Assembly: GCA_008501735.1 (NCBI GenBank)
Contig: QQUF01000009.1
Span: 1 to 64,000, forward strand
DNA from: Calditrichota bacterium
GTDB taxonomy: Bacteria; CLD3
Direction of reading: 5' to 3'
DNA: 64,000 bases
Positions 1 through 64,000 of the stretch are shown here, in pieces. Both the position numbers and the translations under genes were made by a program. How positions within the stretch are numbered: position 1 is the first letter of the stretch; each line of letters starts with the position of its first letter. Below the pieces are notes generated by a model that worked only from the letters and a program-made list of their open reading frames with translations, did not search any database and had not been told where the DNA came from.

Positions 1-1908
1 GAAGCGGATTTACTTCGTCCTTTGCAAACACTTCCGGGAGTTGTTGCGGTTTCGGATTTTTCATCGGCACTTTACGTAAGAGGCGGAACTCCTGACCAAA
101 ATTTGATTTTACTTGACGGAGCAGACGTTTACAATCCCGAACACGCTTTTGGGATTTTCTCTTCGTTTGACCTCGAAACAATAAAACAAGCTGACCTTTA
201 CAAAGGAGGTTATCCTTCGCAATACGGCGGAAGACTTTCTTCTGTTCTAAACATCATCAACAAAGACGGAAATCGCGAAGAAATCGAAGGAACAGTCGCA
301 GTAAGTGCTTTGTCTTCAAAAGCAAACCTTGAAGCTCCACTTGGGAAATTCGGCTCAATTTTGCTTTCAGGACGAAGAACTTACCTTGCAGAGACAATCG
401 GACTTTTCATCGATGACTTACCTGACTACTACTTTTACGACGGAAGTGCAAAAGCATTTTTGGATTTGGGAAGTAGTAATAAATTGACTTTAAGTGCTTA
501 CGGCGGAAGAGATTTCTTGGATTTTAAACTTGACCCTGACAACCCAAATTCCTCTGAATTTAATTACGATTGGGGAAATAAAATATTTTCGGCAAACTTG
601 ACTCACATTTTTTCACCAACAGTTTTTAGCAATTTCTGGACAACTTACAGCAGGTTCAGCTCTGATTTTTCGATTGCAGGAGTTGACTTTGTAGAAAGAA
701 ACAAAGTCGAAGATTTAACCGCAAAAGGCGAAGTAAGTTACCTTTACAGTTCGGGCAACAAATTGGTAACTGGCTTTGAAATTAAGCACCTCAATTTAAA
801 ATATTTCCAAAATTGGAACCAAACTCGCGAAGTTGATTTTGACGAAAATAAAGTTTTACTCGCAGGTTTCGGAAAACACGAATGGCAAGCAACAAAATTT
901 TTGAACGTTGACTACGGGTTTAGAGCAAATTTTTACCGAACTGATGAAAAAAATTATTACGGAGTCGGACCAAGAATTAGTGCAAAATACAGACTGACAG
1001 GCGAAACAACTTTAAAGGCTTCTGCGGGAAAATTTTATCAATTTCTTGGAAGAATTCCACGTTTCATTGTTGCAGATGTTTGGACAAGTTCTAACAAAGA
1101 TTTTGCACCTTCAAGCTCAACTCACGGAGTTTTGGGTGTAACAACTTCACTTTTTGACGACTTTGAATTTGAATCGGAAGTTTACTACAAAACCTACAAC
1201 GACATCCTTTCCTACAACAGATTTTTTCAAGGAAGACCAAGCTACAACGAGCAAAGAACAAGGAACGTTTTCGGACTTCAACAAGAATATTACGTTTCGG
1301 TTTACAAAAGCCCTTTAGGACTTTTCAACACAGGAGAAGGAAGAACTTTCGGCGGAGAAATGATGTTCAAAAAATCATTTGGTAAAACTTCAGGTTGGGT
1401 TGCTTACACCTACTCAAACACTCGATACAAATTCGACGAAGTTAGCAACGGAAATTTTTATCCACCAAGGCACGACAGAACTCACGTTGTAAACCTTGTT
1501 CTGAACCAAGTTTTGTGGCAAAGCCAAAGTAACAAACGCAAAAATTTAACTTTTGGCTCGAATTTCATTTACGGTTCAGGTCAACCGATAACTTTACCTG
1601 AAAAATTCATTCACACGGAAAAAGGTCCTGACACAAACGTTCGAGTTGACCTTTACTATCCGCTTGAAAGAAACGGTTATCGGATTCCTTACTACGCAAG
1701 GCTTGATGCAAGTTTGACTTTCAATGTCAACGCTTGGTCGTTTTTCGCACAAATTTACAACGTTGGAAATCGGAAGAATGTTTGGGCAGTTTTTTACAAC
1801 ACTGCGACAGAAGAAAAAGCAGATGGAAGTTCGGTCAATGTTGCTGACATCACAACTGTTTCAATGATTCCATTTTTCCCGTCAATTGGCTTTAAATACA
1901 ACTTTTAG
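1..1908 (+). CDS. TonB-dependent receptor, SusC-like (5' truncated by window edge)
   Basis: The reading frame is open from base 1, so the N-terminus (signal peptide, carboxypeptidase-like domain, start of the plug) lies outside the window; 635 residues are visible. The first residues are the end of the plug, with TLPGV, the YVRGGTPDQN block and YGGRLSSVL. The rest is an outer-membrane beta-barrel of alternating aromatic-rich strands ending in FKYNF, a typical terminal barrel strand. By family it should import a ligand across the outer membrane using TonB energy; the ligand is unknown. The DUF4249 lipoprotein gene begins 15 bp downstream, the usual pairing. It is closely similar to the complete paralogue at 26403-28745, sharing for example the SDFSSALYVRGGTPDQN and DVYNPEHAFGIFS blocks. 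Confidence 0.9.
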   Translation, partial: EADLLRPLQTLPGVVAVSDFSSALYVRGGTPDQNLILLDGADVYNPEHAFGIFSSFDLETIKQADLYKGGYPSQYGGRLSSVLNIINKDGNREEIEGTVAVSALSSKANLEAPLGKFGSILLSGRRTYLAETIGLFIDDLPDYYFYDGSAKAFLDLGSSNKLTLSAYGGRDFLDFKLDPDNPNSSEFNYDWGNKIFSANLTHIFSPTVFSNFWTTYSRFSSDFSIAGVDFVERNKVEDLTAKGEVSYLYSSGNKLVTGFEIKHLNLKYFQNWNQTREVDFDENKVLLAGFGKHEWQATKFLNVDYGFRANFYRTDEKNYYGVGPRISAKYRLTGETTLKASAGKFYQFLGRIPRFIVADVWTSSNKDFAPSSSTHGVLGVTTSLFDDFEFESEVYYKTYNDILSYNRFFQGRPSYNEQRTRNVFGLQQEYYVSVYKSPLGLFNTGEGRTFGGEMMFKKSFGKTSGWVAYTYSNTRYKFDEVSNGNFYPPRHDRTHVVNLVLNQVLWQSQSNKRKNLTFGSNFIYGSGQPITLPEKFIHTEKGPDTNVRVDLYYPLERNGYRIPYYARLDASLTFNVNAWSFFAQIYNVGNRKNVWAVFYNTATEEKADGSSVNVADITTVSMIPFFPSIGFKYNF

Positions 1909-1923
1909 AAAAAGAAAATTATA

Positions 1924-2967
1924 ATGTTAGAATTTAGAAAAATATTCAGACTATTAACCTTATGGTCAATTTATATCTTCCAAAGTTGTGGAGAACCGAC
2001 TTTGGATTTTATTCAAAACAACGAACTTTACCTTGTGATAAATGGATTTATTTCTCCGAATAAAACCGTTGACGGAATTTATATTTCAAGAGCTTTGGCA
2101 ATCGAAGAAGAATTCAGTCAGTTTGAAATTTACATAAAAGACGCAAAAGTAGAAATCCAAGAATTAGACTCTGACGGGAGCATTATCGCAAGGCAAATTT
2201 TGGTTTCGAGAGAAAATGTTCACGTTGACACTTTAGAAATTAAAACCGTTTGGGAAGATGAATTTGGGAATCCTGTTTTAGATGAAAATGGTAAAGAAGT
2301 CTTAGTTGACAAAACGATTTTTGACACAACAGTTCGTTGGGAATACTACGACCCAACAAACTCTTTTCAAGTCAAACACAACACAAGTTACAAATTAGAT
2401 GTTGAATACGACGGAGTAAAAGCTTGGAGTACAACGACAGTTCCTGACTCCGGATTCAAACTTCTCGGAACTGTTCAAGGAAAAAATGAGTTTGTCTATG
2501 GAATTGAAAATCCAATTTTAGCTTGGGAATCTTCTGAAAATCATAAAACTAACGGCTACTACACAATTACAATTCGTCCGAAAGAATACAACAAATCGAA
2601 TTTTATCTACAACAATATTTTCAGTGCCTTTGAAGACACAACAAAATTAAGCGAAGAAGAATGGGTTGATTTTGCAGATTTTATGCGAGGACAAAGTTAC
2701 ACTGTTGAATTTGACGACGGTTCTGTGATTAACCATCAATTAATTTGGTTCAAGTTTTGGTTTTACACTAATTATGAAATCGTAGTTCACGCTTGTGACA
2801 AAAATTATTACGACCACGCACTAATGCTTACAATCGGAAACCAAGAACCTGACGGAAATTTCGCAGAAGGCTTAAATCACGTCGAAGGAAAAGGCTTTGG
2901 AGTTTTTGCAGGAGTAGTCTCTGACACTTTAGAATTACGAATTACGAATTACGAGAATAACTTGTAA
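1924..2967 (+). CDS. DUF4249-type lipoprotein, partner of the TonB-dependent receptor
   Basis: A 347-residue protein with a short hydrophobic N-terminus ending in a lipobox-like FQSC (cysteine near residue 22), so probably a lipoprotein. The body has the DUF4249 pattern: a beta-rich N-terminal half (LYLVINGFISP, DAKVEI), a central TTVPDSGF segment and a C-terminal EPDGNF...VEGKGFGVF block. The same blocks occur in the paralogue at 25465-26394. DUF4249 genes commonly follow SusC-like receptors and are thought to form part of the receptor complex, but no biochemical function is established. Spacing of 15 bp to the receptor gene implies one transcript. Confidence 0.8.
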   Translation: MLEFRKIFRLLTLWSIYIFQSCGEPTLDFIQNNELYLVINGFISPNKTVDGIYISRALAIEEEFSQFEIYIKDAKVEIQELDSDGSIIARQILVSRENVHVDTLEIKTVWEDEFGNPVLDENGKEVLVDKTIFDTTVRWEYYDPTNSFQVKHNTSYKLDVEYDGVKAWSTTTVPDSGFKLLGTVQGKNEFVYGIENPILAWESSENHKTNGYYTITIRPKEYNKSNFIYNNIFSAFEDTTKLSEEEWVDFADFMRGQSYTVEFDDGSVINHQLIWFKFWFYTNYEIVVHACDKNYYDHALMLTIGNQEPDGNFAEGLNHVEGKGFGVFAGVVSDTLELRITNYENNL

Positions 2968-3087
2968 AGAAAGCATAGAGTTGCACAGAGAAATAAAATG
3001 AAAAATTTTCGATGACTTTTACCAAGTTTTGTCTTTAATTTTGTTTTTGCAAATGTAAAACAAAGGAAAAATAGGAAGTAAAGAGCA

Positions 3088-5304
3088 ATGAGAGTTTGTT
3101 TGATTTTTATACTTTTTTTAAGTTTCATTATTGAAGTCTTTGGAAAAAATATTCCGCCACAAACCTATAAAGAGCTTGAAAAAGAACTTAGAAATTCTGA
3201 AAATGTTCTAATTAAGTTCAATGATTTAAAAGAAAATCAAACAAAAGTAATTTACGGATTTAAGGAAACTCAAGGAGAACCTACACTTTTCCAAGCAACA
3301 ATTGGACACAACCCATTGCTTGAGTGGGAAATTCTAAGTAAAAACAACTCTCGTTTTTTTGATATTCCTGTTGAAGAAATTTTACTAAGTGAACGATTTG
3401 AAAATACTATTTATGTTTTGAGTGAAGAAGGAATTTTCTTTGGTCGAGATGGAGGCAGTAATTTCATTAAAAGTGAAATACCGAAATCTAAGTCTTTACT
3501 AGAATTTCAAAAAAGTGTAAAAGAAATCGAAAACAGTTTAGAGTTTTTAAATTTTGATTCTGATAAATATACAAACCAAATTAATGATTTACCTCCTGAT
3601 GCTCCTACTGTTTGGGATACAATTTTGTGGGATACAACTCAAGTTCTTTTGGCAGATAATGTCAATGGAGGAGCAATTATGCACGGAAGAGTAGCTGTTG
3701 ATGACTCGGGGTTTGTTCACGTAATTGCTCTTAAAAAAGACAGTTTATTAAGATACTATAGAAGTACTAACTATGGAGTCAGTTTTGAACCTGAAATCGT
3801 TTTAGAAGATACTATCGGAGGAGCTCGTAAAGTAATTACATCAGGAAATTTTGTTTACATCTATGCTATTGAATCTATTTTTCACCCAAATCCTAAATTA
3901 CAATTATTTGTTAGCCCTGATAAAGGAGCTAATTGGAATCCAGTAATTGAATATTCTTTCGCAACTCATTCCAACATTATAGCAATTGAAGATACAGTTT
4001 ATGACTATCAGGAATCACCTTCACAAGGGGGAGGATTTCAAGCAATTAGTTATAATTCAGGTCAAAATTTTTCTCCTTATTCATTGATTGGAGGACCTTT
4101 TCTAACTTCGATTCAACGCCCAGCTATTTCTATTGGAGGAAGCTCAATACTTTACTTTAGAACAGGAAGTGACAGTACTATAACAAGTATTTATGTTTAC
4201 AGGTCTTTCAATAAAGGAAACAATTGGTTACCTCAGCATCTTGTAACCCCAATTAATTTTGATACTCAGTTTCCACATTCTTGGTATGATGATGGAGCCT
4301 TTCACTTAGTTCAAAACAGCAATGCTATCGTTTATAACAGAAGTGATGACTTTGGAAATACTTTTACTTCTTATGTTAACCTGTGTGATGGCTCAACGAC
4401 TTGCCATTCTGATGTAGGGCAAAGAATAACTTCAAAGAGTGATAATGTATTTGCTTTATGGACTGATGAACTAACTTATCCTGAACAAAGATTACTGTTA
4501 AGAATTTCAAGAGATAATGGAAACAATTGGTCTCAACCTTCTTTAGTCTCTGAGATAGATCCACTATTTCTAGGTATTACTGAAATTATTTCAATAAGTG
4601 CAAATGATTCCTTAGTTTACACTGTTTATAGATCTAGCGATGGAGTAAATGGAGATGTAAAATTGAATTTTAGACGAGGATTTTACAATTACGGATTGTA
4701 TTCCCCAATCCACAAGGAAATCAATTATGGATTAACACCTTCTAATTCAATAGTTGATACAAGCATAACAATCACTAACCAAGGAAATAGAAACTTAGAA
4801 ATAACTCAATTTGATTTTCCACCTGAATTTTCTTCTCAAACTCAACTACCTATTACAATTCAGCCTGATTCCTCTTTTACTTTTGATTTATCTTTCAGCT
4901 CATCTAACCTTGGATTCTTTAATAAAACATTATTTATTCACACAAGTGAACCTGTAGTTCCAATAAAAGAAATTAATGTTACTGGCTTAGTTGTAGTTTC
5001 TGTTGAAGAAGAAAATAATTTGATAGATAAGTTTGAATTAAACCAGAATTACCCAAATCCATTTAACCCTGAAACAGTTATAAATTATAAACTACCAACA
5101 GATATCAAAGCAAAACTTACAATATTCAACTTACTCGGAAAAGAGGTGAAGTCTTGGCAATTAGATAAGGGTTCTTCAAACTATCGAAAAGTATTTTGGG
5201 ACGGAACAAACAGTTTTAACAAACCTGTTAGTTCAGGAGTTTACTTGTATCGTTTACAAGTAGGTAATGAGAGTTTAACCAGAAAAATGATGTTACTTAG
5301 GTAG
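3088..5304 (+). CDS. Secreted BNR/sialidase-like propeller protein with T9SS C-terminal sorting domain
   Basis: A 738-residue protein. Residues 1-19 form a signal peptide; an AGGAAG ribosome binding site precedes the ATG. Residues about 190-530 contain at least five Asp-box-like BNR motifs (STNYGVSF near 226, SPDKGANW 276, SFNKGNNW 373, SDDFGNTF 419, SRDNGNNW 474), the signature of a sialidase-type beta-propeller. An Ig-like (ASH/choice-of-anchor type) domain follows around 540-640 (VDTSITITNQGNRNLEI). The last about 85 residues are a type A T9SS sorting domain with NYPNPFNPET and a terminal RKMMLLR strand. It should be exported by the Sec and then the type IX system and anchored or released at the cell surface. 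No sialidase catalytic set was identified, so enzyme activity is not claimed. Third-position A/T seems higher than in the receptor genes upstream. Confidence 0.85.
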   Translation: MRVCLIFILFLSFIIEVFGKNIPPQTYKELEKELRNSENVLIKFNDLKENQTKVIYGFKETQGEPTLFQATIGHNPLLEWEILSKNNSRFFDIPVEEILLSERFENTIYVLSEEGIFFGRDGGSNFIKSEIPKSKSLLEFQKSVKEIENSLEFLNFDSDKYTNQINDLPPDAPTVWDTILWDTTQVLLADNVNGGAIMHGRVAVDDSGFVHVIALKKDSLLRYYRSTNYGVSFEPEIVLEDTIGGARKVITSGNFVYIYAIESIFHPNPKLQLFVSPDKGANWNPVIEYSFATHSNIIAIEDTVYDYQESPSQGGGFQAISYNSGQNFSPYSLIGGPFLTSIQRPAISIGGSSILYFRTGSDSTITSIYVYRSFNKGNNWLPQHLVTPINFDTQFPHSWYDDGAFHLVQNSNAIVYNRSDDFGNTFTSYVNLCDGSTTCHSDVGQRITSKSDNVFALWTDELTYPEQRLLLRISRDNGNNWSQPSLVSEIDPLFLGITEIISISANDSLVYTVYRSSDGVNGDVKLNFRRGFYNYGLYSPIHKEINYGLTPSNSIVDTSITITNQGNRNLEITQFDFPPEFSSQTQLPITIQPDSSFTFDLSFSSSNLGFFNKTLFIHTSEPVVPIKEINVTGLVVVSVEEENNLIDKFELNQNYPNPFNPETVINYKLPTDIKAKLTIFNLLGKEVKSWQLDKGSSNYRKVFWDGTNSFNKPVSSGVYLYRLQVGNESLTRKMMLLR

Positions 5305-5314
5305 CTTTGGAAAT

Positions 5315-5364
5315 CCATAAGATGACTTGGAGTCATACGATGGAGAACAAATCTCATCTTATGG
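5315..5364. repeat. Inverted repeat, 11-bp arms, between convergent genes
   Basis: CCATAAGATGA at 5315-5325 is repeated inverted as TCATCTTATGG at 5354-5364 with a 28-base loop. It sits just after the stop of the propeller gene. No T-run follows, so it is not a classical intrinsic terminator; it may protect a 3' end or be a small dispersed repeat. Confidence 0.55.
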
Positions 5365-5381
5365 CTTCGAGTTCATCGAAT

Positions 5382-5413
5382 GAAAGAAAAAAACGAAATA
5401 GATTTTTTCTTTC
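5382..5413. terminator. Probable bidirectional terminator, A/T-rich hairpin
   Basis: GAAAGAAAAAA (5382-5392) pairs with TTTTTTCTTTC (5403-5413) around a 10-base loop. It lies between the convergent propeller gene and queA and provides A/T runs on both strands, consistent with weak termination in both directions. Confidence 0.4.
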
Positions 5414-5466
5414 TCTATGAACTTTGTTATTTCTTCTTTCTTTCAAATAATTTGAAATTCGTAATT

Positions 5467-6519
5467 CTAAAAAATGAGCATTGCGTCGCCGTAACTGTAA
5501 AAACGATAATCTTCTTGGACGGCAGTTTCGTAGGCTTTAATCATAAAATCTCTTGTTGAAAGAGCAGAGACAAGCATTAGAAGTGTTGAATGTGGCAAAT
5601 GAAAATTTGTGATTAATCCGTCAACAGCTTTGAATTTGTAAGGTGGAAAAATAAAAATGTCTGTTTTACCGCTTAAAATTTTGAAAGTAAGTTCTTTGTT
5701 TACAATTTCGGTTGCCGATTCTAAGGTTCTGACTGAAGTTGTTCCAACTGCAAAAATTTTGTTTCCTCGTTTTCTGCACTCAAGGACTTTTTCAGCTGTG
5801 TGTTTCGGGATTTCAAAATATTCTGTGTGCATTTTGTGTTCTTCAATATTTTCTGCTGAAACAGGTTTGAAAGTTCCTGCTCCAACGTGTAAAGTCAAAG
5901 GTAAAATCTCAATTCCCTTTGCTTTGATTTCTTCCAAGAGTCTGTCGGTAAAGTGCAAACCTGCTGTTGGTGCCGCGACTGCTCCGAGATTTTTTGCGTA
6001 AACTGTTTGGTACTCATTTTTATCATTTTCATCAACTTCTCTTTTTATGTAAGGTGGAAGTGGAGTTTTCCCGACTTTTTCGAGTGCTTCCCAAAAGTTT
6101 AATTCAGATGAAAATTCTACAACTCTTTCCGCTCCTTCAAGAACTTCTTTTACTTTGCCAAAAAGTTCATTCTTACCAAACACAAATTTCGTTCCAACTT
6201 TTGCACGTTTGGCTGGTTTACTGAGGACTTTCCAAAGGTTCGGTGAAATTTCTTCGAGTAAGAAAAATTCGATTTTCCCACCTGTGTCAGTTTTTTTGCC
6301 AATTAATCTGGCAGGTAGAACTTTAGTTTCGTTTACAATTAAAACATCACCTTTTTCAAGAAAGTCAGTTAAGTCTTTGAAAATTTTGTGCTCAATTGTT
6401 TTTTGATTTTTGTCTAAAACAAGTAATTTTGCAGAATCTCGCGGCGAAGCTGGAGTTTTGGCAATTAGGTTTTCAGGAAGTTCGTAAACAAAATCGCTAA
6501 GTCGTAAATTGGTTTTCAT
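5467..6519 (-). CDS. queA: S-adenosylmethionine:tRNA ribosyltransferase-isomerase QueA
   Basis: A 350-residue cytoplasmic enzyme of queuosine synthesis; it transfers and isomerises the ribosyl moiety of SAM onto 7-aminomethyl-7-deazaguanine in tRNA to give epoxyqueuosine. Family hallmarks are LSDFVYELPENLIA at the N-terminus, PLPPYI, QTVYA, AAPTAGLHFT, LHVGAGTF, AVGTTSVRTLE and the C-terminal FHLPHSTLLMLVSAL. Length matches the family. It stands alone on the minus strand, convergent with the upstream propeller gene and divergent from the MoxR ATPase gene with about 160 bp between. No other queuosine gene is in the window. Confidence 0.97.
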   Translation of the reverse strand: MKTNLRLSDFVYELPENLIAKTPASPRDSAKLLVLDKNQKTIEHKIFKDLTDFLEKGDVLIVNETKVLPARLIGKKTDTGGKIEFFLLEEISPNLWKVLSKPAKRAKVGTKFVFGKNELFGKVKEVLEGAERVVEFSSELNFWEALEKVGKTPLPPYIKREVDENDKNEYQTVYAKNLGAVAAPTAGLHFTDRLLEEIKAKGIEILPLTLHVGAGTFKPVSAENIEEHKMHTEYFEIPKHTAEKVLECRKRGNKIFAVGTTSVRTLESATEIVNKELTFKILSGKTDIFIFPPYKFKAVDGLITNFHLPHSTLLMLVSALSTRDFMIKAYETAVQEDYRFYSYGDAMLIF

Positions 6520-6678
6520 TATGATTTTTCTTTAAGTTGAAAGTGCGGAATTTATAAATTGAGCGAATTTTAAACAAGCCTTAAAATGACTTTCAATTCT
6601 TATTTTGAAATTAGACAAAAATGCTATAAGTTTTTGCTTCTTTTTGATTTCTAACCATAATTTCTTGAGGCAAAATTT

Positions 6679-8109
6679 ATGCACAGAGTGAATATTCCAC
6701 CCGAAGCAAGGCTAAACCCAAATTTTAATTTTAAAGTTCTTCCATTAATTTTCCAAGAAGCTCCTGAAAAAAGAATTTATCAAGCTTGTGAAACTCTCGT
6801 ACAAGAAAATTTAGAATTTTATGACCAAATTGACCTCTTTAGTGTAATTGACAGGCTCAATCACATTGAAATGGAAATTAGAAAATCAGTAATCAACCGT
6901 AGAGACATTGCCCAACAGTCGATTCGAGCTTTGATGACAAGTGAACACCAATTTATTTTTTCTGCTCCGGGAGTTGCCAAATCACTTTTTACAAATCAAC
7001 TTTTTTCTTACTTCAAAGGTTCTGGAGTTTTTTCGATTCAACTTTGTCCAGATACTTCACCTGATGACCTTTTTGGTGGTTATGACATTGAGCGTTTCAA
7101 AAAAGGTGAGGTTTTTCACAACATTGAAGGCTCAATAATTACAAACCACTTTGCATTTTTAGATGAATTTATGGACGGAAACGACAAGTTACTCCGTTCT
7201 TTGCTTGGCGTTCTTTTGGAAAGAAAATTCATTTCGGGGAACCAAGTTGAAAAGGCAATTCTTCACACTGCAATCGCTACTGCAAATTATATGCGACAAA
7301 CTCCAACTACTGAAGCATTACTTGACAGATTCCTCTACAAGTCGTTCATAAATCCTGTAAAGGATATGTTTATTCTGCTCAAGATTGACCAAGTTTACAA
7401 TGAAAACGAAGGTCGAGTTTTAGCTCCAAATCCTGAAGCAATGATTGACGTTCGAGAAATTACTTACATCAAAAGGTTAATTAAAAAAGAATTTCCTGAC
7501 CAAGACATTGTAATTCCACCCGAAGTTGATTATTTGAAAAATCTTGTCGCAGTGGCTTTTGAAGAGGAAATGAAAAAATATCGAGATAACTACTACCTTT
7601 CACCAAGAACAATCACGAAAAGTAATGACTTACTCAAAGCCAACGCTCTTTTGAATGGTCGTAGAAATGTGATAGAAGAAGACGTTGAATCGCTATTCTA
7701 CCTTTTCTGCACACTAAACGAACCTCTAAACGAAGACAAAACTTTACTTTCACAACAAGTTTTCCAAAAGACAGTCGAGAAGAAAAAACAGTACTTTGAT
7801 TTCATTAAAGACGACATTACTCCGATGATTTACATTGTTGAGTTTTTACATAAAGCAGAAGTCAACACAGAGCTTCTAAAAACACCTTTAGATTTTATTG
7901 AGAAATCAACAGAGCGAAGTATTTTTATAGACCTTTTCGACAAACTTAAACACGCTTTCACTTCTGAAGAAGATTTAACTCCTGTCGCTAATAAAAAGCA
8001 AATGATTAGTTTTGTGGAAAAAATTAACTCGAACTACTCAGAGGTCAATGTGTTCAGAAATAAAACGATTGACTACATAAAAGAAGTTTTTTCACGAATC
8101 GAAGTTTAG
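6679..8109 (+). CDS. MoxR-family AAA+ ATPase (RavA-like)
   Basis: A 476-residue cytoplasmic AAA+ ATPase. The Walker A loop is SAPGVAKS at residues about 95-102 and Walker B is FLDE in HFAFLDEF; RSLLGVLLERKF and LLDRFLYK match the sensor and arginine-finger regions of the MoxR superfamily. The helical lid follows (YLSPRTITKSNDLLKANAL). Length and C-terminal extension resemble the RavA subfamily. Family members act as chaperones that remodel or insert cofactors into partner proteins together with a VWA-domain protein, and that partner gene starts 9 bp downstream, so an operon and complex are very likely. GAGG lies just upstream of the ATG. The client is unknown. Confidence 0.85.
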   Translation: MHRVNIPPEARLNPNFNFKVLPLIFQEAPEKRIYQACETLVQENLEFYDQIDLFSVIDRLNHIEMEIRKSVINRRDIAQQSIRALMTSEHQFIFSAPGVAKSLFTNQLFSYFKGSGVFSIQLCPDTSPDDLFGGYDIERFKKGEVFHNIEGSIITNHFAFLDEFMDGNDKLLRSLLGVLLERKFISGNQVEKAILHTAIATANYMRQTPTTEALLDRFLYKSFINPVKDMFILLKIDQVYNENEGRVLAPNPEAMIDVREITYIKRLIKKEFPDQDIVIPPEVDYLKNLVAVAFEEEMKKYRDNYYLSPRTITKSNDLLKANALLNGRRNVIEEDVESLFYLFCTLNEPLNEDKTLLSQQVFQKTVEKKKQYFDFIKDDITPMIYIVEFLHKAEVNTELLKTPLDFIEKSTERSIFIDLFDKLKHAFTSEEDLTPVANKKQMISFVEKINSNYSEVNVFRNKTIDYIKEVFSRIEV

Positions 8110-8118
8110 GAAAATATT

Positions 8119-9648
8119 GTGGCTGAGAAGTTAAAATTTCAAGAACTTTACCCTGAAACAACTCTCAACGAGAAGCAGGAAATTAGTGCAAACTCGGCTT
8201 ACAACGAGCTTTTCAAAAAAATTTCTCACTTGTCTCCAGAAGTTTATGCAATCTTTGACATCGCAAGAATCTTGAACAGTACAGAATCCCCTTACGGAGA
8301 AGAACTTTCTTTTTTGAGTTTAAGTTCAAAGGAAGAAGAAAAAGAAGACAAAAAAACACCACAAAGCCCACTTACAGAAATCGCAAACACAGGAGTTGAC
8401 GATTGGTTTATTGATTCAATGTCTTCGTTAAACCAAATTCCGAATGTTTTGAAAAAACAGTTTTTATTGCCCGAAGAAATTTTTATGCGGAAATTAGTTT
8501 ACAAGGATTTGTTAATAAAAAAGCATTTTTCTGAACAAAGATGTTTGATGTGGAACGAAGTTTTTGACGAACTTTCACAAGATTCGCCGATAAAAAAAGC
8601 CAAGAAGCAAAAGACTTACATTTTAATGGACGTTTCAAAGTCCACTGAAAAAAGAAACCGAATTCTTTTAGAAAAGGCAATTTCGCTTAGTTTTCTTGAG
8701 AATAATAATAAAGAACACGGTGAAGTTTACTTTCGGGCTTTTAATCAAGAAGTTGGTAAACTGTATTTTTCAAGGAATCCTGTAGAATACAAAAAAGTCT
8801 TGAATGAAGGAATTATTCCTGCTTTTTCTGACGGAAGTACTAATCTCCAACACGCAATTGACAAAGCGATTGAAGACATAAATTTTTACTCAATCGACAC
8901 AAAAGCTGAAATTTTGATTTTGACAGACGGGCTTGTTTTAATTGATTTGGAAGAAATTGAAAAGAAAGCGAAAGACATAAAATTCAACATCGTTTTGATT
9001 GGCGACGATGAAGTTTACTTAACTGACGACGAGTTTGAGCAACAGTACAAAAAGACATATGCAAAAGACCTTGCAAAATTTAAAGGAGAAGGAATTTCTC
9101 CACAAAAAACTCAAGTATTAATTGAGGCTCATAAGAATAAATTCTTTGCTAAGAAGAGCCTTGCAAAAGATTTAAAAGAAGACCGTTTTAGACAACTTGA
9201 ACATTTAGCTGAAAACCATTCTGGCAAATTTATTCAAATCAAAGACTTGCCTTCCGACCTTTTTGACTACGAAAAAATTATTGAAAACGTCAAATCAGAA
9301 CTTAAAGAATTAGAGTCAAAATTACTTAGTGAAAATTACACTCCGCGAGAAAAAGAAGAACTTTTGCAACAATTTTTGGCACTCAAAAATTACATCAACG
9401 GAATCAGTAAACAGAAAAAATTAACTTCTGAGCAGCAAAATCAACTCAAAGAGATGAGCAAAGAAATGAAAGATTTGGTAGAGAAAAATGAAGACCTTCT
9501 TGATCTACTAAAGGAGAGTAATGTTATTTTACAACTTTCATCAAAAGGAATGACTCAGATGATGGAAATGAATTTGGGTGTAATTTTTAAGTTACTTTTC
9601 CATAGAATGAAACTTTATTTTTACCAAACGATACACAAAGAAAAATAA
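8119..9648 (+). CDS. VWA-domain protein (ViaA/CoxE-like partner of the MoxR ATPase)
   Basis: A 509-residue cytoplasmic protein with a GTG start and AGGA 6-9 bases upstream, next to the stop of the MoxR gene. The N-terminal 165 residues are mostly helical and acidic. A von Willebrand A domain occupies about 165-320 with a complete MIDAS motif, DVSKS starting at D171, then SDGSTN and ILTDG. The C-terminal third (about 385-470) is lysine/glutamate-rich and likely coiled coil. By analogy to RavA-ViaA or CoxD-CoxE, the VWA protein couples the AAA+ motor to a metal-bearing or membrane client. There is no signal peptide. The client gene is not obvious nearby; the next genes, a lipoprotein and elbB, follow a terminator-like hairpin. 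Confidence 0.8.
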   Translation: MAEKLKFQELYPETTLNEKQEISANSAYNELFKKISHLSPEVYAIFDIARILNSTESPYGEELSFLSLSSKEEEKEDKKTPQSPLTEIANTGVDDWFIDSMSSLNQIPNVLKKQFLLPEEIFMRKLVYKDLLIKKHFSEQRCLMWNEVFDELSQDSPIKKAKKQKTYILMDVSKSTEKRNRILLEKAISLSFLENNNKEHGEVYFRAFNQEVGKLYFSRNPVEYKKVLNEGIIPAFSDGSTNLQHAIDKAIEDINFYSIDTKAEILILTDGLVLIDLEEIEKKAKDIKFNIVLIGDDEVYLTDDEFEQQYKKTYAKDLAKFKGEGISPQKTQVLIEAHKNKFFAKKSLAKDLKEDRFRQLEHLAENHSGKFIQIKDLPSDLFDYEKIIENVKSELKELESKLLSENYTPREKEELLQQFLALKNYINGISKQKKLTSEQQNQLKEMSKEMKDLVEKNEDLLDLLKESNVILQLSSKGMTQMMEMNLGVIFKLLFHRMKLYFYQTIHKEK

Positions 9649-9711
9649 TTCGTCATCCCTCTGCATTGTTTTTTGAAATTTTAATTAGTAAATTATGTTT
9701 AAACAATGGAG

Positions 9712-9746
9712 AGTTAATAAAATTAAGGACTAAAATTTTATTAACT
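9712..9746 (+). terminator. Terminator-like hairpin after the MoxR-VWA operon
   Basis: Perfect 13-bp arms: AGTTAATAAAATT (9712-9724) and its complement (9734-9746), with a 9-base loop and a short TTTT run at the right end. It lies about 65 bp after the VWA stop and upstream of the lipoprotein start at 9797. Confidence 0.5.
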
Positions 9747-9796
9747 TTTCAAAATTCAATTGAGTGGAGAAGCATTTAAAACAGGAGTTACAAAAA

Positions 9797-10273
9797 ATGA
9801 AACGATTAATCTGTCTCGGTTTAGGAGTCCTTTTCTCCGCACTAACTTTTACAAGTTGTCAAGACGACGATATAGTTGGTGAGAAACCTCAAAATTTCGA
9901 TAATTTAAGCGGGATTTGGCGAGGTGCTTCCCTTTATTCTTCTGATAGTTCTTACCAAGAGATAGGTTTGGAACTAAGTGTTGATTCGCTCACAAATGAC
10001 CTTGGAAATCACATCGTCTTTTACCGTTCAACAATCAAATATGCTGGAGTTGATACAACTGTTCAAACTGGACTTGGTTCGGAAGAAACTGAATTTTTTA
10101 ACAATGAATTTGAGTTCAATCATTCTTACGAAGATTCAGCAGGAGCTCTTTACACTAATGCTGTGAAGGGAGAATTTGTAATGCAAACCGATGAATCAGT
10201 TATTTGCAATTTTACAGTTACAACACCTTTTGACTCTGTTGGAGAGCTTACAACGATTCTCACAAAACAATAA
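9797..10273 (+). CDS. Small lipoprotein of unknown function
   Basis: A 158-residue protein starting at the ATG preceded by ACAGGAG; the in-frame GTG 33 bases upstream lacks such a site and would spoil the signal peptide. The N-terminus MKRLICLGLGVLFSALTFTSC is a lipoprotein signal with cysteine near residue 21, followed by acidic QDDD. The mature part has a beta-rich look with LSGIWRGASLY and alternating polar/hydrophobic strands, reminiscent of lipocalin-like proteins, but no family is recognised. It ends at a strong intrinsic terminator, so it appears to be transcribed separately from elbB. Confidence 0.7.
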   Translation: MKRLICLGLGVLFSALTFTSCQDDDIVGEKPQNFDNLSGIWRGASLYSSDSSYQEIGLELSVDSLTNDLGNHIVFYRSTIKYAGVDTTVQTGLGSEETEFFNNEFEFNHSYEDSAGALYTNAVKGEFVMQTDESVICNFTVTTPFDSVGELTTILTKQ

Positions 10274-10281
10274 AAACTTAA

Positions 10282-10312
10282 AAAAGCCTGAGGAAATTTT
10301 CTCAGGCTTTTT
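10282..10312 (+). terminator. Intrinsic terminator
   Basis: AAAAGCCTGAG (10282-10292) pairs perfectly with CTCAGGCTTTT (10301-10311) around an 8-base loop and is followed by a short T-run. It follows the lipoprotein stop by 8 bp. Confidence 0.85.
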
Positions 10313-10338
10313 CGTAAACAAAATTGGAGATTTTAAAA

Positions 10339-11001
10339 ATGGCAAAAGTAGGAGTAATTCTTTCGGGCTGCGGTTTTTTGGACGGAGCTGAAATTTATGA
10401 AACTGTTTTAACACTTTTACACCTTGACAAGGCTGGTGCTGAAGTTGTTGCAATGGCTCCTGACAAAAACCAACATCACGTTGTAAACCACATTGAAGGT
10501 GAAGAAACTGGCGAAACAAGAAATATTTTGGTTGAGTCTTCACGCTTGATGAGAGGCAACATCAAAAATATTAATGAAGTTGAAGTAAGCGAACTTGATG
10601 CATTGATTCTTCCGGGAGGTTTTGGAGTTGCGAAGAATTTTTGTTCTTTCGCTTTTGAAGGACCTAACTGTTCTTTTGATGAGGAAATTGCAAAAATGGT
10701 TCTTGACGTTCACAATCAAGGAAAACCTGTCGGAGCAATTTGCATTTCACCAGCTTTGATTGCAAAAATATTCGAGAAAATTAAATCCGTAAAACTCACA
10801 ATCGGAACTGACGAAGGAATTGCCAATGCAGTTACTTCACTGAATGCTAATCACATAGTTTGCGAAGAAACCGATTGTGTTGTTGACATTGAAAACAAAA
10901 TTGTTACAACTCCTGCCTACAACATTAGTGGAGTAAAAATTGCAAATGTCGAACAGGGAATCTCGAAGTTAGTTTCAGAAGTTCTTTCAATGATTTCGTA
11001 G
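10339..11001 (+). CDS. elbB: ElbB-like DJ-1/PfpI-family protein (isoprenoid biosynthesis glyoxalase)
   Basis: A 220-residue cytoplasmic protein of the class I glutamine amidotransferase-like fold. KVGVILSGCGFLDGAEIYE, MAPDKNQHHVVNH, LILPGGFGVAKN, GAICISPAL and TPAYN are characteristic of ElbB, which in E. coli is associated with isoprenoid production and has weak glyoxalase activity. The reactive cysteine is in the GAICISP nucleophile elbow. The ATG at 10339 with GGAG about 10 bases upstream is preferred to the TTG at 10324. It ends only 4 bp before the stop of the convergent metallo-beta-lactamase gene, leaving no room for a terminator between them. Confidence 0.9.
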   Translation: MAKVGVILSGCGFLDGAEIYETVLTLLHLDKAGAEVVAMAPDKNQHHVVNHIEGEETGETRNILVESSRLMRGNIKNINEVEVSELDALILPGGFGVAKNFCSFAFEGPNCSFDEEIAKMVLDVHNQGKPVGAICISPALIAKIFEKIKSVKLTIGTDEGIANAVTSLNANHIVCEETDCVVDIENKIVTTPAYNISGVKIANVEQGISKLVSEVLSMIS

Positions 11002-11005
11002 TTGA

Positions 11006-12211
11006 TTAATTTATGCACTCATAAGAGAAAACAATCGTTTCTCCATCAGAAATTGAGTAAACATTTGAAAAACATTCTGGGCTATTTTCTTCTGGGTTAG
11101 GCTTGTCAGTTCGGTAAACATCAATTGAATGACGTGAATAAGCATTCAAAACATTCGGTTCAAAAAGTCCATCGTTTACTGTCGAAATTACTCCTACAAG
11201 CGGGGTGATTTCGTTGAGCATTTTGTCAGAAGTTCCGTCAAGTCTTCCGTGGTGAGGAACTTTCAAAACATCTGCTTGAGGGAAACTCACGACTGCTTGT
11301 CCGTCAACTTCAAAATCTCCAGTAAGAATGTATTCAGCATTTTTATAGCGAACGTAAAGGACAATCGAATCATTGTTTACATCTGAACTACTGTTACCAA
11401 CTTCCCGTCCAAGTCCTGAACTTACAACTTCTGCTTCAAAATCTCCATTTTCCCACTGCAAATAATTTCCAGCAGAGTTTTTTGTTCCGGGCAGTGCGGC
11501 AGCTGTTTGAGTTCCTCTTGCTTGCAGAGTTCCAACCAAATCACTAATTCCACCAAAATCAGAAGGGTTGTGAGGGTAATAAAATTCTGAGATTGGAAAA
11601 TTTGAAGAACTAAAAATCGAACTTGTAAAACCTCTGTAATGATCTGCGTGGTCGTGAGTAATAAAAGCGTAATCAATTTTTGTTACACCGTAAGCTTGCA
11701 AGACTTCACGAATATTAGTGTTTGATTGTGAGGTTTCAGGTCCAGCATCAACAATTACATTTGTTCCTGATGGAGTTTGGATAAAAAGTGCATCTCCCCA
11801 AGAAATACCACTTCCATCTCTTGAAACGTCCATCGTTACAAAAATAAAATAGTCTTCATTTGGTAGATCTGTTGGAGTTATTACCGAGTCAATAGCGGTG
11901 TAACTAACTTCTTGGCTAACATTCGTTCCTCGAATTCGGAAGAAATATTTTTGCCCTGAATCTACACCAAGAAGGTTGATTTGACCGTTTTTGCTAAAAT
12001 TTGATACACTTGCATCGTAGGCGAACATATTTAAATCATTTTTATTTGTTCCGAATTCAACTACTGCTTTGACTGATTCATCGAAATTCCAAGAAACTGA
12101 GAGAGTATAGTTGTCTTTTGTGTAAAGTGCTGTTGATTTTTTAGTGTCTGTAGTATCGCCTTGTGAAGCACAACTGTAGGTAAAAAGTAGAAGCCAAAAT
12201 AATTTTTTCAT
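11006..12211 (-). CDS. Exported metallo-beta-lactamase-fold hydrolase (ComEC C-terminal type), lipoprotein
   Basis: A 401-residue protein. The N-terminus MKKLFWLLLFTYSCAS has a lipobox-like FTYSC cysteine, suggesting a lipoprotein. Residues about 30-110 look like an FnIII-type domain (LSVSWNFDESVKAVVEFG). The metallo-beta-lactamase domain follows, with FVTMDV/DALFIQTPSGTNVIVDAGP, the zinc motif HDHADH at residues 186-191, ILTGDFE and LKVPHHGR. This arrangement matches the exported hydrolases related to the C-terminal domain of ComEC/Rec2, some of which act on DNA or phosphodiesters; the substrate here is unknown. The next gene upstream on the same strand is waaA, about 60 bp away. Confidence 0.8.
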   Translation of the reverse strand: MKKLFWLLLFTYSCASQGDTTDTKKSTALYTKDNYTLSVSWNFDESVKAVVEFGTNKNDLNMFAYDASVSNFSKNGQINLLGVDSGQKYFFRIRGTNVSQEVSYTAIDSVITPTDLPNEDYFIFVTMDVSRDGSGISWGDALFIQTPSGTNVIVDAGPETSQSNTNIREVLQAYGVTKIDYAFITHDHADHYRGFTSSIFSSSNFPISEFYYPHNPSDFGGISDLVGTLQARGTQTAAALPGTKNSAGNYLQWENGDFEAEVVSSGLGREVGNSSSDVNNDSIVLYVRYKNAEYILTGDFEVDGQAVVSFPQADVLKVPHHGRLDGTSDKMLNEITPLVGVISTVNDGLFEPNVLNAYSRHSIDVYRTDKPNPEENSPECFSNVYSISDGETIVFSYECIN

Positions 12212-12271
12212 CTGAAAACCTTTGTTAAAATTGGACAGCCAATTTAAAGAAAAAATATAATTTTACAAACC

Positions 12272-13531
12272 CTAAGAAGTTAATTTTGCTGCTTCTAGAA
12301 TAATATTTTTTATCTTTTTGAAGTTGCTTTGTGGAATCTTGTAATTTGGGTGTGAATTGCCAATTTTTTCAATTTTTTCTAAAAATTCTTCAGAGGTTGA
12401 AACTACAAACTTTTCATCTTCTTCCAATACTTCTGTTGAATTCTGAAAGTTAGTTCCAAAAAATGTAGGAACTTGAAAAATTTTTGCTTCCAAAATGCTA
12501 TGAATTCCTTTTGGCTCAAATCCACCGCCGATGTAAGCTAAGTCAGAAATTGACAGAATTTGTTGTAATAAACCAACTCTGTCAATTAGAATTAAATTTT
12601 TAGAAAGTGACTTTGTCTTGCTCAAAATTTGAGAGTCTGAAAGTTTCAAATTAGTAATGATTTCTTGTAAAAAGGAAAGGTCTTTTGGTTCGTGAGGAAC
12701 TAAGATTAAATAGAATTTTTCTTGAAGTTCTAAAATTGCTTTTTTGAAAATATTCCAATCGCTTTTGTGTAGGCTTCCAAATACGAAAATCTTTTTTTCC
12801 TTTTTAAGCTCTTGCCAAACTTTTGGAATAGAGTTTTTTTTCAATCGCAAAAGTTTTTCAATTTTCAAATCATCTAATGTTGAGATTTTACTTTTTTCAA
12901 CTCCTAATTTTGCAAAGTTCTGTGCCGAATTTTCATCTAAAGCTGAAATAGATTTTGCTTGATTATAAAGTTGTTTAAAAAGCGGTTTCACAATCGGGTT
13001 TAGTTTGAAAGATTTTGACTTTAGTTTGCCACACAAAACAATTTGCTGAATTTTTCTTTTCTCCAATTCTAAACTGTAATTCAACCAAATCTCGCTTTCT
13101 GTCCAAACAACGAATGAAGGTAAAATTTTAGAGATTAGTTTTTCAGAGTTTGATTTGGTATCGGGTGGAAGGAGAAGAAAATTGACTTTTTGTAAGTTTG
13201 CAATGTTTTGTTGAAAGCCTAAAATACTTTCAGGTTTTGTCCTACGAATGTCTTCTAAGGATAGAATTCCAGAAACTGAAAAGAATGTTACAAAAATTTC
13301 AAAGTCAGAAGTAAGCTCTTCAGCTAAGAGTTGAATTTTTGCAAATTCTCCCCAAGAAGCACAGTGAAACCAAATTCTTAATCTTTTGTTCTTAGGTGGA
13401 ATTTGTGAGAAGCTAAAAGATTTTTGTGATTTTTGCCAATGCTTAACTTTAAAATTTTGACTCGGAAATTTCAAAATCAAAATTGAAAGTGTTCTAACGA
13501 GTAAAGAGTAAAATTTTATAGCAAAACTCAT
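12272..13531 (-). CDS. waaA: 3-deoxy-D-manno-octulosonic acid (Kdo) transferase WaaA
   Basis: A 419-residue GT-B glycosyltransferase (GT30) that adds Kdo from CMP-Kdo to lipid A precursors at the inner membrane. An N-terminal hydrophobic helix (residues 3-20) anchors it. The catalytic GE is at residues 61-62 in HCASWGEF (usual family form HAASVGE). VWTESEIW corresponds to ETELWPN, FGSLHKSDW to the GSTHxGE region, and YIGGGFEPKGIHSILEA to the CMP-Kdo binding block. The sequence is divergent and lysine-rich but complete. It implies that the organism makes LPS. Confidence 0.92.
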   Translation of the reverse strand: MSFAIKFYSLLVRTLSILILKFPSQNFKVKHWQKSQKSFSFSQIPPKNKRLRIWFHCASWGEFAKIQLLAEELTSDFEIFVTFFSVSGILSLEDIRRTKPESILGFQQNIANLQKVNFLLLPPDTKSNSEKLISKILPSFVVWTESEIWLNYSLELEKRKIQQIVLCGKLKSKSFKLNPIVKPLFKQLYNQAKSISALDENSAQNFAKLGVEKSKISTLDDLKIEKLLRLKKNSIPKVWQELKKEKKIFVFGSLHKSDWNIFKKAILELQEKFYLILVPHEPKDLSFLQEIITNLKLSDSQILSKTKSLSKNLILIDRVGLLQQILSISDLAYIGGGFEPKGIHSILEAKIFQVPTFFGTNFQNSTEVLEEDEKFVVSTSEEFLEKIEKIGNSHPNYKIPQSNFKKIKNIILEAAKLTS

Positions 13532-13599
13532 TTCAAGACAAATAGAATTGTTAATTTGAAGGAAGAGCTATCAAATTAAATGATTTAGGAAAATTTCAA

Positions 13600-13627
13600 A
13601 GATTAAAAAGATAGGAATTTTTAATCT
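13600..13627 (+). promoter_or_regulatory. Leader hairpin 1 with T-tract upstream of the giant surface protein gene
   Basis: AGATTAAAAA (13600-13609) pairs with TTTTTAATCT (13618-13627) and runs into a tract of eight or more T. It has the form of an intrinsic terminator on the plus strand, yet no plus-strand gene ends upstream: the neighbour waaA runs away on the minus strand. It therefore lies in the probable 5' leader of the gene at 13709. Confidence 0.5.
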
Positions 13628-13644
13628 TTTTTTTAAGTTGATTA

Positions 13645-13672
13645 AAAGTATGTGATTTAAAGCACATACTTT
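13645..13672 (+). promoter_or_regulatory. Leader hairpin 2 upstream of the giant surface protein gene
   Basis: AAAGTATGTG (13645-13654) pairs perfectly with CACATACTTT (13663-13672) around an 8-base loop, 36 bp before the ATG. With the preceding hairpin it makes a two-stem leader. Confidence 0.5.
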
Positions 13673-13708
13673 CACTTCGAGGCTAAAAAAAATTTCAAGG
13701 AATTCAAA

Positions 13709-16700
13709 ATGAGTGATTTATTTAAGAAATCCATTTCGGGTTTCGTTACTCTTTTCATTGCAATTCTTACCCAATTGTCATTTGCACAAGACATTACAGT
13801 TGCAATTCCTGACACATCTTTTCAAAATGGAAGTGTTTCTAAAGTAGAATTACCAATTTCTACTACAAGCATTACTTTTGCTCAGAATGTTCTAAATTAT
13901 ACTTTAACAATCGACTACAATCCGTCAATTGTAGTTTTTGATACTGTTTCTACAATAGGAACAATTTCAACAAGTGCTTCAAATATTTCTGTTACTCCAC
14001 CAATTCCAACAGGAGTAAATTCTGAACAAGTTACAGTGAGTGCCACTTTCTCTTCTGCTTTGGTTGGTTCAGGAATTTTGTTGAATACAAGTTTTGATTT
14101 GGTTGCAAACACAGGAAATACTTTGCTTGACTTGGAGTCAACTTTCAATTCAGGTTTAGTGAACTCAATTTCTATTGACGGAAATTTGGAAATTTTTAAC
14201 GAACCAATTTTATCACTTCCAATTTTAGATTTCTCATTAATTGAAGATGCTTCAGATTCACTTCTTTTTGACCTTGATAATCATTTCTCAGATTTGGATA
14301 ACGATGTTTTGAGTTTCCAAGTTCAAAATTCTAATTTAAATTTGATTCAGCATTCGATTAATGGAAACAATGAATTTACGGTTTCACTTTCTTCCGACTC
14401 TTCGGGTATTGCAATATTTATCATTACAGCAACAGACACAGACGGAATTGTTTCCGATACTTTTGCAGTGAGTGTCTCACCTGAAAATGATGCTCCTTTT
14501 GTGACAAATACAATTTCCAACCAAAATTTCCAAGAAGACAGTGGAACTCATCTGATTGTAAATAATTTGGACAATATTTTTTCAGACATTGATTCTCCAA
14601 GTTTAATTTTCTCGACTTCCGTAAATGGTAGTGGAATTACTCCAAGTGTAAACTCAAATTCACTTTTTATTAGCACAGTTCAAGATTCATTTGGAGTTTA
14701 TTTGGTGAATGTTACAGCCAACGACGGACAAGATTCCGTTAGTACAAGTTTTAGTATTACAATTAACTCTGTAAATGACAAGCCTTTTGTTACGAATCCT
14801 TACGGAAGCACGACGATTTTGGAAGAAGACAGCGTTACATTGGGAAATCTCTCGAATAATTTTGGTGATGTTGAAGACCAAACCTTGAGCTATTCGTTTC
14901 TTAATAAAAACTCTGCTTCGATTCAAGTGAGTTTAATAGGTCAACAACCAAAAATTAAGCCGATACCGAACTACTTTAATACGATTCCTGACACAGTGAT
15001 TTTTATTGCACAAGATTCGGGTGGTTTAACAGAAAATGACACTCTTCTTGTGAATATTACAAATGTCAATGATTTACCTATTAAAATTGGGTTTATGCAA
15101 GATGCAATTGTTAATGAAGATTCACCACCTTTTGCTTTAGAAAATTTGAATACGATTTTCACAGACATTGATGATGTTTTAAATTTTTCTGTTTTTGTTG
15201 ACACAAGTGGAATTAGTGTTAATTTTTCCAATGGTTTTCCAATAGTTACGCTGACTGAACATTATTTTAATGAAGAGCCTGACACATTAATTTTTACAGC
15301 AACGGATTCATTTGGAGAAACAGTAAATGATACAATCTCTTTGACAGTTTTGCCTCTTAATGATCCTCCTTTAGTAGGAAACCAATTTTCATTAATAACT
15401 GTTTTTGAAGATGAATATACAAACTCTCAACTTACTTTTAATTTAGATGATTTTTTTCAGAGCCCTGATGGTGATACTCTTGAGTTCTCATTTTTTGAAA
15501 ACTCAGGTAACTTTTCTGTAAATTTACAAGGAGTTTTACAAAATATTGTAACAATTTCCTTGGTCTCTGATTCATTTAATACAGTAGATGTATTAAATCC
15601 AAATTCTGAAAATATAATATTCGCTGCAACAGATAAAGACCTTCAAACAGTAACTGATACTTTAGAATTGATTATTTTAGCAGTTAATGACCCTCCAAGA
15701 GCAAGTTATCAGAATATTCAAGTAATTGGAAATACTCAATCGGTCATAAATACTTCACCTTTTGTTGTTGCTCCTTTGAACGACCAAAATATTGGGTTTA
15801 GAGATATTGAAGGTAATGCAATAGATGTAACTTCTTACACTGTTTCAAGTTCGGCTCCAAATATTGCCTATGTAGAAATTGTCAATGATACAAGCCAAAC
15901 AGGGCAGATTAATTACATTCCCAAAATAACTGTTAATTCTACTCCGCCGATTCAGTACGGAAATGTTACTTTCACTTTTACCGCCGCGGAATTGGCGACA
16001 GGGCTTACAGGCTCAGATACTTTTGTTTTGACAGTTTATGACCCTGACCCAGTCGTTGTTGGTCCAGTAATTGAACTTTTGGACGCACAATTAACAGATG
16101 GAACAACAGGAGTATTTTACGCATCACAAGGAGCTTTTGGTGCAACAGTGACAGAGACGGGAAACATTGATGTTTTTCAAAATAGTGTAACAATAAATTA
16201 TTACTCACCGATTACAAACACAGTTCCACTCCAAACAGTTCTTCCTTCTTACACAGTAACAAATGGTAATGGACAAAATGAAATAATTGCAATAACTGAT
16301 ACATTCAGTGTAATTGATCCAACAATTACAGAATTTAAAGCAGAAGTTATAGCTTTTAATGTTATTGGAGACTCTTCCTCAAATTCACGGAATTATATAA
16401 TTGACCGAAATATTCCTAATTTGAATGCAACCGTTACACCAACACAAATTCCATTCTTAGTGGGTTTAAATGCTTCTGTAAATGTTTCTGCAACTTTTAA
16501 TGATTCAACAGGTTCAGGAGTTGGAGCAGGAATTGACACAACCTTTGCAAGAGTAAATCTTCTGACCCCAAGTGGTTCAAACACACTAATTATTCCGACA
16601 GTTAATGGAAGCCCAAATAGCACTTGCACTTTTAACACCTCGATTTCAGGTTTTAGCGAAGTCGGAACTTATACGATAATTTTATCGGTTAGAGACAGAG

Positions 16701-19700
16701 TTGGTAATGTAAAATCTACGACAAAAGAAGTGATTGTTAAATCAACAGAAGCATTAATCGGGACAATCGGACAGGGAAATTTCAATTATTTTAATCCTGA
16801 AGATGCCAATTCAATTGATTTTACAGTTCGTCAATTAACTAGCCTTCCAATTAGTTTAAAGCCATTGGAAATTGACCAGTTTTCAGTTTCAAATGTTTTA
16901 GTAAACACGCTAACAAAATCTCCAACTCTTAGCTCCTCAACAGTTTTAGGAGACAGCACTTTTTATAACTTTACAGCTAATTTTCCATCAGGAACATTCG
17001 ATTCAACGGCAACATTTTTAGACGTAAAAGTTACGGTTGTGAATTTACAAGATTCACTTCTGACAACTGCAAACAGAAATTTCATTCTAGATAGAAAATC
17101 ACCGATTCTGACAAGTGTAACAACGGATTTGGGAAGTCCTGTGAGTATCACAAAAGGACAGTCGATTAGTTTAATTATCAATTTCTCTGACCCAACAATT
17201 GGTGGATTCCAAGGTTCTTTGCCTGTTACAAACAATGCTTTGACTCAAGTGATTCGCCCTGACGGTTCAATAATTTCACCTAATTTTAATTTTGCTTCAA
17301 ACTCAAGCGGTCAAGCACAGTTTAATCAAACTCAACTTCCGGGAAGTTACAATTTACGAGTTGTAATGGAGGACAATGTTGGAAATGTTTTGGATTCTAC
17401 TCACGTCGCTTTGTTCACCGTTAATGGAACTGCTCCAATAGTTTTAATTCCAACAACAGCAGATTTTAATAATTTCCTAAATCCAAATCCACCGAACATT
17501 TTAAGTTTTACAGTAACAGGAATTGACACTGGAACAACTCCTATTTTGGTGAATGCAAGAGTCTTAAACGCATCAAATCTAAATGTTCTAAGCATTATGA
17601 ATGCTGTAACACTGAATTCAATTAGCGATTCAACAATCACTTTTAATTCGGGCGGAATTACTTCAAGTATTGATTCTATAAGGTTTGAAGTAACTGCGAC
17701 AAATGATTTGGGGCTTTCAAATTTAGTCTTTCAAAATTATAACGTTGATTCGCAATCTCCTTCGATACTTTCATTTTCAACTGACACAACAATTATAAAA
17801 TTGGGTGAGCAGTTGCTCTTTAGTGGAAACCTAAGCGAAACAGTTTTGGGTTCAGGAATTGACCAAACTTCAATTGAGATTGAAATTCTTGCACCTGACG
17901 GAAGTGTAAGCAGTCTTTTCCCACCAACAACAGGAAATGATTTCAATAAAAGCTTCAGTAATTTCCCGTTTAACGGAGCAACTCTTGCGGGAAATTACAC
18001 TTCTACTTTAACTGTAAATGACAACGTTGGAAACAGTAATCAAACAAATACCAACTTTTTTGTAAATGACGATTCACTTCAAATTCAATTTTTACCAGCT
18101 GATTTTGGCTTTTTCTTTAATCCAACAGGAATAGATTCTTTCAGTTTGAATGCCATAAAATTGGGTACAAGTTCAATTGCAACAATTTCTGGCTCGGTTT
18201 ACAATGCAAATGATGTTTCACAAGTTTTTGTCTCAAACACAGAATCCTTTTCTGCAAATTCAAATACAACGATTCCATTTTCGCTTTCAACAAACATTCC
18301 GTTGGGAATTTCAGATGTGATTTTTGAGGCAACAGTAACAAATTTACTCGGAAATTCCGTTACTCGAAGTCAGGCTTTTACAAGTGACCAAGAAATTCCA
18401 ACTTTGGTAACTTTTGACATTCAGCCGAACCCAATTTTCGTTTCGCAGTCTGTCCAAATTTCTGCTTCAATGCTTGACACAATTTCAGGATTAGACACGA
18501 CAAGTTTTGAATTGCAAATTATCGCTCCTGCACCAAGTGGAGCAACTTTTAATTTTACACTTTCGCCACAAGCAAACTTAGTGAGTAGCAACTCTGTGTT
18601 CACTACTTTTGCGACAAATAATGTTTCAGGGATTTACAATGTAAGTTTTAGTTTTGATGACAACGTTGGTAATACACAAACATTTTCAACAACTTATCAA
18701 GTTGACAACACTCCAGCTCCTTTGGTTAGCTTGAACGCTTCGGATTACTTGAATTTTGTAAATCCTGCTCCACCAAATCCGCTTTCGATAACGGTCTCAG
18801 AACAAGTTGGAATCTCTCTACCAAATACAGGCGGAGTTTCTTACACAGTTTTAGGTCAACCTTCTGGAACTATTTTAAATTCAATTTCTCCAAATTACAC
18901 TGCAAGTGACACAATTCACCAAATTTTAGCAGAACTAAACCTTACAAATTTACCTCAAACAGACACGGAAATTGACATTAGTGTAACAGCAACAAATGTT
19001 CTTGGATTCTCCAATACACAACTTGAAACTTACATTTTAGATTCACAAGGTCCTGTTGTAACAAATTTCTTAGCAACTCCAGACTCTGTTGAAATTGACA
19101 GTTTGACGATAATCTCTGCAAGTTTCTCAGATTCGGGTTCGGGATTAGATTCTGTTTTGGTTAGTGTAAGTAAAAACGGTAGTTCAGCAAGTTCAACTAT
19201 TTTTAGTGGAACGCAAGCCTTATTCAATACTTCTCAAATAACTTTCTCAACAAACAACCCTGGAACTTACACACTAACTTTGGATTTGAGAGATAATGTT
19301 GGTAATGAAACAAGCACAACAACAATACTTGAAGTAAGTGCAGAGCCTCACCAAATTGCATTTCTTGAAAAAGATTTTCAAAATTACTTTTTACCTACTC
19401 AATCTGATTCGTTTAGTTTTGTGATTTCAAAACCGCTAAACCAAGCAGTAAACTTGAAAAGCAAAACAAATGGCGGAGTTCAAATTAATGTTTTTGATGC
19501 CCAGACTAACAATTTGATTGAAAACATTCCAACTAATTCTTTCTCAAATTATGATCATTTAGCGAGTGTAATTCCAATCACTTTTGGTTTGTCATCTCCT
19601 TTAAATTCATCCGTTGCATTAATTAGAGTTGAGGTAACAACAACTAATGTATTAAACGATGTTGCTTTTCAAACCCAAAATTACAGACCCGATTTCTTTG

Positions 19701-22700
19701 CACCAACTTTTACAAATTTTAGTCCAGCAAATTCTTCGATAGCAATCGGTGATACAACAGACATTCTTTTAAATAATTTAACAGACCCAAATTCAAATGG
19801 AATTTTAGGTTCTGGAGTTGACAGTGTTGAAGTGATTTCTAAAAAAATAGGAACACTAAACGCAAACATACTTTTTAGTGGTAAGAATTCACAATTTGTC
19901 AATTCTACAACGTCATTCACAACACAAGTTGCGGGAACTTATGAGCTTTTCTTAAGAGTTACTGATAATGTTGGTAACGTAAACAGAGATACAACTCAGT
20001 TTGTTGTGAATGCAAATCCACCACAAATTAATTTTGCAAGTTCAGAGTTTGGAGATTACTTCAAACCTCAAACTTCAAATAATTTTAATCTTTCAGTCAG
20101 TGAAATTGACAACATTGCTTTCAATAAATTGACTATTCGAGTTTTCAATAATGCAAATGGTTTATCAATTCAAAATCCGATAGTTTTTACTCCACCTGAC
20201 ACAGCCACAGTTTACAACTTTAGTTACTCTATTTCAGGATTAAACGATTCGACAGTTAACGAAATTCGGGTTGAAGCGGAAGCAATTAATGTTCTTAATG
20301 ACACTTCCACAGTTTCAAAAATTTACTTACCTGACTTTCACGCTCCTTTGGTGAACACTTTTGCAGTTTCGCAAAGTTCCATATCAATCGGTGACACGAC
20401 AGATGTTTTAGGAAATTTTGTAGATTTCGTTTCGGGAAGTGTAGTTGGTTCAGGAGTTGACACAGTTTTTGTTCGAGTTAAAAAAGTTGGTAATCAAACA
20501 ACAAGCACAATTTTTAGTGGTACAAATGCACAGTTTGTTAATTCGACAACAATTTTTACAACTCAAATTGCAGGGAATTATCAATTGTTTTTAAGAGTTA
20601 CTGATAATGTTGGTAACGTAAACAGAGATACAACTCAGTTTGTTGTGAATGCAAATCCACCACAAATTAATTTTGCAAGTTCAGAGTTTGGAGATTACTT
20701 CAAACCTCAAACTTCAAATAATTTTAATCTTTCAGTCAGTGAAATTGACAACATTGCTTTCAATAAATTGACTATTCGAGTTTTCAATAATGCAAATGGT
20801 TTATCAATTCAAAATCCGATAGTTTTTACTCCACCTGACACAGCCACAGTTTACAACTTTAGTTACTCTATTTCAGGATTAAACGATTCGACAGTTAACG
20901 AAATTCGGGTTGAAGCGGAAGCAATTAATGTTCTTAATGACACTTCCACAGTTTCAAAAATTTACTTACCTGACTTTCACGCTCCTTTGGTGAACACTTT
21001 TGCAGTTTCGCAAAGTTCCATATCAATCGGTGACACGACAGATGTTTTAGGAAATTTTGTAGATTTCGTTTCGGGAAGTGTAGTTGGTTCAGGAGTTGAC
21101 ACAGTTTTTGTTCGAGTTAAAAAAGTTGGTAATCAAACAACAAGCACAATTTTTAGTGGTACAAATGCACAGTTTGTTAATTCGACAACAATTTTTACAA
21201 CTCAAATTGCAGGAAATTATCAATTATTTTTAAGAGTTACTGATAATGTTGGTAATGTAAACAGAGATACAACTCAGTTTGTTGTGAATGCAGAACCTCA
21301 CACTGTGGAATTCTCAGAATCTGAATTTGGGAATTTCTTTAATCCGAGTCCTCCGAATATTTTTTCATTTTCTGTAATTCAACCTCAAAACGTGCTTCTC
21401 AAACCACAAACTCAACAAGGAATTCAAATTAGAGTTTTGGAAACTGCAAACGGCAATATTTTGGAAGATACCTTTGTTCCAAATTACTCTGTAAGCGATA
21501 CAATTGACATTGCTTACTCGTTTGGGACAGTTTTAGACACAAGTGTAACCGAAATTACTTTGGAAGTTTTAGCAATTAATGTTTTGAATGATAGCACTTT
21601 AACAAGCACAAATTTTGTTCCTGATTACTTCGTACCTGAAATTTCTTTGCTTTCAATTTCTGCTGATACAGTTGGAATAAACGAGAACCTTACTTTAAGT
21701 GCAAATTTTGATGATTCAATTTCAGGTATTTCTTTAAGTGAATTTGTGATTGTTAGACCTTCACCTTTGGGAAGTTTGAATTTCACGAGTAACAACCAAA
21801 ATAATTTCCAAGTTATTTTTGACTCAACAACTGTTGCAGGAAATTACACAGTTAATTTTAGTGTAACGGATAATGTAGGAAACTTGGTAAGCCAACAGGC
21901 TCAATTTTTTGTGAAATCATCACCGCCAGAAATTACTTTCGGAGGAGCAGAGTTTAATAATTTTTTCAATCCGAACCCACCAAACTTATTGAATTTTACT
22001 GTTATTCAAAAAGATGAAATACCTGTTCAAGCTACAAATGGAATTTCCATTTCAATTTTTGGAAAACCCTCTGGTAATTTAATTTTTGGACCATTTCAAC
22101 CAAGTTATGTTGTTAATGACACGATTCAAATTTCAACAAATGTAACCTTGAATATTCCACAAAATGATGAAGCTATTGATGTTAAAGTAATTGCGACAAA
22201 TGAAATTGGAATAAGTGAAATGACTACGGAGACTTTTTTAATAGACGGGGTTAAACCTTCGGTAACTTTACTTTCTCCTCAAGTTGGTGAAGAATTTGCA
22301 AAAAACTCAAATTTTAATTTTATTGCAAATTACACAGATGAAATTCCAATAGGTTTGAGACTTAGCAAAAATGAAATTTTAAAAATGGTTAAAAAGTCAA
22401 ACTCCAAAATTTCTGAACTACTTGGAGCAGGAGTTGATTTGAGTTCGGTTTCTTTAGTTATTACATCTCCTGATGGTTTAAAAACTGATGTAACTTCACT
22501 TACAAATATTACAGCAACAGGAATTGATTTTATAAGCTCTCAACTGACATTGGTTGGAAATTATCTGATTGAATTAAAGGTTGCTGATAATGTTGGAAAT
22601 TTGAATACAATTGTTACACAGATAAAAGTTTTAGAAGAAAAACCAGTTTTAAACTTCCAAACATCTCAATTCGGAGACTTTTTTAATCCTGCAAGTCCAA

Positions 22701-24367
22701 ACTCTTTTACTGTTTTATTAATAGAAAATGGTTCAACTCAATTTACACCAAGCAACATAAAAATCAATGTTAGTAGAGTAGTTGAGAGTGGAATTATTCC
22801 CGGAAGCACAAACATTCCGTTTGATTTTAACAGAAATGGTAATGAAGTTGAAGTTAGTTTTTTACCAAGCCTTACATTTGCAACTTCTGACATCGGAATG
22901 AAAGTTGACTTTATTTTAAATCACCCACTTTTTACACCCGACACTTTGAGTAAAATTTATTCGATAGACAATATTTCTCCTGAAGTTTCAGCTAATTCTC
23001 CTGAACCAAATGAAGAATTTATTCAAGATTCCCAAGTAAATATTTTCTTTAGTTTTGATGATTCTCAAACTTCTGTCTTTTCCACTAAACCAAACGGGAA
23101 AAGCAGATTTGCTAAAACTAAAAGAGAGCAAACAACTTCACGCAAAAGCCAAAACAAAATCTTAGGAAACGGTTCAGGAATTGATACTTCAAGTGTAGTT
23201 TTTAGGCTTGAATTTCCTGACGGACATCAAGAGGTTAGAAACGGACTTGTAACACCAAATTCGTTTTCTCTGACAACAGAGCCACTAAACACACCGGGAA
23301 ATTATGCAGCAATTTTGGTTCTTGCAGACAATGTTGGAAACACTAAACTCTTAAATCAAAAATTTAAAATTAACAAACGAGTTCTTCCAACAACTGTTCC
23401 GCAAATTAAATTTGATGCACCATTTACCTTTGGAAGTAATCCACACAATTTCAATTTCTTGACTTATGACGATGAAGGAATTTCAACAGTTACTCTAAAG
23501 ATTTCAAGACTAAGAGCTACTTTTGAAAATCCCGAAGGAGTTTTGGAAGTTATAGAAGAATCAGCAGAATTTGACCAAACAACACAAAACGACACTGTTT
23601 TTGTAAATTACTTAGCTCAATTTTCACTGAGTAACACAAGCTCAGCAAAAGATTTGGAAGTCGTTTTGGAGGCAAGCATTACGGATTTTGAAGGAAACTT
23701 AAAAATCTTTACTCAATCCTACAAAATTGACCAAGATTCTCCTGTTATTACTCAAATTACTCCAACGAATAACACACTAATAGAATCACTAACAAATTTC
23801 TCGGTTCGTGTTGACTTTGAAGACATTGGAATTGGAATTGAAAGTTCGGAACTTGAGGTAGTTGACTCCGAAGGAATTCAAATCCAAAAGGTTCAAGGGA
23901 CAATTCAGGAAAGTGCTTCAGTTGGATTCGCTGAAATTTTTATTAGTGAAAGTTTGAAAGCTGACAATTACCAAGTAATTTTCACAGCTTCTGACAGCCT
24001 TGGAAATTCTACTCGTCAAGTAACGACATTTAGAGTGAACTCAAGCCTTTTTGTTGTTGAAGACATTCACAATTACCCGAATCCTTTCAAAATCGGCTCA
24101 ACAACAACATTTGTTTTTACAGCAACCAAAGATGCACTTGTAACGATTCATATTTATGATTTTTTGGGAAGAAAAGTTAGGACTTTGTTAGAAGAGAGAG
24201 AATTTAGACCTCAAGGAAACGAAATAGAAATTGTTCCTGTCTGGGACGGGAAAGATGACTCAGGAAGCAATTTGGCTAAAGGAGTTTATTTTGCAAATGT
24301 TCTTGTCAAAGAGAAGAACGGAGAAGGTAAAAGTAAAAAAGTTGTTAAAATTGCATTAATTAAGTAA
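13709..24367 (+). CDS. Giant multidomain surface protein (3552 aa) with cohesin-like, cadherin/Ig-like repeats and C-terminal sorting domain
   Basis: Residues 1-28 are a signal peptide. Residues about 29-165 resemble a cohesin-type beta-sandwich (VAIPDTSFQNGSVSKVELPI, YTLTIDYNPSIVVFD). About five cadherin/VCBS-like modules follow (170-700) with EDS, DIDS and VNDxPFV boundaries. From about 780 to 3400 there are long modules of roughly 210-240 residues, each holding a YFxNPxxPN strand and a DNVGN motif; I place these near residues 995 (DRVGN variant), 1221, 1437, 1650, 1860, 2085, 2298, 2511, 2720, 2958 and 3206. The last about 95 residues (NYPNPFKIGSTTTF ... GVYFANVLVKEK) are a FlgD-like/T9SS type A sorting domain. 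It is probably an adhesin or matrix protein exported through T9SS. The frame is intact throughout despite a near-exact internal duplication. The PorV-like gene starts 10 bp downstream. Confidence 0.9.
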   Translation: MSDLFKKSISGFVTLFIAILTQLSFAQDITVAIPDTSFQNGSVSKVELPISTTSITFAQNVLNYTLTIDYNPSIVVFDTVSTIGTISTSASNISVTPPIPTGVNSEQVTVSATFSSALVGSGILLNTSFDLVANTGNTLLDLESTFNSGLVNSISIDGNLEIFNEPILSLPILDFSLIEDASDSLLFDLDNHFSDLDNDVLSFQVQNSNLNLIQHSINGNNEFTVSLSSDSSGIAIFIITATDTDGIVSDTFAVSVSPENDAPFVTNTISNQNFQEDSGTHLIVNNLDNIFSDIDSPSLIFSTSVNGSGITPSVNSNSLFISTVQDSFGVYLVNVTANDGQDSVSTSFSITINSVNDKPFVTNPYGSTTILEEDSVTLGNLSNNFGDVEDQTLSYSFLNKNSASIQVSLIGQQPKIKPIPNYFNTIPDTVIFIAQDSGGLTENDTLLVNITNVNDLPIKIGFMQDAIVNEDSPPFALENLNTIFTDIDDVLNFSVFVDTSGISVNFSNGFPIVTLTEHYFNEEPDTLIFTATDSFGETVNDTISLTVLPLNDPPLVGNQFSLITVFEDEYTNSQLTFNLDDFFQSPDGDTLEFSFFENSGNFSVNLQGVLQNIVTISLVSDSFNTVDVLNPNSENIIFAATDKDLQTVTDTLELIILAVNDPPRASYQNIQVIGNTQSVINTSPFVVAPLNDQNIGFRDIEGNAIDVTSYTVSSSAPNIAYVEIVNDTSQTGQINYIPKITVNSTPPIQYGNVTFTFTAAELATGLTGSDTFVLTVYDPDPVVVGPVIELLDAQLTDGTTGVFYASQGAFGATVTETGNIDVFQNSVTINYYSPITNTVPLQTVLPSYTVTNGNGQNEIIAITDTFSVIDPTITEFKAEVIAFNVIGDSSSNSRNYIIDRNIPNLNATVTPTQIPFLVGLNASVNVSATFNDSTGSGVGAGIDTTFARVNLLTPSGSNTLIIPTVNGSPNSTCTFNTSISGFSEVGTYTIILSVRDRVGNVKSTTKEVIVKSTEALIGTIGQGNFNYFNPEDANSIDFTVRQLTSLPISLKPLEIDQFSVSNVLVNTLTKSPTLSSSTVLGDSTFYNFTANFPSGTFDSTATFLDVKVTVVNLQDSLLTTANRNFILDRKSPILTSVTTDLGSPVSITKGQSISLIINFSDPTIGGFQGSLPVTNNALTQVIRPDGSIISPNFNFASNSSGQAQFNQTQLPGSYNLRVVMEDNVGNVLDSTHVALFTVNGTAPIVLIPTTADFNNFLNPNPPNILSFTVTGIDTGTTPILVNARVLNASNLNVLSIMNAVTLNSISDSTITFNSGGITSSIDSIRFEVTATNDLGLSNLVFQNYNVDSQSPSILSFSTDTTIIKLGEQLLFSGNLSETVLGSGIDQTSIEIEILAPDGSVSSLFPPTTGNDFNKSFSNFPFNGATLAGNYTSTLTVNDNVGNSNQTNTNFFVNDDSLQIQFLPADFGFFFNPTGIDSFSLNAIKLGTSSIATISGSVYNANDVSQVFVSNTESFSANSNTTIPFSLSTNIPLGISDVIFEATVTNLLGNSVTRSQAFTSDQEIPTLVTFDIQPNPIFVSQSVQISASMLDTISGLDTTSFELQIIAPAPSGATFNFTLSPQANLVSSNSVFTTFATNNVSGIYNVSFSFDDNVGNTQTFSTTYQVDNTPAPLVSLNASDYLNFVNPAPPNPLSITVSEQVGISLPNTGGVSYTVLGQPSGTILNSISPNYTASDTIHQILAELNLTNLPQTDTEIDISVTATNVLGFSNTQLETYILDSQGPVVTNFLATPDSVEIDSLTIISASFSDSGSGLDSVLVSVSKNGSSASSTIFSGTQALFNTSQITFSTNNPGTYTLTLDLRDNVGNETSTTTILEVSAEPHQIAFLEKDFQNYFLPTQSDSFSFVISKPLNQAVNLKSKTNGGVQINVFDAQTNNLIENIPTNSFSNYDHLASVIPITFGLSSPLNSSVALIRVEVTTTNVLNDVAFQTQNYRPDFFAPTFTNFSPANSSIAIGDTTDILLNNLTDPNSNGILGSGVDSVEVISKKIGTLNANILFSGKNSQFVNSTTSFTTQVAGTYELFLRVTDNVGNVNRDTTQFVVNANPPQINFASSEFGDYFKPQTSNNFNLSVSEIDNIAFNKLTIRVFNNANGLSIQNPIVFTPPDTATVYNFSYSISGLNDSTVNEIRVEAEAINVLNDTSTVSKIYLPDFHAPLVNTFAVSQSSISIGDTTDVLGNFVDFVSGSVVGSGVDTVFVRVKKVGNQTTSTIFSGTNAQFVNSTTIFTTQIAGNYQLFLRVTDNVGNVNRDTTQFVVNANPPQINFASSEFGDYFKPQTSNNFNLSVSEIDNIAFNKLTIRVFNNANGLSIQNPIVFTPPDTATVYNFSYSISGLNDSTVNEIRVEAEAINVLNDTSTVSKIYLPDFHAPLVNTFAVSQSSISIGDTTDVLGNFVDFVSGSVVGSGVDTVFVRVKKVGNQTTSTIFSGTNAQFVNSTTIFTTQIAGNYQLFLRVTDNVGNVNRDTTQFVVNAEPHTVEFSESEFGNFFNPSPPNIFSFSVIQPQNVLLKPQTQQGIQIRVLETANGNILEDTFVPNYSVSDTIDIAYSFGTVLDTSVTEITLEVLAINVLNDSTLTSTNFVPDYFVPEISLLSISADTVGINENLTLSANFDDSISGISLSEFVIVRPSPLGSLNFTSNNQNNFQVIFDSTTVAGNYTVNFSVTDNVGNLVSQQAQFFVKSSPPEITFGGAEFNNFFNPNPPNLLNFTVIQKDEIPVQATNGISISIFGKPSGNLIFGPFQPSYVVNDTIQISTNVTLNIPQNDEAIDVKVIATNEIGISEMTTETFLIDGVKPSVTLLSPQVGEEFAKNSNFNFIANYTDEIPIGLRLSKNEILKMVKKSNSKISELLGAGVDLSSVSLVITSPDGLKTDVTSLTNITATGIDFISSQLTLVGNYLIELKVADNVGNLNTIVTQIKVLEEKPVLNFQTSQFGDFFNPASPNSFTVLLIENGSTQFTPSNIKINVSRVVESGIIPGSTNIPFDFNRNGNEVEVSFLPSLTFATSDIGMKVDFILNHPLFTPDTLSKIYSIDNISPEVSANSPEPNEEFIQDSQVNIFFSFDDSQTSVFSTKPNGKSRFAKTKREQTTSRKSQNKILGNGSGIDTSSVVFRLEFPDGHQEVRNGLVTPNSFSLTTEPLNTPGNYAAILVLADNVGNTKLLNQKFKINKRVLPTTVPQIKFDAPFTFGSNPHNFNFLTYDDEGISTVTLKISRLRATFENPEGVLEVIEESAEFDQTTQNDTVFVNYLAQFSLSNTSSAKDLEVVLEASITDFEGNLKIFTQSYKIDQDSPVITQITPTNNTLIESLTNFSVRVDFEDIGIGIESSELEVVDSEGIQIQKVQGTIQESASVGFAEIFISESLKADNYQVIFTASDSLGNSTRQVTTFRVNSSLFVVEDIHNYPNPFKIGSTTTFVFTATKDALVTIHIYDFLGRKVRTLLEEREFRPQGNEIEIVPVWDGKDDSGSNLAKGVYFANVLVKEKNGEGKSKKVVKIALIK
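19952..21213 (+). repeat. Tandem duplication, 639-bp period, inside the giant gene
   Basis: Bases 19952-20574 recur at 20591-21213 with an offset of 639 bp (213 codons); I saw no difference across these 623 bases. The first differences are G/A at 20575/21214, then isolated silent changes up to the AATGCA of the next module. One complete module is therefore duplicated in frame. A more diverged relative precedes it (about 19700-19951). Confidence 0.95.
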
Positions 24368-24377
24368 GGGAAGAAAA

Positions 24378-25427
24378 ATGAAAAAAATAATACTAATCCT
24401 TACAGTTTTGGTTATTTCCAGTGTGGAAATGGCTTTTTGTGGAAATAATCACGCTTTACCATTTATGCGAATGAATGTTGGTGCAAAAGCAGAAGGTTTG
24501 GGTGGAGCATTCACTGCTTTGGCTGATGATGGAAGTGCAATTTATTGGAATCCTGCAAGAACAATTTTCAACCGTGAAAAGCATTTACAAGGAAATTACT
24601 CGCATCTTTCTTTAGACAGAAGTTTCAATGTTTTAGCGTATTCTCATAAATTTGAAATTAAGGATTTTGCACTCGGAGCGATGTTTATTAATTCAGGAAC
24701 TTCTGGTATTGAAGGTTACAGTTTAGACAATCAGAAGCAAGGAACTTTTACTGCAAGCGATAATGTTTTGCTTGTCTCGGGGAGTTATGCCGTAAATCAA
24801 TTTTTCTCATTTGGTGGAAATATAAAATTTTTGATGAATAAAGTTGAAAATCAAACTGACAGTGGTTTTGGAGTTGATTTGGCTACTTTTTATCGTCCAA
24901 TTGAAGAGGTGAAAATTGGTTTAGTTGCACACGACATCTACACAAAAGTCGGTAAAGAGTCGGGAATTGGGAGGCTTCCTTGGAATGTCAAAATGGGAAT
25001 AGCAGTTCAAGAAATTTTTGAGGAATTAACTTTTGCTTCTGACTTAACTAAAGTAGAAGGCAATTCTAAAATAGGTTATGCCTTTGGAGTGGAATGGAAA
25101 TTTTGGGATAAAACAAGCGACCTTGAAATTGCTTTTCGAAGTGGAGTAAACACAATTTCTTTTGATAATTTAGGTTTTAGTGCAGGAGTTGGTTTTAAGA
25201 AAAATAGTTTCGGTTTCGATTATGCGTTTGTAAGTAATCAAGAAAGTGTTTTTGGACAATCACACATAATTTCTACTTCTTATGCAATTGGCGAAACTTA
25301 CGAATACGTTTCAAGGCGAATGAAATACGAAGAAAGAATGAACAAAACTCTCGAAGAAATCAGACAACAAAGAATGATTGAAGAGAAAAAACTTGAAGAA
25401 CTAAAAAAGGAGCTAAAGAAAAAATAA
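24378..25427 (+). CDS. PorV/PorQ-family outer-membrane protein with C-terminal coiled coil
   Basis: A 349-residue outer-membrane barrel. A signal peptide (residues 1-21) is followed by the family N-terminus LPFMRMNVGAKAEGLGGAFTALADDGSAIYWNPA, typical of PorV/PorQ (UPF0164) proteins; these belong to the FadL-like barrel group and several shuttle T9SS cargo or assist its surface attachment. FGGNIKFL and VGLVAHDI are barrel strands. Residues about 310-349 form a charged heptad-like helix (EERMNKTLEEIRQQR, EEKKLEELKKELKKK) that is an unusual extension for the family. Its position 10 bp after the giant T9SS-type gene strongly suggests joint expression and a role in exporting or attaching that protein. 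Confidence 0.85.
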   Translation: MKKIILILTVLVISSVEMAFCGNNHALPFMRMNVGAKAEGLGGAFTALADDGSAIYWNPARTIFNREKHLQGNYSHLSLDRSFNVLAYSHKFEIKDFALGAMFINSGTSGIEGYSLDNQKQGTFTASDNVLLVSGSYAVNQFFSFGGNIKFLMNKVENQTDSGFGVDLATFYRPIEEVKIGLVAHDIYTKVGKESGIGRLPWNVKMGIAVQEIFEELTFASDLTKVEGNSKIGYAFGVEWKFWDKTSDLEIAFRSGVNTISFDNLGFSAGVGFKKNSFGFDYAFVSNQESVFGQSHIISTSYAIGETYEYVSRRMKYEERMNKTLEEIRQQRMIEEKKLEELKKELKKK

Positions 25428-25452
25428 AAGGACTCCAAAATTTGAAGTCCTT
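25428..25452. terminator. Bidirectional terminator between convergent genes
   Basis: AAGGACT (25428-25434) pairs with AGTCCTT (25446-25452), with A-rich sequence to the left and TTATAAAATTATTT to the right. It separates the PorV-like gene from the convergent DUF4249 gene. Confidence 0.6.
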
Positions 25453-25464
25453 ATAAAATTATTT

Positions 25465-26394
25465 CTAAGGTAAAACTGTGAAGTAGAATTTCTCGCGAAT
25501 TGCTGAACCAAAAATTCCAATTCCGTCGCCTTCAATGTGAAATTTTGCTTCGTGGAAATTTCCGTCTGGTTCTTGGACTTCTGTGTGAGTTGACATATAA
25601 TCACCGAAATTTTTATCAGCTGCATACATATTCACTTCGTATTCTCCATAAAACCAAGTACTGAACCACTGAATATCTGAGTCAGAAGTTCCTGCATCTT
25701 TCGGAGTATTTTGAATCCAATCCCATTGGTATTGCCAATCTTCTAAATCAAACTGAACATCTTCTGGCTTTTCATCTGTAAATGGATTGTCGTAAATGTA
25801 ATTCGCAGAATCTGCATTCAAAGCCTCGTAAGAAAAAGCATAAAATGTTGTTCCCGGTGAACGATTGTATTTCACATTTAGTAAAATTGGTTCGTCATTT
25901 TCATCTTTCTCTCTGTAAGTAATTGAATCAGTAGCAACTGTATTTCCATTTGGGAAAAGTTTCCTTAACTCAGCAATATTAAATCCTGCTTCGGGAAGTG
26001 TTGTTGTAGAACTTGCCGAAACTGTTTGTCCGTCAATTTCTGCTGTTGCTGAAAGAGTGTAAGATTTACCTGTTTCGATTACCAAATCAGTTCCTAAATA
26101 TTCGTGATACCAAGTGCTGTCATTGAAAGTAAGTTGGTAATCATTTCCATTTTCGTCAGTGAGTTTCACATCGGCAGTTGGTAGAAGTAATTCTAAAATG
26201 CTAATGTTTGAATTTAAAGGAAAGTTCCTTCTAATTCCGATTCTTGTTATAGGCTCGTTTGCAAAAATGTAAGCATCAAAAACAATTTGTGGCTCGTAAT
26301 CATTTTTATCAAAAGTGACTGAAGGATTTCCACAAGAAGCCATTAAAATTGCAGTTAGTAGTAAGAGTAAATTTATTTGAATTTTATTCGTCAT
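25465..26394 (-). CDS. DUF4249-type lipoprotein (second copy)
   Basis: A 309-residue lipoprotein: the N-terminus INLLLLLTAILMASCGNPS has a clear lipobox with cysteine near residue 21. The body carries the DUF4249 features: IVFDAYIFANEPI, DVKLTDENG, TTLPEAGF, YEVNMYAADKNF and EPDGNFHEAKFHIEGDGIGIFGS. The last block matches the EPDGNF...VEGKGFGVF block of the copy at 1924-2967. It starts 8 bp after the stop of the TonB-dependent receptor gene, so the two are co-transcribed, and is presumed to act with that receptor at the outer membrane. Confidence 0.82.
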   Translation of the reverse strand: MTNKIQINLLLLLTAILMASCGNPSVTFDKNDYEPQIVFDAYIFANEPITRIGIRRNFPLNSNISILELLLPTADVKLTDENGNDYQLTFNDSTWYHEYLGTDLVIETGKSYTLSATAEIDGQTVSASSTTTLPEAGFNIAELRKLFPNGNTVATDSITYREKDENDEPILLNVKYNRSPGTTFYAFSYEALNADSANYIYDNPFTDEKPEDVQFDLEDWQYQWDWIQNTPKDAGTSDSDIQWFSTWFYGEYEVNMYAADKNFGDYMSTHTEVQEPDGNFHEAKFHIEGDGIGIFGSAIREKFYFTVLP

Positions 26395-26402
26395 TTTTTT
26401 AC

Positions 26403-28745
26403 CTAAAATTTAAAGTTTACGCCAAAAGTAGGAAGTACTGGAAACATTGTAATTTCTTCAATTTCTTGATTTACATTGAGTCCTTGAGAATTATCTTCGT
26501 ATTCAACGAACCAAACATTTCCTCTGTTTCCGATGTTGTAAATTTGGAAATAAGGTGCAATTGACCAACTTTTGAACTGTTTCTCATAAGTAAAACTTAC
26601 ATCTAATCTTGAGTAAGCAGGAAGCCTTAATGAGTTAATTTTGTCAGGGTTTAAAAACAAATCTGAGTTTCCATCAGGAACTGTTGAGTTTACGTAAGCT
26701 GAACTTGGTGCTGTCAAAGGTTGACCTGTTGCGTAAACGAAATTCATTCCGATTGTCCAAGTTCCGCTGTGTTTCTTGTGCGGTTGTCCTTTGAAAGTTC
26801 TCATTAAATTTTTGATGTCAAAATTTGAAACAAAGTTTACAGTTTGGCTTCTGTCGTGTCTTGGAGTGTAAGTTTTTCCTCTGTTAACGTCTTCAAATTT
26901 ATTTTCAGTTTTTGCCAAAGAGTAACCAAGCCAACCTGTAACTGCACCAGTATTTTTTTTCAAGAGAACTTCAAAACCCATTGAGTTTCCGTCGCCTTGA
27001 TTAAAAAGACCTTTCGTGTTGTCATAAATTGGGTCTCCATTTTCATTGTAAGTATTCGTTTCGAGGTCTGGCAAAAATGCTTGGTCAAATTCCAAAATAT
27101 CTTTGTACTGTTTGTAGTAGGTTTCGACCTCAAGTTCGTAGCCTTCTGTCAAATCTTGTTGGTAACCTAAAATGTAGTGTCTTGATTTTGAGCCATTGTA
27201 GAATTCATTTGAAGTTGTCCAAATGTCAGCTACGAAGAATCGTGGAATTCGTTGCAAATATTGGTTATAACTTCCGTAAGCGAATTTTAAATTTATATCA
27301 CCTGTGAGACGGTATTTCGCAGAGAACCTTGGGTCAATGTCGTGAAAGTCTTTGTTCTTTGTATGGAAATAATTGTAACGCAACCCCGTTTCGATGTTCC
27401 AATAAATTGATGGAGTCCAAGTTGTTGTTGCGTAAGCAATTGAGTGTTTTGGTTTATCTCTAACGTCAACTAAACCTTCTGGAAAAGTTTGAATATATTT
27501 TGCGTCAAGGTTTTTTTGTTCAAAACCAAACTTCGATTTTAAAGCTCTTGAGTGGTAATATTCTAAGTTTCCTTTGAAAGTTAAGTCTGTGATTTCATTT
27601 CTTTCTTCAATTTTCACAATGTCAATTTCAAAGTCTGAACTGAATTTGCTCGCAGTAAACCAAAAGTTACCGAAAAGTTGTGGTGAGAAAACTCTCGTCC
27701 AACGAACGCTTCCTGTTTTATTTCCCCAATCATAAGAAATTCCAGTTGGGTCAGTTGAATCTTCATTAAAATTTAAGTCTAAGAAATCACGTCCACCGTA
27801 ACCGCTAATTGTTAATTTATTTTTGGAATCGATGTCATAAAATGCTTTCACATTTCCATCATAAAAATAATAATCTGGGATTTTATCGAATTTTCTACCA
27901 ACGGTTTGGTCAAAGTAAGTTCTTCTGAATGAGCCTGAAAGAGAACCTTTGTCTCCGATTGGCATTTGTAAAGTCGTTTTTGCCGAAAGTAGTGAAATTC
28001 CCGCCGAACCTTCAAATTCCTCGCGATTTCCGTCTTTATTCGTAACGTCCAAAACTGAAGAAAGCCTTCCTCCGTATTCAGCTCCAAAACCACCTTTTGA
28101 AAGCTCAGCTTTTTTGATTGCATCAGTATTGAAAGTTGAGAAAATTCCGAAAGCGTGTTCAGGATTGTAAACGTCTGTTCCGTCAATCATATAAAGATTT
28201 TGGTCAGGAGTTCCACCTCGAACGTAAAGTGCAGAAGAAAAATCTGAAAGCGGTAAAACTCCCGGTAAAGTTTGGAGAGAACGCAATAAGTCAGCTTCGG
28301 CAACTTGTGGTAAAGCGTTAATTTCAGAAGGTGAAAGTTCTACCTTGGAAATTGACTTTTTGTAAAGTTTATCGATTACTGCAACTTCTTCTTTTTCGGC
28401 GACGATTTCTACTTCATTTGTTGTCAAACCTTCTGGTTTGATAACAATTTTCAAAGTTTTTCTTTCGCCACTTTTTATAAAGATTTTTTCTTGGTGTTGT
28501 TTGTAACCAACGTAATCGCAAATTACTGTGTATTCCCCAGAAGGGATTCTTGGAATTACGTAGTAACCACTAACATTTGTAATCGAACCTAATTGCGTAC
28601 TTTCTTTTAAGAAAACACTGCAACCAATCAATGCTTCTCCATCTGAAGCATCAGTAACAAACCCACTCAAAGTTCCTTTATCTTGTGAATAAATTGTTGT
28701 GAATTGTAGTAAAAAAATGAGTAAAAATATTGGAATTTTTCGCAT
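26403..28745 (-). CDS. TonB-dependent receptor with carboxypeptidase-like N-terminal domain
   Basis: A complete 780-residue receptor. Residues 1-20 form a signal peptide; 22-110 are a CarboxypepD_reg-like domain (GTLSGFVTDASDGEALIGC ... GYYVIPRIPSGEYTV); the plug (about 115-230) contains LQTLPGVLPLSDFSSALYVR, GGTPDQNLYMIDG and YGGRLSSVLDV; the barrel runs to the C-terminal FGVNFKF strand. It imports an unknown ligand through the outer membrane. It is strongly similar to the truncated receptor at 1-1908, and its neighbour is likewise a DUF4249 gene, so the pair is duplicated in the window in opposite orientation. No regulator of the anti-sigma/ECF type is next to it. Confidence 0.92.
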   Translation of the reverse strand: MRKIPIFLLIFLLQFTTIYSQDKGTLSGFVTDASDGEALIGCSVFLKESTQLGSITNVSGYYVIPRIPSGEYTVICDYVGYKQHQEKIFIKSGERKTLKIVIKPEGLTTNEVEIVAEKEEVAVIDKLYKKSISKVELSPSEINALPQVAEADLLRSLQTLPGVLPLSDFSSALYVRGGTPDQNLYMIDGTDVYNPEHAFGIFSTFNTDAIKKAELSKGGFGAEYGGRLSSVLDVTNKDGNREEFEGSAGISLLSAKTTLQMPIGDKGSLSGSFRRTYFDQTVGRKFDKIPDYYFYDGNVKAFYDIDSKNKLTISGYGGRDFLDLNFNEDSTDPTGISYDWGNKTGSVRWTRVFSPQLFGNFWFTASKFSSDFEIDIVKIEERNEITDLTFKGNLEYYHSRALKSKFGFEQKNLDAKYIQTFPEGLVDVRDKPKHSIAYATTTWTPSIYWNIETGLRYNYFHTKNKDFHDIDPRFSAKYRLTGDINLKFAYGSYNQYLQRIPRFFVADIWTTSNEFYNGSKSRHYILGYQQDLTEGYELEVETYYKQYKDILEFDQAFLPDLETNTYNENGDPIYDNTKGLFNQGDGNSMGFEVLLKKNTGAVTGWLGYSLAKTENKFEDVNRGKTYTPRHDRSQTVNFVSNFDIKNLMRTFKGQPHKKHSGTWTIGMNFVYATGQPLTAPSSAYVNSTVPDGNSDLFLNPDKINSLRLPAYSRLDVSFTYEKQFKSWSIAPYFQIYNIGNRGNVWFVEYEDNSQGLNVNQEIEEITMFPVLPTFGVNFKF

Positions 28746-29040
28746 TCCATTTAGTCCCTTTCCGTAAAAAATTATGTTAAAAAACTCTAGTAAATGGTAG
28801 AAAAGCCTCTACATTACCATAGAGTAATTTGTTTAAGTAAAATTGAACTATTTTTTATTGTTCCTTAAAAATAAAAATTGACCACGTAAAACACGAAGCG
28901 TACGAAAAAAAGTTCTAAAAAATTTCTCATTGCTCATATGTTTTCACTTAAAGTTATAATTTGTTATCCAATCAATTTTCTAAATTTGCTTTTCCTTGTT
29001 CTAAACTTATTTTTTGACCGAATCCAAATTTCGCCCAATT
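28746..29040. other. Intergenic stretch without a recognisable gene
   Basis: About 295 bp between the receptor start and the small membrane ORF. It presumably contains the receptor's promoter on the minus strand, but I could not point to boxes. Around 28879-28905 it holds a degenerate short-period sequence (CCACGTAAAACACGAAGCG). The gap continues past the small ORF from 29203 to 29373 with nothing supportable. Confidence 0.5.
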
Positions 29041-29202
29041 TCAACCACTTTTCCATAACAGGAATAATGCTATAAAAATGCCAAAGAAGTAGCCAAAGTT
29101 TTTATCGGTAATAGACAGAATTGGAGCAATAATCATTACAATTATTACCATAAATGGCTTAGATAGAAAATTATATAATTTATTTATCATTCGCTTTTTC
29201 AT
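29041..29202 (-). CDS. Possible small membrane protein (53 aa)
   Basis: A short ORF inside the 630-bp gap, ATG at 29202 and TGA ending at 29041. The start MKKRMINKLYNFLSKPF is positively charged, then there are two hydrophobic stretches (MVIIVMIIAPILSI and FGYFFGIFIALFLLW) separated by TDKN, as expected of a two-helix membrane hairpin with both ends inside. No convincing ribosome binding site and no family recognised. It could be real or a chance product of AT-rich DNA. Confidence 0.4.
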   Translation of the reverse strand: MKKRMINKLYNFLSKPFMVIIVMIIAPILSITDKNFGYFFGIFIALFLLWKSG

Positions 29203-29373
29203 TTTTTTATGCCGCACAAACTCATTGCGGGTATCAGATTATATTTTCTTTGTTCACAAGTTGCGTTGGGTAAAAGTTAATTGTTTTAATTTTTCAAAAA
29301 TAAAATTCAGTTCCTTGACAACGAAATTCAAAAAGGAAAACTAAAGTGTGCTTTTCAAAGCATTCATTTAATT

Positions 29374-30105
29374 TTAGTTGGCAGCAGACTTGTTATAAAT
29401 TACCGGCATTTGTCCTTTCCATTTTTCCCATAATTTATCCTCAGTCATTAAACGAGCTATAAAATTTCCGACGTTGATTCGGCTTGTTTGCCCTGCGTCA
29501 AAAATTGCACTTCTAATCGGTGAAGGGTAAATTTCATATTCCGTTACTTCTTCTAAGTCAATCAAATTATCGGGTCTAACTACAGCCCATTCAACAGATT
29601 TACTGCTTTGTCCAATTTGAGTGCGTAAAAAATCCGCGGCCTTTTCATTGTCAGTGTGCGGAGGAAGTAGTAAGCGAAGAATTCCAATAACGCATTTTTG
29701 TGCGAATGAAATTGGCTCGTCCAAATCACGATTACTATTTCCCGTTGTATTCATCAAAACAAACCTAGTGGGACTCTTTGGCGAATTCATCTTTACTGCA
29801 TCGCAGATTTTTCGAGTTGCATCTGTTACAAGTCTTCTTGGTTGCCCATAAATTCCTTTCCAAGTTAAATTGTGTCCAAGGCAAGAAGCAATTGAAGTAC
29901 AATCGGAAATTTGTTCACTAATTTCTTTGTCGCTTAAATCCAAAATGCTTGCAGTAATGATTTCGAGATTTTGATTTTCTTGCCAAGATTTAGGTAACTT
30001 TTCAGGAGACCTAACAATTGCTTTGACTTTGCGATTTTGACTTAGAAGTTGTTCAACTAACTTTTTCCCTGTTGCTCCGCTTGCACCAAGCACTAAAGTT
30101 TGCAT
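29374..30105 (-). CDS. NAD(P)-binding Rossmann-fold protein (atypical SDR / NmrA-like)
   Basis: A 243-residue protein with the dinucleotide motif GASGATG at residues 7-13 at the end of the first beta strand, then VKAIVRSPEKLP and ASCLGHN. This is the pattern of atypical short-chain dehydrogenases and NAD(P)H-binding epimerase-like proteins that lack a standard YxxxK catalytic pair. WAVVRPDNLID and RINVGNFIARLM are typical C-terminal blocks of the group. Cytoplasmic; substrate unknown. It is the last gene of a minus-strand accessory run; the cupin gene ends about 65 bp upstream. Confidence 0.8.
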   Translation of the reverse strand: MQTLVLGASGATGKKLVEQLLSQNRKVKAIVRSPEKLPKSWQENQNLEIITASILDLSDKEISEQISDCTSIASCLGHNLTWKGIYGQPRRLVTDATRKICDAVKMNSPKSPTRFVLMNTTGNSNRDLDEPISFAQKCVIGILRLLLPPHTDNEKAADFLRTQIGQSSKSVEWAVVRPDNLIDLEEVTEYEIYPSPIRSAIFDAGQTSRINVGNFIARLMTEDKLWEKWKGQMPVIYNKSAAN

Positions 30106-30170
30106 AATATTTCTTTCTTTAGTTTGTGAATGAATCGAAAAAGGACTCTGCCTAATTTAGATTCAACCTT

Positions 30171-31034
30171 TTAGTTAATCCAAATATTTCCATTGGTTCT
30201 TATGTAAATGATAATTTCACTTTCAGAACTATTTGATACTTTATGAATTGCTTTGTCAGTTGCACCAAAATAACTTCCTGCATCTAATTTTTTTGTTTCT
30301 TTTGTTTCTGGCATTTTATAATTCATTTCACCTTGAATTACAACTGAATGCAAAATATTTCCATCGCTTTTAATTTTTCCTTTGAACCCTTTCGGAAGTT
30401 TCACAAAAAGTCCTTTTTCTCCATTTGATTCTTTGCTTTCCCAAAGAAAGCTAATCGCAGCCTTACTTTTTGAACTAACCCAATTTGTTTTATCAGCAGT
30501 TAACCAAACAATGTTTGAAGCATCAATGTTTACAGGACGTTCACCATTATCAAATGCTTCACTTGGTGGTTTGACTAAATAAGGTCCATTGTCAATTTCC
30601 ACTAAAGCAATATTTTCTTTTCCTTTCGCGGAAGTAATATGTGATTCTCCTTGTGGTTGAGTCCAAAAACTCCCTGATTGCATCCACATATTTTCAGCTT
30701 TTGGGTCGTCATTGTGGATTTTCCCTTTAATAACTACAGCTCTGTAAGTAACATTATGAATGTGAGGTGGTGAAGAAAATCCGTCAACAAATTTAGCGAG
30801 AAATCCCGTTGGAGCAGTTCCTTTTCTATCTCCCCAAATTGTTCCTGCTTGTGGGCTTTTGTCTCCACGTACAGGATTTAATTTTTCCCAAACGATTTCA
30901 GAACTTAACACAACTTTATTGGTTGGATTCTCAATCTTTTGAGAAATTTCTTTTTCAATAATTTTCTTTTGATTGCTACAAGAGAATGTCAGACCCGAAA
31001 TTAGCATTATTAAGTAAACAGGTGTTTTTTTCAA
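30171..31034 (-). CDS. DUF4437 cupin-domain lipoprotein
   Basis: About 287 residues from a TTG start at 31034, chosen because AAGG lies just upstream and the product begins with a proper lipoprotein signal ([18 protein letters not shown]). The frame is open further upstream to 31205, but only with another TTG and an extra hydrophobic stretch. The body matches DUF4437 closely: [76 protein letters not shown] and DASNIVWL. The PPHIHN and second-half segments suggest two cupin barrels with metal-binding histidines. Periplasmic, lipid-anchored; reaction unknown. Confidence 0.82.
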
Positions 31035-31246
31035 TTTTGATAACCTTAGAGTTTGATTGATTGTTAGGTGAAGTTGTAAAATCGTCGTGCAAATTAGTAA
31101 AAAAAGTATGATTAACAAGTAATATTTGAGAGAGCTAAAAAGTATGTTATGAGATTGAATTTTTACAGAAATTTCTAATAGAAACAGATTTTTATTAGAA
31201 ATCAATCTGTAAAATAATTCTTTGACATTACGGAATTTTTATGGAA

Positions 31247-31281
31247 TGAGTTAGATGAAAAACTGAACTTTATCTAACTCA
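31247..31281 (-). terminator. Possible terminator after the alpha/beta hydrolase gene
   Basis: TGAGTTAGAT (31247-31256) pairs with ATCTAACTCA (31272-31281), 10-bp arms with a 15-base loop, just downstream of the minus-strand hydrolase stop. There is only a weak T-run after the stem on the minus strand. Confidence 0.4.
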
Positions 31282-31294
31282 GATTCTATTAGGA

Positions 31295-32434
31295 TTAGTT
31301 GTTAAGAATCCAAGTTGATATTTCTTCCAAAAATCCATCAACAAATTTCTTATCTAAAGTTCCGTATTCCTCTCTTTGTCCTGTTTTTGCTTTTTGAAAG
31401 TAATGGTTTGCATCATCAAATGTTACAAAGTGAAAATTTATTTGAGACTTGAGAAGTGCATTTTCCATACGGTCTTTGTTTTGCTCAATTGTAACTTGCA
31501 AATCTTTGCCTCCAAATAACCCTAAAACAGGTAATTGTAATCTTTCATAGTCATTAGAAGGGTCATAGTAAAGAAAAGATGTAAGGGAAGGCAATGCATA
31601 AACTATTTCAAACTCGTTGGTTTTGTTAGTCGCCATTTTTTCTATTTTTGCATTAGGTTCGTTGGGTTTTAATTTAGACAAAATGGACTTTGAGCTTTCT
31701 TTGAATGTTTTAAGTGCTTTGTCTAATTTGTTGTTGTCTTTAATTGCTCTCATTAGTCTGTTATGAGCTGATACTTCCGCTTCAATAAGTGCCTTATCAA
31801 GATTTGTAGAAATGTATTCTTGCCTAACTTGATAAAGAACAACTTCAATTAAAGGAACTGACGGAGCTCCCATTAACACAATTTTTTTCACATCTTGATT
31901 TTCTGCTGCTACATTTGCTGTAACTATTCCTCCTTGACTATGTCCAAATAGAATAAAATCCTTAAATTGATATTTTTTGTGTGATTTGAAAAAATTCATA
32001 ATTTCTTTCAAATCTTCCGAATGGTCTTGGAGTGTGCTATTAGTGAAGTCGCCTGTACTTTCTCCTACACCTCTATCGTCATAACGGAAAGTCGCAATAC
32101 CTTGTGTAGAAAGGTGTTTAGCAATTTCTTTAAAGATTTTAAAGCCATCAAGAGTTTCGTCTCTATCCTGAGGTCCACTTCCTGAACTCATAATTACTAA
32201 TGAATTTATTCGTTGCTGAGGTGGAATGGTTAAAGTTCCACCTATATTTATATTATTCACTTGCATAATTATTTCAATTTCGTTCATATTTTCTTTACGA
32301 GAAAAAATGCTTTTTTTGATATTCAGGCTTTTATTTTCTGCTTTGGCAATTTTCAAATTACTTAGAAAAGCAGAAGAAAAAAATGTTAAAAAAGTAATTC
32401 CAAATATTCCAAATGACTTCGCATACTTATTCAT
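31295..32434 (-). CDS. Exported alpha/beta hydrolase (serine aminopeptidase S33-like)
   Basis: A 379-residue protein. The N-terminal hydrophobic segment (residues about 9-28) ends in IAKAEN and is a likely signal peptide or anchor. The hydrolase domain begins around 60 with IGGTLTIPPQQRINSLVIMSSGSGPQDRDET (oxyanion-hole region), then FRYDDRGVGEST, the nucleophile elbow GHSQGG with Ser166, the acid residue in LGLFGGKDLQV and the histidine in FDDANHYF. This is the complete catalytic triad of the Hydrolase_4/S33 group. Probably periplasmic; substrate unknown. Divergent from the two-component system at 32716 across about 280 bp. Confidence 0.85.
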   Translation of the reverse strand: MNKYAKSFGIFGITFLTFFSSAFLSNLKIAKAENKSLNIKKSIFSRKENMNEIEIIMQVNNINIGGTLTIPPQQRINSLVIMSSGSGPQDRDETLDGFKIFKEIAKHLSTQGIATFRYDDRGVGESTGDFTNSTLQDHSEDLKEIMNFFKSHKKYQFKDFILFGHSQGGIVTANVAAENQDVKKIVLMGAPSVPLIEVVLYQVRQEYISTNLDKALIEAEVSAHNRLMRAIKDNNKLDKALKTFKESSKSILSKLKPNEPNAKIEKMATNKTNEFEIVYALPSLTSFLYYDPSNDYERLQLPVLGLFGGKDLQVTIEQNKDRMENALLKSQINFHFVTFDDANHYFQKAKTGQREEYGTLDKKFVDGFLEEISTWILNN

Positions 32435-32641
32435 TTTGTAGTGTTTATTTTATTAAAAGATATTTTCTTATTTTGATTGTAGCAGTGAATTCACCTACTC
32501 AAACTTCGTTCGTTACGAGTGTTTTTTGGGAAAAGTTAATTTTTAATCGCAAAAAATGTTATTCGATTTTCATGAATTGCCTTAAAAGGAAATTAAGTAT
32601 AAAATAGGTTTATGAAGTGAACTGTGTGAGAGAAAAATATT

Positions 32642-32663
32642 TTTTGCATAGAATCTCTACAGA
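32642..32663 (+). promoter_or_regulatory. Candidate response-regulator operator upstream of its own gene
   Basis: ATCTCTACAGA (32653-32663) differs at one base from the ATTTCTACAGA unit found twice before the barrel gene at 34821. The preceding 11 bases (TTTTGCATAGA) match the unit at 7 of 11 positions, giving an 11-bp spaced direct repeat about 50 bp before the regulator's ATG. Confidence 0.4.
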
Positions 32664-32715
32664 TTTAATGTTTAATTTCAAACCTAACTTTTAAAAATAC
32701 TAAGCATAAAAATAG

Positions 32716-33399
32716 ATGAAAATTCTCATAGTTGAAGACAATCAGCACTTGGCGAGTGATACACAACAGTTTCTGACTGAAAACGGTTACCTTGTCGAAC
32801 ACGTAGCAATGTTGATAGCTGCAAGTGAAAAAATATCCACTTACAATTACGACGTTGTTGTGCTTGATTTAGGATTACCTGATGGAAATGGTTTGCAATT
32901 GATTCCTGAAATCAAGGAAAAGAATCCTGAAACAGGTATTCTTATTGTAACGGCAAAAAATTCATTAAACGAAAAGGTTGAAGGATTGGAAATTGGTGCT
33001 GACGACTACATTACAAAACCATTTCACAAAGCTGAACTTAATGCTCGTATTCGTTCAATCATTCGACGAAGAAATTCGCAAGGAAGCAACATTCTAAAAT
33101 TTAATGAAATTAGCATTGATTTACTTTCTTCGCAGGTATTTCTCGCTGACAAATTGGTTTCGCTTACACGCAAAGAATACGACCTTTTGGTTTATTTTAT
33201 GTACAATCAAAACAGAATTCTTACAAAGGAAAATATCGCAGAGCATCTTTGGGGAGACCATTTTGACCAAGCTGATAGTTTTGATTTTATTTACAATCAC
33301 ATTAAAAATTTGCGAAAAAAACTTACTTCTAAAAATGGGAAAAACTACATTCAAGTAATGTATGGAATTGGCTATCGTTTTATGGAAACTTCAAAATGA
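32716..33399 (+). CDS. OmpR/PhoB-family response regulator
   Basis: A 227-residue DNA-binding regulator. The receiver domain (1-115) has the acidic pair E7-D8, phospho-acceptor D51 in VLDLGLPDG, T79-A80 in VTAKN and K101 in YITKPF. The C-terminal winged helix (about 130-225) carries LTRKEYDLLVYF, ENIAEHLWGD and KKLTSKNGKNYIQVMYGIGYRF. It should be phosphorylated by the kinase encoded immediately downstream, whose ATG overlaps this gene's stop (ATGA). Members bind tandem 11-bp-spaced direct repeats; candidate sites lie upstream of this gene and of the receptor-like gene at 34821. Confidence 0.95.
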   Translation: MKILIVEDNQHLASDTQQFLTENGYLVEHVAMLIAASEKISTYNYDVVVLDLGLPDGNGLQLIPEIKEKNPETGILIVTAKNSLNEKVEGLEIGADDYITKPFHKAELNARIRSIIRRRNSQGSNILKFNEISIDLLSSQVFLADKLVSLTRKEYDLLVYFMYNQNRILTKENIAEHLWGDHFDQADSFDFIYNHIKNLRKKLTSKNGKNYIQVMYGIGYRFMETSK

Positions 33400-34706
33400 A
33401 GAAACTAAAAAATATTAGTTTATTAACTAAAACTACCTTGATTTATCTTGGCGTAACGTTTTTTGCTTTTTTTATAGTATCAATTTTTATTGCTCACGAG
33501 GTTGATACTTTTATTGAGAAAGAATTAGATTACCGTTTTTCTAAAGAAGAAAGGAAAATCTCTCACTTCATCAAAAAGGGGAAAAGAGTCCATTTGTTAA
33601 AACCTTACTCATCTGTTTTATCAGTTGAAAACTCATCAGCGGAAGATTTTTCTCCAGTTTATTGCGATACACTTCTTTTAAATATTCATACAGAAGAAAT
33701 TGAACATTACCGCAAAAAGATTACAGTAATTAATGTTAACGGAAAAAATTATAAACTTCAGATGATGAAGTCAATTGAAGATTTTGATAAACTTCGGAAT
33801 AACATTTTTGCTTTAATAATTCCAGCATTCATTTTGTTGGCAGTCGGAATTGTTTGTTTTAATTTTTTCCTTTCAGGATTTTTGTTTCAGCCTTTTAACC
33901 GAATCCTCGCACAAATGCAAAGCTATCAGACTGGGCAGAAAATACATATTGAAAAACAAAAAACCACAACGAGTGAGTTTGTGAAAATGCAACGCCTTTT
34001 CCATTATATGCTTGAAAGAGTTGACAAAGATTACCGAAACCTCAAAGAGTACACAGAAAATATGGCTCACGAAATTAAGACTCCACTTGCTGTGATTCTC
34101 AATAAAACTGAAAGTCTTATCTCTGATGAAAAAATTATGGAAAAACAAGCCAAAGCAGTGAAAACAATTTATGATGAAGTAAATCATCTCACTCGCTTGG
34201 GAAATGTTCTGAATTTACTTACAAAAATTGAAAATAACGAGTTCAACAATTCACGCCGAGTGGGACTTCGTGAAATTATTGAACATCACGTTGAGGCTGT
34301 TCGCGAACTTATTGAACTTAAATCAATGAGTATTGAGTTAGACCTTTCCGACAAACATTCGATAAATATTGACCCATTTCTACTTGACATAATTATCAAA
34401 AATTTATTACGAAACGCGATTCGTTACGGCAACATTAATGGCAAAATTAGAATTTGTACAGAAGAAGGAAAATTTTCTGTCGGGAACGAAGGAGAACCAC
34501 TCACAGTTCCTTCTGAAATTCTCTTCAAAAGGTTTTACCGAAAAGATAATTCTAATGGTTCGCTTGGACTCGGATTGGCTTTGGTTAAAGAAATTTGTGA
34601 GTTAAGCAATCTTCAAGTAGAATATTTTTACCAATCAGGTCAGCACGTCTTTTCGATTTCTGAAAACAAAGAACAGAAATTAATTTCAAAAAATTTGGAT
34701 TTATAA
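33396..34706 (+). CDS. Membrane sensor histidine kinase
   Basis: A 436-residue HAMP-region histidine kinase of the inner membrane. TM1 is at about 12-32 and TM2 at about 136-160, enclosing a roughly 100-residue periplasmic sensor rich in charged residues. The H-box is HEIKTPLAVILN with phospho-acceptor H225, the N-box is LLRNAIRYG, and GLGLALVKEI is the G2-box. The F-box is short (ILFKRFYRKD). Its ATG overlaps the regulator stop by 4 bp, so the two are translationally coupled. It probably senses an envelope signal and controls the outer-membrane protein gene that follows. Confidence 0.93.
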   Translation: MKKLKNISLLTKTTLIYLGVTFFAFFIVSIFIAHEVDTFIEKELDYRFSKEERKISHFIKKGKRVHLLKPYSSVLSVENSSAEDFSPVYCDTLLLNIHTEEIEHYRKKITVINVNGKNYKLQMMKSIEDFDKLRNNIFALIIPAFILLAVGIVCFNFFLSGFLFQPFNRILAQMQSYQTGQKIHIEKQKTTTSEFVKMQRLFHYMLERVDKDYRNLKEYTENMAHEIKTPLAVILNKTESLISDEKIMEKQAKAVKTIYDEVNHLTRLGNVLNLLTKIENNEFNNSRRVGLREIIEHHVEAVRELIELKSMSIELDLSDKHSINIDPFLLDIIIKNLLRNAIRYGNINGKIRICTEEGKFSVGNEGEPLTVPSEILFKRFYRKDNSNGSLGLGLALVKEICELSNLQVEYFYQSGQHVFSISENKEQKLISKNLDL

Positions 34707-34718
34707 AATTTTAGTTCT

Positions 34719-34740
34719 ATTTCTACAGAATTTCTACAGA
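34719..34740 (+). promoter_or_regulatory. Tandem 11-bp direct repeat, candidate response-regulator operator
   Basis: ATTTCTACAGA occurs twice head to tail at 34719-34729 and 34730-34740, about 80 bp before the barrel gene. OmpR/PhoB-type regulators bind direct repeats with this spacing. A near copy lies upstream of the regulator gene at 32653. Confidence 0.5.
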
Positions 34741-34820
34741 ATCTTTCCTTAAAATTGTGCCATTCAAATTATTGAATCTTCAAACAGTCTTTACAAATCA
34801 AAACTAATCAAGGTATAAAA

Positions 34821-37232
34821 ATGAAAAATCTACTTCTGCGTTTACTACTCTTACTAAGTCTTCTAATCTCAACAGCATTTGCCCAACAAGGTTCGAGAAA
34901 ACCTAAAATGCGAATCACAGGAAAAATTGTAGATTCCTCCTCAAAAACTCCTCTCGAATACGCAAATGTTGTTCTTTACAATAAAAGTGATAGTTTGCAG
35001 GTTACAGGAACAACGACAGACGAAAAAGGAGAATTTCGGATTTTAGCTTCTTCGGGAGAATATTTTATTGAAGTATTTTTCATCGGTTATGAAGAGAAAA
35101 AAGTTGGTATTCCATCAAATAAATCTCCAATTACTCTTGGAGATATTCCTTTAAAAAATATCGCTGTTTTTTCAGATGAAGTTCAGATTGAAGCGGAGCG
35201 TTCGCCTGTTACTTCTCACATTGATAAAAAGGTAGTGAATGTTAGTAGTCAAATTACTTCGACTTCTGGTAATGCAACTGATGTTCTTGAAAATGTTCCT
35301 TCTGTTGCAGTTGATATTGACGGGAATGTTAGTCTTCGTGGGAGTGAAAATTTTCGTGTTTTGATTGATGGAGTCCCAAGTGTTTTGGAATCAAGTGAAG
35401 CGCTTCAACAAATTCCTGCAAGCACAATTGATAGAATCGAAATTATCACAAATCCTTCTGTAAAATATGCTCCAGACGGAGATTCAGGGATAATAAATAT
35501 TATTCTCAAAAAAGGTGAACTTTCAGGGACAAGTGGAGTTGTGAATTTAGACGGTGGAACAAACAAAAGTCACGGTGCAGATTTTTTGATTAATTACCGA
35601 AAGAAGAATTACCAATTTTTTCTTGGAGCGGATTACAAAAATAATAAACGTCCGGGTTCTGTAACAAATATTAACCGAACTACTGAAAATGGAGTTAACT
35701 CTTACATTAATTCCGACGGAAGCAGTGCTCGGAATCGAAAATCAATGGGAGTTAATTTGGGCACAAGAATTAACCTAACTTCTAACGATATTTTGAGTCT
35801 TTCAACAAAAATTGGAAATCGTAGTTTCGGTCGTGCTTCTTCACTTGATTATGAGCAGTATTCTGATTTATCTGAGAATCGCCTTTATTATCAAAGTGAA
35901 GATGAGTTTAAACGCTCAGGAAATTTTTATTCAGTTTCTACGGATTACAAACACGAATTCCAGAAAAAAGGTCACGAAATTTCTGCTCAATTTGTTTACA
36001 ATAGACGAAATGCAGACGAACAAAGCACAAATGAATTAACCGACGCGAATAATAAAATTATTGACGGACAAATTTCTAATGAAATTGATGACCCAACAAC
36101 AAGCATTGAAACAAGATTAGATTACATTCTTCCTATAACCGAAGAGGGACGTTTGGAGATTGGAACACAAACAAGATTTCGTTTGTCAGAGGAAGAGACT
36201 GATTTATCAGTTTACGATACTTTGCAAACAGCTTATATTTTGCAAGATGGTTCAGTCAGACACACTGAATACGACCAAAATATTCGTTCTGTCTATGGAC
36301 TTTATGCAAATAGTGGCGAAAAGCTTGGTTACCAATTTGGAGTAAGAGCAGAATACACAGGAAGAAATATTTCAGTTGAAGAGGATAACTCAGAATTTAA
36401 AATAAATCGTTGGGACTTTTTCCCGACAGCTCATTTTTCTTACGAATTTTCTAAAAAGAGTAGTTTTATGACAAGTTATACGAGAAGAATTGAGCGACCA
36501 AGAGGCTGGTATCTTGAGCCATTTGAAACTTGGACAGATTCTTACAATGTTCGTCGTGGAAATCCAAGTTTAAAGCCTGAAAATATTGACTCTTTTGAAA
36601 TGGGCTATCAAACATTTATTGGAAACAGTTCTTTCTCATCTGAAATTTATTACCGAACTTCTGGTAATAAAATTGAGCGAGTTCGTTCTGTTTATGGTGA
36701 AAATATCACTTTACTCAGTTTTGCAAATGTTGGAAGAGACCATTCACTTGGTGCAGAATTTATGCTAAACACTGGTTTCGCTTCTTGGTGGGATGTAAAT
36801 TTTATGCTAAACTTATTTAATTACAGAGTTAAAGGTGAATTAGACGGAGTATCATTCGATAGAAATAGTAATAGTTGGAGTTCTCAAGTTAATAATACTT
36901 TTAAAATTAGTAAAGATATTAGGTTTCAATTAAATAGCAATTATCGTAGTTCAACAGCTTCTGCCCAAGGGAAAAACAAAGGAACTTTGACTTTTAACTC
37001 TGCATTAAAGTATAATATTATTCCGAAAAAATTGACAGCAACTCTTCAAGCAAAAGACATTTTTGGAAGTTCAAAACGTGAATCAACTACCGAAGGACCA
37101 GGATTTTATGAATTTAGTTCTCACGACCGTGACTCTCCAACAATTTTGCTAAACCTTAGTTTGAACCTTAATAACTACAAACCTGAAAGAAATAAACGTC
37201 GTGACGGTGGTGATGACGGAGGTGAATTTTAA
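34821..37232 (+). CDS. TonB-receptor-like outer-membrane beta-barrel protein (OMP_b-brl_3 type) with carboxypeptidase-like domain
   Basis: An 803-residue outer-membrane protein. Signal peptide 1-21; CarboxypepD_reg-like domain about 30-115 (MRITGKIVDSSSKTPLEYAN ... TTDEKGEFRI); plug domain about 120-230 (VLENVPSVAVDIDGNVSLRG, NFRVLIDGVP, IDRIEIITNPSVKY, GIINIILKKG); the remainder is the barrel of the outer membrane beta-barrel family. The C-terminus is NKRRDGGDDGGEF, an Asp/Gly-rich tail typical of the family. It directly follows the two-component genes, with direct repeats in the intervening 115 bp, so it is probably the regulon target. The ligand is unknown. Confidence 0.88.
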   Translation: MKNLLLRLLLLLSLLISTAFAQQGSRKPKMRITGKIVDSSSKTPLEYANVVLYNKSDSLQVTGTTTDEKGEFRILASSGEYFIEVFFIGYEEKKVGIPSNKSPITLGDIPLKNIAVFSDEVQIEAERSPVTSHIDKKVVNVSSQITSTSGNATDVLENVPSVAVDIDGNVSLRGSENFRVLIDGVPSVLESSEALQQIPASTIDRIEIITNPSVKYAPDGDSGIINIILKKGELSGTSGVVNLDGGTNKSHGADFLINYRKKNYQFFLGADYKNNKRPGSVTNINRTTENGVNSYINSDGSSARNRKSMGVNLGTRINLTSNDILSLSTKIGNRSFGRASSLDYEQYSDLSENRLYYQSEDEFKRSGNFYSVSTDYKHEFQKKGHEISAQFVYNRRNADEQSTNELTDANNKIIDGQISNEIDDPTTSIETRLDYILPITEEGRLEIGTQTRFRLSEEETDLSVYDTLQTAYILQDGSVRHTEYDQNIRSVYGLYANSGEKLGYQFGVRAEYTGRNISVEEDNSEFKINRWDFFPTAHFSYEFSKKSSFMTSYTRRIERPRGWYLEPFETWTDSYNVRRGNPSLKPENIDSFEMGYQTFIGNSSFSSEIYYRTSGNKIERVRSVYGENITLLSFANVGRDHSLGAEFMLNTGFASWWDVNFMLNLFNYRVKGELDGVSFDRNSNSWSSQVNNTFKISKDIRFQLNSNYRSSTASAQGKNKGTLTFNSALKYNIIPKKLTATLQAKDIFGSSKRESTTEGPGFYEFSSHDRDSPTILLNLSLNLNNYKPERNKRRDGGDDGGEF

Positions 37233-37283
37233 TTTTAGATTAATCACTTTTCCTATTTTGTGCAACAAAGGGAAGCCTTACTA

Positions 37284-37324
37284 CAAAAACAAGTTCAGTT
37301 TCTTAGATTCTGACTTGTTTTTTT
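37284..37324 (+). terminator. Intrinsic terminator
   Basis: AAACAAGTTCAG pairs with CTGACTTGTTT (one bulged T), followed by a T-run ending at 37324. It lies about 50 bp after the barrel gene stop. Confidence 0.75.
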
Positions 37325-37375
37325 GATAAATAGTTGCGACCTAAAATCTAAACTTTATCGTGTGAGCCAAAGATT

Positions 37376-37708
37376 CTACGAATGTAAATTATAAGGATTT
37401 AGTAGTTTCATTTTTGCCAAAACCTCATTCAAAACTATTTCCAGTGAGAAAATATCTGTTATAATTGACTCATCTACAGGAGGAATGAAACTTTGCATTG
37501 CCTCAAAACTCAAGTAAACCGTTTTACCTGAAAGTTCTTTTGCAATAATATTTTCTTTGTCTAAAACTTTGATGCTTTCTCTACTACTAAGATAGATCTC
37601 GACTAAATCTAATACGTTACCTGCATTACTAAAAACGTGAAATAAAATATTCCCTAAGCTGTTATAAGAAATGCGTAATAAAAAAATCAATTTATTGTAG
37701 AGAAACAA
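37376..37708 (-). CDS. Hypothetical protein, uncertain
   Basis: An ORF of up to 110 codons, head-to-head with the acetolactate synthase gene; only TTG starts are available (37708, or about 37690). The translation has plausible composition (NVLDLVEIYLSSRESIKVL, LSFEAMQSFIPPVDESIITD) and fills an otherwise empty 340-bp gap, but no family is recognised and its 5' end would sit on the promoter of the next gene. It may be a real small protein, a 5'-eroded remnant or chance. Confidence 0.4.
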   Translation of the reverse strand: MFLYNKLIFLLRISYNSLGNILFHVFSNAGNVLDLVEIYLSSRESIKVLDKENIIAKELSGKTVYLSFEAMQSFIPPVDESIITDIFSLEIVLNEVLAKMKLLNPYNLHS

Positions 37709-37711
37709 AAT

Positions 37712-39352
37712 ATGAAAACATCAGATTTATTCGTCAAAGCCTTAGAAAACGAAGGCGTTGAATATATTTTTGGAATTCCAGGAGAAGAGAACTTGGATTT
37801 CCTTGAGTCGCTTAGGAATTCTAAAATCAAATTAATTTTGACAAGACACGAACAAGGTGCAGGATTTATGGCAGCAACTTATGGAAGATTAACAGGGAAA
37901 CCTGGAGTCTGTATTTCGACTTTAGGACCTGGAGCAACAAATTTTGTAACTTCTGCTGCTTACGCTCATCTTGGAGCAATGCCAATGGTAATGCTTACAG
38001 GTCAGAAACCCATCAAGAAAAGTAAACAAGGTCGATTTCAAATCATTGACGTTGTGGATATGATGAGACCGATTACTCAGTTTACAAGACAAATTGTGAA
38101 TGGGAATAATGTTCCTTCTGTAGTCAGAGAAGCATTCAGAATTGCGAGTGAAGAACGTCCAGGAGCAGTTCACATCGAACTTCCAGAAGACATCGCAAGT
38201 GAAGATGCAATTGACAGAGTTTTTGAAGTTACAAAACCCAAAAGACCAACAGCCTACAACGGTGCAGTCTTAGAAGCGAAAAAAATGATTCACCAATCGA
38301 AAATGCCTTTGCTTTTAATCGGAGCAGCTGCAAATAGAAACAGAACAGGTAAAGCACTTTTGAAGTTTGTTGAGAAAACAGGAATTCCATTCTTCAACAC
38401 ACAAATGGGAAAAGGTGTGATTGATGAAAGGCATAAAAAGTTCTTGGGAACTGCCGCACTTTCTGACAATGATTTTCTCCATTGTGCAATTGACAGAGCA
38501 GATTTGATTATTAATGTTGGACACGACGTAATCGAAAAACCACCATTTTTTATGGAACAAGGTGGAAAAAAAGTAATTCACATCAATAACTTCACTGCTA
38601 ATGTTGATGAAGTTTATTTTCCACAGTTGGAAGTTGTTGGAGATATTGCGGATTCCATAAAAAAATTAACAGAATTTCTTGATGAAAATGATTCTTGGGA
38701 TTTTGGCTACTACGGCAGAGTTAAAACGGAAATTGACACTCAACTTTCAAAATATTCAGACAGCACAAATTTTCCTGTTTTGCCACAAAGGGTAGTGAAA
38801 ACAGTGCGTCAAATTCTTCCAGAAGATGGAATTGTAACTTTGGACAACGGAGTTTATAAAATCTGGTTTGCAAGAAATTACAAATGCTATCAGCCAAACA
38901 CTTTACTTTTAGACAACGCTTTAGCGACAATGGGAGCTGGACTTCCTTCTGCAATAGCAGCAAAATTGATTAATCCAGACAAAAAGGTAATTTCAGTTTG
39001 TGGCGATGGCGGGTTTATGATGAATTCACAGGAAATTGAAACAGCAGTTCGGCTTGGGCTTGATTTAGTTGTGATAATTTTGAATGATAATGCCTTCGGA
39101 ATGATTAAGTGGAAACAAGAAGGAATGGGATTTCAAAACTTCGGACTTGACTATGGAAATCCTGATTTTGTAAAATACGCAGAAGCTTACGGAGCATTTG
39201 GTCACAGACCAAAAAGCACAGAAGATTTTGAAGAAACTTTAGAAAAATGTGTAAATTCCAAAGGTGTTCATTTGGTTGATTTGGCAGTTGATTACTCACT
39301 AAATCACCCAATTTTAAACGAATTGTTAAAAGCAAAAGCCTGCATAATTTAA
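37712..39352 (+). CDS. Thiamine-diphosphate enzyme, acetolactate synthase-like (AlsS type)
   Basis: A 546-residue cytoplasmic enzyme with the three-domain acetohydroxyacid synthase layout. The PYR domain holds catalytic E47 in RHEQGAGFMA, then YGRLTGKPGVCISTLGPGATN and RPGAVHIELPEDIA; the central domain follows; the PP domain has the ThDP/Mg motif CGDGGFMMN ... LNDNAFGM. By family it condenses two pyruvates to 2-acetolactate. The sequence is closest to the catabolic AlsS-like group, and no small regulatory subunit is nearby. The aldehyde dehydrogenase gene starts 10 bp downstream, so the pair is an operon; the pairing suggests that the real substrate may be another 2-oxoacid. Confidence 0.85.
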   Translation: MKTSDLFVKALENEGVEYIFGIPGEENLDFLESLRNSKIKLILTRHEQGAGFMAATYGRLTGKPGVCISTLGPGATNFVTSAAYAHLGAMPMVMLTGQKPIKKSKQGRFQIIDVVDMMRPITQFTRQIVNGNNVPSVVREAFRIASEERPGAVHIELPEDIASEDAIDRVFEVTKPKRPTAYNGAVLEAKKMIHQSKMPLLLIGAAANRNRTGKALLKFVEKTGIPFFNTQMGKGVIDERHKKFLGTAALSDNDFLHCAIDRADLIINVGHDVIEKPPFFMEQGGKKVIHINNFTANVDEVYFPQLEVVGDIADSIKKLTEFLDENDSWDFGYYGRVKTEIDTQLSKYSDSTNFPVLPQRVVKTVRQILPEDGIVTLDNGVYKIWFARNYKCYQPNTLLLDNALATMGAGLPSAIAAKLINPDKKVISVCGDGGFMMNSQEIETAVRLGLDLVVIILNDNAFGMIKWKQEGMGFQNFGLDYGNPDFVKYAEAYGAFGHRPKSTEDFEETLEKCVNSKGVHLVDLAVDYSLNHPILNELLKAKACII

Positions 39353-39362
39353 GAGGTAAAAA

Positions 39363-40757
39363 ATGTCCAGTACTTTAAAAGTTTTCTCTCCTTTTGATGG
39401 AAGTTTGATTAAAGAGTTAGAGCTTCAAGATGCAAATCAAGTTGAAAAAGCAATAGTAACAGCTAAAAATTTATTCGATGACCGTTCAAAGTGGATTCCA
39501 AAATATGAACGAATTGAAATTTTAGAACGTGTTGTAAAAATTATGGAAAGTAGAGTAGAGGAACTCACTAAAATCGCAGCAGAGGAAGGTGGAAAGCCTT
39601 ATGTCGATTCTAAGGTTGAAGTGCTAAGAGCAATTAACGGAGTAAAACTTGCAATCGAAAACATCGGACAACTTGGTGGAACAGAAATTCCAATGGGACA
39701 CACAAAGTCTTCTGCAAATCGAATGGCTTTCACAATGTGCGAACCGATTGGAGTTGTTGTTTCAGTCAGTGCTTTTAATCACCCTTTAAACTTGACAATT
39801 CACCAAACGATTCCTGCTTTAGCAGTTGGTTGTCCAGTAATAATCAAACCTGCTTCGACAACTCCACTTTCTTGCTTAAATTTTGTTGAAATCCTAAAAG
39901 AAGCCGGACTTCCTGAAGGTTGGTGTCAAGCAATTGTTTGTGGAAGAAATGAAGCTGAAAAGCTTGTTACAGATTCAAGAATTGGTTTCTTCTCCTTCAT
40001 AGGTTCTGGTGGAGTTGGTTGGAGGTTAAAATCAAAATTAGCAAACGGAGTTCATTCAGCCTTAGAACACGGAGGAGTTGCTCCTGTAATTGTTGAACCT
40101 GACGCAAAAATTGATGAAATGCTTCCACTTTTGGCAAAAGGTGGTTTCTATCACGCTGGGCAAGTTTGCGTTTCAGTACAAAGAGTTTTTGCCCACGAAT
40201 CAATTTGTGACGAAGTTGCAAATCGTTTGTCGAAACTTGCGAAAAATCTAAAAGTTGGCGACCCTTTAAGTCCTGAAACAGAAGTTGGACCTTTAATTAC
40301 AAAAGGTGAAGTTGACCGAGTCGAAAAATGGGTAAACGAAGCAAAAGAAAACGGTGGGAGAATACTTTGTGGTGGAAACCGAATTTCAGACTTTTGTTTC
40401 GAGCCGACAGTAATTTTAAATCCACCGCAAAACGTTGAAATCTCACAGAAAGAAGTTTTTGGACCTGTTGTTTGTGTTTATTCTTACAAAGACAGAAACG
40501 AAGCAATCAAACTTGCAAATTCACTTCCTTACTCATTTCAGGCATCTGTTTTTACGACGAACTTGGACACAGCTTTTGACACTTTACAAAAATTAAAAGC
40601 GGCAGCAGTAATGGTGAATGATCACACAGCTTTTCGCGTCGATTGGATGCCGTTTGGTGGAAGAGAGGATTCGGGAATTGGCGTTGGTGGAATTCCTTTT
40701 TCAATGGAAGAGATGACAGCGAAAAAATTAATGGTTTTCAAAAGTTCAGTGCTTTAG
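39363..40757 (+). CDS. NAD(P)-dependent aldehyde dehydrogenase
   Basis: A 464-residue ALDH-superfamily enzyme oxidising an aldehyde to the acid. Residues: SAFNHPLNLTIHQTIPAL and KPASTTPLSC (cofactor and substrate loops), SGGVGWRLKS (nucleotide binding), the general-base glutamate E235 in LEHGGVAPV and the nucleophile C269 in HAGQVCVSVQR. FGPVVCVYSYKD and PFGGREDSGIGVGG are late conserved blocks. The GG after E235 is followed by VAPV rather than the usual KSP. Probably uses the product or a related aldehyde of the preceding ThDP enzyme. A REP-like inverted repeat and a terminator follow. Confidence 0.92.
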   Translation: MSSTLKVFSPFDGSLIKELELQDANQVEKAIVTAKNLFDDRSKWIPKYERIEILERVVKIMESRVEELTKIAAEEGGKPYVDSKVEVLRAINGVKLAIENIGQLGGTEIPMGHTKSSANRMAFTMCEPIGVVVSVSAFNHPLNLTIHQTIPALAVGCPVIIKPASTTPLSCLNFVEILKEAGLPEGWCQAIVCGRNEAEKLVTDSRIGFFSFIGSGGVGWRLKSKLANGVHSALEHGGVAPVIVEPDAKIDEMLPLLAKGGFYHAGQVCVSVQRVFAHESICDEVANRLSKLAKNLKVGDPLSPETEVGPLITKGEVDRVEKWVNEAKENGGRILCGGNRISDFCFEPTVILNPPQNVEISQKEVFGPVVCVYSYKDRNEAIKLANSLPYSFQASVFTTNLDTAFDTLQKLKAAAVMVNDHTAFRVDWMPFGGREDSGIGVGGIPFSMEEMTAKKLMVFKSSVL

Positions 40758-40792
40758 AAAAGCAAATTTTTTTAAAAATTTTAAACACTTAC

Positions 40793-40848
40793 AGGAGTGC
40801 CGACTTTAGTCGGTTCTTTTGATTTAATCGACTAAAGTCGGCACTCCT
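40793..40848. repeat. Perfect 20-bp inverted repeat, REP-like
   Basis: The arm at 40793-40812 (AGGAGTGCCGACTTTAGTCG) is repeated exactly inverted at 40829-40848, with a 16-base loop. Each arm also contains its own small palindrome (CCGACT/AGTCGG). The arms are far richer in G+C than the surroundings. It resembles dispersed repetitive extragenic palindromes, often associated with REP-type tyrosine transposases. Confidence 0.85.
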
Positions 40849-40866
40849 ATTTTCATTTTCAATTTT

Positions 40867-40907
40867 AAAGACCTAAAAGGTTCTTAAAACTTTTTAGGTC
40901 TTTTTTT
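40867..40907 (+). terminator. Intrinsic terminator
   Basis: AAAGACCTAAAA (40867-40878) pairs with the TTTTTAGGTCTTT region (about 40891-40903), with an inner GTT/AAC step, followed by a T-run to 40907. It closes the ThDP enzyme/aldehyde dehydrogenase operon. Confidence 0.8.
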
Positions 40908-40980
40908 CTTAAAACTCTTTGGTCGCACAAAATAATTTGCTTAACATTCCTAAATTATTTTGAAAATTTTGAGGACTTTA

Positions 40981-41400
40981 ATGAAATACTTAAAAGAAAA
41001 TGACCGCTACGTTTTGATTCTTCACAAAGACGACAAAATTAACGAATCAATCAAAAAGCTTGCTGTTGCGGAAAAAATCGAAAATGCTTCTTACACAGGA
41101 ATTGGTGGAGCAGATATTCTCACACTCGGTTATTTAGATTTGAAAACAAAACTTTATGTTGAAAAAGAATTTTCAGCTTACTACGAGATTTTGAATTTAA
41201 CAGGAAACATTTCTACTCTTGATGGCGAATCTTTTTGCCACACTCACATTACACTTTCTGATACAGAATTTAATTGTTTTGGCGGACATTTGGTTGAAGG
41301 GCAAATCGCTGTTACAGCAGAAATCTTTATTTACGTTAGTGAAACAAAATTGGAGCGAAAGCCAGACCCCGATTTTGGTTTTAATTTCATCACACTTTAA
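40981..41400 (+). CDS. PPC (DUF296)-domain protein
   Basis: A 139-residue cytoplasmic protein starting at the ATG preceded by GAGG (the upstream TTG at 40960 is less likely). It consists of a single PPC/DUF296 domain: YVLILHKDDKINESIKKLA, GIGGADILTLGYLD, CHTHITLSD and FGGHLVEGQIAVTAEIFI. The spaced histidines (HTH and GGH) form the metal site seen in bacterial members. In plants the domain accompanies AT-hooks; no AT-hook is present here and the bacterial function is not established. It is the first gene of a compact plus-strand operon, 29 bp before hutI. Confidence 0.85.
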   Translation: MKYLKENDRYVLILHKDDKINESIKKLAVAEKIENASYTGIGGADILTLGYLDLKTKLYVEKEFSAYYEILNLTGNISTLDGESFCHTHITLSDTEFNCFGGHLVEGQIAVTAEIFIYVSETKLERKPDPDFGFNFITL

Positions 41401-41429
41401 TTCCCCAAAAAAATATTTTAGGACAAAAA

Positions 41430-42686
41430 ATGGATTTAATTTTAAGAAATATCAGCCAATTAATTTTGCCACAAAAGAAAATGTGGAAAATCAAACGACC
41501 CAAAAATGCGAGTCTTTTTATAAAAAATGGAAAAGTTGTTGCAGCAGGCTCAAATGAATCTTCTTACTTACAACTCAAAAAGAATCTTAAAGATGACTGG
41601 AACAATTTTCTATCAAGCACAGAAGTTTTAGATTGTTCAGGGAAAATCGTAACTCCAGGGCTTGTTGATCCTCATACTCACAGTGTTTTTGGAGCAACTC
41701 GTCAGAATGAATTTAAAATGCGAAGTGAAGGAAAATCTTACTTGGAAATTGCAGAATCTGGTGGTGGAATTCGTTACTCAGTTCGTCAACTTCGCAAACT
41801 TTCAGAAAGAAAATTAGTCGAAGCAACAATTCCATTTTTAGACAGGTTTTTTGAACTTGGAACAACAACAGTAGAAGTCAAAAGTGGTTATGGGCTTAGT
41901 CTAAAAGATGAATTAAAAATGTTAAAAGTAGTGCGTAGATTGAACGCTGTCCACAAAATTACCTTGATTCCAACTTTTCTTGGAGCCCACGAAGTTCCTG
42001 ATGAATACAGAGACAACCGCGAAAAATACATTGACATAATTACTCAGGAAATGATTCCCGAAGTTGCAGAAAGTCGTTTAGCAGAATTCTGTGATATTTT
42101 CACTGAGACAGGAGTTTTCACAATTGCCGAATCTGAAAAAATTCTCGGAGTAGCGAAAGATTTTGGACTAAAAATTAAAATGCACGTCGAAGAATTTACT
42201 GATATTGGAGGAGCAGAACTTGCAGGAAAACTCGGAGCAGTTTCAGCCGACCATTTGGAATGCGTTTCTGATGCTGGAATTAAATCGATGAAAAACGGTG
42301 GAACAGTTCCTGTTTTGCTTCCGGGAACAGCACTTTTTCTTGGACTTAAGAATTATCCACCTGCAAGAAAAATGATTGAAGCGGAATTACCTGTTGCACT
42401 CGGAACAGATTTTAATCCTGGTTCTTCATTCACACAAAGTTTGCCGTTGATGATGACAATTGCTTGTACACAAATGAAAATGACACCTGATGAAGCATTT
42501 TACGCTGTTACTGTCAATTCTGCAAAAGCAGTTGCTCGTGAAGGGCTTGGAACTTTGGACATTGGCTCTGTTGCAGATTTTGTTGTTTGGGACGCAAAAG
42601 ATTTAGAAACTTTGCCTTACTACTTCGGTGGCAATTTAGTGGAAAGAACTTATAAGAACGGCGAATTAGTTTACTCAAAAAAATAA
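41430..42686 (+). CDS. hutI: Imidazolonepropionase HutI
   Basis: A 418-residue amidohydrolase-superfamily enzyme hydrolysing 4-imidazolone-5-propionate to N-formimino-L-glutamate in histidine degradation. Metal ligands are in PHTHSVFGA; ESGGGIRYSVRQLRKLS, TTTVEVKSGYGL, TFLGAHEVPDEYR, IKMHVEEFTD, SADHLECVS and LGTDFNPGSS are the family blocks, all intact. Length is standard. No hutH, hutU or hutG is nearby, so the pathway must be completed elsewhere or the enzyme has been separated from it. Confidence 0.96.
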   Translation: MDLILRNISQLILPQKKMWKIKRPKNASLFIKNGKVVAAGSNESSYLQLKKNLKDDWNNFLSSTEVLDCSGKIVTPGLVDPHTHSVFGATRQNEFKMRSEGKSYLEIAESGGGIRYSVRQLRKLSERKLVEATIPFLDRFFELGTTTVEVKSGYGLSLKDELKMLKVVRRLNAVHKITLIPTFLGAHEVPDEYRDNREKYIDIITQEMIPEVAESRLAEFCDIFTETGVFTIAESEKILGVAKDFGLKIKMHVEEFTDIGGAELAGKLGAVSADHLECVSDAGIKSMKNGGTVPVLLPGTALFLGLKNYPPARKMIEAELPVALGTDFNPGSSFTQSLPLMMTIACTQMKMTPDEAFYAVTVNSAKAVAREGLGTLDIGSVADFVVWDAKDLETLPYYFGGNLVERTYKNGELVYSKK

Positions 42687-42698
42687 GAAGGAAATAAA

Positions 42699-43085
42699 AT
42701 GACTTACCATTTTTCAAAAAAAATAGATGTTACTTTTGAGGAAGCACTTACAAAAGTTGAAGATGCTCTCAAAATCGAAGGTTTTGGAATTCTGACCCAA
42801 ATTGACGTAAAAGCAACTTTCAAAAACAAATTAGACGTTGATTTTAGGAAATATAAAATCCTTGGAGCTTGTAACCCGAACTTTGCAATTCAAGCAATTT
42901 CTGCCGAAGCCAAAGTCGGAACACTGATGCCTTGCAACGTTATTGTGCAGGAAACGGAAGACGGGAAAGTCGAGGTATCAGCGATTAACCCAAGAGTTAC
43001 TGTCGGAGCAATTGGAAATAAGAATTTAGATTCTCTTGTTGACGATGTTACTAACATTATGAAAAAAGTTGTTAGTAACTTGTGA
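42699..43085 (+). CDS. DUF302-domain protein
   Basis: A 128-residue cytoplasmic protein with AAGGA upstream of the ATG. It matches DUF302: FEEALTKVEDALKIEGFGILTQIDVKATFK, YKILGACNPNFAIQAI, GTLMPCNVIVQE and NPRVTVGAIGN. The CNP and PCN cysteines are conserved in the family, whose role is not known in detail. Its last codons overlap the GTG start of the TfoX-like gene (GTGA), indicating translational coupling. Confidence 0.9.
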   Translation: MTYHFSKKIDVTFEEALTKVEDALKIEGFGILTQIDVKATFKNKLDVDFRKYKILGACNPNFAIQAISAEAKVGTLMPCNVIVQETEDGKVEVSAINPRVTVGAIGNKNLDSLVDDVTNIMKKVVSNL

Positions 43086-43321
43086 GAAATATTGGACATA
43101 AATCTCTTTCTCTTCTGCACAAAGTTGGAATTTATAACCTTGAAGATTTGAGAAGAGTTGGAGGTTTGGAGACTTACCTCAAACTCAAGAAAATTGATTC
43201 AAGTGTTACAAAAAATATGCTTTGGGCTTTGCTTGGTGCAGAACTAAATATGGATTGGCGAGAACTTCCGATTGAGTTAAAAAATGATTTACTAATGAAG
43301 TTAGAAAATGAAAATATCTAA
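43082..43321 (+). CDS. TfoX C-terminal domain protein
   Basis: A 79-residue protein with a GTG start overlapping the DUF302 stop. IGHKSLSLLHKVGIYNLEDLRRVG and LNMLWALLGAELNMDWRELP-like blocks (here NMLWALLGAELNMDWRELP) are those of the TfoX/Sxy C-terminal helix-hairpin-helix domain. The N-terminal TfoX domain is absent. In Enterobacteria and Vibrio full-length TfoX promotes competence gene expression; stand-alone C-terminal domains are widespread and uncharacterised. It overlaps the next gene by 14 bp. Confidence 0.82.
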   Translation: MRNIGHKSLSLLHKVGIYNLEDLRRVGGLETYLKLKKIDSSVTKNMLWALLGAELNMDWRELPIELKNDLLMKLENENI

Positions 43322-44408
43322 TTCCAAACTCCTCTTAATTTCAATTCTAATTTCAGTTTTCCTCCTTGAAGTTGCTTCTTTGGTAGTTTATAAATTCTTA
43401 CCTGAGCATTTCAACAATGGAAAACGAATTGTAGCAATTTACTTAGGAAATGAGCCTGAAATTCAAAGTAAAATCGAACCTCATCCTTACTTGCTTTACC
43501 AAACAACAAAGAATTTTAGTGGAAAGGGCTTCTTACAACACAATTCTTTGCGTTATCGGAATGAGGAGTTTGAAATTGAAAGAGATTCTTCTGTAACGAG
43601 AATTCTTGCTCTTGGTGGTTCAACAACTTATATGTTTCCTTACGTTCCAAATCCCAACAATACTTGGGTTGGGCAACTTGAAAATCATTTGAATAAACAA
43701 GGAAAAGGAAAGTTTCAAGTCATAAATGCAGGTTTGTCTTACGCAACAACAGCTGAACTTTTAGCCTCTTACGCTTTTAGACATCAATTTTTAAAGCCTG
43801 ACATTTTGATAATTCACACAGGTGGGAATGACATTACTCCACTTTTTTACGAAAATTACGATTCGGAATACACGCATTTTCGTGCTTCAGGAAATGGTCT
43901 AAAACCTCGAAAATTTGAAAAATACATTTTAAAAATTAGTGCAACTCTTAGGCTTTTTTACACAATTTGGCTAAATACTCAAGAAACAGTTTACCAATCT
44001 CAACCTTACACTTTGGATTTGATTGACAGAGAAAAAGCTCTTGAAAGGGTCAGGCAAAATGAAAGTTTGGGCTTCCGACGAAATTTAGAAACTCTTGTAA
44101 AAATGGCAAAAAATGATGGTGTAAAAGTTTTACTTTTTGGCTTTTTACAAGCGAGAGAAGGGAACCTTTCAACAAACAAACCTGTTCTCAAAGGATTAGA
44201 AAAAGCCTATTCGATTGGATTACAAAAGCACTACAAAATTATGGAAGAGATTTCGCAAAAATATGAAGTCCCGTTTATAATTCCCAAACAAGAATTGTTT
44301 GAAGATTCTTGGTTTTTGGATAATTGTCATTTGAATGAAGAAGGTGAAAAGGTTAAGGCAAAAATTTTGTTTGATTTTTTTACAGAAAGGAATTTTATGA
44401 ATGAGTAA
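43308..44408 (+). CDS. SGNH/GDSL-family hydrolase, membrane-anchored
   Basis: A 366-residue protein with an N-terminal membrane helix (residues about 7-26), so likely anchored with its domain outside the cytoplasm. The SGNH blocks are present: block I LALGGSTTY with catalytic Ser105, block III HTGGNDITP, and block V DNCHLNEEG with the His dyad partner. Family members are esterases or acyl (often O-acetyl) hydrolases acting on glycans or lipids; the substrate here is unknown. The 5' end overlaps the TfoX-like gene and the 3' end overlaps the VOC gene by 8 bp. Confidence 0.85.
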   Translation: MKISNSKLLLISILISVFLLEVASLVVYKFLPEHFNNGKRIVAIYLGNEPEIQSKIEPHPYLLYQTTKNFSGKGFLQHNSLRYRNEEFEIERDSSVTRILALGGSTTYMFPYVPNPNNTWVGQLENHLNKQGKGKFQVINAGLSYATTAELLASYAFRHQFLKPDILIIHTGGNDITPLFYENYDSEYTHFRASGNGLKPRKFEKYILKISATLRLFYTIWLNTQETVYQSQPYTLDLIDREKALERVRQNESLGFRRNLETLVKMAKNDGVKVLLFGFLQAREGNLSTNKPVLKGLEKAYSIGLQKHYKIMEEISQKYEVPFIIPKQELFEDSWFLDNCHLNEEGEKVKAKILFDFFTERNFMNE

Positions 44409-44745
44409 TTGGTATTCAAGACCTGTGTTTTTTGTTAGAAATGTAGAACTTGCAATTGAGTTTTACACTCAGAAACTTGATTTCACTTTAGCTTGGAATC
44501 ACTCTGAAAATGGCAAAATTTTAGTCGCTCAAGTGAGCAGATTCGACTTGGAAATTATTCTGACTTTGGACGAAGAAAAGTGTGGAAAAGGACGGATTTT
44601 CATTTCACTCGAAGAAGAGGAAACAGAATTTTTAAAAACTGAAATTGAAGCAAAATCAATTGATTCAGAAGAAATAACTTGGGGAATGCCAGTAATAAAA
44701 ATTTTGGATGTTGATGGGAATGAGTTATTTTTTACAACGGTTTAA
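44401..44745 (+). CDS. VOC-family (glyoxalase/bleomycin-resistance fold) protein
   Basis: A 114-residue cytoplasmic protein. SRPVFFVRNVELAIEFYTQKLDFTLAW is the opening of a vicinal-oxygen-chelate domain and MPVIKILDVDGNELFFTTV its closing strand (the usual D-P-D-G-N-x-I/L block). A single domain pair of beta-alpha-beta-beta-beta units. Members include glyoxalases, dioxygenases and binding proteins for drugs; the reaction cannot be told from the sequence. It is the last gene of the overlapping run from 40981. Confidence 0.85.
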   Translation: MSNWYSRPVFFVRNVELAIEFYTQKLDFTLAWNHSENGKILVAQVSRFDLEIILTLDEEKCGKGRIFISLEEEETEFLKTEIEAKSIDSEEITWGMPVIKILDVDGNELFFTTV

Positions 44746-44797
44746 GTTTGTTTCTTATAGAAAAAAGTAAATTACGTAAAAATTTAAGGAGATAAAA

Positions 44798-45475
44798 TTG
44801 TCTAAATTTATAAGTTTAGTTTTAATGCTTGTTTTTATGGGTTTTGGTTGTCGTAGTTCAATTTCCGAACCAAACCTTCCAAAGGATCTAAAATATACAA
44901 TAGTTGAAGATGCCAAAATGATTGGGAGAATTAAAAGGTCTATTGTAGTTTTGTTAAATAAAAAAGTAGATGTAAAGGTTTTATCTAAATTAGCTCGTAA
45001 ACTTAGAAATAGCGACCCAGTTGACTATGATAAAACTTTTATTAGATATTTAATAGATAAAGAAGATTCTTTGGGGTATTGGGCAAGTTCACATTTTACA
45101 CCGTATTTAAATGTGAAAATTTTAAGACCTTTCATTGAAGGGTCTGAGAAAAAACTCATTGAATCCAAATTTAAATCAAATGGCGAAATAATTGGTACTT
45201 GGAGAAGTAACCAATTCGAACTTGATTTTACAGAGAGTAGTACTAGATTCCTATTTGTAGAAGGGAGGTATTTTTCTGAGAGTTTGTTACTTTCAGATAG
45301 TAGCGAAACAACAATTTTGTTTGAAATGGAGAAGATTGAATGTGGTAATGAAAGGATATGTTTTAAGGCGAGATACGGAAGTTCCCCTTTTCATCATAAT
45401 GCAATTAATAGTGAAGGTGAGTTAGAACATTGGTATCAAGGTAAGATTACTTCCATAGATAAAAGTATCAAATAA
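44798..45475 (+). CDS. Lipoprotein of unknown function
   Basis: A 225-residue protein with a TTG start behind a strong AAGGAG. The N-terminus SKFISLVLMLVFMGFGC is a lipoprotein signal with cysteine near residue 18. The middle contains DSLGYWASSHFTPYLNVKIL, a motif I associate with uncharacterised exported proteins; the end is a beta-rich domain (GTWRSNQFELDFTE, LLLSDSSETTILFEM). Codon use seems different from the neighbours (many AGG, ATA, TTA and GGG), which may mean later acquisition. Transcribed separately and closed by a bidirectional terminator. Confidence 0.7.
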   Translation: MSKFISLVLMLVFMGFGCRSSISEPNLPKDLKYTIVEDAKMIGRIKRSIVVLLNKKVDVKVLSKLARKLRNSDPVDYDKTFIRYLIDKEDSLGYWASSHFTPYLNVKILRPFIEGSEKKLIESKFKSNGEIIGTWRSNQFELDFTESSTRFLFVEGRYFSESLLLSDSSETTILFEMEKIECGNERICFKARYGSSPFHHNAINSEGELEHWYQGKITSIDKSIK

Positions 45476-45511
45476 AATTAATTCTATTTGAGGAGTCAAT
45501 TTTAAGACAAA

Positions 45512-45539
45512 AAAGGCGATAACAAATGTCATCGCCTTT
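45512..45539. terminator. Bidirectional terminator
   Basis: AAAGGCGAT (45512-45520) pairs with ATCGCCTTT (45531-45539), flanked by A-run and T/A-rich sequence, between convergent genes. Confidence 0.8.
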
Positions 45540-45558
45540 AAAAATAGAAAATTATTTT

Positions 45559-46584
45559 TTAATCTTCAACTATCCAAGTATCACCTTGATTGAGAAGTGC
45601 TTCCAAATCGCCTTCGCCTTTTTGTTCTTTAGCGTAATCAATTTGTTTAACTAACTCGTCTTCGTAACAAGGTTTTTCGATTGAACGTAAAACCCCGATT
45701 GGTGTTGGAAAGTCAGGTTTCTGAGAAAGTGAACTCAAAATATGAGCCAAGGTTACATCTTCAGCATATTGGTCGTGAACCAATAAATCTTCAATTGAAT
45801 GCTTACCATCTTCAAGAGAAACAACGACAGGTTTCAAACCGTCAAGTTTAATTCCTTTATTATCGTCTTTTCCAAAAACCATTGGTTTATCGTGTTCGAG
45901 GTAAAGGCAATTTTCAAGTTTCGATACTTTATCTGTATATTGGAGAAAAGCACCGTCATTGAAAATGTTACAGTTTTGGTAAACTTCTACAAAAGAAGTT
46001 CCTTTATGCTTTGCAGCAACTTCCATCAATTCACCAAGATGTTTTGTATCTCTGTCAATTCCTCTTGCCACAAAAGTAGCTTTTGCACTAAGTGCAACAT
46101 CTGAAGGATTGAAAGGTTCTTCAATCGAACCGAAAGGAGTTGATTTTGTAATTTTACCTTTTTCAGAAGTCGGAGAATATTGTCCTTTTGTCAAACCATA
46201 AATTCTGTTGTTAAACAAAATTACGTTAATGTTTGGGTTTCTTCTAAGTAAGTGGATAAAGTGATTTCCACCAATACTTAACGAATCTCCGTCTCCTGTT
46301 GCAAGCCAAACGTCAAGTTTAGGATTTGTTGCTTTGATTGCTGTTGCAAAAGCTGGTGCTCTTCCGTGAATTGTATGAAAACCATAAGTATTCATATAAT
46401 AAGGAAAACGACTTGAGCAACCGATTCCTGACACAAAAACAGTTCCTTCTTGAGTGTTTCCGAGAACAGGCATAATCTTTTGTACTGATGCTAAAATTGC
46501 GTAATCTCCGCAACCTGGACACCATCTTACGTCCTGATCAGATACAAAATCTTTTTTCTTTAATTGTTGAGTTTCTGTTGACAT
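45559..46584 (-). CDS. korB: 2-oxoacid:ferredoxin oxidoreductase, beta subunit
   Basis: A 341-residue ThDP-binding subunit. RWCPGCGDY (C22 and C25 of CPGCG) begins the domain, GIGCSSRFPYYMNTYGFH and GRAPAFATAIKATNP follow, and TGDGDSLSIGGNH ... LFNNRIYGLTKGQYSPTSEKG is the ThDP/Mg motif. With the alpha subunit it reversibly links CoA-dependent oxidative decarboxylation of a 2-oxoacid, most likely 2-oxoglutarate, to ferredoxin; the gamma-alpha/beta form is typical of KorAB. It acts in the TCA cycle, oxidative or reductive. It begins 23 bp after the alpha subunit gene's stop. Pyruvate as substrate cannot be fully excluded. Confidence 0.88.
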   Translation of the reverse strand: MSTETQQLKKKDFVSDQDVRWCPGCGDYAILASVQKIMPVLGNTQEGTVFVSGIGCSSRFPYYMNTYGFHTIHGRAPAFATAIKATNPKLDVWLATGDGDSLSIGGNHFIHLLRRNPNINVILFNNRIYGLTKGQYSPTSEKGKITKSTPFGSIEEPFNPSDVALSAKATFVARGIDRDTKHLGELMEVAAKHKGTSFVEVYQNCNIFNDGAFLQYTDKVSKLENCLYLEHDKPMVFGKDDNKGIKLDGLKPVVVSLEDGKHSIEDLLVHDQYAEDVTLAHILSSLSQKPDFPTPIGVLRSIEKPCYEDELVKQIDYAKEQKGEGDLEALLNQGDTWIVED

Positions 46585-46607
46585 ATTTTTCTTTCAGAGT
46601 TTTTAAA

Positions 46608-48443
46608 CTATTTACCTATTACTTCAGCAATTTTTGCCTGAATTTCACCAACAACAAAAGGTTGCCCTTTTACTTTGCTGTAACAAATTGCATCAACAAC
46701 GTATTTATCACGAATCAAATGAACGAGTTGACCATTATTTAATTCAGGAATAAGAACTTTTTTAAAGTTCTTAATAATCCCACCTAAATCATTTGGTAAT
46801 GGATAGACATATCTTAAGTGAGCGTGAGAAACAGAATAACCTTCTTCTCTTGCTCTTTCAACAGCTGTTGCTGTTGCACCGTAAGTTCCACCCCAACTAA
46901 TAACTAACAAATCACCTTTTTCGTCTCCAACAACTTTTGTTGCAGGGTATTCATTAGCAATTCTATCGACTTTTTCAAATCTTAAGTCATTCATTGTTTG
47001 GTGATTATCAGGGTCGTAACTAATATTCCCTGTTACGTTTTGTCTTTCGATTCCACCGATTCTGTACTGCAAACCTTTAGTTCCTGGAATAATCCATTTT
47101 CTCGCTAAAGTTTCAGGATTTCTTGTGTAAGGATGGAAATTATCAGGGTCTGCTGTGTGGTCGTATTCAATTGGTTTTAAGGTGTCAATGTTTGGAATTT
47201 TCCAAGGTTCAGCACCATTTGCAACGTAATTATCAGTTAAAAGAATGACAGGAGTCATATATTTTATTGCAATTCTTGTTGCTTCGTAAGCCATTTCAAA
47301 ACAATCAGAAGGAGTTGCTGCTGCCATAACAGGAATTGGAGCATCTCCATTTCTTCCATAAACTGCTTGAAAAAGATCAGATTGCTCAGTTTTGGTTGGC
47401 ATTCCAGTACTTGGTCCAGCTCTTTGAACATCAATTATTACTAAAGGAAGTTCAGTAGCAATTGCGAGTCCGATTGCTTCTGTCTTAAGAGCAAGTCCAG
47501 GACCACTTGTTGCAGTAACACCAATTGCTCCAGCATAAGAAGCACCAATTGCAGAACAAACTCCTGCAATTTCATCTTCTGCTTGGAAAGTTTTTATACC
47601 AAAGTTTTTATGCTTTGCAAGTTCGTGTAAAATATCACTTGCAGGAGTGATTGGATAACCACCGTAAAACATTTGCTTTTTAGCTTTGCTTGTAGCTGCG
47701 ACCAAACCGAGTGCAAGAGCAGTGTTCCCCATAATACTTCTGTATTTTCCAGGAGCAAGTTTTGCGGGCTTAACTTCGTAAGAAATTGCAAATGCTTCTG
47801 TTGCTTCACAGTAAGCGTAACCGCCTCTTAAAGCTAAAATATTAGCTTCTGCGACTTTCTCTTTCTTCGCAAATTTTTTCTTAATAATATTTATAGTAAA
47901 ATCAAGAGGTCGGTTGTAAAGCCAGAAAACCATTCCGAGTGCGAAAAAGTTTTTACATCTGTCAATTCCTCTTGTATCCAAACCAGTTTCTTTTAGTGCT
48001 TCTCTTGTAAGGTTTGTAATATTTACAGGGAAAACTTGATACTTATCAAGAGTGTAATCTTCAAGAGGATTTGATTCGTATTTTGCTAAAGCGAGATTTT
48101 TTTTCTCGAAATTTGCAGTATCAACAATCAAAACACCATTTGGTTTTAATTTAGGTAAATTTACCTTTAATGCAGCTGGGTTCATTGCGATTAAAGTATC
48201 GCCAATATCACCAGGAGTTCTTAAATCATAGTTACCAAATTTAAGTTGGTAACCACTAACACCTGCAAGAGTTCCTTGTGGAGCTCTAATCTCAGCAGGA
48301 AAGTCCGGTAATGTTCCAATATCGTTACCAACAATCGCAGAAGTGTTAGCTAATTCGTTACCGACTAACTGCATTCCGTCTCCAGAATCACCTGCGAAAA
48401 TTACTGTAACATCTTTTAAGGTCTCGACAACCTTTTGTGCCAT
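46608..48443 (-). CDS. korA: 2-oxoacid:ferredoxin oxidoreductase, fused gamma-alpha subunit
   Basis: A 611-residue subunit. Residues about 10-190 are the gamma domain (VTVIFAGDSGDGMQLVGNEL, LPDFPAEIRAPQGTLAGVSGYQ) and about 225-600 the alpha domain (GNTALALGLVAATSKAKKQMF, YGGYPITPASDILHELAKH, EDEIAGVCSAIGASYAGAIG, TSGPGLALKTEAIGLA, QRAGPSTGMPTKTEQSDL). The order gamma-alpha in one chain with a separate beta subunit is the standard two-subunit KGOR/OGOR. No ferredoxin-like delta subunit is adjacent. Divergent from ruvB across 196 bp. Confidence 0.9.
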   Translation of the reverse strand: MAQKVVETLKDVTVIFAGDSGDGMQLVGNELANTSAIVGNDIGTLPDFPAEIRAPQGTLAGVSGYQLKFGNYDLRTPGDIGDTLIAMNPAALKVNLPKLKPNGVLIVDTANFEKKNLALAKYESNPLEDYTLDKYQVFPVNITNLTREALKETGLDTRGIDRCKNFFALGMVFWLYNRPLDFTINIIKKKFAKKEKVAEANILALRGGYAYCEATEAFAISYEVKPAKLAPGKYRSIMGNTALALGLVAATSKAKKQMFYGGYPITPASDILHELAKHKNFGIKTFQAEDEIAGVCSAIGASYAGAIGVTATSGPGLALKTEAIGLAIATELPLVIIDVQRAGPSTGMPTKTEQSDLFQAVYGRNGDAPIPVMAAATPSDCFEMAYEATRIAIKYMTPVILLTDNYVANGAEPWKIPNIDTLKPIEYDHTADPDNFHPYTRNPETLARKWIIPGTKGLQYRIGGIERQNVTGNISYDPDNHQTMNDLRFEKVDRIANEYPATKVVGDEKGDLLVISWGGTYGATATAVERAREEGYSVSHAHLRYVYPLPNDLGGIIKNFKKVLIPELNNGQLVHLIRDKYVVDAICYSKVKGQPFVVGEIQAKIAEVIGK

Positions 48444-48639
48444 TTTGAAGTACCTTGCTTATTTAAAAAAAAATTAAATTAACTATTTATTTACAAAAAG
48501 TTTTGAAAGATAAAAGATTTTGCTTTGCTATCAAAATCAATTAATCTAACCTTTAAAAATCAAATTTTTGTTATCTTGTTGAAACTTTAAACTAAGTTTA
48601 TTTGTAATAAAAATTTTAATTCTAAAATAAGATTTATTT

Positions 48640-49659
48640 ATGCAAAACGAGTTTGTAAATCCATCTATAAGTTCCGAAGACTTAGAAATTGAACAGTCAC
48701 TTCGTCCTTCGCTTTTTGATGAGTTTGTTGGACAGAGGAAAATTGTTGAAAATCTGAAAGTTTTCATCGAAGCTGCAAAAATGCGGAATGATGCCTTAGA
48801 CCACGTTTTACTTTTCGGTCCTCCAGGTCTTGGTAAAACTACAATTTCCAATATTATTTCAAAGGAACTTGGAGTTCAAATGGTTACGACTTCTGGTCCT
48901 GTTTTGGAACGCCCTGGAGATTTAGCAGGAATTTTGACAGGACTTGAAGAAAATGATGTTTTGTTCATTGATGAAATTCACCGTTTGAACAATGTTGTTG
49001 AGGAATACCTTTACTCTGCGATGGAAGATTTTAGACTCGATATTTTAATTGACAAAGGACCAAACTCAAGAAGTGTACAGCTTGAGTTACCAAAATTTAC
49101 TTTGATTGGAGCAACAACGAGAGCAGGGCTTTTGACAGCTCCAATGAGAGCAAGATTTGGAGTGATTAGCCGTTTGGATTACTACGATGCGGAAGAACTT
49201 GATAAAATTGTAAAACGCTCAGCGAGAATTTTGGAGTTGGAAATTGACGTACACGGTTCACTCGAAATTTCCAAACGTTCACGAGGAACTCCAAGAATTG
49301 CAAATAGGCTGTTGAGACGTGCAAGAGATTTTGCCCAAATCAAAGGCAACGGAGTAATTACAAAAAAAATCGCAGATTATGCTTTGACAATGCTTGAAGT
49401 TGACCAAAATGGTCTTGACGAAATGGACAAACGAATCTTAAAAACAATTATCGAAAAGTTTAATGGCGGACCTGTTGGGCTTAACACAGTTGCTGTTGCT
49501 GTTTCAGAAGATGCAGGAACTTTGGAAGAAGTTCACGAACCTTACTTGATTCAACAAGGTTACTTGCAACGAACTCCAAGAGGGAGAGAAGTAACTCCAT
49601 TAGCTTACACAACAATGGGTTTTACTCCAAAAAGTGGTATGCAGGAAAAATTGTTTTAG
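48640..49659 (+). CDS. ruvB: Holliday junction branch-migration helicase RuvB
   Basis: A 339-residue AAA+ motor that drives branch migration with RuvA at recombination intermediates. Walker A is GPPGLGKT at residues 60-67 and Walker B is FIDE with D111; [30 protein letters not shown] (sensor 1/arginine finger region), [19 protein letters not shown] (sensor 2) and the C-terminal winged helix [23 protein letters not shown] ... [14 protein letters not shown] are all intact. Length is normal. ruvA and ruvC are not nearby. Confidence 0.98.
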
Positions 49660-49832
49660 AAGAATTTAGGACTCAAGAGCATTGGAACGAGAAAATAACG
49701 AAAAATAGTTAAAACAAAGTTGCTGGTTTTACGCTTACAGCGGAATGCACACTCCAAATTTTCACTTGAAACAATTTTAATTTTTACTCCGTAACAAATT
49801 CAACTTCAAACAAAAATTTATAGGTGTTAAAA

Positions 49833-50303
49833 ATGAAAATTTATTTTGAAAATTGTTCAAGTTTAAAAAATGTTGAATTTGAAATTTTAGATGGTAGAGT
49901 CCAAGTTTTTAAAAAAGACTCAAACAAAATTTTATTTGAAATTAATGACAAGGCTGAAATTTTTGTTAATCTTGAAAAAGTCGAAATTACAGAATCACAA
50001 AAAGAAATTTCTCAAAAATATTATGAATTAGCAAATAAGGCTTTTGAAGCAGGAAAAGGGATTGGTAAAGAAGGAATTCTTGTTGGAAAAGACGGACTAA
50101 AATTAGCTTTTTCTGCAATTAAGAGTATTTTCCAAGGTGAAGAAGGTGAAGCAAGAGTAGAGGCTGAAGCAAAAGCAATTGAAGAAAAAGCTCAAAACCT
50201 TGAAAGTGGTGCTACAGAACTAGAAAGTTTGGTTGAAGAATTTAGTAAAATCCATTCAATCTTAATAAATGAGATTGATGAACTTAGTGTAAATCTTTTT
50301 TAG
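49833..50303 (+). CDS. Hypothetical protein, helical C-terminus (faintly DUF2884/YggN-like)
   Basis: About 156 residues from the ATG at 49833 (AGG eight bases upstream; a GTG at 49824 is an alternative). There is no signal peptide. The first 55 residues are beta-rich (VEFEILDGRVQVFKKDSNKILFEI); the rest is helical with a glycine-rich turn GKGIGKEGILVGKDGLKLAF and a long acidic helix GEEGEARVEAEAKAIEEKAQNL. The combination recalls the C-terminal part of DUF2884 (YggN) proteins, but the match is loose. Its TAG stop is in the same frame as, and only 12 bases before, the putative start of the YbaK gene. Confidence 0.65.
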   Translation: MKIYFENCSSLKNVEFEILDGRVQVFKKDSNKILFEINDKAEIFVNLEKVEITESQKEISQKYYELANKAFEAGKGIGKEGILVGKDGLKLAFSAIKSIFQGEEGEARVEAEAKAIEEKAQNLESGATELESLVEEFSKIHSILINEIDELSVNLF

Positions 50304-50315
50304 AGTAGAGTTATC

Positions 50316-50780
50316 ATTTTTGAAAAAATAAAATCGTTCCTCCAAGTGAACGAAGTTGAGTTCGAGGTTTTTCATCACGAGCCAACTTTGACCTCCGAAG
50401 ATTCTGCCAAAGTTCGAGGTGAAGAACTAAAAACAGGCGGAAAAGCACTTTTGCTAAAAATTGATAAAGGTTTTAAACTCTTTGTCTTGGCAGCTGATAA
50501 AAAACTAAATTCCAAGAAAATTAAAAAAAATTTTAAAGTTAAAAGTATTCGGTTTTCTACCAAAGAAGAGCTGTACACACTAACTCAACTTGTTTCGGGT
50601 TCTGTTCCACCTTTCGGAAAGCCTATTTTAGATTTTGAACTTTTCGTGGATAATTCGATTTGTAAAAATGAAGTAATTTGTTTTAACGCAGGAAGTTTAG
50701 AGGATAGTATAAGAATGAAAGTTAGGGATTACATAAAAGTTGCGAAGCCAAATGAAATTTTTGACTTCAGCAACTCTTAG
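50316..50780 (+). CDS. YbaK/EbsC-family aminoacyl-tRNA deacylase, probable ATT start
   Basis: A cytoplasmic trans-editing domain that hydrolyses mischarged tRNA (Cys-tRNA-Pro or Ala-tRNA-Pro in characterised relatives). HHEPTLTSEDSAKVRG is the hallmark, with KALLLK, VLAADKKLN, SIRFSTKEELYTLT, SGSVPPFG and ICFNAG following. The first usual start (GTG 50346) would cut off the first helix, but the frame upstream reads IFEKIKSFLQVNEVEFEVFHHEP, exactly the expected family N-terminus. In that frame only ATT (50316) or ATC (50313) is available before the TAG of the preceding gene at 50301-50303, so a rare ATT start with coupling to the upstream gene is proposed. About 154 residues. Confidence 0.82.
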   Translation: MFEKIKSFLQVNEVEFEVFHHEPTLTSEDSAKVRGEELKTGGKALLLKIDKGFKLFVLAADKKLNSKKIKKNFKVKSIRFSTKEELYTLTQLVSGSVPPFGKPILDFELFVDNSICKNEVICFNAGSLEDSIRMKVRDYIKVAKPNEIFDFSNS

Positions 50781-50791
50781 CTATTTTTCAA

Positions 50792-50977
50792 TTACTTAGG
50801 TTCTGAAACACCGTATCTTTTTTTCTTCATTCTGATTTCGTGCATTCGTTCACTTGGGCTTACATAAAATGATCTTTCTCTGTATCCGCGAACTACTTTG
50901 TTTTTATTACACTCAGTTGTAAATCTCCTTAAAGTCTTTTCAAAAGATTCGTTGTCTTTTACTTTTACTGATAACAT
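50792..50977 (-). CDS. rpsU: 30S ribosomal protein S21
   Basis: A 61-residue basic ribosomal protein starting at the ATG preceded by AGGAG. MLSVKVKDNESFEKTLRRF and KVVRGYRERSFYVSPSERMHEIRMKKKR match bS21, a late-binding small-subunit protein near the mRNA anti-Shine-Dalgarno region. The frame extends 12 codons further upstream, but the S21 start and ribosome binding site fix the start here. It is convergent with the YbaK gene, 11 bp apart. Confidence 0.95.
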   Translation of the reverse strand: MLSVKVKDNESFEKTLRRFTTECNKNKVVRGYRERSFYVSPSERMHEIRMKKKRYGVSEPK

Positions 50978-51314
50978 TGCATTTCTCCTGTGAGTTAGAT
51001 TTCGTAAGTACAATTTCTTTAAAAAACTTAATCAATTAGTTGCATATTCATAAAATGTGCCAAAAGAAAAACACTTTCCAAGTAATTCTTTCGTTGGTTT
51101 AGTGGGTAAAATTTTTGCACTGCTTCATTTTTAAACCACTTTTGAATTTTCAAAAAATTTAAAAAGTAAAGATTTTCAAAAGTCGTTGAAATTAAAACTC
51201 TGATTTCTTAAATTCGTTGCCCTTAAAAATGTTAAAAACTACTTTTTTCATTATTTATGGGAAAAATGGGAGTTTTTAAATAAATGATACAATCAGAAAC
51301 AAAAGGAAATAGTT
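50978..51314. other. Intergenic region between rpsU and the gldA operon
   Basis: About 340 bp of AT-rich DNA between divergent genes. It must contain both promoters and the rpsU leader; apart from the AGGAG of rpsU (50984-50988) I see no clear boxes, repeats or ORF. Confidence 0.5.
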
Positions 51315-52238
51315 ATGATTAGTATTCAAAACGTAACAAAATCCTACGGTGCTTCTAAAGCCGTAAATAATATTTCCCTTGAAATCGAAAAAGGGGAAAT
51401 TCTTGGTTTCTTAGGTCCAAATGGTGCTGGAAAAACAACAATGATGAAAATGATTACTTGTTTTTTTCCACCAACCGAAGGAACCATAGAAGTTGACGGA
51501 TTCAATGTGTTCGACCAAAGTTTTCAAGTTCGTGAACTTATTGGATATTTGCCAGAACACAACCCACTTTATTTAGAAATGAATGTCGTTGATTATTTAA
51601 AATTCGTAGCGGACATTCGTAAAATTTCTGATAAAAGTGGTAGAATTCGTGAGATTATTGAACTTTGTGGAATTGGTGAGATGAAATCAAAACTCATCGG
51701 GCAACTTTCCAAAGGTTATCGACAGAGAGTCGGGCTTGCACAGGCATTGATTCACAATCCACCGATTTTGATTCTTGATGAACCGACGACTGGTCTTGAC
51801 CCGAATCAAATTGTTGAGATTCGTAACTTGATTAAGCAACTTGGACAAGACAAGACTGTAATTTTTTCGACACACATTCTTTCAGAAGTCAAAGCAATTG
51901 CAAATAGAGTTACAATCATTAATCGTGGTGAAATCGTTGCTGATGGTTCATCAGAAGATTTGCAAAACCAAGCAAGTGGAACTACCAAAATTAATCTCGA
52001 AATTAAAGTTGGTGGTACAAATTCAGTTGCCGAAAAACTTTCTGCAATAAATGGTGTCAGTAATGTGAAGACTTTGAACCAATCAAATGAAAACTATGAA
52101 ATTCAACTTGATGCAACTGGTGGTTCTGACCCAAGGGAAGAGATTTTTAATCTTGCAGTTTCTAATGATTGGAAACTTCTTGAAATTCACAGAGACAGAA
52201 TGGACCTTGAAGACATTTTCAGAAGTTTAACACAGTAA
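51315..52238 (+). CDS. gldA: ABC transporter ATP-binding protein, GldA-type
   Basis: A 307-residue ABC ATPase. Walker A GPNGAGKTT begins at residue 34; the Q-loop is in LPEHNPLY; the signature is QLSKGYRQRVGLAQAL; Walker B is ILILDEPTTGLDPNQ; and the H-loop is in IFSTHIL. The last about 90 residues form the small C-terminal domain of this subgroup. In Flavobacterium GldA works with GldF and GldG; the same three-gene set plus a DUF4340 protein occurs in many non-gliding bacteria, so gliding itself is not implied. First gene of a four-gene operon. Confidence 0.92.
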   Translation: MISIQNVTKSYGASKAVNNISLEIEKGEILGFLGPNGAGKTTMMKMITCFFPPTEGTIEVDGFNVFDQSFQVRELIGYLPEHNPLYLEMNVVDYLKFVADIRKISDKSGRIREIIELCGIGEMKSKLIGQLSKGYRQRVGLAQALIHNPPILILDEPTTGLDPNQIVEIRNLIKQLGQDKTVIFSTHILSEVKAIANRVTIINRGEIVADGSSEDLQNQASGTTKINLEIKVGGTNSVAEKLSAINGVSNVKTLNQSNENYEIQLDATGGSDPREEIFNLAVSNDWKLLEIHRDRMDLEDIFRSLTQ

Positions 52239-52256
52239 AAAGGAAGGACAACGAAA

Positions 52257-52967
52257 ATGACAAATATAATTTCGATTTTCAAAAAAGAACTGAATTCATT
52301 TTTTGACTCTTCATTAGCTTACATTGCGATTTTTCTTTTTCTAATAATTACAGGAGTTGGGTTTTTCAACTTTAGTTTTTTCTTACAAAAACAAGCTGAC
52401 GTGAGAGATTTATTTTTCTTTTGCAGTGCAGTTTACATAATTACAATTCCTGCAATTACGATGCGGCTCATTTCAGAAGAACTCAAAAATGGAACTTTAG
52501 AACTTCTTACAACTTACCCTGTTACAGATTTTCAAATTGTTTTCGGGAAATTTTTAGCTTCGCTTACACTTCTCACAATTACAATTGCTTTAACTTTTGT
52601 TTATACTTTTTCAGTTTCCACTCTTGGGAACTTGGACGAAGGAATTGTTATGGGAGGTTACATTGGACTGATTTTGATGGGAGCAGTTTTGATTGCTCTT
52701 GGAGTTTATATTTCGAGTGCAACTGATAGCCAAGTTGTTGCTTTGATTGTAAGTGTTGCAGTGATTTTCTTTTGGATTTTCTTGGACAACATTTTAATCT
52801 TCATCGGTGGAAATGTTAGAATCTTTGAATTTATCGCAATTGACACGCATTTCACGAACATTCAACGTGGCGTTGTGGACTCAAGAGACATAATTTATTA
52901 TTTCTCTTTTATCACTCTGTTCTTGTTTCTTGCAACTCGTTCACTTGCCGGTAGAAAATGGGCTTAG
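52257..52967 (+). CDS. gldF: ABC-2 type permease, GldF-like
   Basis: A 236-residue inner-membrane permease with six hydrophobic segments, beginning FKKELNSFFDSSLAYIAIFLFLIITGVGFF. The amphipathic ISEELKNGTLELLTTYPVTDFQIVFGKF segment between TM2 and TM3 is the ABC-2 coupling element. AAGGAAGG lies upstream of the ATG and 18 bp separate it from gldA. It should form the membrane channel with the ATPase and the GldG-like protein; the cargo is unknown. Confidence 0.9.
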   Translation: MTNIISIFKKELNSFFDSSLAYIAIFLFLIITGVGFFNFSFFLQKQADVRDLFFFCSAVYIITIPAITMRLISEELKNGTLELLTTYPVTDFQIVFGKFLASLTLLTITIALTFVYTFSVSTLGNLDEGIVMGGYIGLILMGAVLIALGVYISSATDSQVVALIVSVAVIFFWIFLDNILIFIGGNVRIFEFIAIDTHFTNIQRGVVDSRDIIYYFSFITLFLFLATRSLAGRKWA

Positions 52968-52982
52968 AAAGGAGAATCAAAA

Positions 52983-54569
52983 ATGGCAAATAGAAAAACA
53001 GATTTTAAAGTCAATTCAACAGCAATTTTAGGTTTGCTAATCGGAATAATTATTGCGGTAAATGTAATCTCGAATTACTTTTTTGTAAGACTTGACTTGA
53101 CTGAAGACAATATTTTTACGCTTTCACCGATAAGTATTGAATCGGTTAGCAATCTCGACGACAAAATTTTTGTTCGTGCTTATTTTAGTGCAGACATTCC
53201 TGCACCGCTTTCCAACACAAGACAATTTCTTCAAGACCAACTTGATGAATTTAGAGCTTACTCAGACGGTAAACTTGACTACGAATTCATCTCTGAAAAT
53301 CTTGACGAAGTCGGAACAAAAGCTGGAATTCAGCCAGTGGATTTGCGTGTTGTAGAAAATGACGAAGTTTCGGTTAGAAGGGTTTACTTAGGTCTCGTAA
53401 TGCAATACGAAGACAAACAAGAAGTAATGCCTTTCATTCAAAATTCAAACGGGCTTGAGTATGACTTAACCAAAAGAATTTTGAAACTCACATCAGAATC
53501 AACGAAAAAAATCGGTTTCTTAACTGGACACGACGAAGTTGGAAATGACCTTTTACAAAATGCTCGTTCTCATCTTTCTGAACAATACCAACTCGTTCCT
53601 GTTTCATTGGAATTTGGAAAAACAGTTCCAGCAGACCTTGAAGCATTACTTGTTATTGCTCCGAAAAAAGCACTTTCAGATTGGGATAATTACGCAATTG
53701 ACCAATACATTATGACTGGCGGAAAAGTCGGTTTTTACTTGAACAAAGTTAGTGCAGATATTTCGACTCAAACCGCTGAAAATATTGAGTTGAACGTTGA
53801 CGGGTTAATGACTCATTACGGAATTAAAGTAAATTCAAATCTTGTTCAAGATTTGTTAAATCAACCGATTAGCGTTTCTGAAAGACGTGGAATCTTTAAT
53901 GTTCAAAGACAGGTGCCTTATCCGTTTTTACCTTTGATTCGTGATTTTGCAAAAGAAGATGCGATGGTAAAAGACCTCGAAAATGTTTCGCTTTATTTCT
54001 CAAGTACAATTGACACAACTTTAGCGGCTGACAAACCTGACGTAACTTTTACTCCAATAGCTTTTACTTCACCAAAAACCAAATTAGTTTCAAATAATTA
54101 CTCACTTTATCCACCTGACCCAAAAACTTTGAATCCAAATGAATACAATCTTGGAAGACAAGCAGTTGCAGCAACACTTCAAGGAAAATTCACTTCTTAC
54201 TACCACAACAAAGACAAACCACAGTTTTTGAAGGAAGATTCAACAGTTGGTTTTGACCCTCAATCAACTTTGCTTGAAACAGAAAATGCAAGAATTTTTG
54301 TTGCTGCTGATGGTGATTTTATGCAAGACAACTTTATGAACCAACCTGACAACTTGAACTTTTTCTTGAATTCAGTTGATTGGCTTGCTTCGACAGAAGG
54401 TTTGATTCAAATTCGTTCAAGAGGAGTTACGGATAGACCTCTTGAAGAAATTGATGACGGAACAAAAAATATGATTAAATGGGGTAACAGTGTTGGTTTG
54501 CCTTTACTCGTTTTACTTTTCGGACTCGTAAGATGGCAAATGCGTAAAAATAGAAAGGTTGAAATCTAA
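52983..54569 (+). CDS. gldG: GldG-family ABC transporter auxiliary protein
   Basis: A 528-residue protein with one N-terminal TM (about residues 17-36), a large extracytoplasmic domain and a C-terminal TM (about 500-520, NSVGLPLLVLLFGLV) followed by a short basic tail. VRLDLTEDNIFTLSPIS near the start and YFSADIPAPLSN, KKIGFLTGHDE and AVAATLQGKFTSYY are the blocks of GldG/ABC-type uncharacterised transport proteins (DUF4350-like fold with a Rossmann-like ectodomain). It ends on the first base of the following gene's ATG (TAATG). Confidence 0.9.
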   Translation: MANRKTDFKVNSTAILGLLIGIIIAVNVISNYFFVRLDLTEDNIFTLSPISIESVSNLDDKIFVRAYFSADIPAPLSNTRQFLQDQLDEFRAYSDGKLDYEFISENLDEVGTKAGIQPVDLRVVENDEVSVRRVYLGLVMQYEDKQEVMPFIQNSNGLEYDLTKRILKLTSESTKKIGFLTGHDEVGNDLLQNARSHLSEQYQLVPVSLEFGKTVPADLEALLVIAPKKALSDWDNYAIDQYIMTGGKVGFYLNKVSADISTQTAENIELNVDGLMTHYGIKVNSNLVQDLLNQPISVSERRGIFNVQRQVPYPFLPLIRDFAKEDAMVKDLENVSLYFSSTIDTTLAADKPDVTFTPIAFTSPKTKLVSNNYSLYPPDPKTLNPNEYNLGRQAVAATLQGKFTSYYHNKDKPQFLKEDSTVGFDPQSTLLETENARIFVAADGDFMQDNFMNQPDNLNFFLNSVDWLASTEGLIQIRSRGVTDRPLEEIDDGTKNMIKWGNSVGLPLLVLLFGLVRWQMRKNRKVEI

Positions 54570-55504
54570 TGAAGAACGTAGGAATTTTAGTTGTAATTTT
54601 ATTAGTTCTTGGTGGAATCGCTTACTTTGTCGTGAACAGTAGTGATTCTACAGTTGACTCGGATTTGACAAAGGATTTCTTTGCAGTTGACTCTGCAAGC
54701 ATTACAAAAATTGAAATGAATTCTGTAGCTAACGGTGATGTTATTCTTTCAAAAGAAAGCGGAACTTGGATGCTCACAAAACCTGTCAATTACAAAGCTG
54801 ACACGTCGAGAGTTTATTCTTTACTTAAAGAAGCTAAAAGCATTAAAGTTATAAACCCTGAGGTTTCCTCGAACCCAACAAAACACGCAAAATTTAATGT
54901 TGATGATTCTTTAGGAACTTCTGTCAAACTTTATTCTGCAAACGGTTTGGCAGCAGAATATGTTATTGGCAAAAGAACTAACGGCGGAATTTTCATAAGA
55001 CAACCAAACAGTGATGTTACAATTCTCACAAGCACTTTCAACTCTTTTGCCTTTGCACAAAAGGCAGAGCAATTCCGTGATAAAGTGATTTGTAAGTTAG
55101 AGTCTGAATCGATTACGGGTTACGAAGTAACTTCTCCAATTGGAAAAATCACAGTTGAAAAAGCTGATTCACTTTGGTTTGTTAGCGGAGAACGTAAAAA
55201 GGAAAAAAGAACCGAAGCAAACGGTAACTTCATAAACACTTGGAATACAAGATTCGGTAATTTTTACACTTCAAAGTTCAAAGATGAAACTTCGGGAGCA
55301 GATTTCTCAAAACCTGAAATCCTGATAAAAGTAACGACTACCTCGGGTGAGAAGTCAGTAGCAGCAGTCTTGGATTTGGAAGACAAAAACTTTTTCCAAG
55401 TTAAGTATTCCGATTCAGAACAAATCTTCCTCGTTTCAAAAGGAGTCATTGACTCTTTCGCAAAACCTTACGAAGACCTTAAAAAAATCGAAGAAAAGAA
55501 ATAG
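54569..55504 (+). CDS. DUF4340-domain protein
   Basis: A 311-residue protein with an N-terminal signal anchor (residues 3-22) and an extracytoplasmic body. ITKIEMNSVANGDVILSKESGTWMLTKPVNYKADTSRV is the DUF4340 opening; YVIGKRTNGGIFIRQPNS, RDKVICKL and YSDSEQIFLVS follow. DUF4340 genes are recurrent last members of gldA-F-G operons, presumably as a periplasmic component. Its start overlaps the gldG stop by one base. Confidence 0.85.
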   Translation: MKNVGILVVILLVLGGIAYFVVNSSDSTVDSDLTKDFFAVDSASITKIEMNSVANGDVILSKESGTWMLTKPVNYKADTSRVYSLLKEAKSIKVINPEVSSNPTKHAKFNVDDSLGTSVKLYSANGLAAEYVIGKRTNGGIFIRQPNSDVTILTSTFNSFAFAQKAEQFRDKVICKLESESITGYEVTSPIGKITVEKADSLWFVSGERKKEKRTEANGNFINTWNTRFGNFYTSKFKDETSGADFSKPEILIKVTTTSGEKSVAAVLDLEDKNFFQVKYSDSEQIFLVSKGVIDSFAKPYEDLKKIEEKK

Positions 55505-55512
55505 TTTTTCTC

Positions 55513-55544
55513 AATCCTGAAAGGATTTTAAACCTTTCAGGATT
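55513..55544. terminator. Bidirectional terminator
   Basis: AATCCTGAAAGG (55513-55524) pairs perfectly with CCTTTCAGGATT (55533-55544), followed by T-rich sequence; on the other strand it abuts the stop of the FnIII-WD40 gene. Confidence 0.85.
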
Positions 55545-57989
55545 TTATTCGATTTCAACTTCTCGCCATTCCCAGTTAAGTTGCCAAAGGTTTATTGAGT
55601 TGTTATAGTCTCCAATAATTACTTTTGAACCATCAGGGCTTATATCAAATGACCAAATTGCTTCTGAATGAGTTCCTTCCCAAAGTAATTGCCCATTTGA
55701 AGAATCCCAAATTTTAAGAGTTTTACCTGCAATACTTAACACTTTGGTTCCATCAGGACTAAAAATCACTTTACGGGTTGTACCAGAATGAGTTTTGCTC
55801 CATTTCTCAGAAGCATTTTCAACATCCCAAACTTTTACGTAAGGACTTTCACCACCGCTTACAGCTAGTTTACTATCAAAACTAAAATCTACAGAAAGAA
55901 CATATCCTGAATGATAGCCTGTTAATAAAACAGAGCCTGTTGCTATATCCCAAACTTTAATATTATCTTGATAACTTCCAGATATTAGTTTAGAGCCATC
56001 AGGGCTAAACCTAATAGGATGAATGTCAGGGTGATTGCTACGCCAAATAATAGAATCGCCTTCCAGTGATGAAAGATATAAATATGGATTTTGTGCTCCT
56101 GCTATTTTTTGCCCATCATTGCTGAAATCAAGAGATGTACTACCACCAAAATTGTGTAAGATTGTACCATCGAAAGCATTAAATATCTTTAATCCATTAC
56201 CAACCATTGCAACTTGATTATCAGTAGGACTATATTTTATTTGGGTAACGAACCCAGAAGCATCATATGACCAAATTAAAGAACCTGTTTGAAGGTTCCA
56301 AATATTTAATTTTCCTTGACTTCCACTTGCAACTTGTGAACCATTTTGATTACTAGCAATAGAAGATACTCTTTGTGAATGAAGTCCTGTCCATTGTAAT
56401 GAACCATCTATCGAATCCCAAACTTTGATTGTTTTATCTTCGCTCCCACTTATAATTTTATTTCCATCGGTGCTAAATTGAACTGTTAGAACTTTATCAG
56501 AATGATTTGCTGTCCAAACAGTTGTTCCTTCCAAGCCATACCTTACTTTTAGTAATGCAACATTTGAATTGTTTGAATTTGTAAATGCAGTTAGTTTATA
56601 AGTATAATTTAACCAAGTAAAAATATCAGTATCTATGAAAGAAACTGAGTTTGAGGGTAATATTGCTAACTCTTGAAAATTCCCATTATTGATTTGTCTT
56701 TCAATTTTATATTCGACATCAAAGCTATAATTACTTTCCCAAGTTAGTTCAAGCTCAGAATTGCTGATTATCTGCATTTTGAAATTTGTCGGAGCTGGGA
56801 AATTTGTTTGAATACTTTTTTCTTGAGTGTAAGAAGAAACATTAAAGTTTGAGAATGCTTTGACTCTATATCTGTATTCTTTTGTAGGTAATAGACCATT
56901 ATCAGTAAAGTTTGTTGAGTTTGGTAAAGTAGAATGAACTTCAGTAAAGTTTCCATTTTCTTCTTTTCTTTCGATTATAAAACCATTTTCAAAAGTAGAA
57001 TTATCCTGCCATGTCAATGTTACTTCAGAGCCTGTGTATTGAATTATTTCTAAATTTGATGGAGCAGGGAAGTTTGTTTGAATGCTTTTTTCTTGTGTAT
57101 AAGCCGAATAAGTAGAATTTGTAAATGCTTTGACTCGATAAGTATAATTATTTGAAATAAGAAGACCACTATCTTTAAAATTTGTTGAACCTGATGAAGT
57201 GGAATGAATTGCCGAAAAATTTCCATTGTTTACTTTTCTTTCAATTGTAAATCCTTCTTCAAAACTTGAATTGTCTTGCCAGTTCAAGTTTGCTTCTGAG
57301 TCTGTAACTTGAGCAATTTCTAAGTTTGTAGGAGCAGAAAAGCCAGTGTTAATATGGGCTTCATTTGAGTAAGTAGAATTGTTAATTTGGCTAAATGCTC
57401 TAACTCTATAATTATAAGTTTGTGTCTCGGAAAGTGTAGAATCCAAATAGCTGGTTGAATTAAAGGGTAATATCGCAAGTTCTTCGTAAGTATTATTTAT
57501 TTCTTTTCTTTCGATTTTGTAACCGCTTTCAAATTCACAATTATCTAACCACGAAAGGTTAACTTTTGAATCTGAAATCTGCAAAATCTCTAAGTTTGTT
57601 GGTACGGGAAAATTAGTTTGGACATTTGAAGATTGCGAGTAATAGGAAGAATCATTTTTTGCAAATGCACTTACCCTATAAGAATAAATCTTTGAAGTTG
57701 AAAGACCAGAATCAATAAAACTTGTTGAATCGGCATTTACAAAAATAATCTCAATAGAGTTTTCCTCATTAATCTTTTTCTCGATTTTAAACCCTTGAAG
57801 TTTTTTTAGAATTTCAACATCTTTTGAAAATTGCCAAGATAATTGAACCTTAGAATCAGAAATTTGACTTGTCTGTAAACTATCAGGGGAAGGGAAAATA
57901 CTCTCATTTTTGTCAATTTTTATATCCATATCGTCTCCAAAACATGAATAAAGACAAAAAATCGTTAGAACTAAAATAATTGCTCTCAT
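55545..57989 (-). CDS. Lipoprotein with five FnIII-like modules and a WD40-like propeller
   Basis: An 814-residue protein. The N-terminus MRAIILVLTIFCLYSCFGDD has a lipobox cysteine near residue 16. Five fibronectin-III-like modules of about 90 residues follow (starts near 33, 129, 218, 308 and 398), each with a P-T/S-N-L-E opening, LxWQDN and a YxYRVxAF strand. From about 490 to 800 there is a WD40-like propeller with seven or eight blades (SGSEDKTIKVWD, FSPDGSKLISGS, SGGESPYVKVWD, LKIWDSSNGQLLWEG). The C-terminus is acidic and has no T9SS sorting domain. Probably a lipid-anchored surface or periplasmic binding protein; partner unknown. A 38-bp palindrome lies just upstream of the start. Confidence 0.85.
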   Translation of the reverse strand: MRAIILVLTIFCLYSCFGDDMDIKIDKNESIFPSPDSLQTSQISDSKVQLSWQFSKDVEILKKLQGFKIEKKINEENSIEIIFVNADSTSFIDSGLSTSKIYSYRVSAFAKNDSSYYSQSSNVQTNFPVPTNLEILQISDSKVNLSWLDNCEFESGYKIERKEINNTYEELAILPFNSTSYLDSTLSETQTYNYRVRAFSQINNSTYSNEAHINTGFSAPTNLEIAQVTDSEANLNWQDNSSFEEGFTIERKVNNGNFSAIHSTSSGSTNFKDSGLLISNNYTYRVKAFTNSTYSAYTQEKSIQTNFPAPSNLEIIQYTGSEVTLTWQDNSTFENGFIIERKEENGNFTEVHSTLPNSTNFTDNGLLPTKEYRYRVKAFSNFNVSSYTQEKSIQTNFPAPTNFKMQIISNSELELTWESNYSFDVEYKIERQINNGNFQELAILPSNSVSFIDTDIFTWLNYTYKLTAFTNSNNSNVALLKVRYGLEGTTVWTANHSDKVLTVQFSTDGNKIISGSEDKTIKVWDSIDGSLQWTGLHSQRVSSIASNQNGSQVASGSQGKLNIWNLQTGSLIWSYDASGFVTQIKYSPTDNQVAMVGNGLKIFNAFDGTILHNFGGSTSLDFSNDGQKIAGAQNPYLYLSSLEGDSIIWRSNHPDIHPIRFSPDGSKLISGSYQDNIKVWDIATGSVLLTGYHSGYVLSVDFSFDSKLAVSGGESPYVKVWDVENASEKWSKTHSGTTRKVIFSPDGTKVLSIAGKTLKIWDSSNGQLLWEGTHSEAIWSFDISPDGSKVIIGDYNNSINLWQLNWEWREVEIE

Positions 57990-58009
57990 TAAAAAGCTCC
58001 GTAGTTTTT

Positions 58010-58047
58010 AATATTTATTCAAAATAATATTATTTTGAATAAATATT
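58010..58047. repeat. 38-bp perfect palindrome
   Basis: The sequence from 58010 to 58047 is its own reverse complement: AATATTTATTCAAAAT, centre AATATT, then the complementary arm. It lies between the dprA stop and the FnIII-WD40 start, both minus-strand. No T-run follows on the minus strand, so it is not a standard terminator; an operator or mRNA-end stem is possible. Confidence 0.8.
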
Positions 58048-58071
58048 CTACAAAATTTTGCTTTTTATTTC

Positions 58072-59160
58072 TCAGCTTTTAATAAAAAATTTTCCGGGAT
58101 ACTGTTTTACAATTCCTTTTAGTTCTAATGCTAAGGCGATTGTTAGGCAACGGAAAACAGGAATTTTTGTAATTTCTGCGATTTTATCGATGTGAGTTCC
58201 ATTTGGTTCAAGTGAGCTTACAAAACTTTCTTCTTCGGGCAAAAGTTGTGGCAAAAGTGAAGTCTGTTTTTCCTTTGCATCAACGTTAAAATAGAACTCT
58301 AATTCTTGAACAATGTCTTCGATTCCTGTCGTTAGTTTTGCACCATTTTGGATTAACTGATTTGTTCCTGCACTTTTTGGGGAATTGATTGGACCGGGAA
58401 TTGCGAATACCTCTTTTCCTTGTTCGAGTGCGATGTCAGCTGTAATTTTTGCACCACTTTTGATTCCTGCCTCAACAACTACAACTCCAAGAGACATTCC
58501 ACTAACGATTCGGTTTCTGATTGGAAAATTTCTTGAGTCTGGTCTTGTCCCAAATGGAAATTCCGAAACAATTGCACCTCCGTTAAAAAGCACTTTGTCA
58601 ACTAAATCTTTGTTCTCAGAAGGATAAATTACATCTAAACCAGAACCTAAAACAGCAACGGTTTTTGCTTCTTTAGCGACAGTGCAGCGGTGTGAAATTG
58701 AGTCAATTCCGCGAGCAAAACCGCTGACAATTGTGCAATTTCTTTCTACAAGTTCGTTGACAATTTTTTCAGTAACAAACTTACCGTAAACAGTGGGAGC
58801 TCTCGTTCCGACAACTGCAATCGGGATTTCTTTGAGTGTTGGCAATTTTCCCAAAACGTAAAGTATTAATGGTGGAGAATGGATTTCTTTCAAAAGTTGT
58901 GGATAATCGGAATGCCAAAAGTGAATTGCTTCTGCACCAGTTTTTTCTAAAGACGAAATTTGTTTCTCTAAAAATTTGTCAGAGTCAAAAGAAAGGATTT
59001 TTTCGGCAGTTGCCTTTTCGATTCCTTCAATTTGGATTAAATCTTGGATTGAGGCATTAAAAACATTTTCGGGAGTTTCAAATTTTGAAATTAATTTTCG
59101 GATTTTTGCTTGACCAACGCGAGGAACAAGACTCAGTTTTATCAAATTTTCTAAATTCAT
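58072..59160 (-). CDS. dprA: DNA-processing protein DprA
   Basis: A 362-residue cytoplasmic protein that binds incoming single-stranded DNA and loads RecA during transformation. An N-terminal helix-hairpin-helix/SAM-like part (LSLVPRVGQAKIRKLI, IEGIEKATAEKIL), the Rossmann-like core (IAVVGTRAPTVYGKFVTEKI, TIVSGFARGIDSISHRCTV, AVLGSGLDVIYPSENKDL, GAIVSEFPFGTRPDSRNFPIRNRIVSGMS, VVVVEAGIKSGAKITADIALEQGKEVFAIPG) and a C-terminal winged helix (about 300-360) are complete. It is downstream of ftsI on the same strand by about 100 bp. Confidence 0.96.
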   Translation of the reverse strand: MNLENLIKLSLVPRVGQAKIRKLISKFETPENVFNASIQDLIQIEGIEKATAEKILSFDSDKFLEKQISSLEKTGAEAIHFWHSDYPQLLKEIHSPPLILYVLGKLPTLKEIPIAVVGTRAPTVYGKFVTEKIVNELVERNCTIVSGFARGIDSISHRCTVAKEAKTVAVLGSGLDVIYPSENKDLVDKVLFNGGAIVSEFPFGTRPDSRNFPIRNRIVSGMSLGVVVVEAGIKSGAKITADIALEQGKEVFAIPGPINSPKSAGTNQLIQNGAKLTTGIEDIVQELEFYFNVDAKEKQTSLLPQLLPEEESFVSSLEPNGTHIDKIAEITKIPVFRCLTIALALELKGIVKQYPGKFFIKS

Positions 59161-59258
59161 TTTCTCATTTTATTTTCTTGAATGGAAGTTGTTTCTCTTT
59201 CAAAATAACTAAAAAATTGAAAATTCAGAATTAAGAATTTTGTGCTAAGAGTTTTTAG

Positions 59259-61388
59259 TTAGTCGCAGATTAGTTTACAGACAGAGTAAATTTTCACTTT
59301 TGAGTTTGGAGGTGGAACTTGCTTTTTGACGAAACCGTTGCCGACCAAAGCGAAGTCAATCTGCTCTAAAGCCAAGCGGTTTACGGCTTCTCTCACAGAA
59401 AGTCCGACAACTGAAGGAACTTCTCGCAAGTCATTTTCAGGAGGTTTTTCTTGGGCAAGTTTAACTTCAACGAAAGATTGTTTTTCTAAATCACCACCTG
59501 CTTCGGGGATTTGTTCAACAACGATTTTACCAACACCCGAAAATTTAATTTCTAAGCCGATTTGGTTGAGCTTATGTTTTGCATCGTCAAGATTCATTCC
59601 TTTTAAATCAGGAACGTCGATTTCAGGTAAAACTTTTTTTGAGAATTTCTCGCCTGACTCAAGTGCAAGGTCGATTTGGTAGTTTGCACCTCGCAAAAGT
59701 CGAATAATTCGTTCAGTGATTCTTTTGAAAGTTGGACCGGAAATGTAGCCTCCCCAATAATTTCCCTTTTTCGGAGTGTCAATCATTACGAGGCAAACAA
59801 TTTGTGGATTTTCAAGCGGATAAATTCCAACGAAAGAAGCAAGGTAATCTCTTTGTGAATAACCTCCTTCTTCTCCAGGTCTTTGAGCTGTTCCTGTTTT
59901 TCCACCGACTCTAAGACCTTTTACAGCTGCTTGTTCGGCAGTTCCACCTTCTTGCACAACTCCTTCAAGAAATGGAATCATCTTTTCGGCTGTTTCTTCT
60001 GAAACGACTCTTCTTACAAAAACAGATTCCTTTCGTTCAAGCATTTCCATTTGGTCGTTTAAAACAGCTTTAACAATCATTGGCTTCATTAATTTTCCAC
60101 CGTTTGCTATCGCACAATAAGCATTTGCAGTTTGTAAAGCTGTAACTGCGACTTCGTGCCCGATTGAAATTTCAGCCCTTGAAATTCCAGACCAATCAAG
60201 TGGGTTTTTCAAAATCCCTTTAACTTCACCAATCAGCTCGATGTCTGTTTCTGTTCCAAAGCCAAAAGCTCTTGCGTAACGAAATAACTCACTGTTTCCA
60301 AGTGAATCGGCAACTTTGATTACACCAACGTTACTTGATTTTGCAAAAACATCTTTGAAGGAAAGCCAGCCATATTTTTTAGAATCTTTAATTGTTGTTC
60401 TATAAATTTTAATTTTCCCATTTTCGCAAAAAATAGAATCATCAGGCGAAATAATTCCATTGTTCAAAGCTCCAGCTGCTGTAACAAGTTTAAAAGTCGA
60501 ACCCGGTTCATAAATGTCTGTTATTGCTTTATTCTTTCTTGCACTTGGGTCGTAATTTAGTGTCGTATTTGGGTCGTAAAACGGATAACTAGCCATTGCT
60601 AAAATCGCACTATTCTTAGGGTTCATCAGAACTACAACTCCACCTTTTGCTTCTGAATCAATTACAGTTTTGCTAAGCTCTTCTTGAACAATCGCTTGCA
60701 TTTCGCCGTCAATTGTAAGGACAATATTTTTTCCATCAACAGCTTGTTTTTGCGGATACTCTAACGAAGGTAAACTTCTTCCCCAACCGTCAGCTTGTTC
60801 AACTAAAAATCCTTCACGTCCATTTAATAAAGTATTGAAGTTTTTTTCAATGCCATTTTGCCCATTGTTCTCAGAGTTTGTGTAACCGAGAATCTGAGCA
60901 GCTAATTCATTTCTTGGGTAATACCTTTTCGGATTCTTGTGGGTAAAGACATTTTTATTTTTCGCCTCAATTAGTTTTTTCGCTAAGTCTTCCTCAATGT
61001 CTTTTTCGAGCCAAACGAATTGTTTTTTAGATTGAAGTTTATTTTGGTAAAAACTTTTGGGTTTATTGAAAGTTTCAGCAAGAAGATTTAGAAGAATTTC
61101 TTTTTCTTTGTTTTTTTTTCTTAGTGAATGCGGATTTGCTGAAAAGGAATATTTGATTTTATTAGTTGCGAGAATTTTGAGGTTTCTGTCGTAAATCGAA
61201 CCTCGAATAGGATAGAGAATCTTTTTAGATTTGTGTTGCCTTTCGGCGAGATTTTCGTAGTAACCTTTGTCTTTGACTTGGATTGTAAAAAGTTTGCCCA
61301 AAATTATAAGGGCAAAAATTAATCCGAAAAGAATTATAGAATTAATTCTTTTCTTACAACGTCTCTCGTGAGCTTGGATTTCTTCCAT
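59259..61388 (-). CDS. ftsI: Class B penicillin-binding protein with two PASTA domains (FtsI-type)
   Basis: A 709-residue transpeptidase that cross-links septal peptidoglycan. TM anchor at about 18-36; dimerisation/pedestal domain about 50-230 (RGSIYDRNLKILATN); transpeptidase about 250-570 with nucleophile S297 in STFK, SSN at 351-353 and KTG starting at K497 (GGKTGTAQRPG). Two PASTA domains close the protein (about 580-640, VPDLKGMNLDDAKHKL, and about 650-709, VPSVVGLSVREAVNRL). PASTA-bearing FtsI is regular in some FCB lineages. It follows the FtsL-like and rsmH genes, the standard division order. Beta-lactams would be expected to target it. Confidence 0.95.
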   Translation of the reverse strand: MEEIQAHERRCKKRINSIILFGLIFALIILGKLFTIQVKDKGYYENLAERQHKSKKILYPIRGSIYDRNLKILATNKIKYSFSANPHSLRKKNKEKEILLNLLAETFNKPKSFYQNKLQSKKQFVWLEKDIEEDLAKKLIEAKNKNVFTHKNPKRYYPRNELAAQILGYTNSENNGQNGIEKNFNTLLNGREGFLVEQADGWGRSLPSLEYPQKQAVDGKNIVLTIDGEMQAIVQEELSKTVIDSEAKGGVVVLMNPKNSAILAMASYPFYDPNTTLNYDPSARKNKAITDIYEPGSTFKLVTAAGALNNGIISPDDSIFCENGKIKIYRTTIKDSKKYGWLSFKDVFAKSSNVGVIKVADSLGNSELFRYARAFGFGTETDIELIGEVKGILKNPLDWSGISRAEISIGHEVAVTALQTANAYCAIANGGKLMKPMIVKAVLNDQMEMLERKESVFVRRVVSEETAEKMIPFLEGVVQEGGTAEQAAVKGLRVGGKTGTAQRPGEEGGYSQRDYLASFVGIYPLENPQIVCLVMIDTPKKGNYWGGYISGPTFKRITERIIRLLRGANYQIDLALESGEKFSKKVLPEIDVPDLKGMNLDDAKHKLNQIGLEIKFSGVGKIVVEQIPEAGGDLEKQSFVEVKLAQEKPPENDLREVPSVVGLSVREAVNRLALEQIDFALVGNGFVKKQVPPPNSKVKIYSVCKLICD

Positions 61389-61426
61389 TTAAAAATTTTC
61401 CAAAAACTCAGAAAAATTAGATGAGT

Positions 61427-61819
61427 TTAATTATTTGATGCTTGAGCAGTTTCTGTACTAATTTGAAAATCAAACGTTTCTTCATCTTGGTGAATTTCCT
61501 TACGCAATGTTCGTTTTTCGTCCTTGAAAAAACAATCAGCACTAACAACGATTTTTTGTGGTTCTTTTGTATCAAAGACCAAACCGTGTTTCTCTTGAGC
61601 GATTTTGCCAAGTACTTCAAAACTTGCAAAAGAAGCAAATTCAGCATTAAGTCTTGAGTTCTCTTTAACTAAATTTTCTTTAGTTTTTTTCAGAGACCTG
61701 TTTGCAAAAGCTAATTTGTTACAATAATTTTGTTGGAACAAAAATGCAAGCACCAAGACAACGCCAATACCTGAAACGACGAAAGTCTTGAAAGAATTTT
61801 TTGGATGTAAGTTATTCAC
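61427..61819 (-). CDS. ftsL: FtsL-like cell-division protein
   Basis: A 130-residue bitopic membrane protein: about 14 cytoplasmic residues, TM at about 15-31 (VVSGIGVVLVLAFLF), a short coiled coil (about 42-62, NRSLKKTKENLVKENSRLN), and a variable charged tail with EVLGKIAQEKHGLVF, the A/LxxxGM-like segment of FtsL. Sequence similarity is weak, as usual for FtsL; the call rests on topology and on the position between rsmH and ftsI. It would bridge FtsQ/B and FtsWI in the divisome. The tail of about 50 residues after the conserved region is longer than usual. Confidence 0.75.
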   Translation of the reverse strand: MNNLHPKNSFKTFVVSGIGVVLVLAFLFQQNYCNKLAFANRSLKKTKENLVKENSRLNAEFASFASFEVLGKIAQEKHGLVFDTKEPQKIVVSADCFFKDEKRTLRKEIHQDEETFDFQISTETAQASNN

Positions 61820-61876
61820 TATGTTTTACTCCCCCTCAGAAGTTCATTTTTGTGAAATTTAACTGAGCTTTTCTTA

Positions 61877-62794
61877 CTAAATTTTTTCTGCAATTCTCAA
61901 TTTTGCACTTCTTGCTCGAGAATTAATGTCAATTTCTTCTTGAGCAGGCATAATTGGTTTTTTTGTTAAAATATTAACTGTTGAAACTTTATCACAAGTG
62001 CAAATCGGCATTTTAGGCGGACAAACGCAATCCATTTTCTCGTGCCTAAAAAACTCTTTTACAATTCTGTCTTCTAATGAGTGATAAGAAATCACTCCGA
62101 TTCTTCCACCTTTAGCCAAAAGTCCAATTGCACTTCCCAATGCAATTCTTAGGCTTTCAAGTTCTTGGTTCACTTCAATTCTAAGAGCTTGAAAAATTCG
62201 AGCTAAAGTTTTTGTTAAAAATCTGCCACCACTTACTTGAGAAATGACTTCAACAAGTTGTGAGGTGGTTTCAATTAACTTTTCCTTTCTGACTTGAAAA
62301 ATATGACCTGAGATTTTCCAAGCATTTTTTTCTTCACCAAATTCTCTGAAAATTTTTGTTAAATCTTCACGTGAGTAAGAATTAACAATGTCTTTTGCAC
62401 TTAAAGTTAGATTTTTATCCATTCGCATATCAAGTTCAGCATCTTTTTGGAAACTGAATCCTCTCTCAGCATTATCAATCTGAAAAGATGAAACACCTAA
62501 ATCCAAAAGGATTCCCAAAAGAGGTTGAGCGTTGTGTTGAAGTGCAAATGAAGTCATTTCTTTGAAGTTTCCTTCACAAAAAGTGAAACGGTTTTCAGGA
62601 AATTTATTTTTGTTTTCAATTAATGCATCTTTGTCGCAATCAATTCCCAAAACTTTAATTTGAGGGAACTTTTCTAAAATTGCTCTTGTGTGACCTCCAC
62701 CTCCTAAAGTTCCGTCAATAAAGTAGCCTTCTTTTTCCGAAGGTATAAAATTTAGAACTTCATTGAGAAGAACAGAAATGTGGTAATTTTTCAA
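61877..62794 (-). CDS. rsmH: 16S rRNA (cytosine1402-N4)-methyltransferase RsmH
   Basis: A 305-residue SAM-dependent enzyme that N4-methylates C1402 in the ribosomal P site. HISVLLNEVLNFI, the SAM loop IDGTLGGGGHTRAILEKFP, GILLDLGVSSFQIDNAERGFSF, DMRMD, RIFQALRIEVNQELESL, ISYHSLEDRIVKEFF and the C-terminal NSRARSAKLRIAEK are complete. It is the first gene of the local division cluster; there is no mraZ upstream, only a 409-bp gap with two palindromes before the divergent regulator gene. Confidence 0.97.
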   Translation of the reverse strand: MKNYHISVLLNEVLNFIPSEKEGYFIDGTLGGGGHTRAILEKFPQIKVLGIDCDKDALIENKNKFPENRFTFCEGNFKEMTSFALQHNAQPLLGILLDLGVSSFQIDNAERGFSFQKDAELDMRMDKNLTLSAKDIVNSYSREDLTKIFREFGEEKNAWKISGHIFQVRKEKLIETTSQLVEVISQVSGGRFLTKTLARIFQALRIEVNQELESLRIALGSAIGLLAKGGRIGVISYHSLEDRIVKEFFRHEKMDCVCPPKMPICTCDKVSTVNILTKKPIMPAQEEIDINSRARSAKLRIAEKI

Positions 62795-62890
62795 ATTTTT
62801 TATTTTTGTAAAAGGTCAAAAGAAAGAGCCATTTGGCTAATTCTAAGAAGAAATGTGACGTATGTCAAATAAAAAATTAATTTCGGAAAG

Positions 62891-62924
62891 CCCAAAAAAT
62901 TATCTTTAAAGATAATTTTTTGGG
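62891..62924. repeat. 34-bp perfect palindrome
   Basis: CCCAAAAAATTATCTTT (62891-62907) is followed directly by its exact reverse complement (62908-62924). Both flanking genes point away, so it does not terminate either; an operator or cruciform is possible. Confidence 0.8.
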
Positions 62925-62930
62925 TAAAGG

Positions 62931-62975
62931 CACTAAATATTGTGTGCTTTGTGTGATTTGTGTCAATATTTAGTG
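62931..62975. repeat. Inverted repeat, 12-bp arms
   Basis: CACTAAATATTG (62931-62942) and CAATATTTAGTG (62964-62975) pair perfectly around a 21-base GTGTG-rich loop, six bases after the 34-bp palindrome. Confidence 0.7.
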
Positions 62976-63203
62976 AGTTTTAAAACTTGAGCTACTCATA
63001 ATTTTATTGAAGAAAAATTAACTTTTTTTCTGTAAACGTAAAATGTTAGGGCTTTCTCTTAAGAAATTACTTTAAGTGATTTTTACGTTTGTCGAAGTTA
63101 AGTTCAAACTCGTCAAAAAAAAGTTTCTTTTTTTTTATTTTTGTTTAGATTTTACGAATTGTTTAATTCCCAAAATAACAAAACTCACAATCGAAGGAAA
63201 AAT

Positions 63204-64000
63204 ATGCGCATCCTAATTGCTGATGATGATTTTGATGTCAGATTACTTTTATCAAGAACTGTTCAAAAATGGGGACACGAAGTCTTAACTGCTGAAGATG
63301 GTGCGGAAGCTTTAGAGCTAATTAAAAGTGAAAATATTACTTTTGTAATTAGTGATTGGATGATGCCGAATATGGACGGTTTGGAACTTTGCAGAAATAT
63401 TCGCGAACTTGATGAAGCAAATTCTGGCTATACTTATGTGATTCTTCTTACGGCTAAAGAATCGAAAACTGAATTGATTCAAGGAATGGATGCAGGAGCT
63501 GATGATTTTGTAACTAAACCTTTTGATAAAGACGTTTTAAAAGTACGAGTTAGAGCCGGTGAAAGAATTCTTGAGTTAAAAGAAAATCTTGATGAAAAGA
63601 ATAAAAAACTTACAGCTGCTTTACAAACAATCGAAAAGGATTTGGTTTCCGCAGCAAAAATGCAAAAAGGCTTACTTGCACCAACCCCTTCGACACTTTC
63701 AAACGTTAGGTTTGATTCAATTTACATTCAGTGTAGTTTCGTTTCTGGAGACATTTACAACTTTTTCCAATTCGACGAAGACCACATTGGGTTTTATTTA
63801 CTTGATGTTGCAGGACACGGAATTCCGTCTGCTATGCAATCAGTAACTTTGAGTCGAGCTGTAAATCCGCTTCCTGAACAAACAAGCCTTTTAAAAAGAT
63901 ACATTTCTGAACTTTCAAAATATGAAGTTGTAAACCCTGCTCTTGCTGTCAGTCGTTTGAACGAGCAGTTTCAAGCAGACGAAGATACAATGCTTTACTT
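63204..64000 (+). CDS. Response regulator fused to SpoIIE-type PP2C phosphatase (3' truncated by window edge)
   Basis: The frame opens at the ATG with GAAGGA upstream and runs off the window; 265 complete codons are visible. The receiver domain (1-120) has D7-D8, phospho-acceptor D51 in ISDWMMPNMDG, T83 in LLTAKES and K105 in DDFVTKPF. A helical linker (about 125-150) leads into a PP2C/SpoIIE domain: KDLVSAAKMQKGLLAPTP, CSFVSGDIYNFFQFDEDHIGFYLLDVAGHG and IPSAMQSVTLS, with the metal-binding aspartates in SGDIYN and DVAGHG. Relatives (RsbU/RssB-like) dephosphorylate anti-anti-sigma factors in partner-switching control. No such partner is visible before the window ends. Confidence 0.93.
   Translation, partial: MRILIADDDFDVRLLLSRTVQKWGHEVLTAEDGAEALELIKSENITFVISDWMMPNMDGLELCRNIRELDEANSGYTYVILLTAKESKTELIQGMDAGADDFVTKPFDKDVLKVRVRAGERILELKENLDEKNKKLTAALQTIEKDLVSAAKMQKGLLAPTPSTLSNVRFDSIYIQCSFVSGDIYNFFQFDEDHIGFYLLDVAGHGIPSAMQSVTLSRAVNPLPEQTSLLKRYISELSKYEVVNPALAVSRLNEQFQADEDTMLY

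Follow-up and report, generated by a model that had tools for sequence, protein, structure and literature searches.

A giant putative T9SS adhesin and an adjacent PorV-family barrel: a candidate cargo-anchor pair in a Calditrichota genome

The stretch of Calditrichota DNA analyzed here (contig QQUF01000009.1, positions 1 to 64,000; the window) carries two open reading frames on the same strand separated by 10 bp (Table 1). The first encodes a repeat protein with a C-terminal sorting domain (CTD), the longest CTD-bearing product among the listed frames of the genome, and the second encodes a PorV/PorQ-family outer-membrane barrel. Both frames are as described in an earlier examination made without database searches (the sequence-only reading). 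Since a 10-bp gap has no room for a promoter, the two genes are most likely co-transcribed. Comparisons were made within the class, here nine genomes in two families, in which G001 is the only other sequenced member of the same family and belongs to another genus.

Table 1. Features of the gene pair (window coordinates)
Feature	Position	Strand	Evidence
Giant T9SS cargo, 3552 aa	13709..24367	+	ORF; 2852-aa orthologue in G001
N-terminal signal peptide, residues 1-26	13709..13786	+	Read by eye from sequence
Cohesin-like N-terminal domain (weak)	13784..14218	+	No Pfam match here; orthologue PF00963 23.7 bits, cut-off 24.1
Cadherin-like / tandem-95 domains	14219..15760	+	PF17803, PF17963 over cut-off; NF012211
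Tandem Ig-like modules, ~213 aa per unit, D-x-VGN motif in each	15761..23947	+	
Last two Ig-like domains	23948..24364	+	PorU profile positions 959-1094, 65.7 bits; fold match 6za2, E 4.2e-10
CTD, PorU-type	24041..24364	+	NF033707 48.7 vs TIGR04183 31.6 bits; held-out HMM
PorV/PorQ-family outer-membrane barrel with tail, 349 aa	24378..25427	+	ORF, profile, AlphaFold2 model, fold search
14-strand barrel, residues 68-304	24579..25289	+	AlphaFold2 model
C-terminal charged helix, residues 313-348, predicted periplasmic	25314..25421	+	AlphaFold2 model; conserved in G001

The modules attributed to the giant protein by the sequence-only reading were largely recovered. Cadherin-like/tandem-95 domains are present, as are eleven D-x-VGN motifs. 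The cohesin-like start is weak, since it has no Pfam match in the giant itself and only the N-terminus of the orthologue comes close to the PF00963 cut-off. Residues 2080-2315 (236 residues) recur exactly 213 aa later (window 19946-21292), which points either to a duplication of very recent date or to an assembly problem; the repeat unit exceeds the length limit of Tandem Repeats Finder, from which there was no output. Domain scans found no propeller or peptidase domain in the giant, but cadherin-like and Ig modules instead. From these domains we infer that the protein is an adhesin.

The claimed sorting domain passed the T9SS type A model TIGR04183 (31.6 vs 23 bits), a match that whole-protein scans miss and that appears when the CTD is scanned alone. 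It also passed Pfam PF18962 (27.7 vs 27 bits). It scored higher on NF033707 than on TIGR04183 (Table 1), and the type B model TIGR04131 was absent from its profile matches. By sequence and fold this CTD is nearer to PorU and PorZ than to cargo CTDs, which is what is meant here by a PorU-type CTD. Against the PorU profile the window giant and the G001 giant scored 65.7 and 68.6 bits, compared with about 50 bits for the best ordinary CTD of the nine genomes, and the two ranked directly after the peptidase-bearing PorU-like proteins; the giant CTD is the closest non-peptidase match to the PorU C-terminus in these genomes. The best match to its modelled fold was PorU (6za2), and a search of PDB with a CTD profile ranked PorU and PorZ first. 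The CTD of PorU stays bound to PorV and that of PorZ to PorQ, both CTDs being kept (PMC5562754). By analogy, the CTD of the giant would be retained uncleaved.

Assignment of the second product to the PorV/PorQ family held, with NF033709 at 109.3 bits against a cut-off of 90. The scores lay under the equivalog cut-offs for canonical PorV (NF033710, 41.5 vs 250 bits) and PorQ (NF033711, 96.1 vs 220 bits), the PorP/SprF model TIGR03519 was absent from the profile matches, and in the tree the barrel falls outside the canonical PorV clade. The AlphaFold2 model, built on a 52-sequence alignment, has 14 strands and a single helix (mean pLDDT 90.1, about 96-98 over most of the length). A Foldseek search with this model placed 8gl6_F, PorV in the solved T9SS translocon, at the top (E 8.5e-14), followed by 6h3i_F.

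The C-terminal tail had been described as a charged coiled coil. It is charged, but is better regarded as one partly amphipathic helix of 36 residues; its sequence is conserved between the barrel and the orthologue (LEEIRQQRMIEEKKLEELKKELKKK and LQEIRRQRILEEQKLEELMKDLNKK, respectively). An even-stranded outer-membrane barrel with a periplasmic N-terminus has its C-terminus in the periplasm as well. With 14 strands the tail is therefore predicted to point inward, below the outer membrane, and could not present the adhesin outside, as the sequence-only reading had suggested. Barrels of relatives carry OmpA (L085) or TPR (L127, L123, L086, L069) domains at the same end. The tail might connect the complex with the cell wall or with some periplasmic partner, which is a guess, or it may have no specific role.

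Among these relatives, L085:5076-6527 (G046:C70) joins a PorV-like barrel to a peptidoglycan-binding domain of the OmpA type. L127, L123, L125 and L129 (family f2) are PorV-like barrels of 624-693 aa, one of them cut by a contig end. All four terminate in KK, and the two that were scanned have C-terminal TPR repeats. That the C-terminal KK would be joined to peptidoglycan in the manner of Lpp is speculation only.

The pair is conserved in the sister genus. In G001 the 2852-aa orthologue of the giant is followed after 12 bp by a 345-aa tailed barrel, and the flanking genes differ. Identity between the two loci is 58% for the barrel and 60% for the CTD, and 37-39% for the remainder of the giant. 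The G001 locus is identical to that of MAG JADZEA01, isolate SJ803, and is the one orthologous locus of the pair; a pattern-based scan of limited reach among 84,980 species found no further tailed orthologue. The proposal of a PorV-family barrel linked to a particular cargo was right, and neither of the two outcomes named as speaking against it was observed: the genome has other PorV-family genes, and the adjacency is retained in the sister genus.

The sequence-only reading also took PorV to be normally a single general shuttle and regarded the pair as a possible different solution for one large adhesin. In this lineage, however, there is more than one PorV, and the pair is one of several. About 12 full PorV-family genes were counted in the genome, so the window barrel is not its sole PorV, and the canonical PorU-linked PorV (C48:150727) is a separate gene. 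Seven of the barrel genes lie directly behind a gene for a CTD protein, with gaps of 10-29 bp, against about 5.5% expected (binomial 1e-6); the other five have no adjoining CTD protein. The seven pairs are the standard PorU-PorV (PorU 696 bits), a C25-peptidase PorU2-like protein with a PorV2-like barrel (C8), three operons with a TonB-receptor-like gene first (Pfam-checked in one, judged by size and N-terminus in the two others), an LTD-domain protein with its barrel, and the giant with the tailed barrel. The same or other pairs were found throughout the class and in further phyla: after removal of redundancy 32 barrels were paired, 23 unpaired and 6 undetermined, and an additional scan showed pairing for 34 of 53. 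From Cloacimonadota one cargo was examined; it is a C25 peptidase and belongs with the PorU-PorV-like cases of known kind. With so many pairs in genome and class, a dedicated barrel is the common arrangement here.

Several further observations were made during these searches. L028, L029, L030 and their G001 counterparts are paralogous operons encoding a TonB-receptor-like protein with a carboxypeptidase-regulatory domain, then a CTD protein (890-1238 aa, with a 'PNPY' CTD), then a barrel. The best PorQ candidate, G000:C24:241885-242850, scored 155 bits (cut-off 220) and has no adjoining CTD protein. Four Elusimicrobia MAGs (L232, L238, L233 and L236; G060-G063) contain PorV-family barrels, some behind CTD proteins of 2219 and 1703 aa, together with a divergent SprA-like frame of 1633-1835 aa (57-73 bits in a single stretch, below cut-off), that is, a T9SS-like system beyond the phyla usually listed.

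The presence of PorU and of a C25-peptidase PorU2-like protein among the paired cargoes raises the question of whether the giant and its barrel are part of the attachment machinery, equivalent to PorZ-PorQ, and not an adhesin with an anchor. The giant CTD does match PorZ as well as PorU. However, the giant is made up of cadherin-like and Ig modules, with neither a propeller nor a peptidase, and the C24:241885 gene is a better PorQ candidate than the window barrel; we consider this explanation very improbable.

The type of CTD was found to follow the pairing. Held-out HMM profiles, from which sequences of the own genome and the sister genus were left out, gave differences (paired minus cargo model) of -8 to +40 bits for 15 paired CTDs and -41 to -91 bits for cargo CTDs; the CTDs compared are those reached by the searches, each of which took 150 out of about 250 initial candidates for scoring, with about 65 of those read as sequence. 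Each of the 28 paired CTDs has a match to the C-terminus of PorU, and 21 of them match PorZ too. Judged by sequence, the CTDs that adjoin barrels are a distinct PorU-like type, unlike the approximately 180 ordinary cargo CTDs of the genome. There are three exceptions, CTDs of the paired type with no barrel gene beside them. That at C24:130033 has an orthologue in G001 which adjoins the orthologue of a lone barrel (C16:12768), and that at C32:305460 is an 86-aa fragment. The third, C57:50042-52708 (L226, G000:C57:44328-52708), is a paralogue of the C11 paired cargo with a TonB receptor next and no barrel. In F. johnsoniae three type-B cargoes are orphans sharing a barrel (PMC12618676), and the C57 protein is perhaps a similar orphan. 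CTDs and barrels have diverged together: over 18 groups their distances correlate with r 0.52 (0 of 5000 shuffles). Part of this correlation could arise from co-inheritance alone, with no need for binding.

These data bear on two other explanations. Since the giant CTD scores above cut-off on the general type-A model, the giant could be a client of the general PorV, and the barrel might have another job, for example as a FadL-like pore, being a neighbour by chance or through co-regulation. The fold search did show PorV-family barrels to resemble FadL/TodX channels, and five of about 12 are not beside a CTD protein. Yet such pairs turn up in unrelated loci and phyla and are tied to one CTD type, and the window pair persists in G001 where the surroundings change; this explanation is accordingly quite unlikely. 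Alternatively, the barrel could be only a shuttle that hands the giant over from SprA to PorU. PorU would then cut off the CTD and either couple the giant to lipopolysaccharide or let it go. PorV does this for type-A cargo (PMC5562754), PorU and PorV are both encoded in the genome, and TIGR04183 does recognize the giant CTD. Against this, the CTD is of the type found in PorU and PorZ, whose CTDs escape cleavage, and about 180 proteins with cargo-type CTDs cope without private barrels. We regard a purely shuttling role as rather unlikely.

Of the other T9SS components, the genome encodes SprA, which scored 759 bits over its pieces, and PorU and PorV, which are adjacent. Neither PorP/SprF (TIGR03519) nor type-B CTDs (TIGR04131) were found over cut-off in the genome, nor PorP/SprF in the class, with control genomes giving no match either; absence of both from the genome is therefore likely, short of proven. 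The GldM profile matched neither the genome nor the control genomes and so carries no weight here.

Taken together, these data make it probable that the giant and the barrel form a cargo/anchor pair, in which the CTD is uncleaved and the barrel serves as the membrane anchor. The giant would reach the periplasm by means of its signal peptide, and SprA/Sov would be its translocon across the outer membrane. The PorU-type CTD would then pass to the dedicated barrel rather than to the general PorV, the sortase would leave this CTD on, and the CTD would stay bound, so that the barrel itself would anchor the adhesin as PorV holds PorU and PorQ holds PorZ. The C-terminal helix may link the complex to another envelope component in the periplasm. 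A review has proposed that cognate PorV-like barrels protect CTDs (PMC10202324).

The occurrence of several cargo-barrel pairs in one genome suggests a general anchoring rule. A broader and more tentative possibility, on balance doubtful, is that diversification of the PorV family gave rise to private anchors in lineages that lack type-B CTDs and SprF, each anchor taking one PorU-type CTD protein from SprA and holding it uncleaved. Anchoring of this sort would form a third class next to LPS conjugation and the route by way of SprF, and the helix of the window barrel would link the giant to the cell wall or a periplasmic partner. The combination of a PorU-type CTD with a PorV-family barrel gene beside it would provide a sequence rule for dividing hundreds of predicted T9SS cargoes into those cleaved and released and those held by a barrel. 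Why the CTDs of PorU and PorZ are retained would become testable on natural replicates, as many little-known phyla offer several independent pairs in each genome. Current papers assign every type-A CTD to one PorV, and private barrels would limit that assignment. Expansions of PorV-family private barrels were not found described in the literature searched, which was largely without subscription journals; one such type of pair is already known to NCBI curators, as their PorU2/PorV2 models show.

The giant and its barrel are known parts in a new arrangement, a variant of CTD-shuttle pairing and one of several such pairs. They share CTD type and barrel family with PorU-PorV and PorZ-PorQ of Porphyromonas gingivalis, and PorU-PorV are adjacent in this genome too. 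However, the cargo is a giant repeat protein and not a sortase or LPS-delivery protein, and the barrel, which lies outside the canonical PorV clade, bears a helix predicted to be periplasmic. As in SprB-SprF (type B) of Flavobacterium johnsoniae, a large adhesin-like protein is directly followed by a FadL-type barrel of its own, and some cargoes are orphans, but here the CTD is not type B and the barrel is of the PorV/PorQ family, not PorP/SprF. The PorU2-PorV2 pair of NCBIfam (NF052324/NF052325) is likewise a paralogous pair of a CTD protein and a PorV-family barrel, similar to the one at C8, whereas the giant has no C25 peptidase and the window barrel scores 58.7 of the 325 bits required. 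Finally, OmpA- and TPR-tailed PorV-family barrels also have a C-terminal extension on the periplasmic side, but that of the window barrel is a bare 36-residue helix with no known domain.
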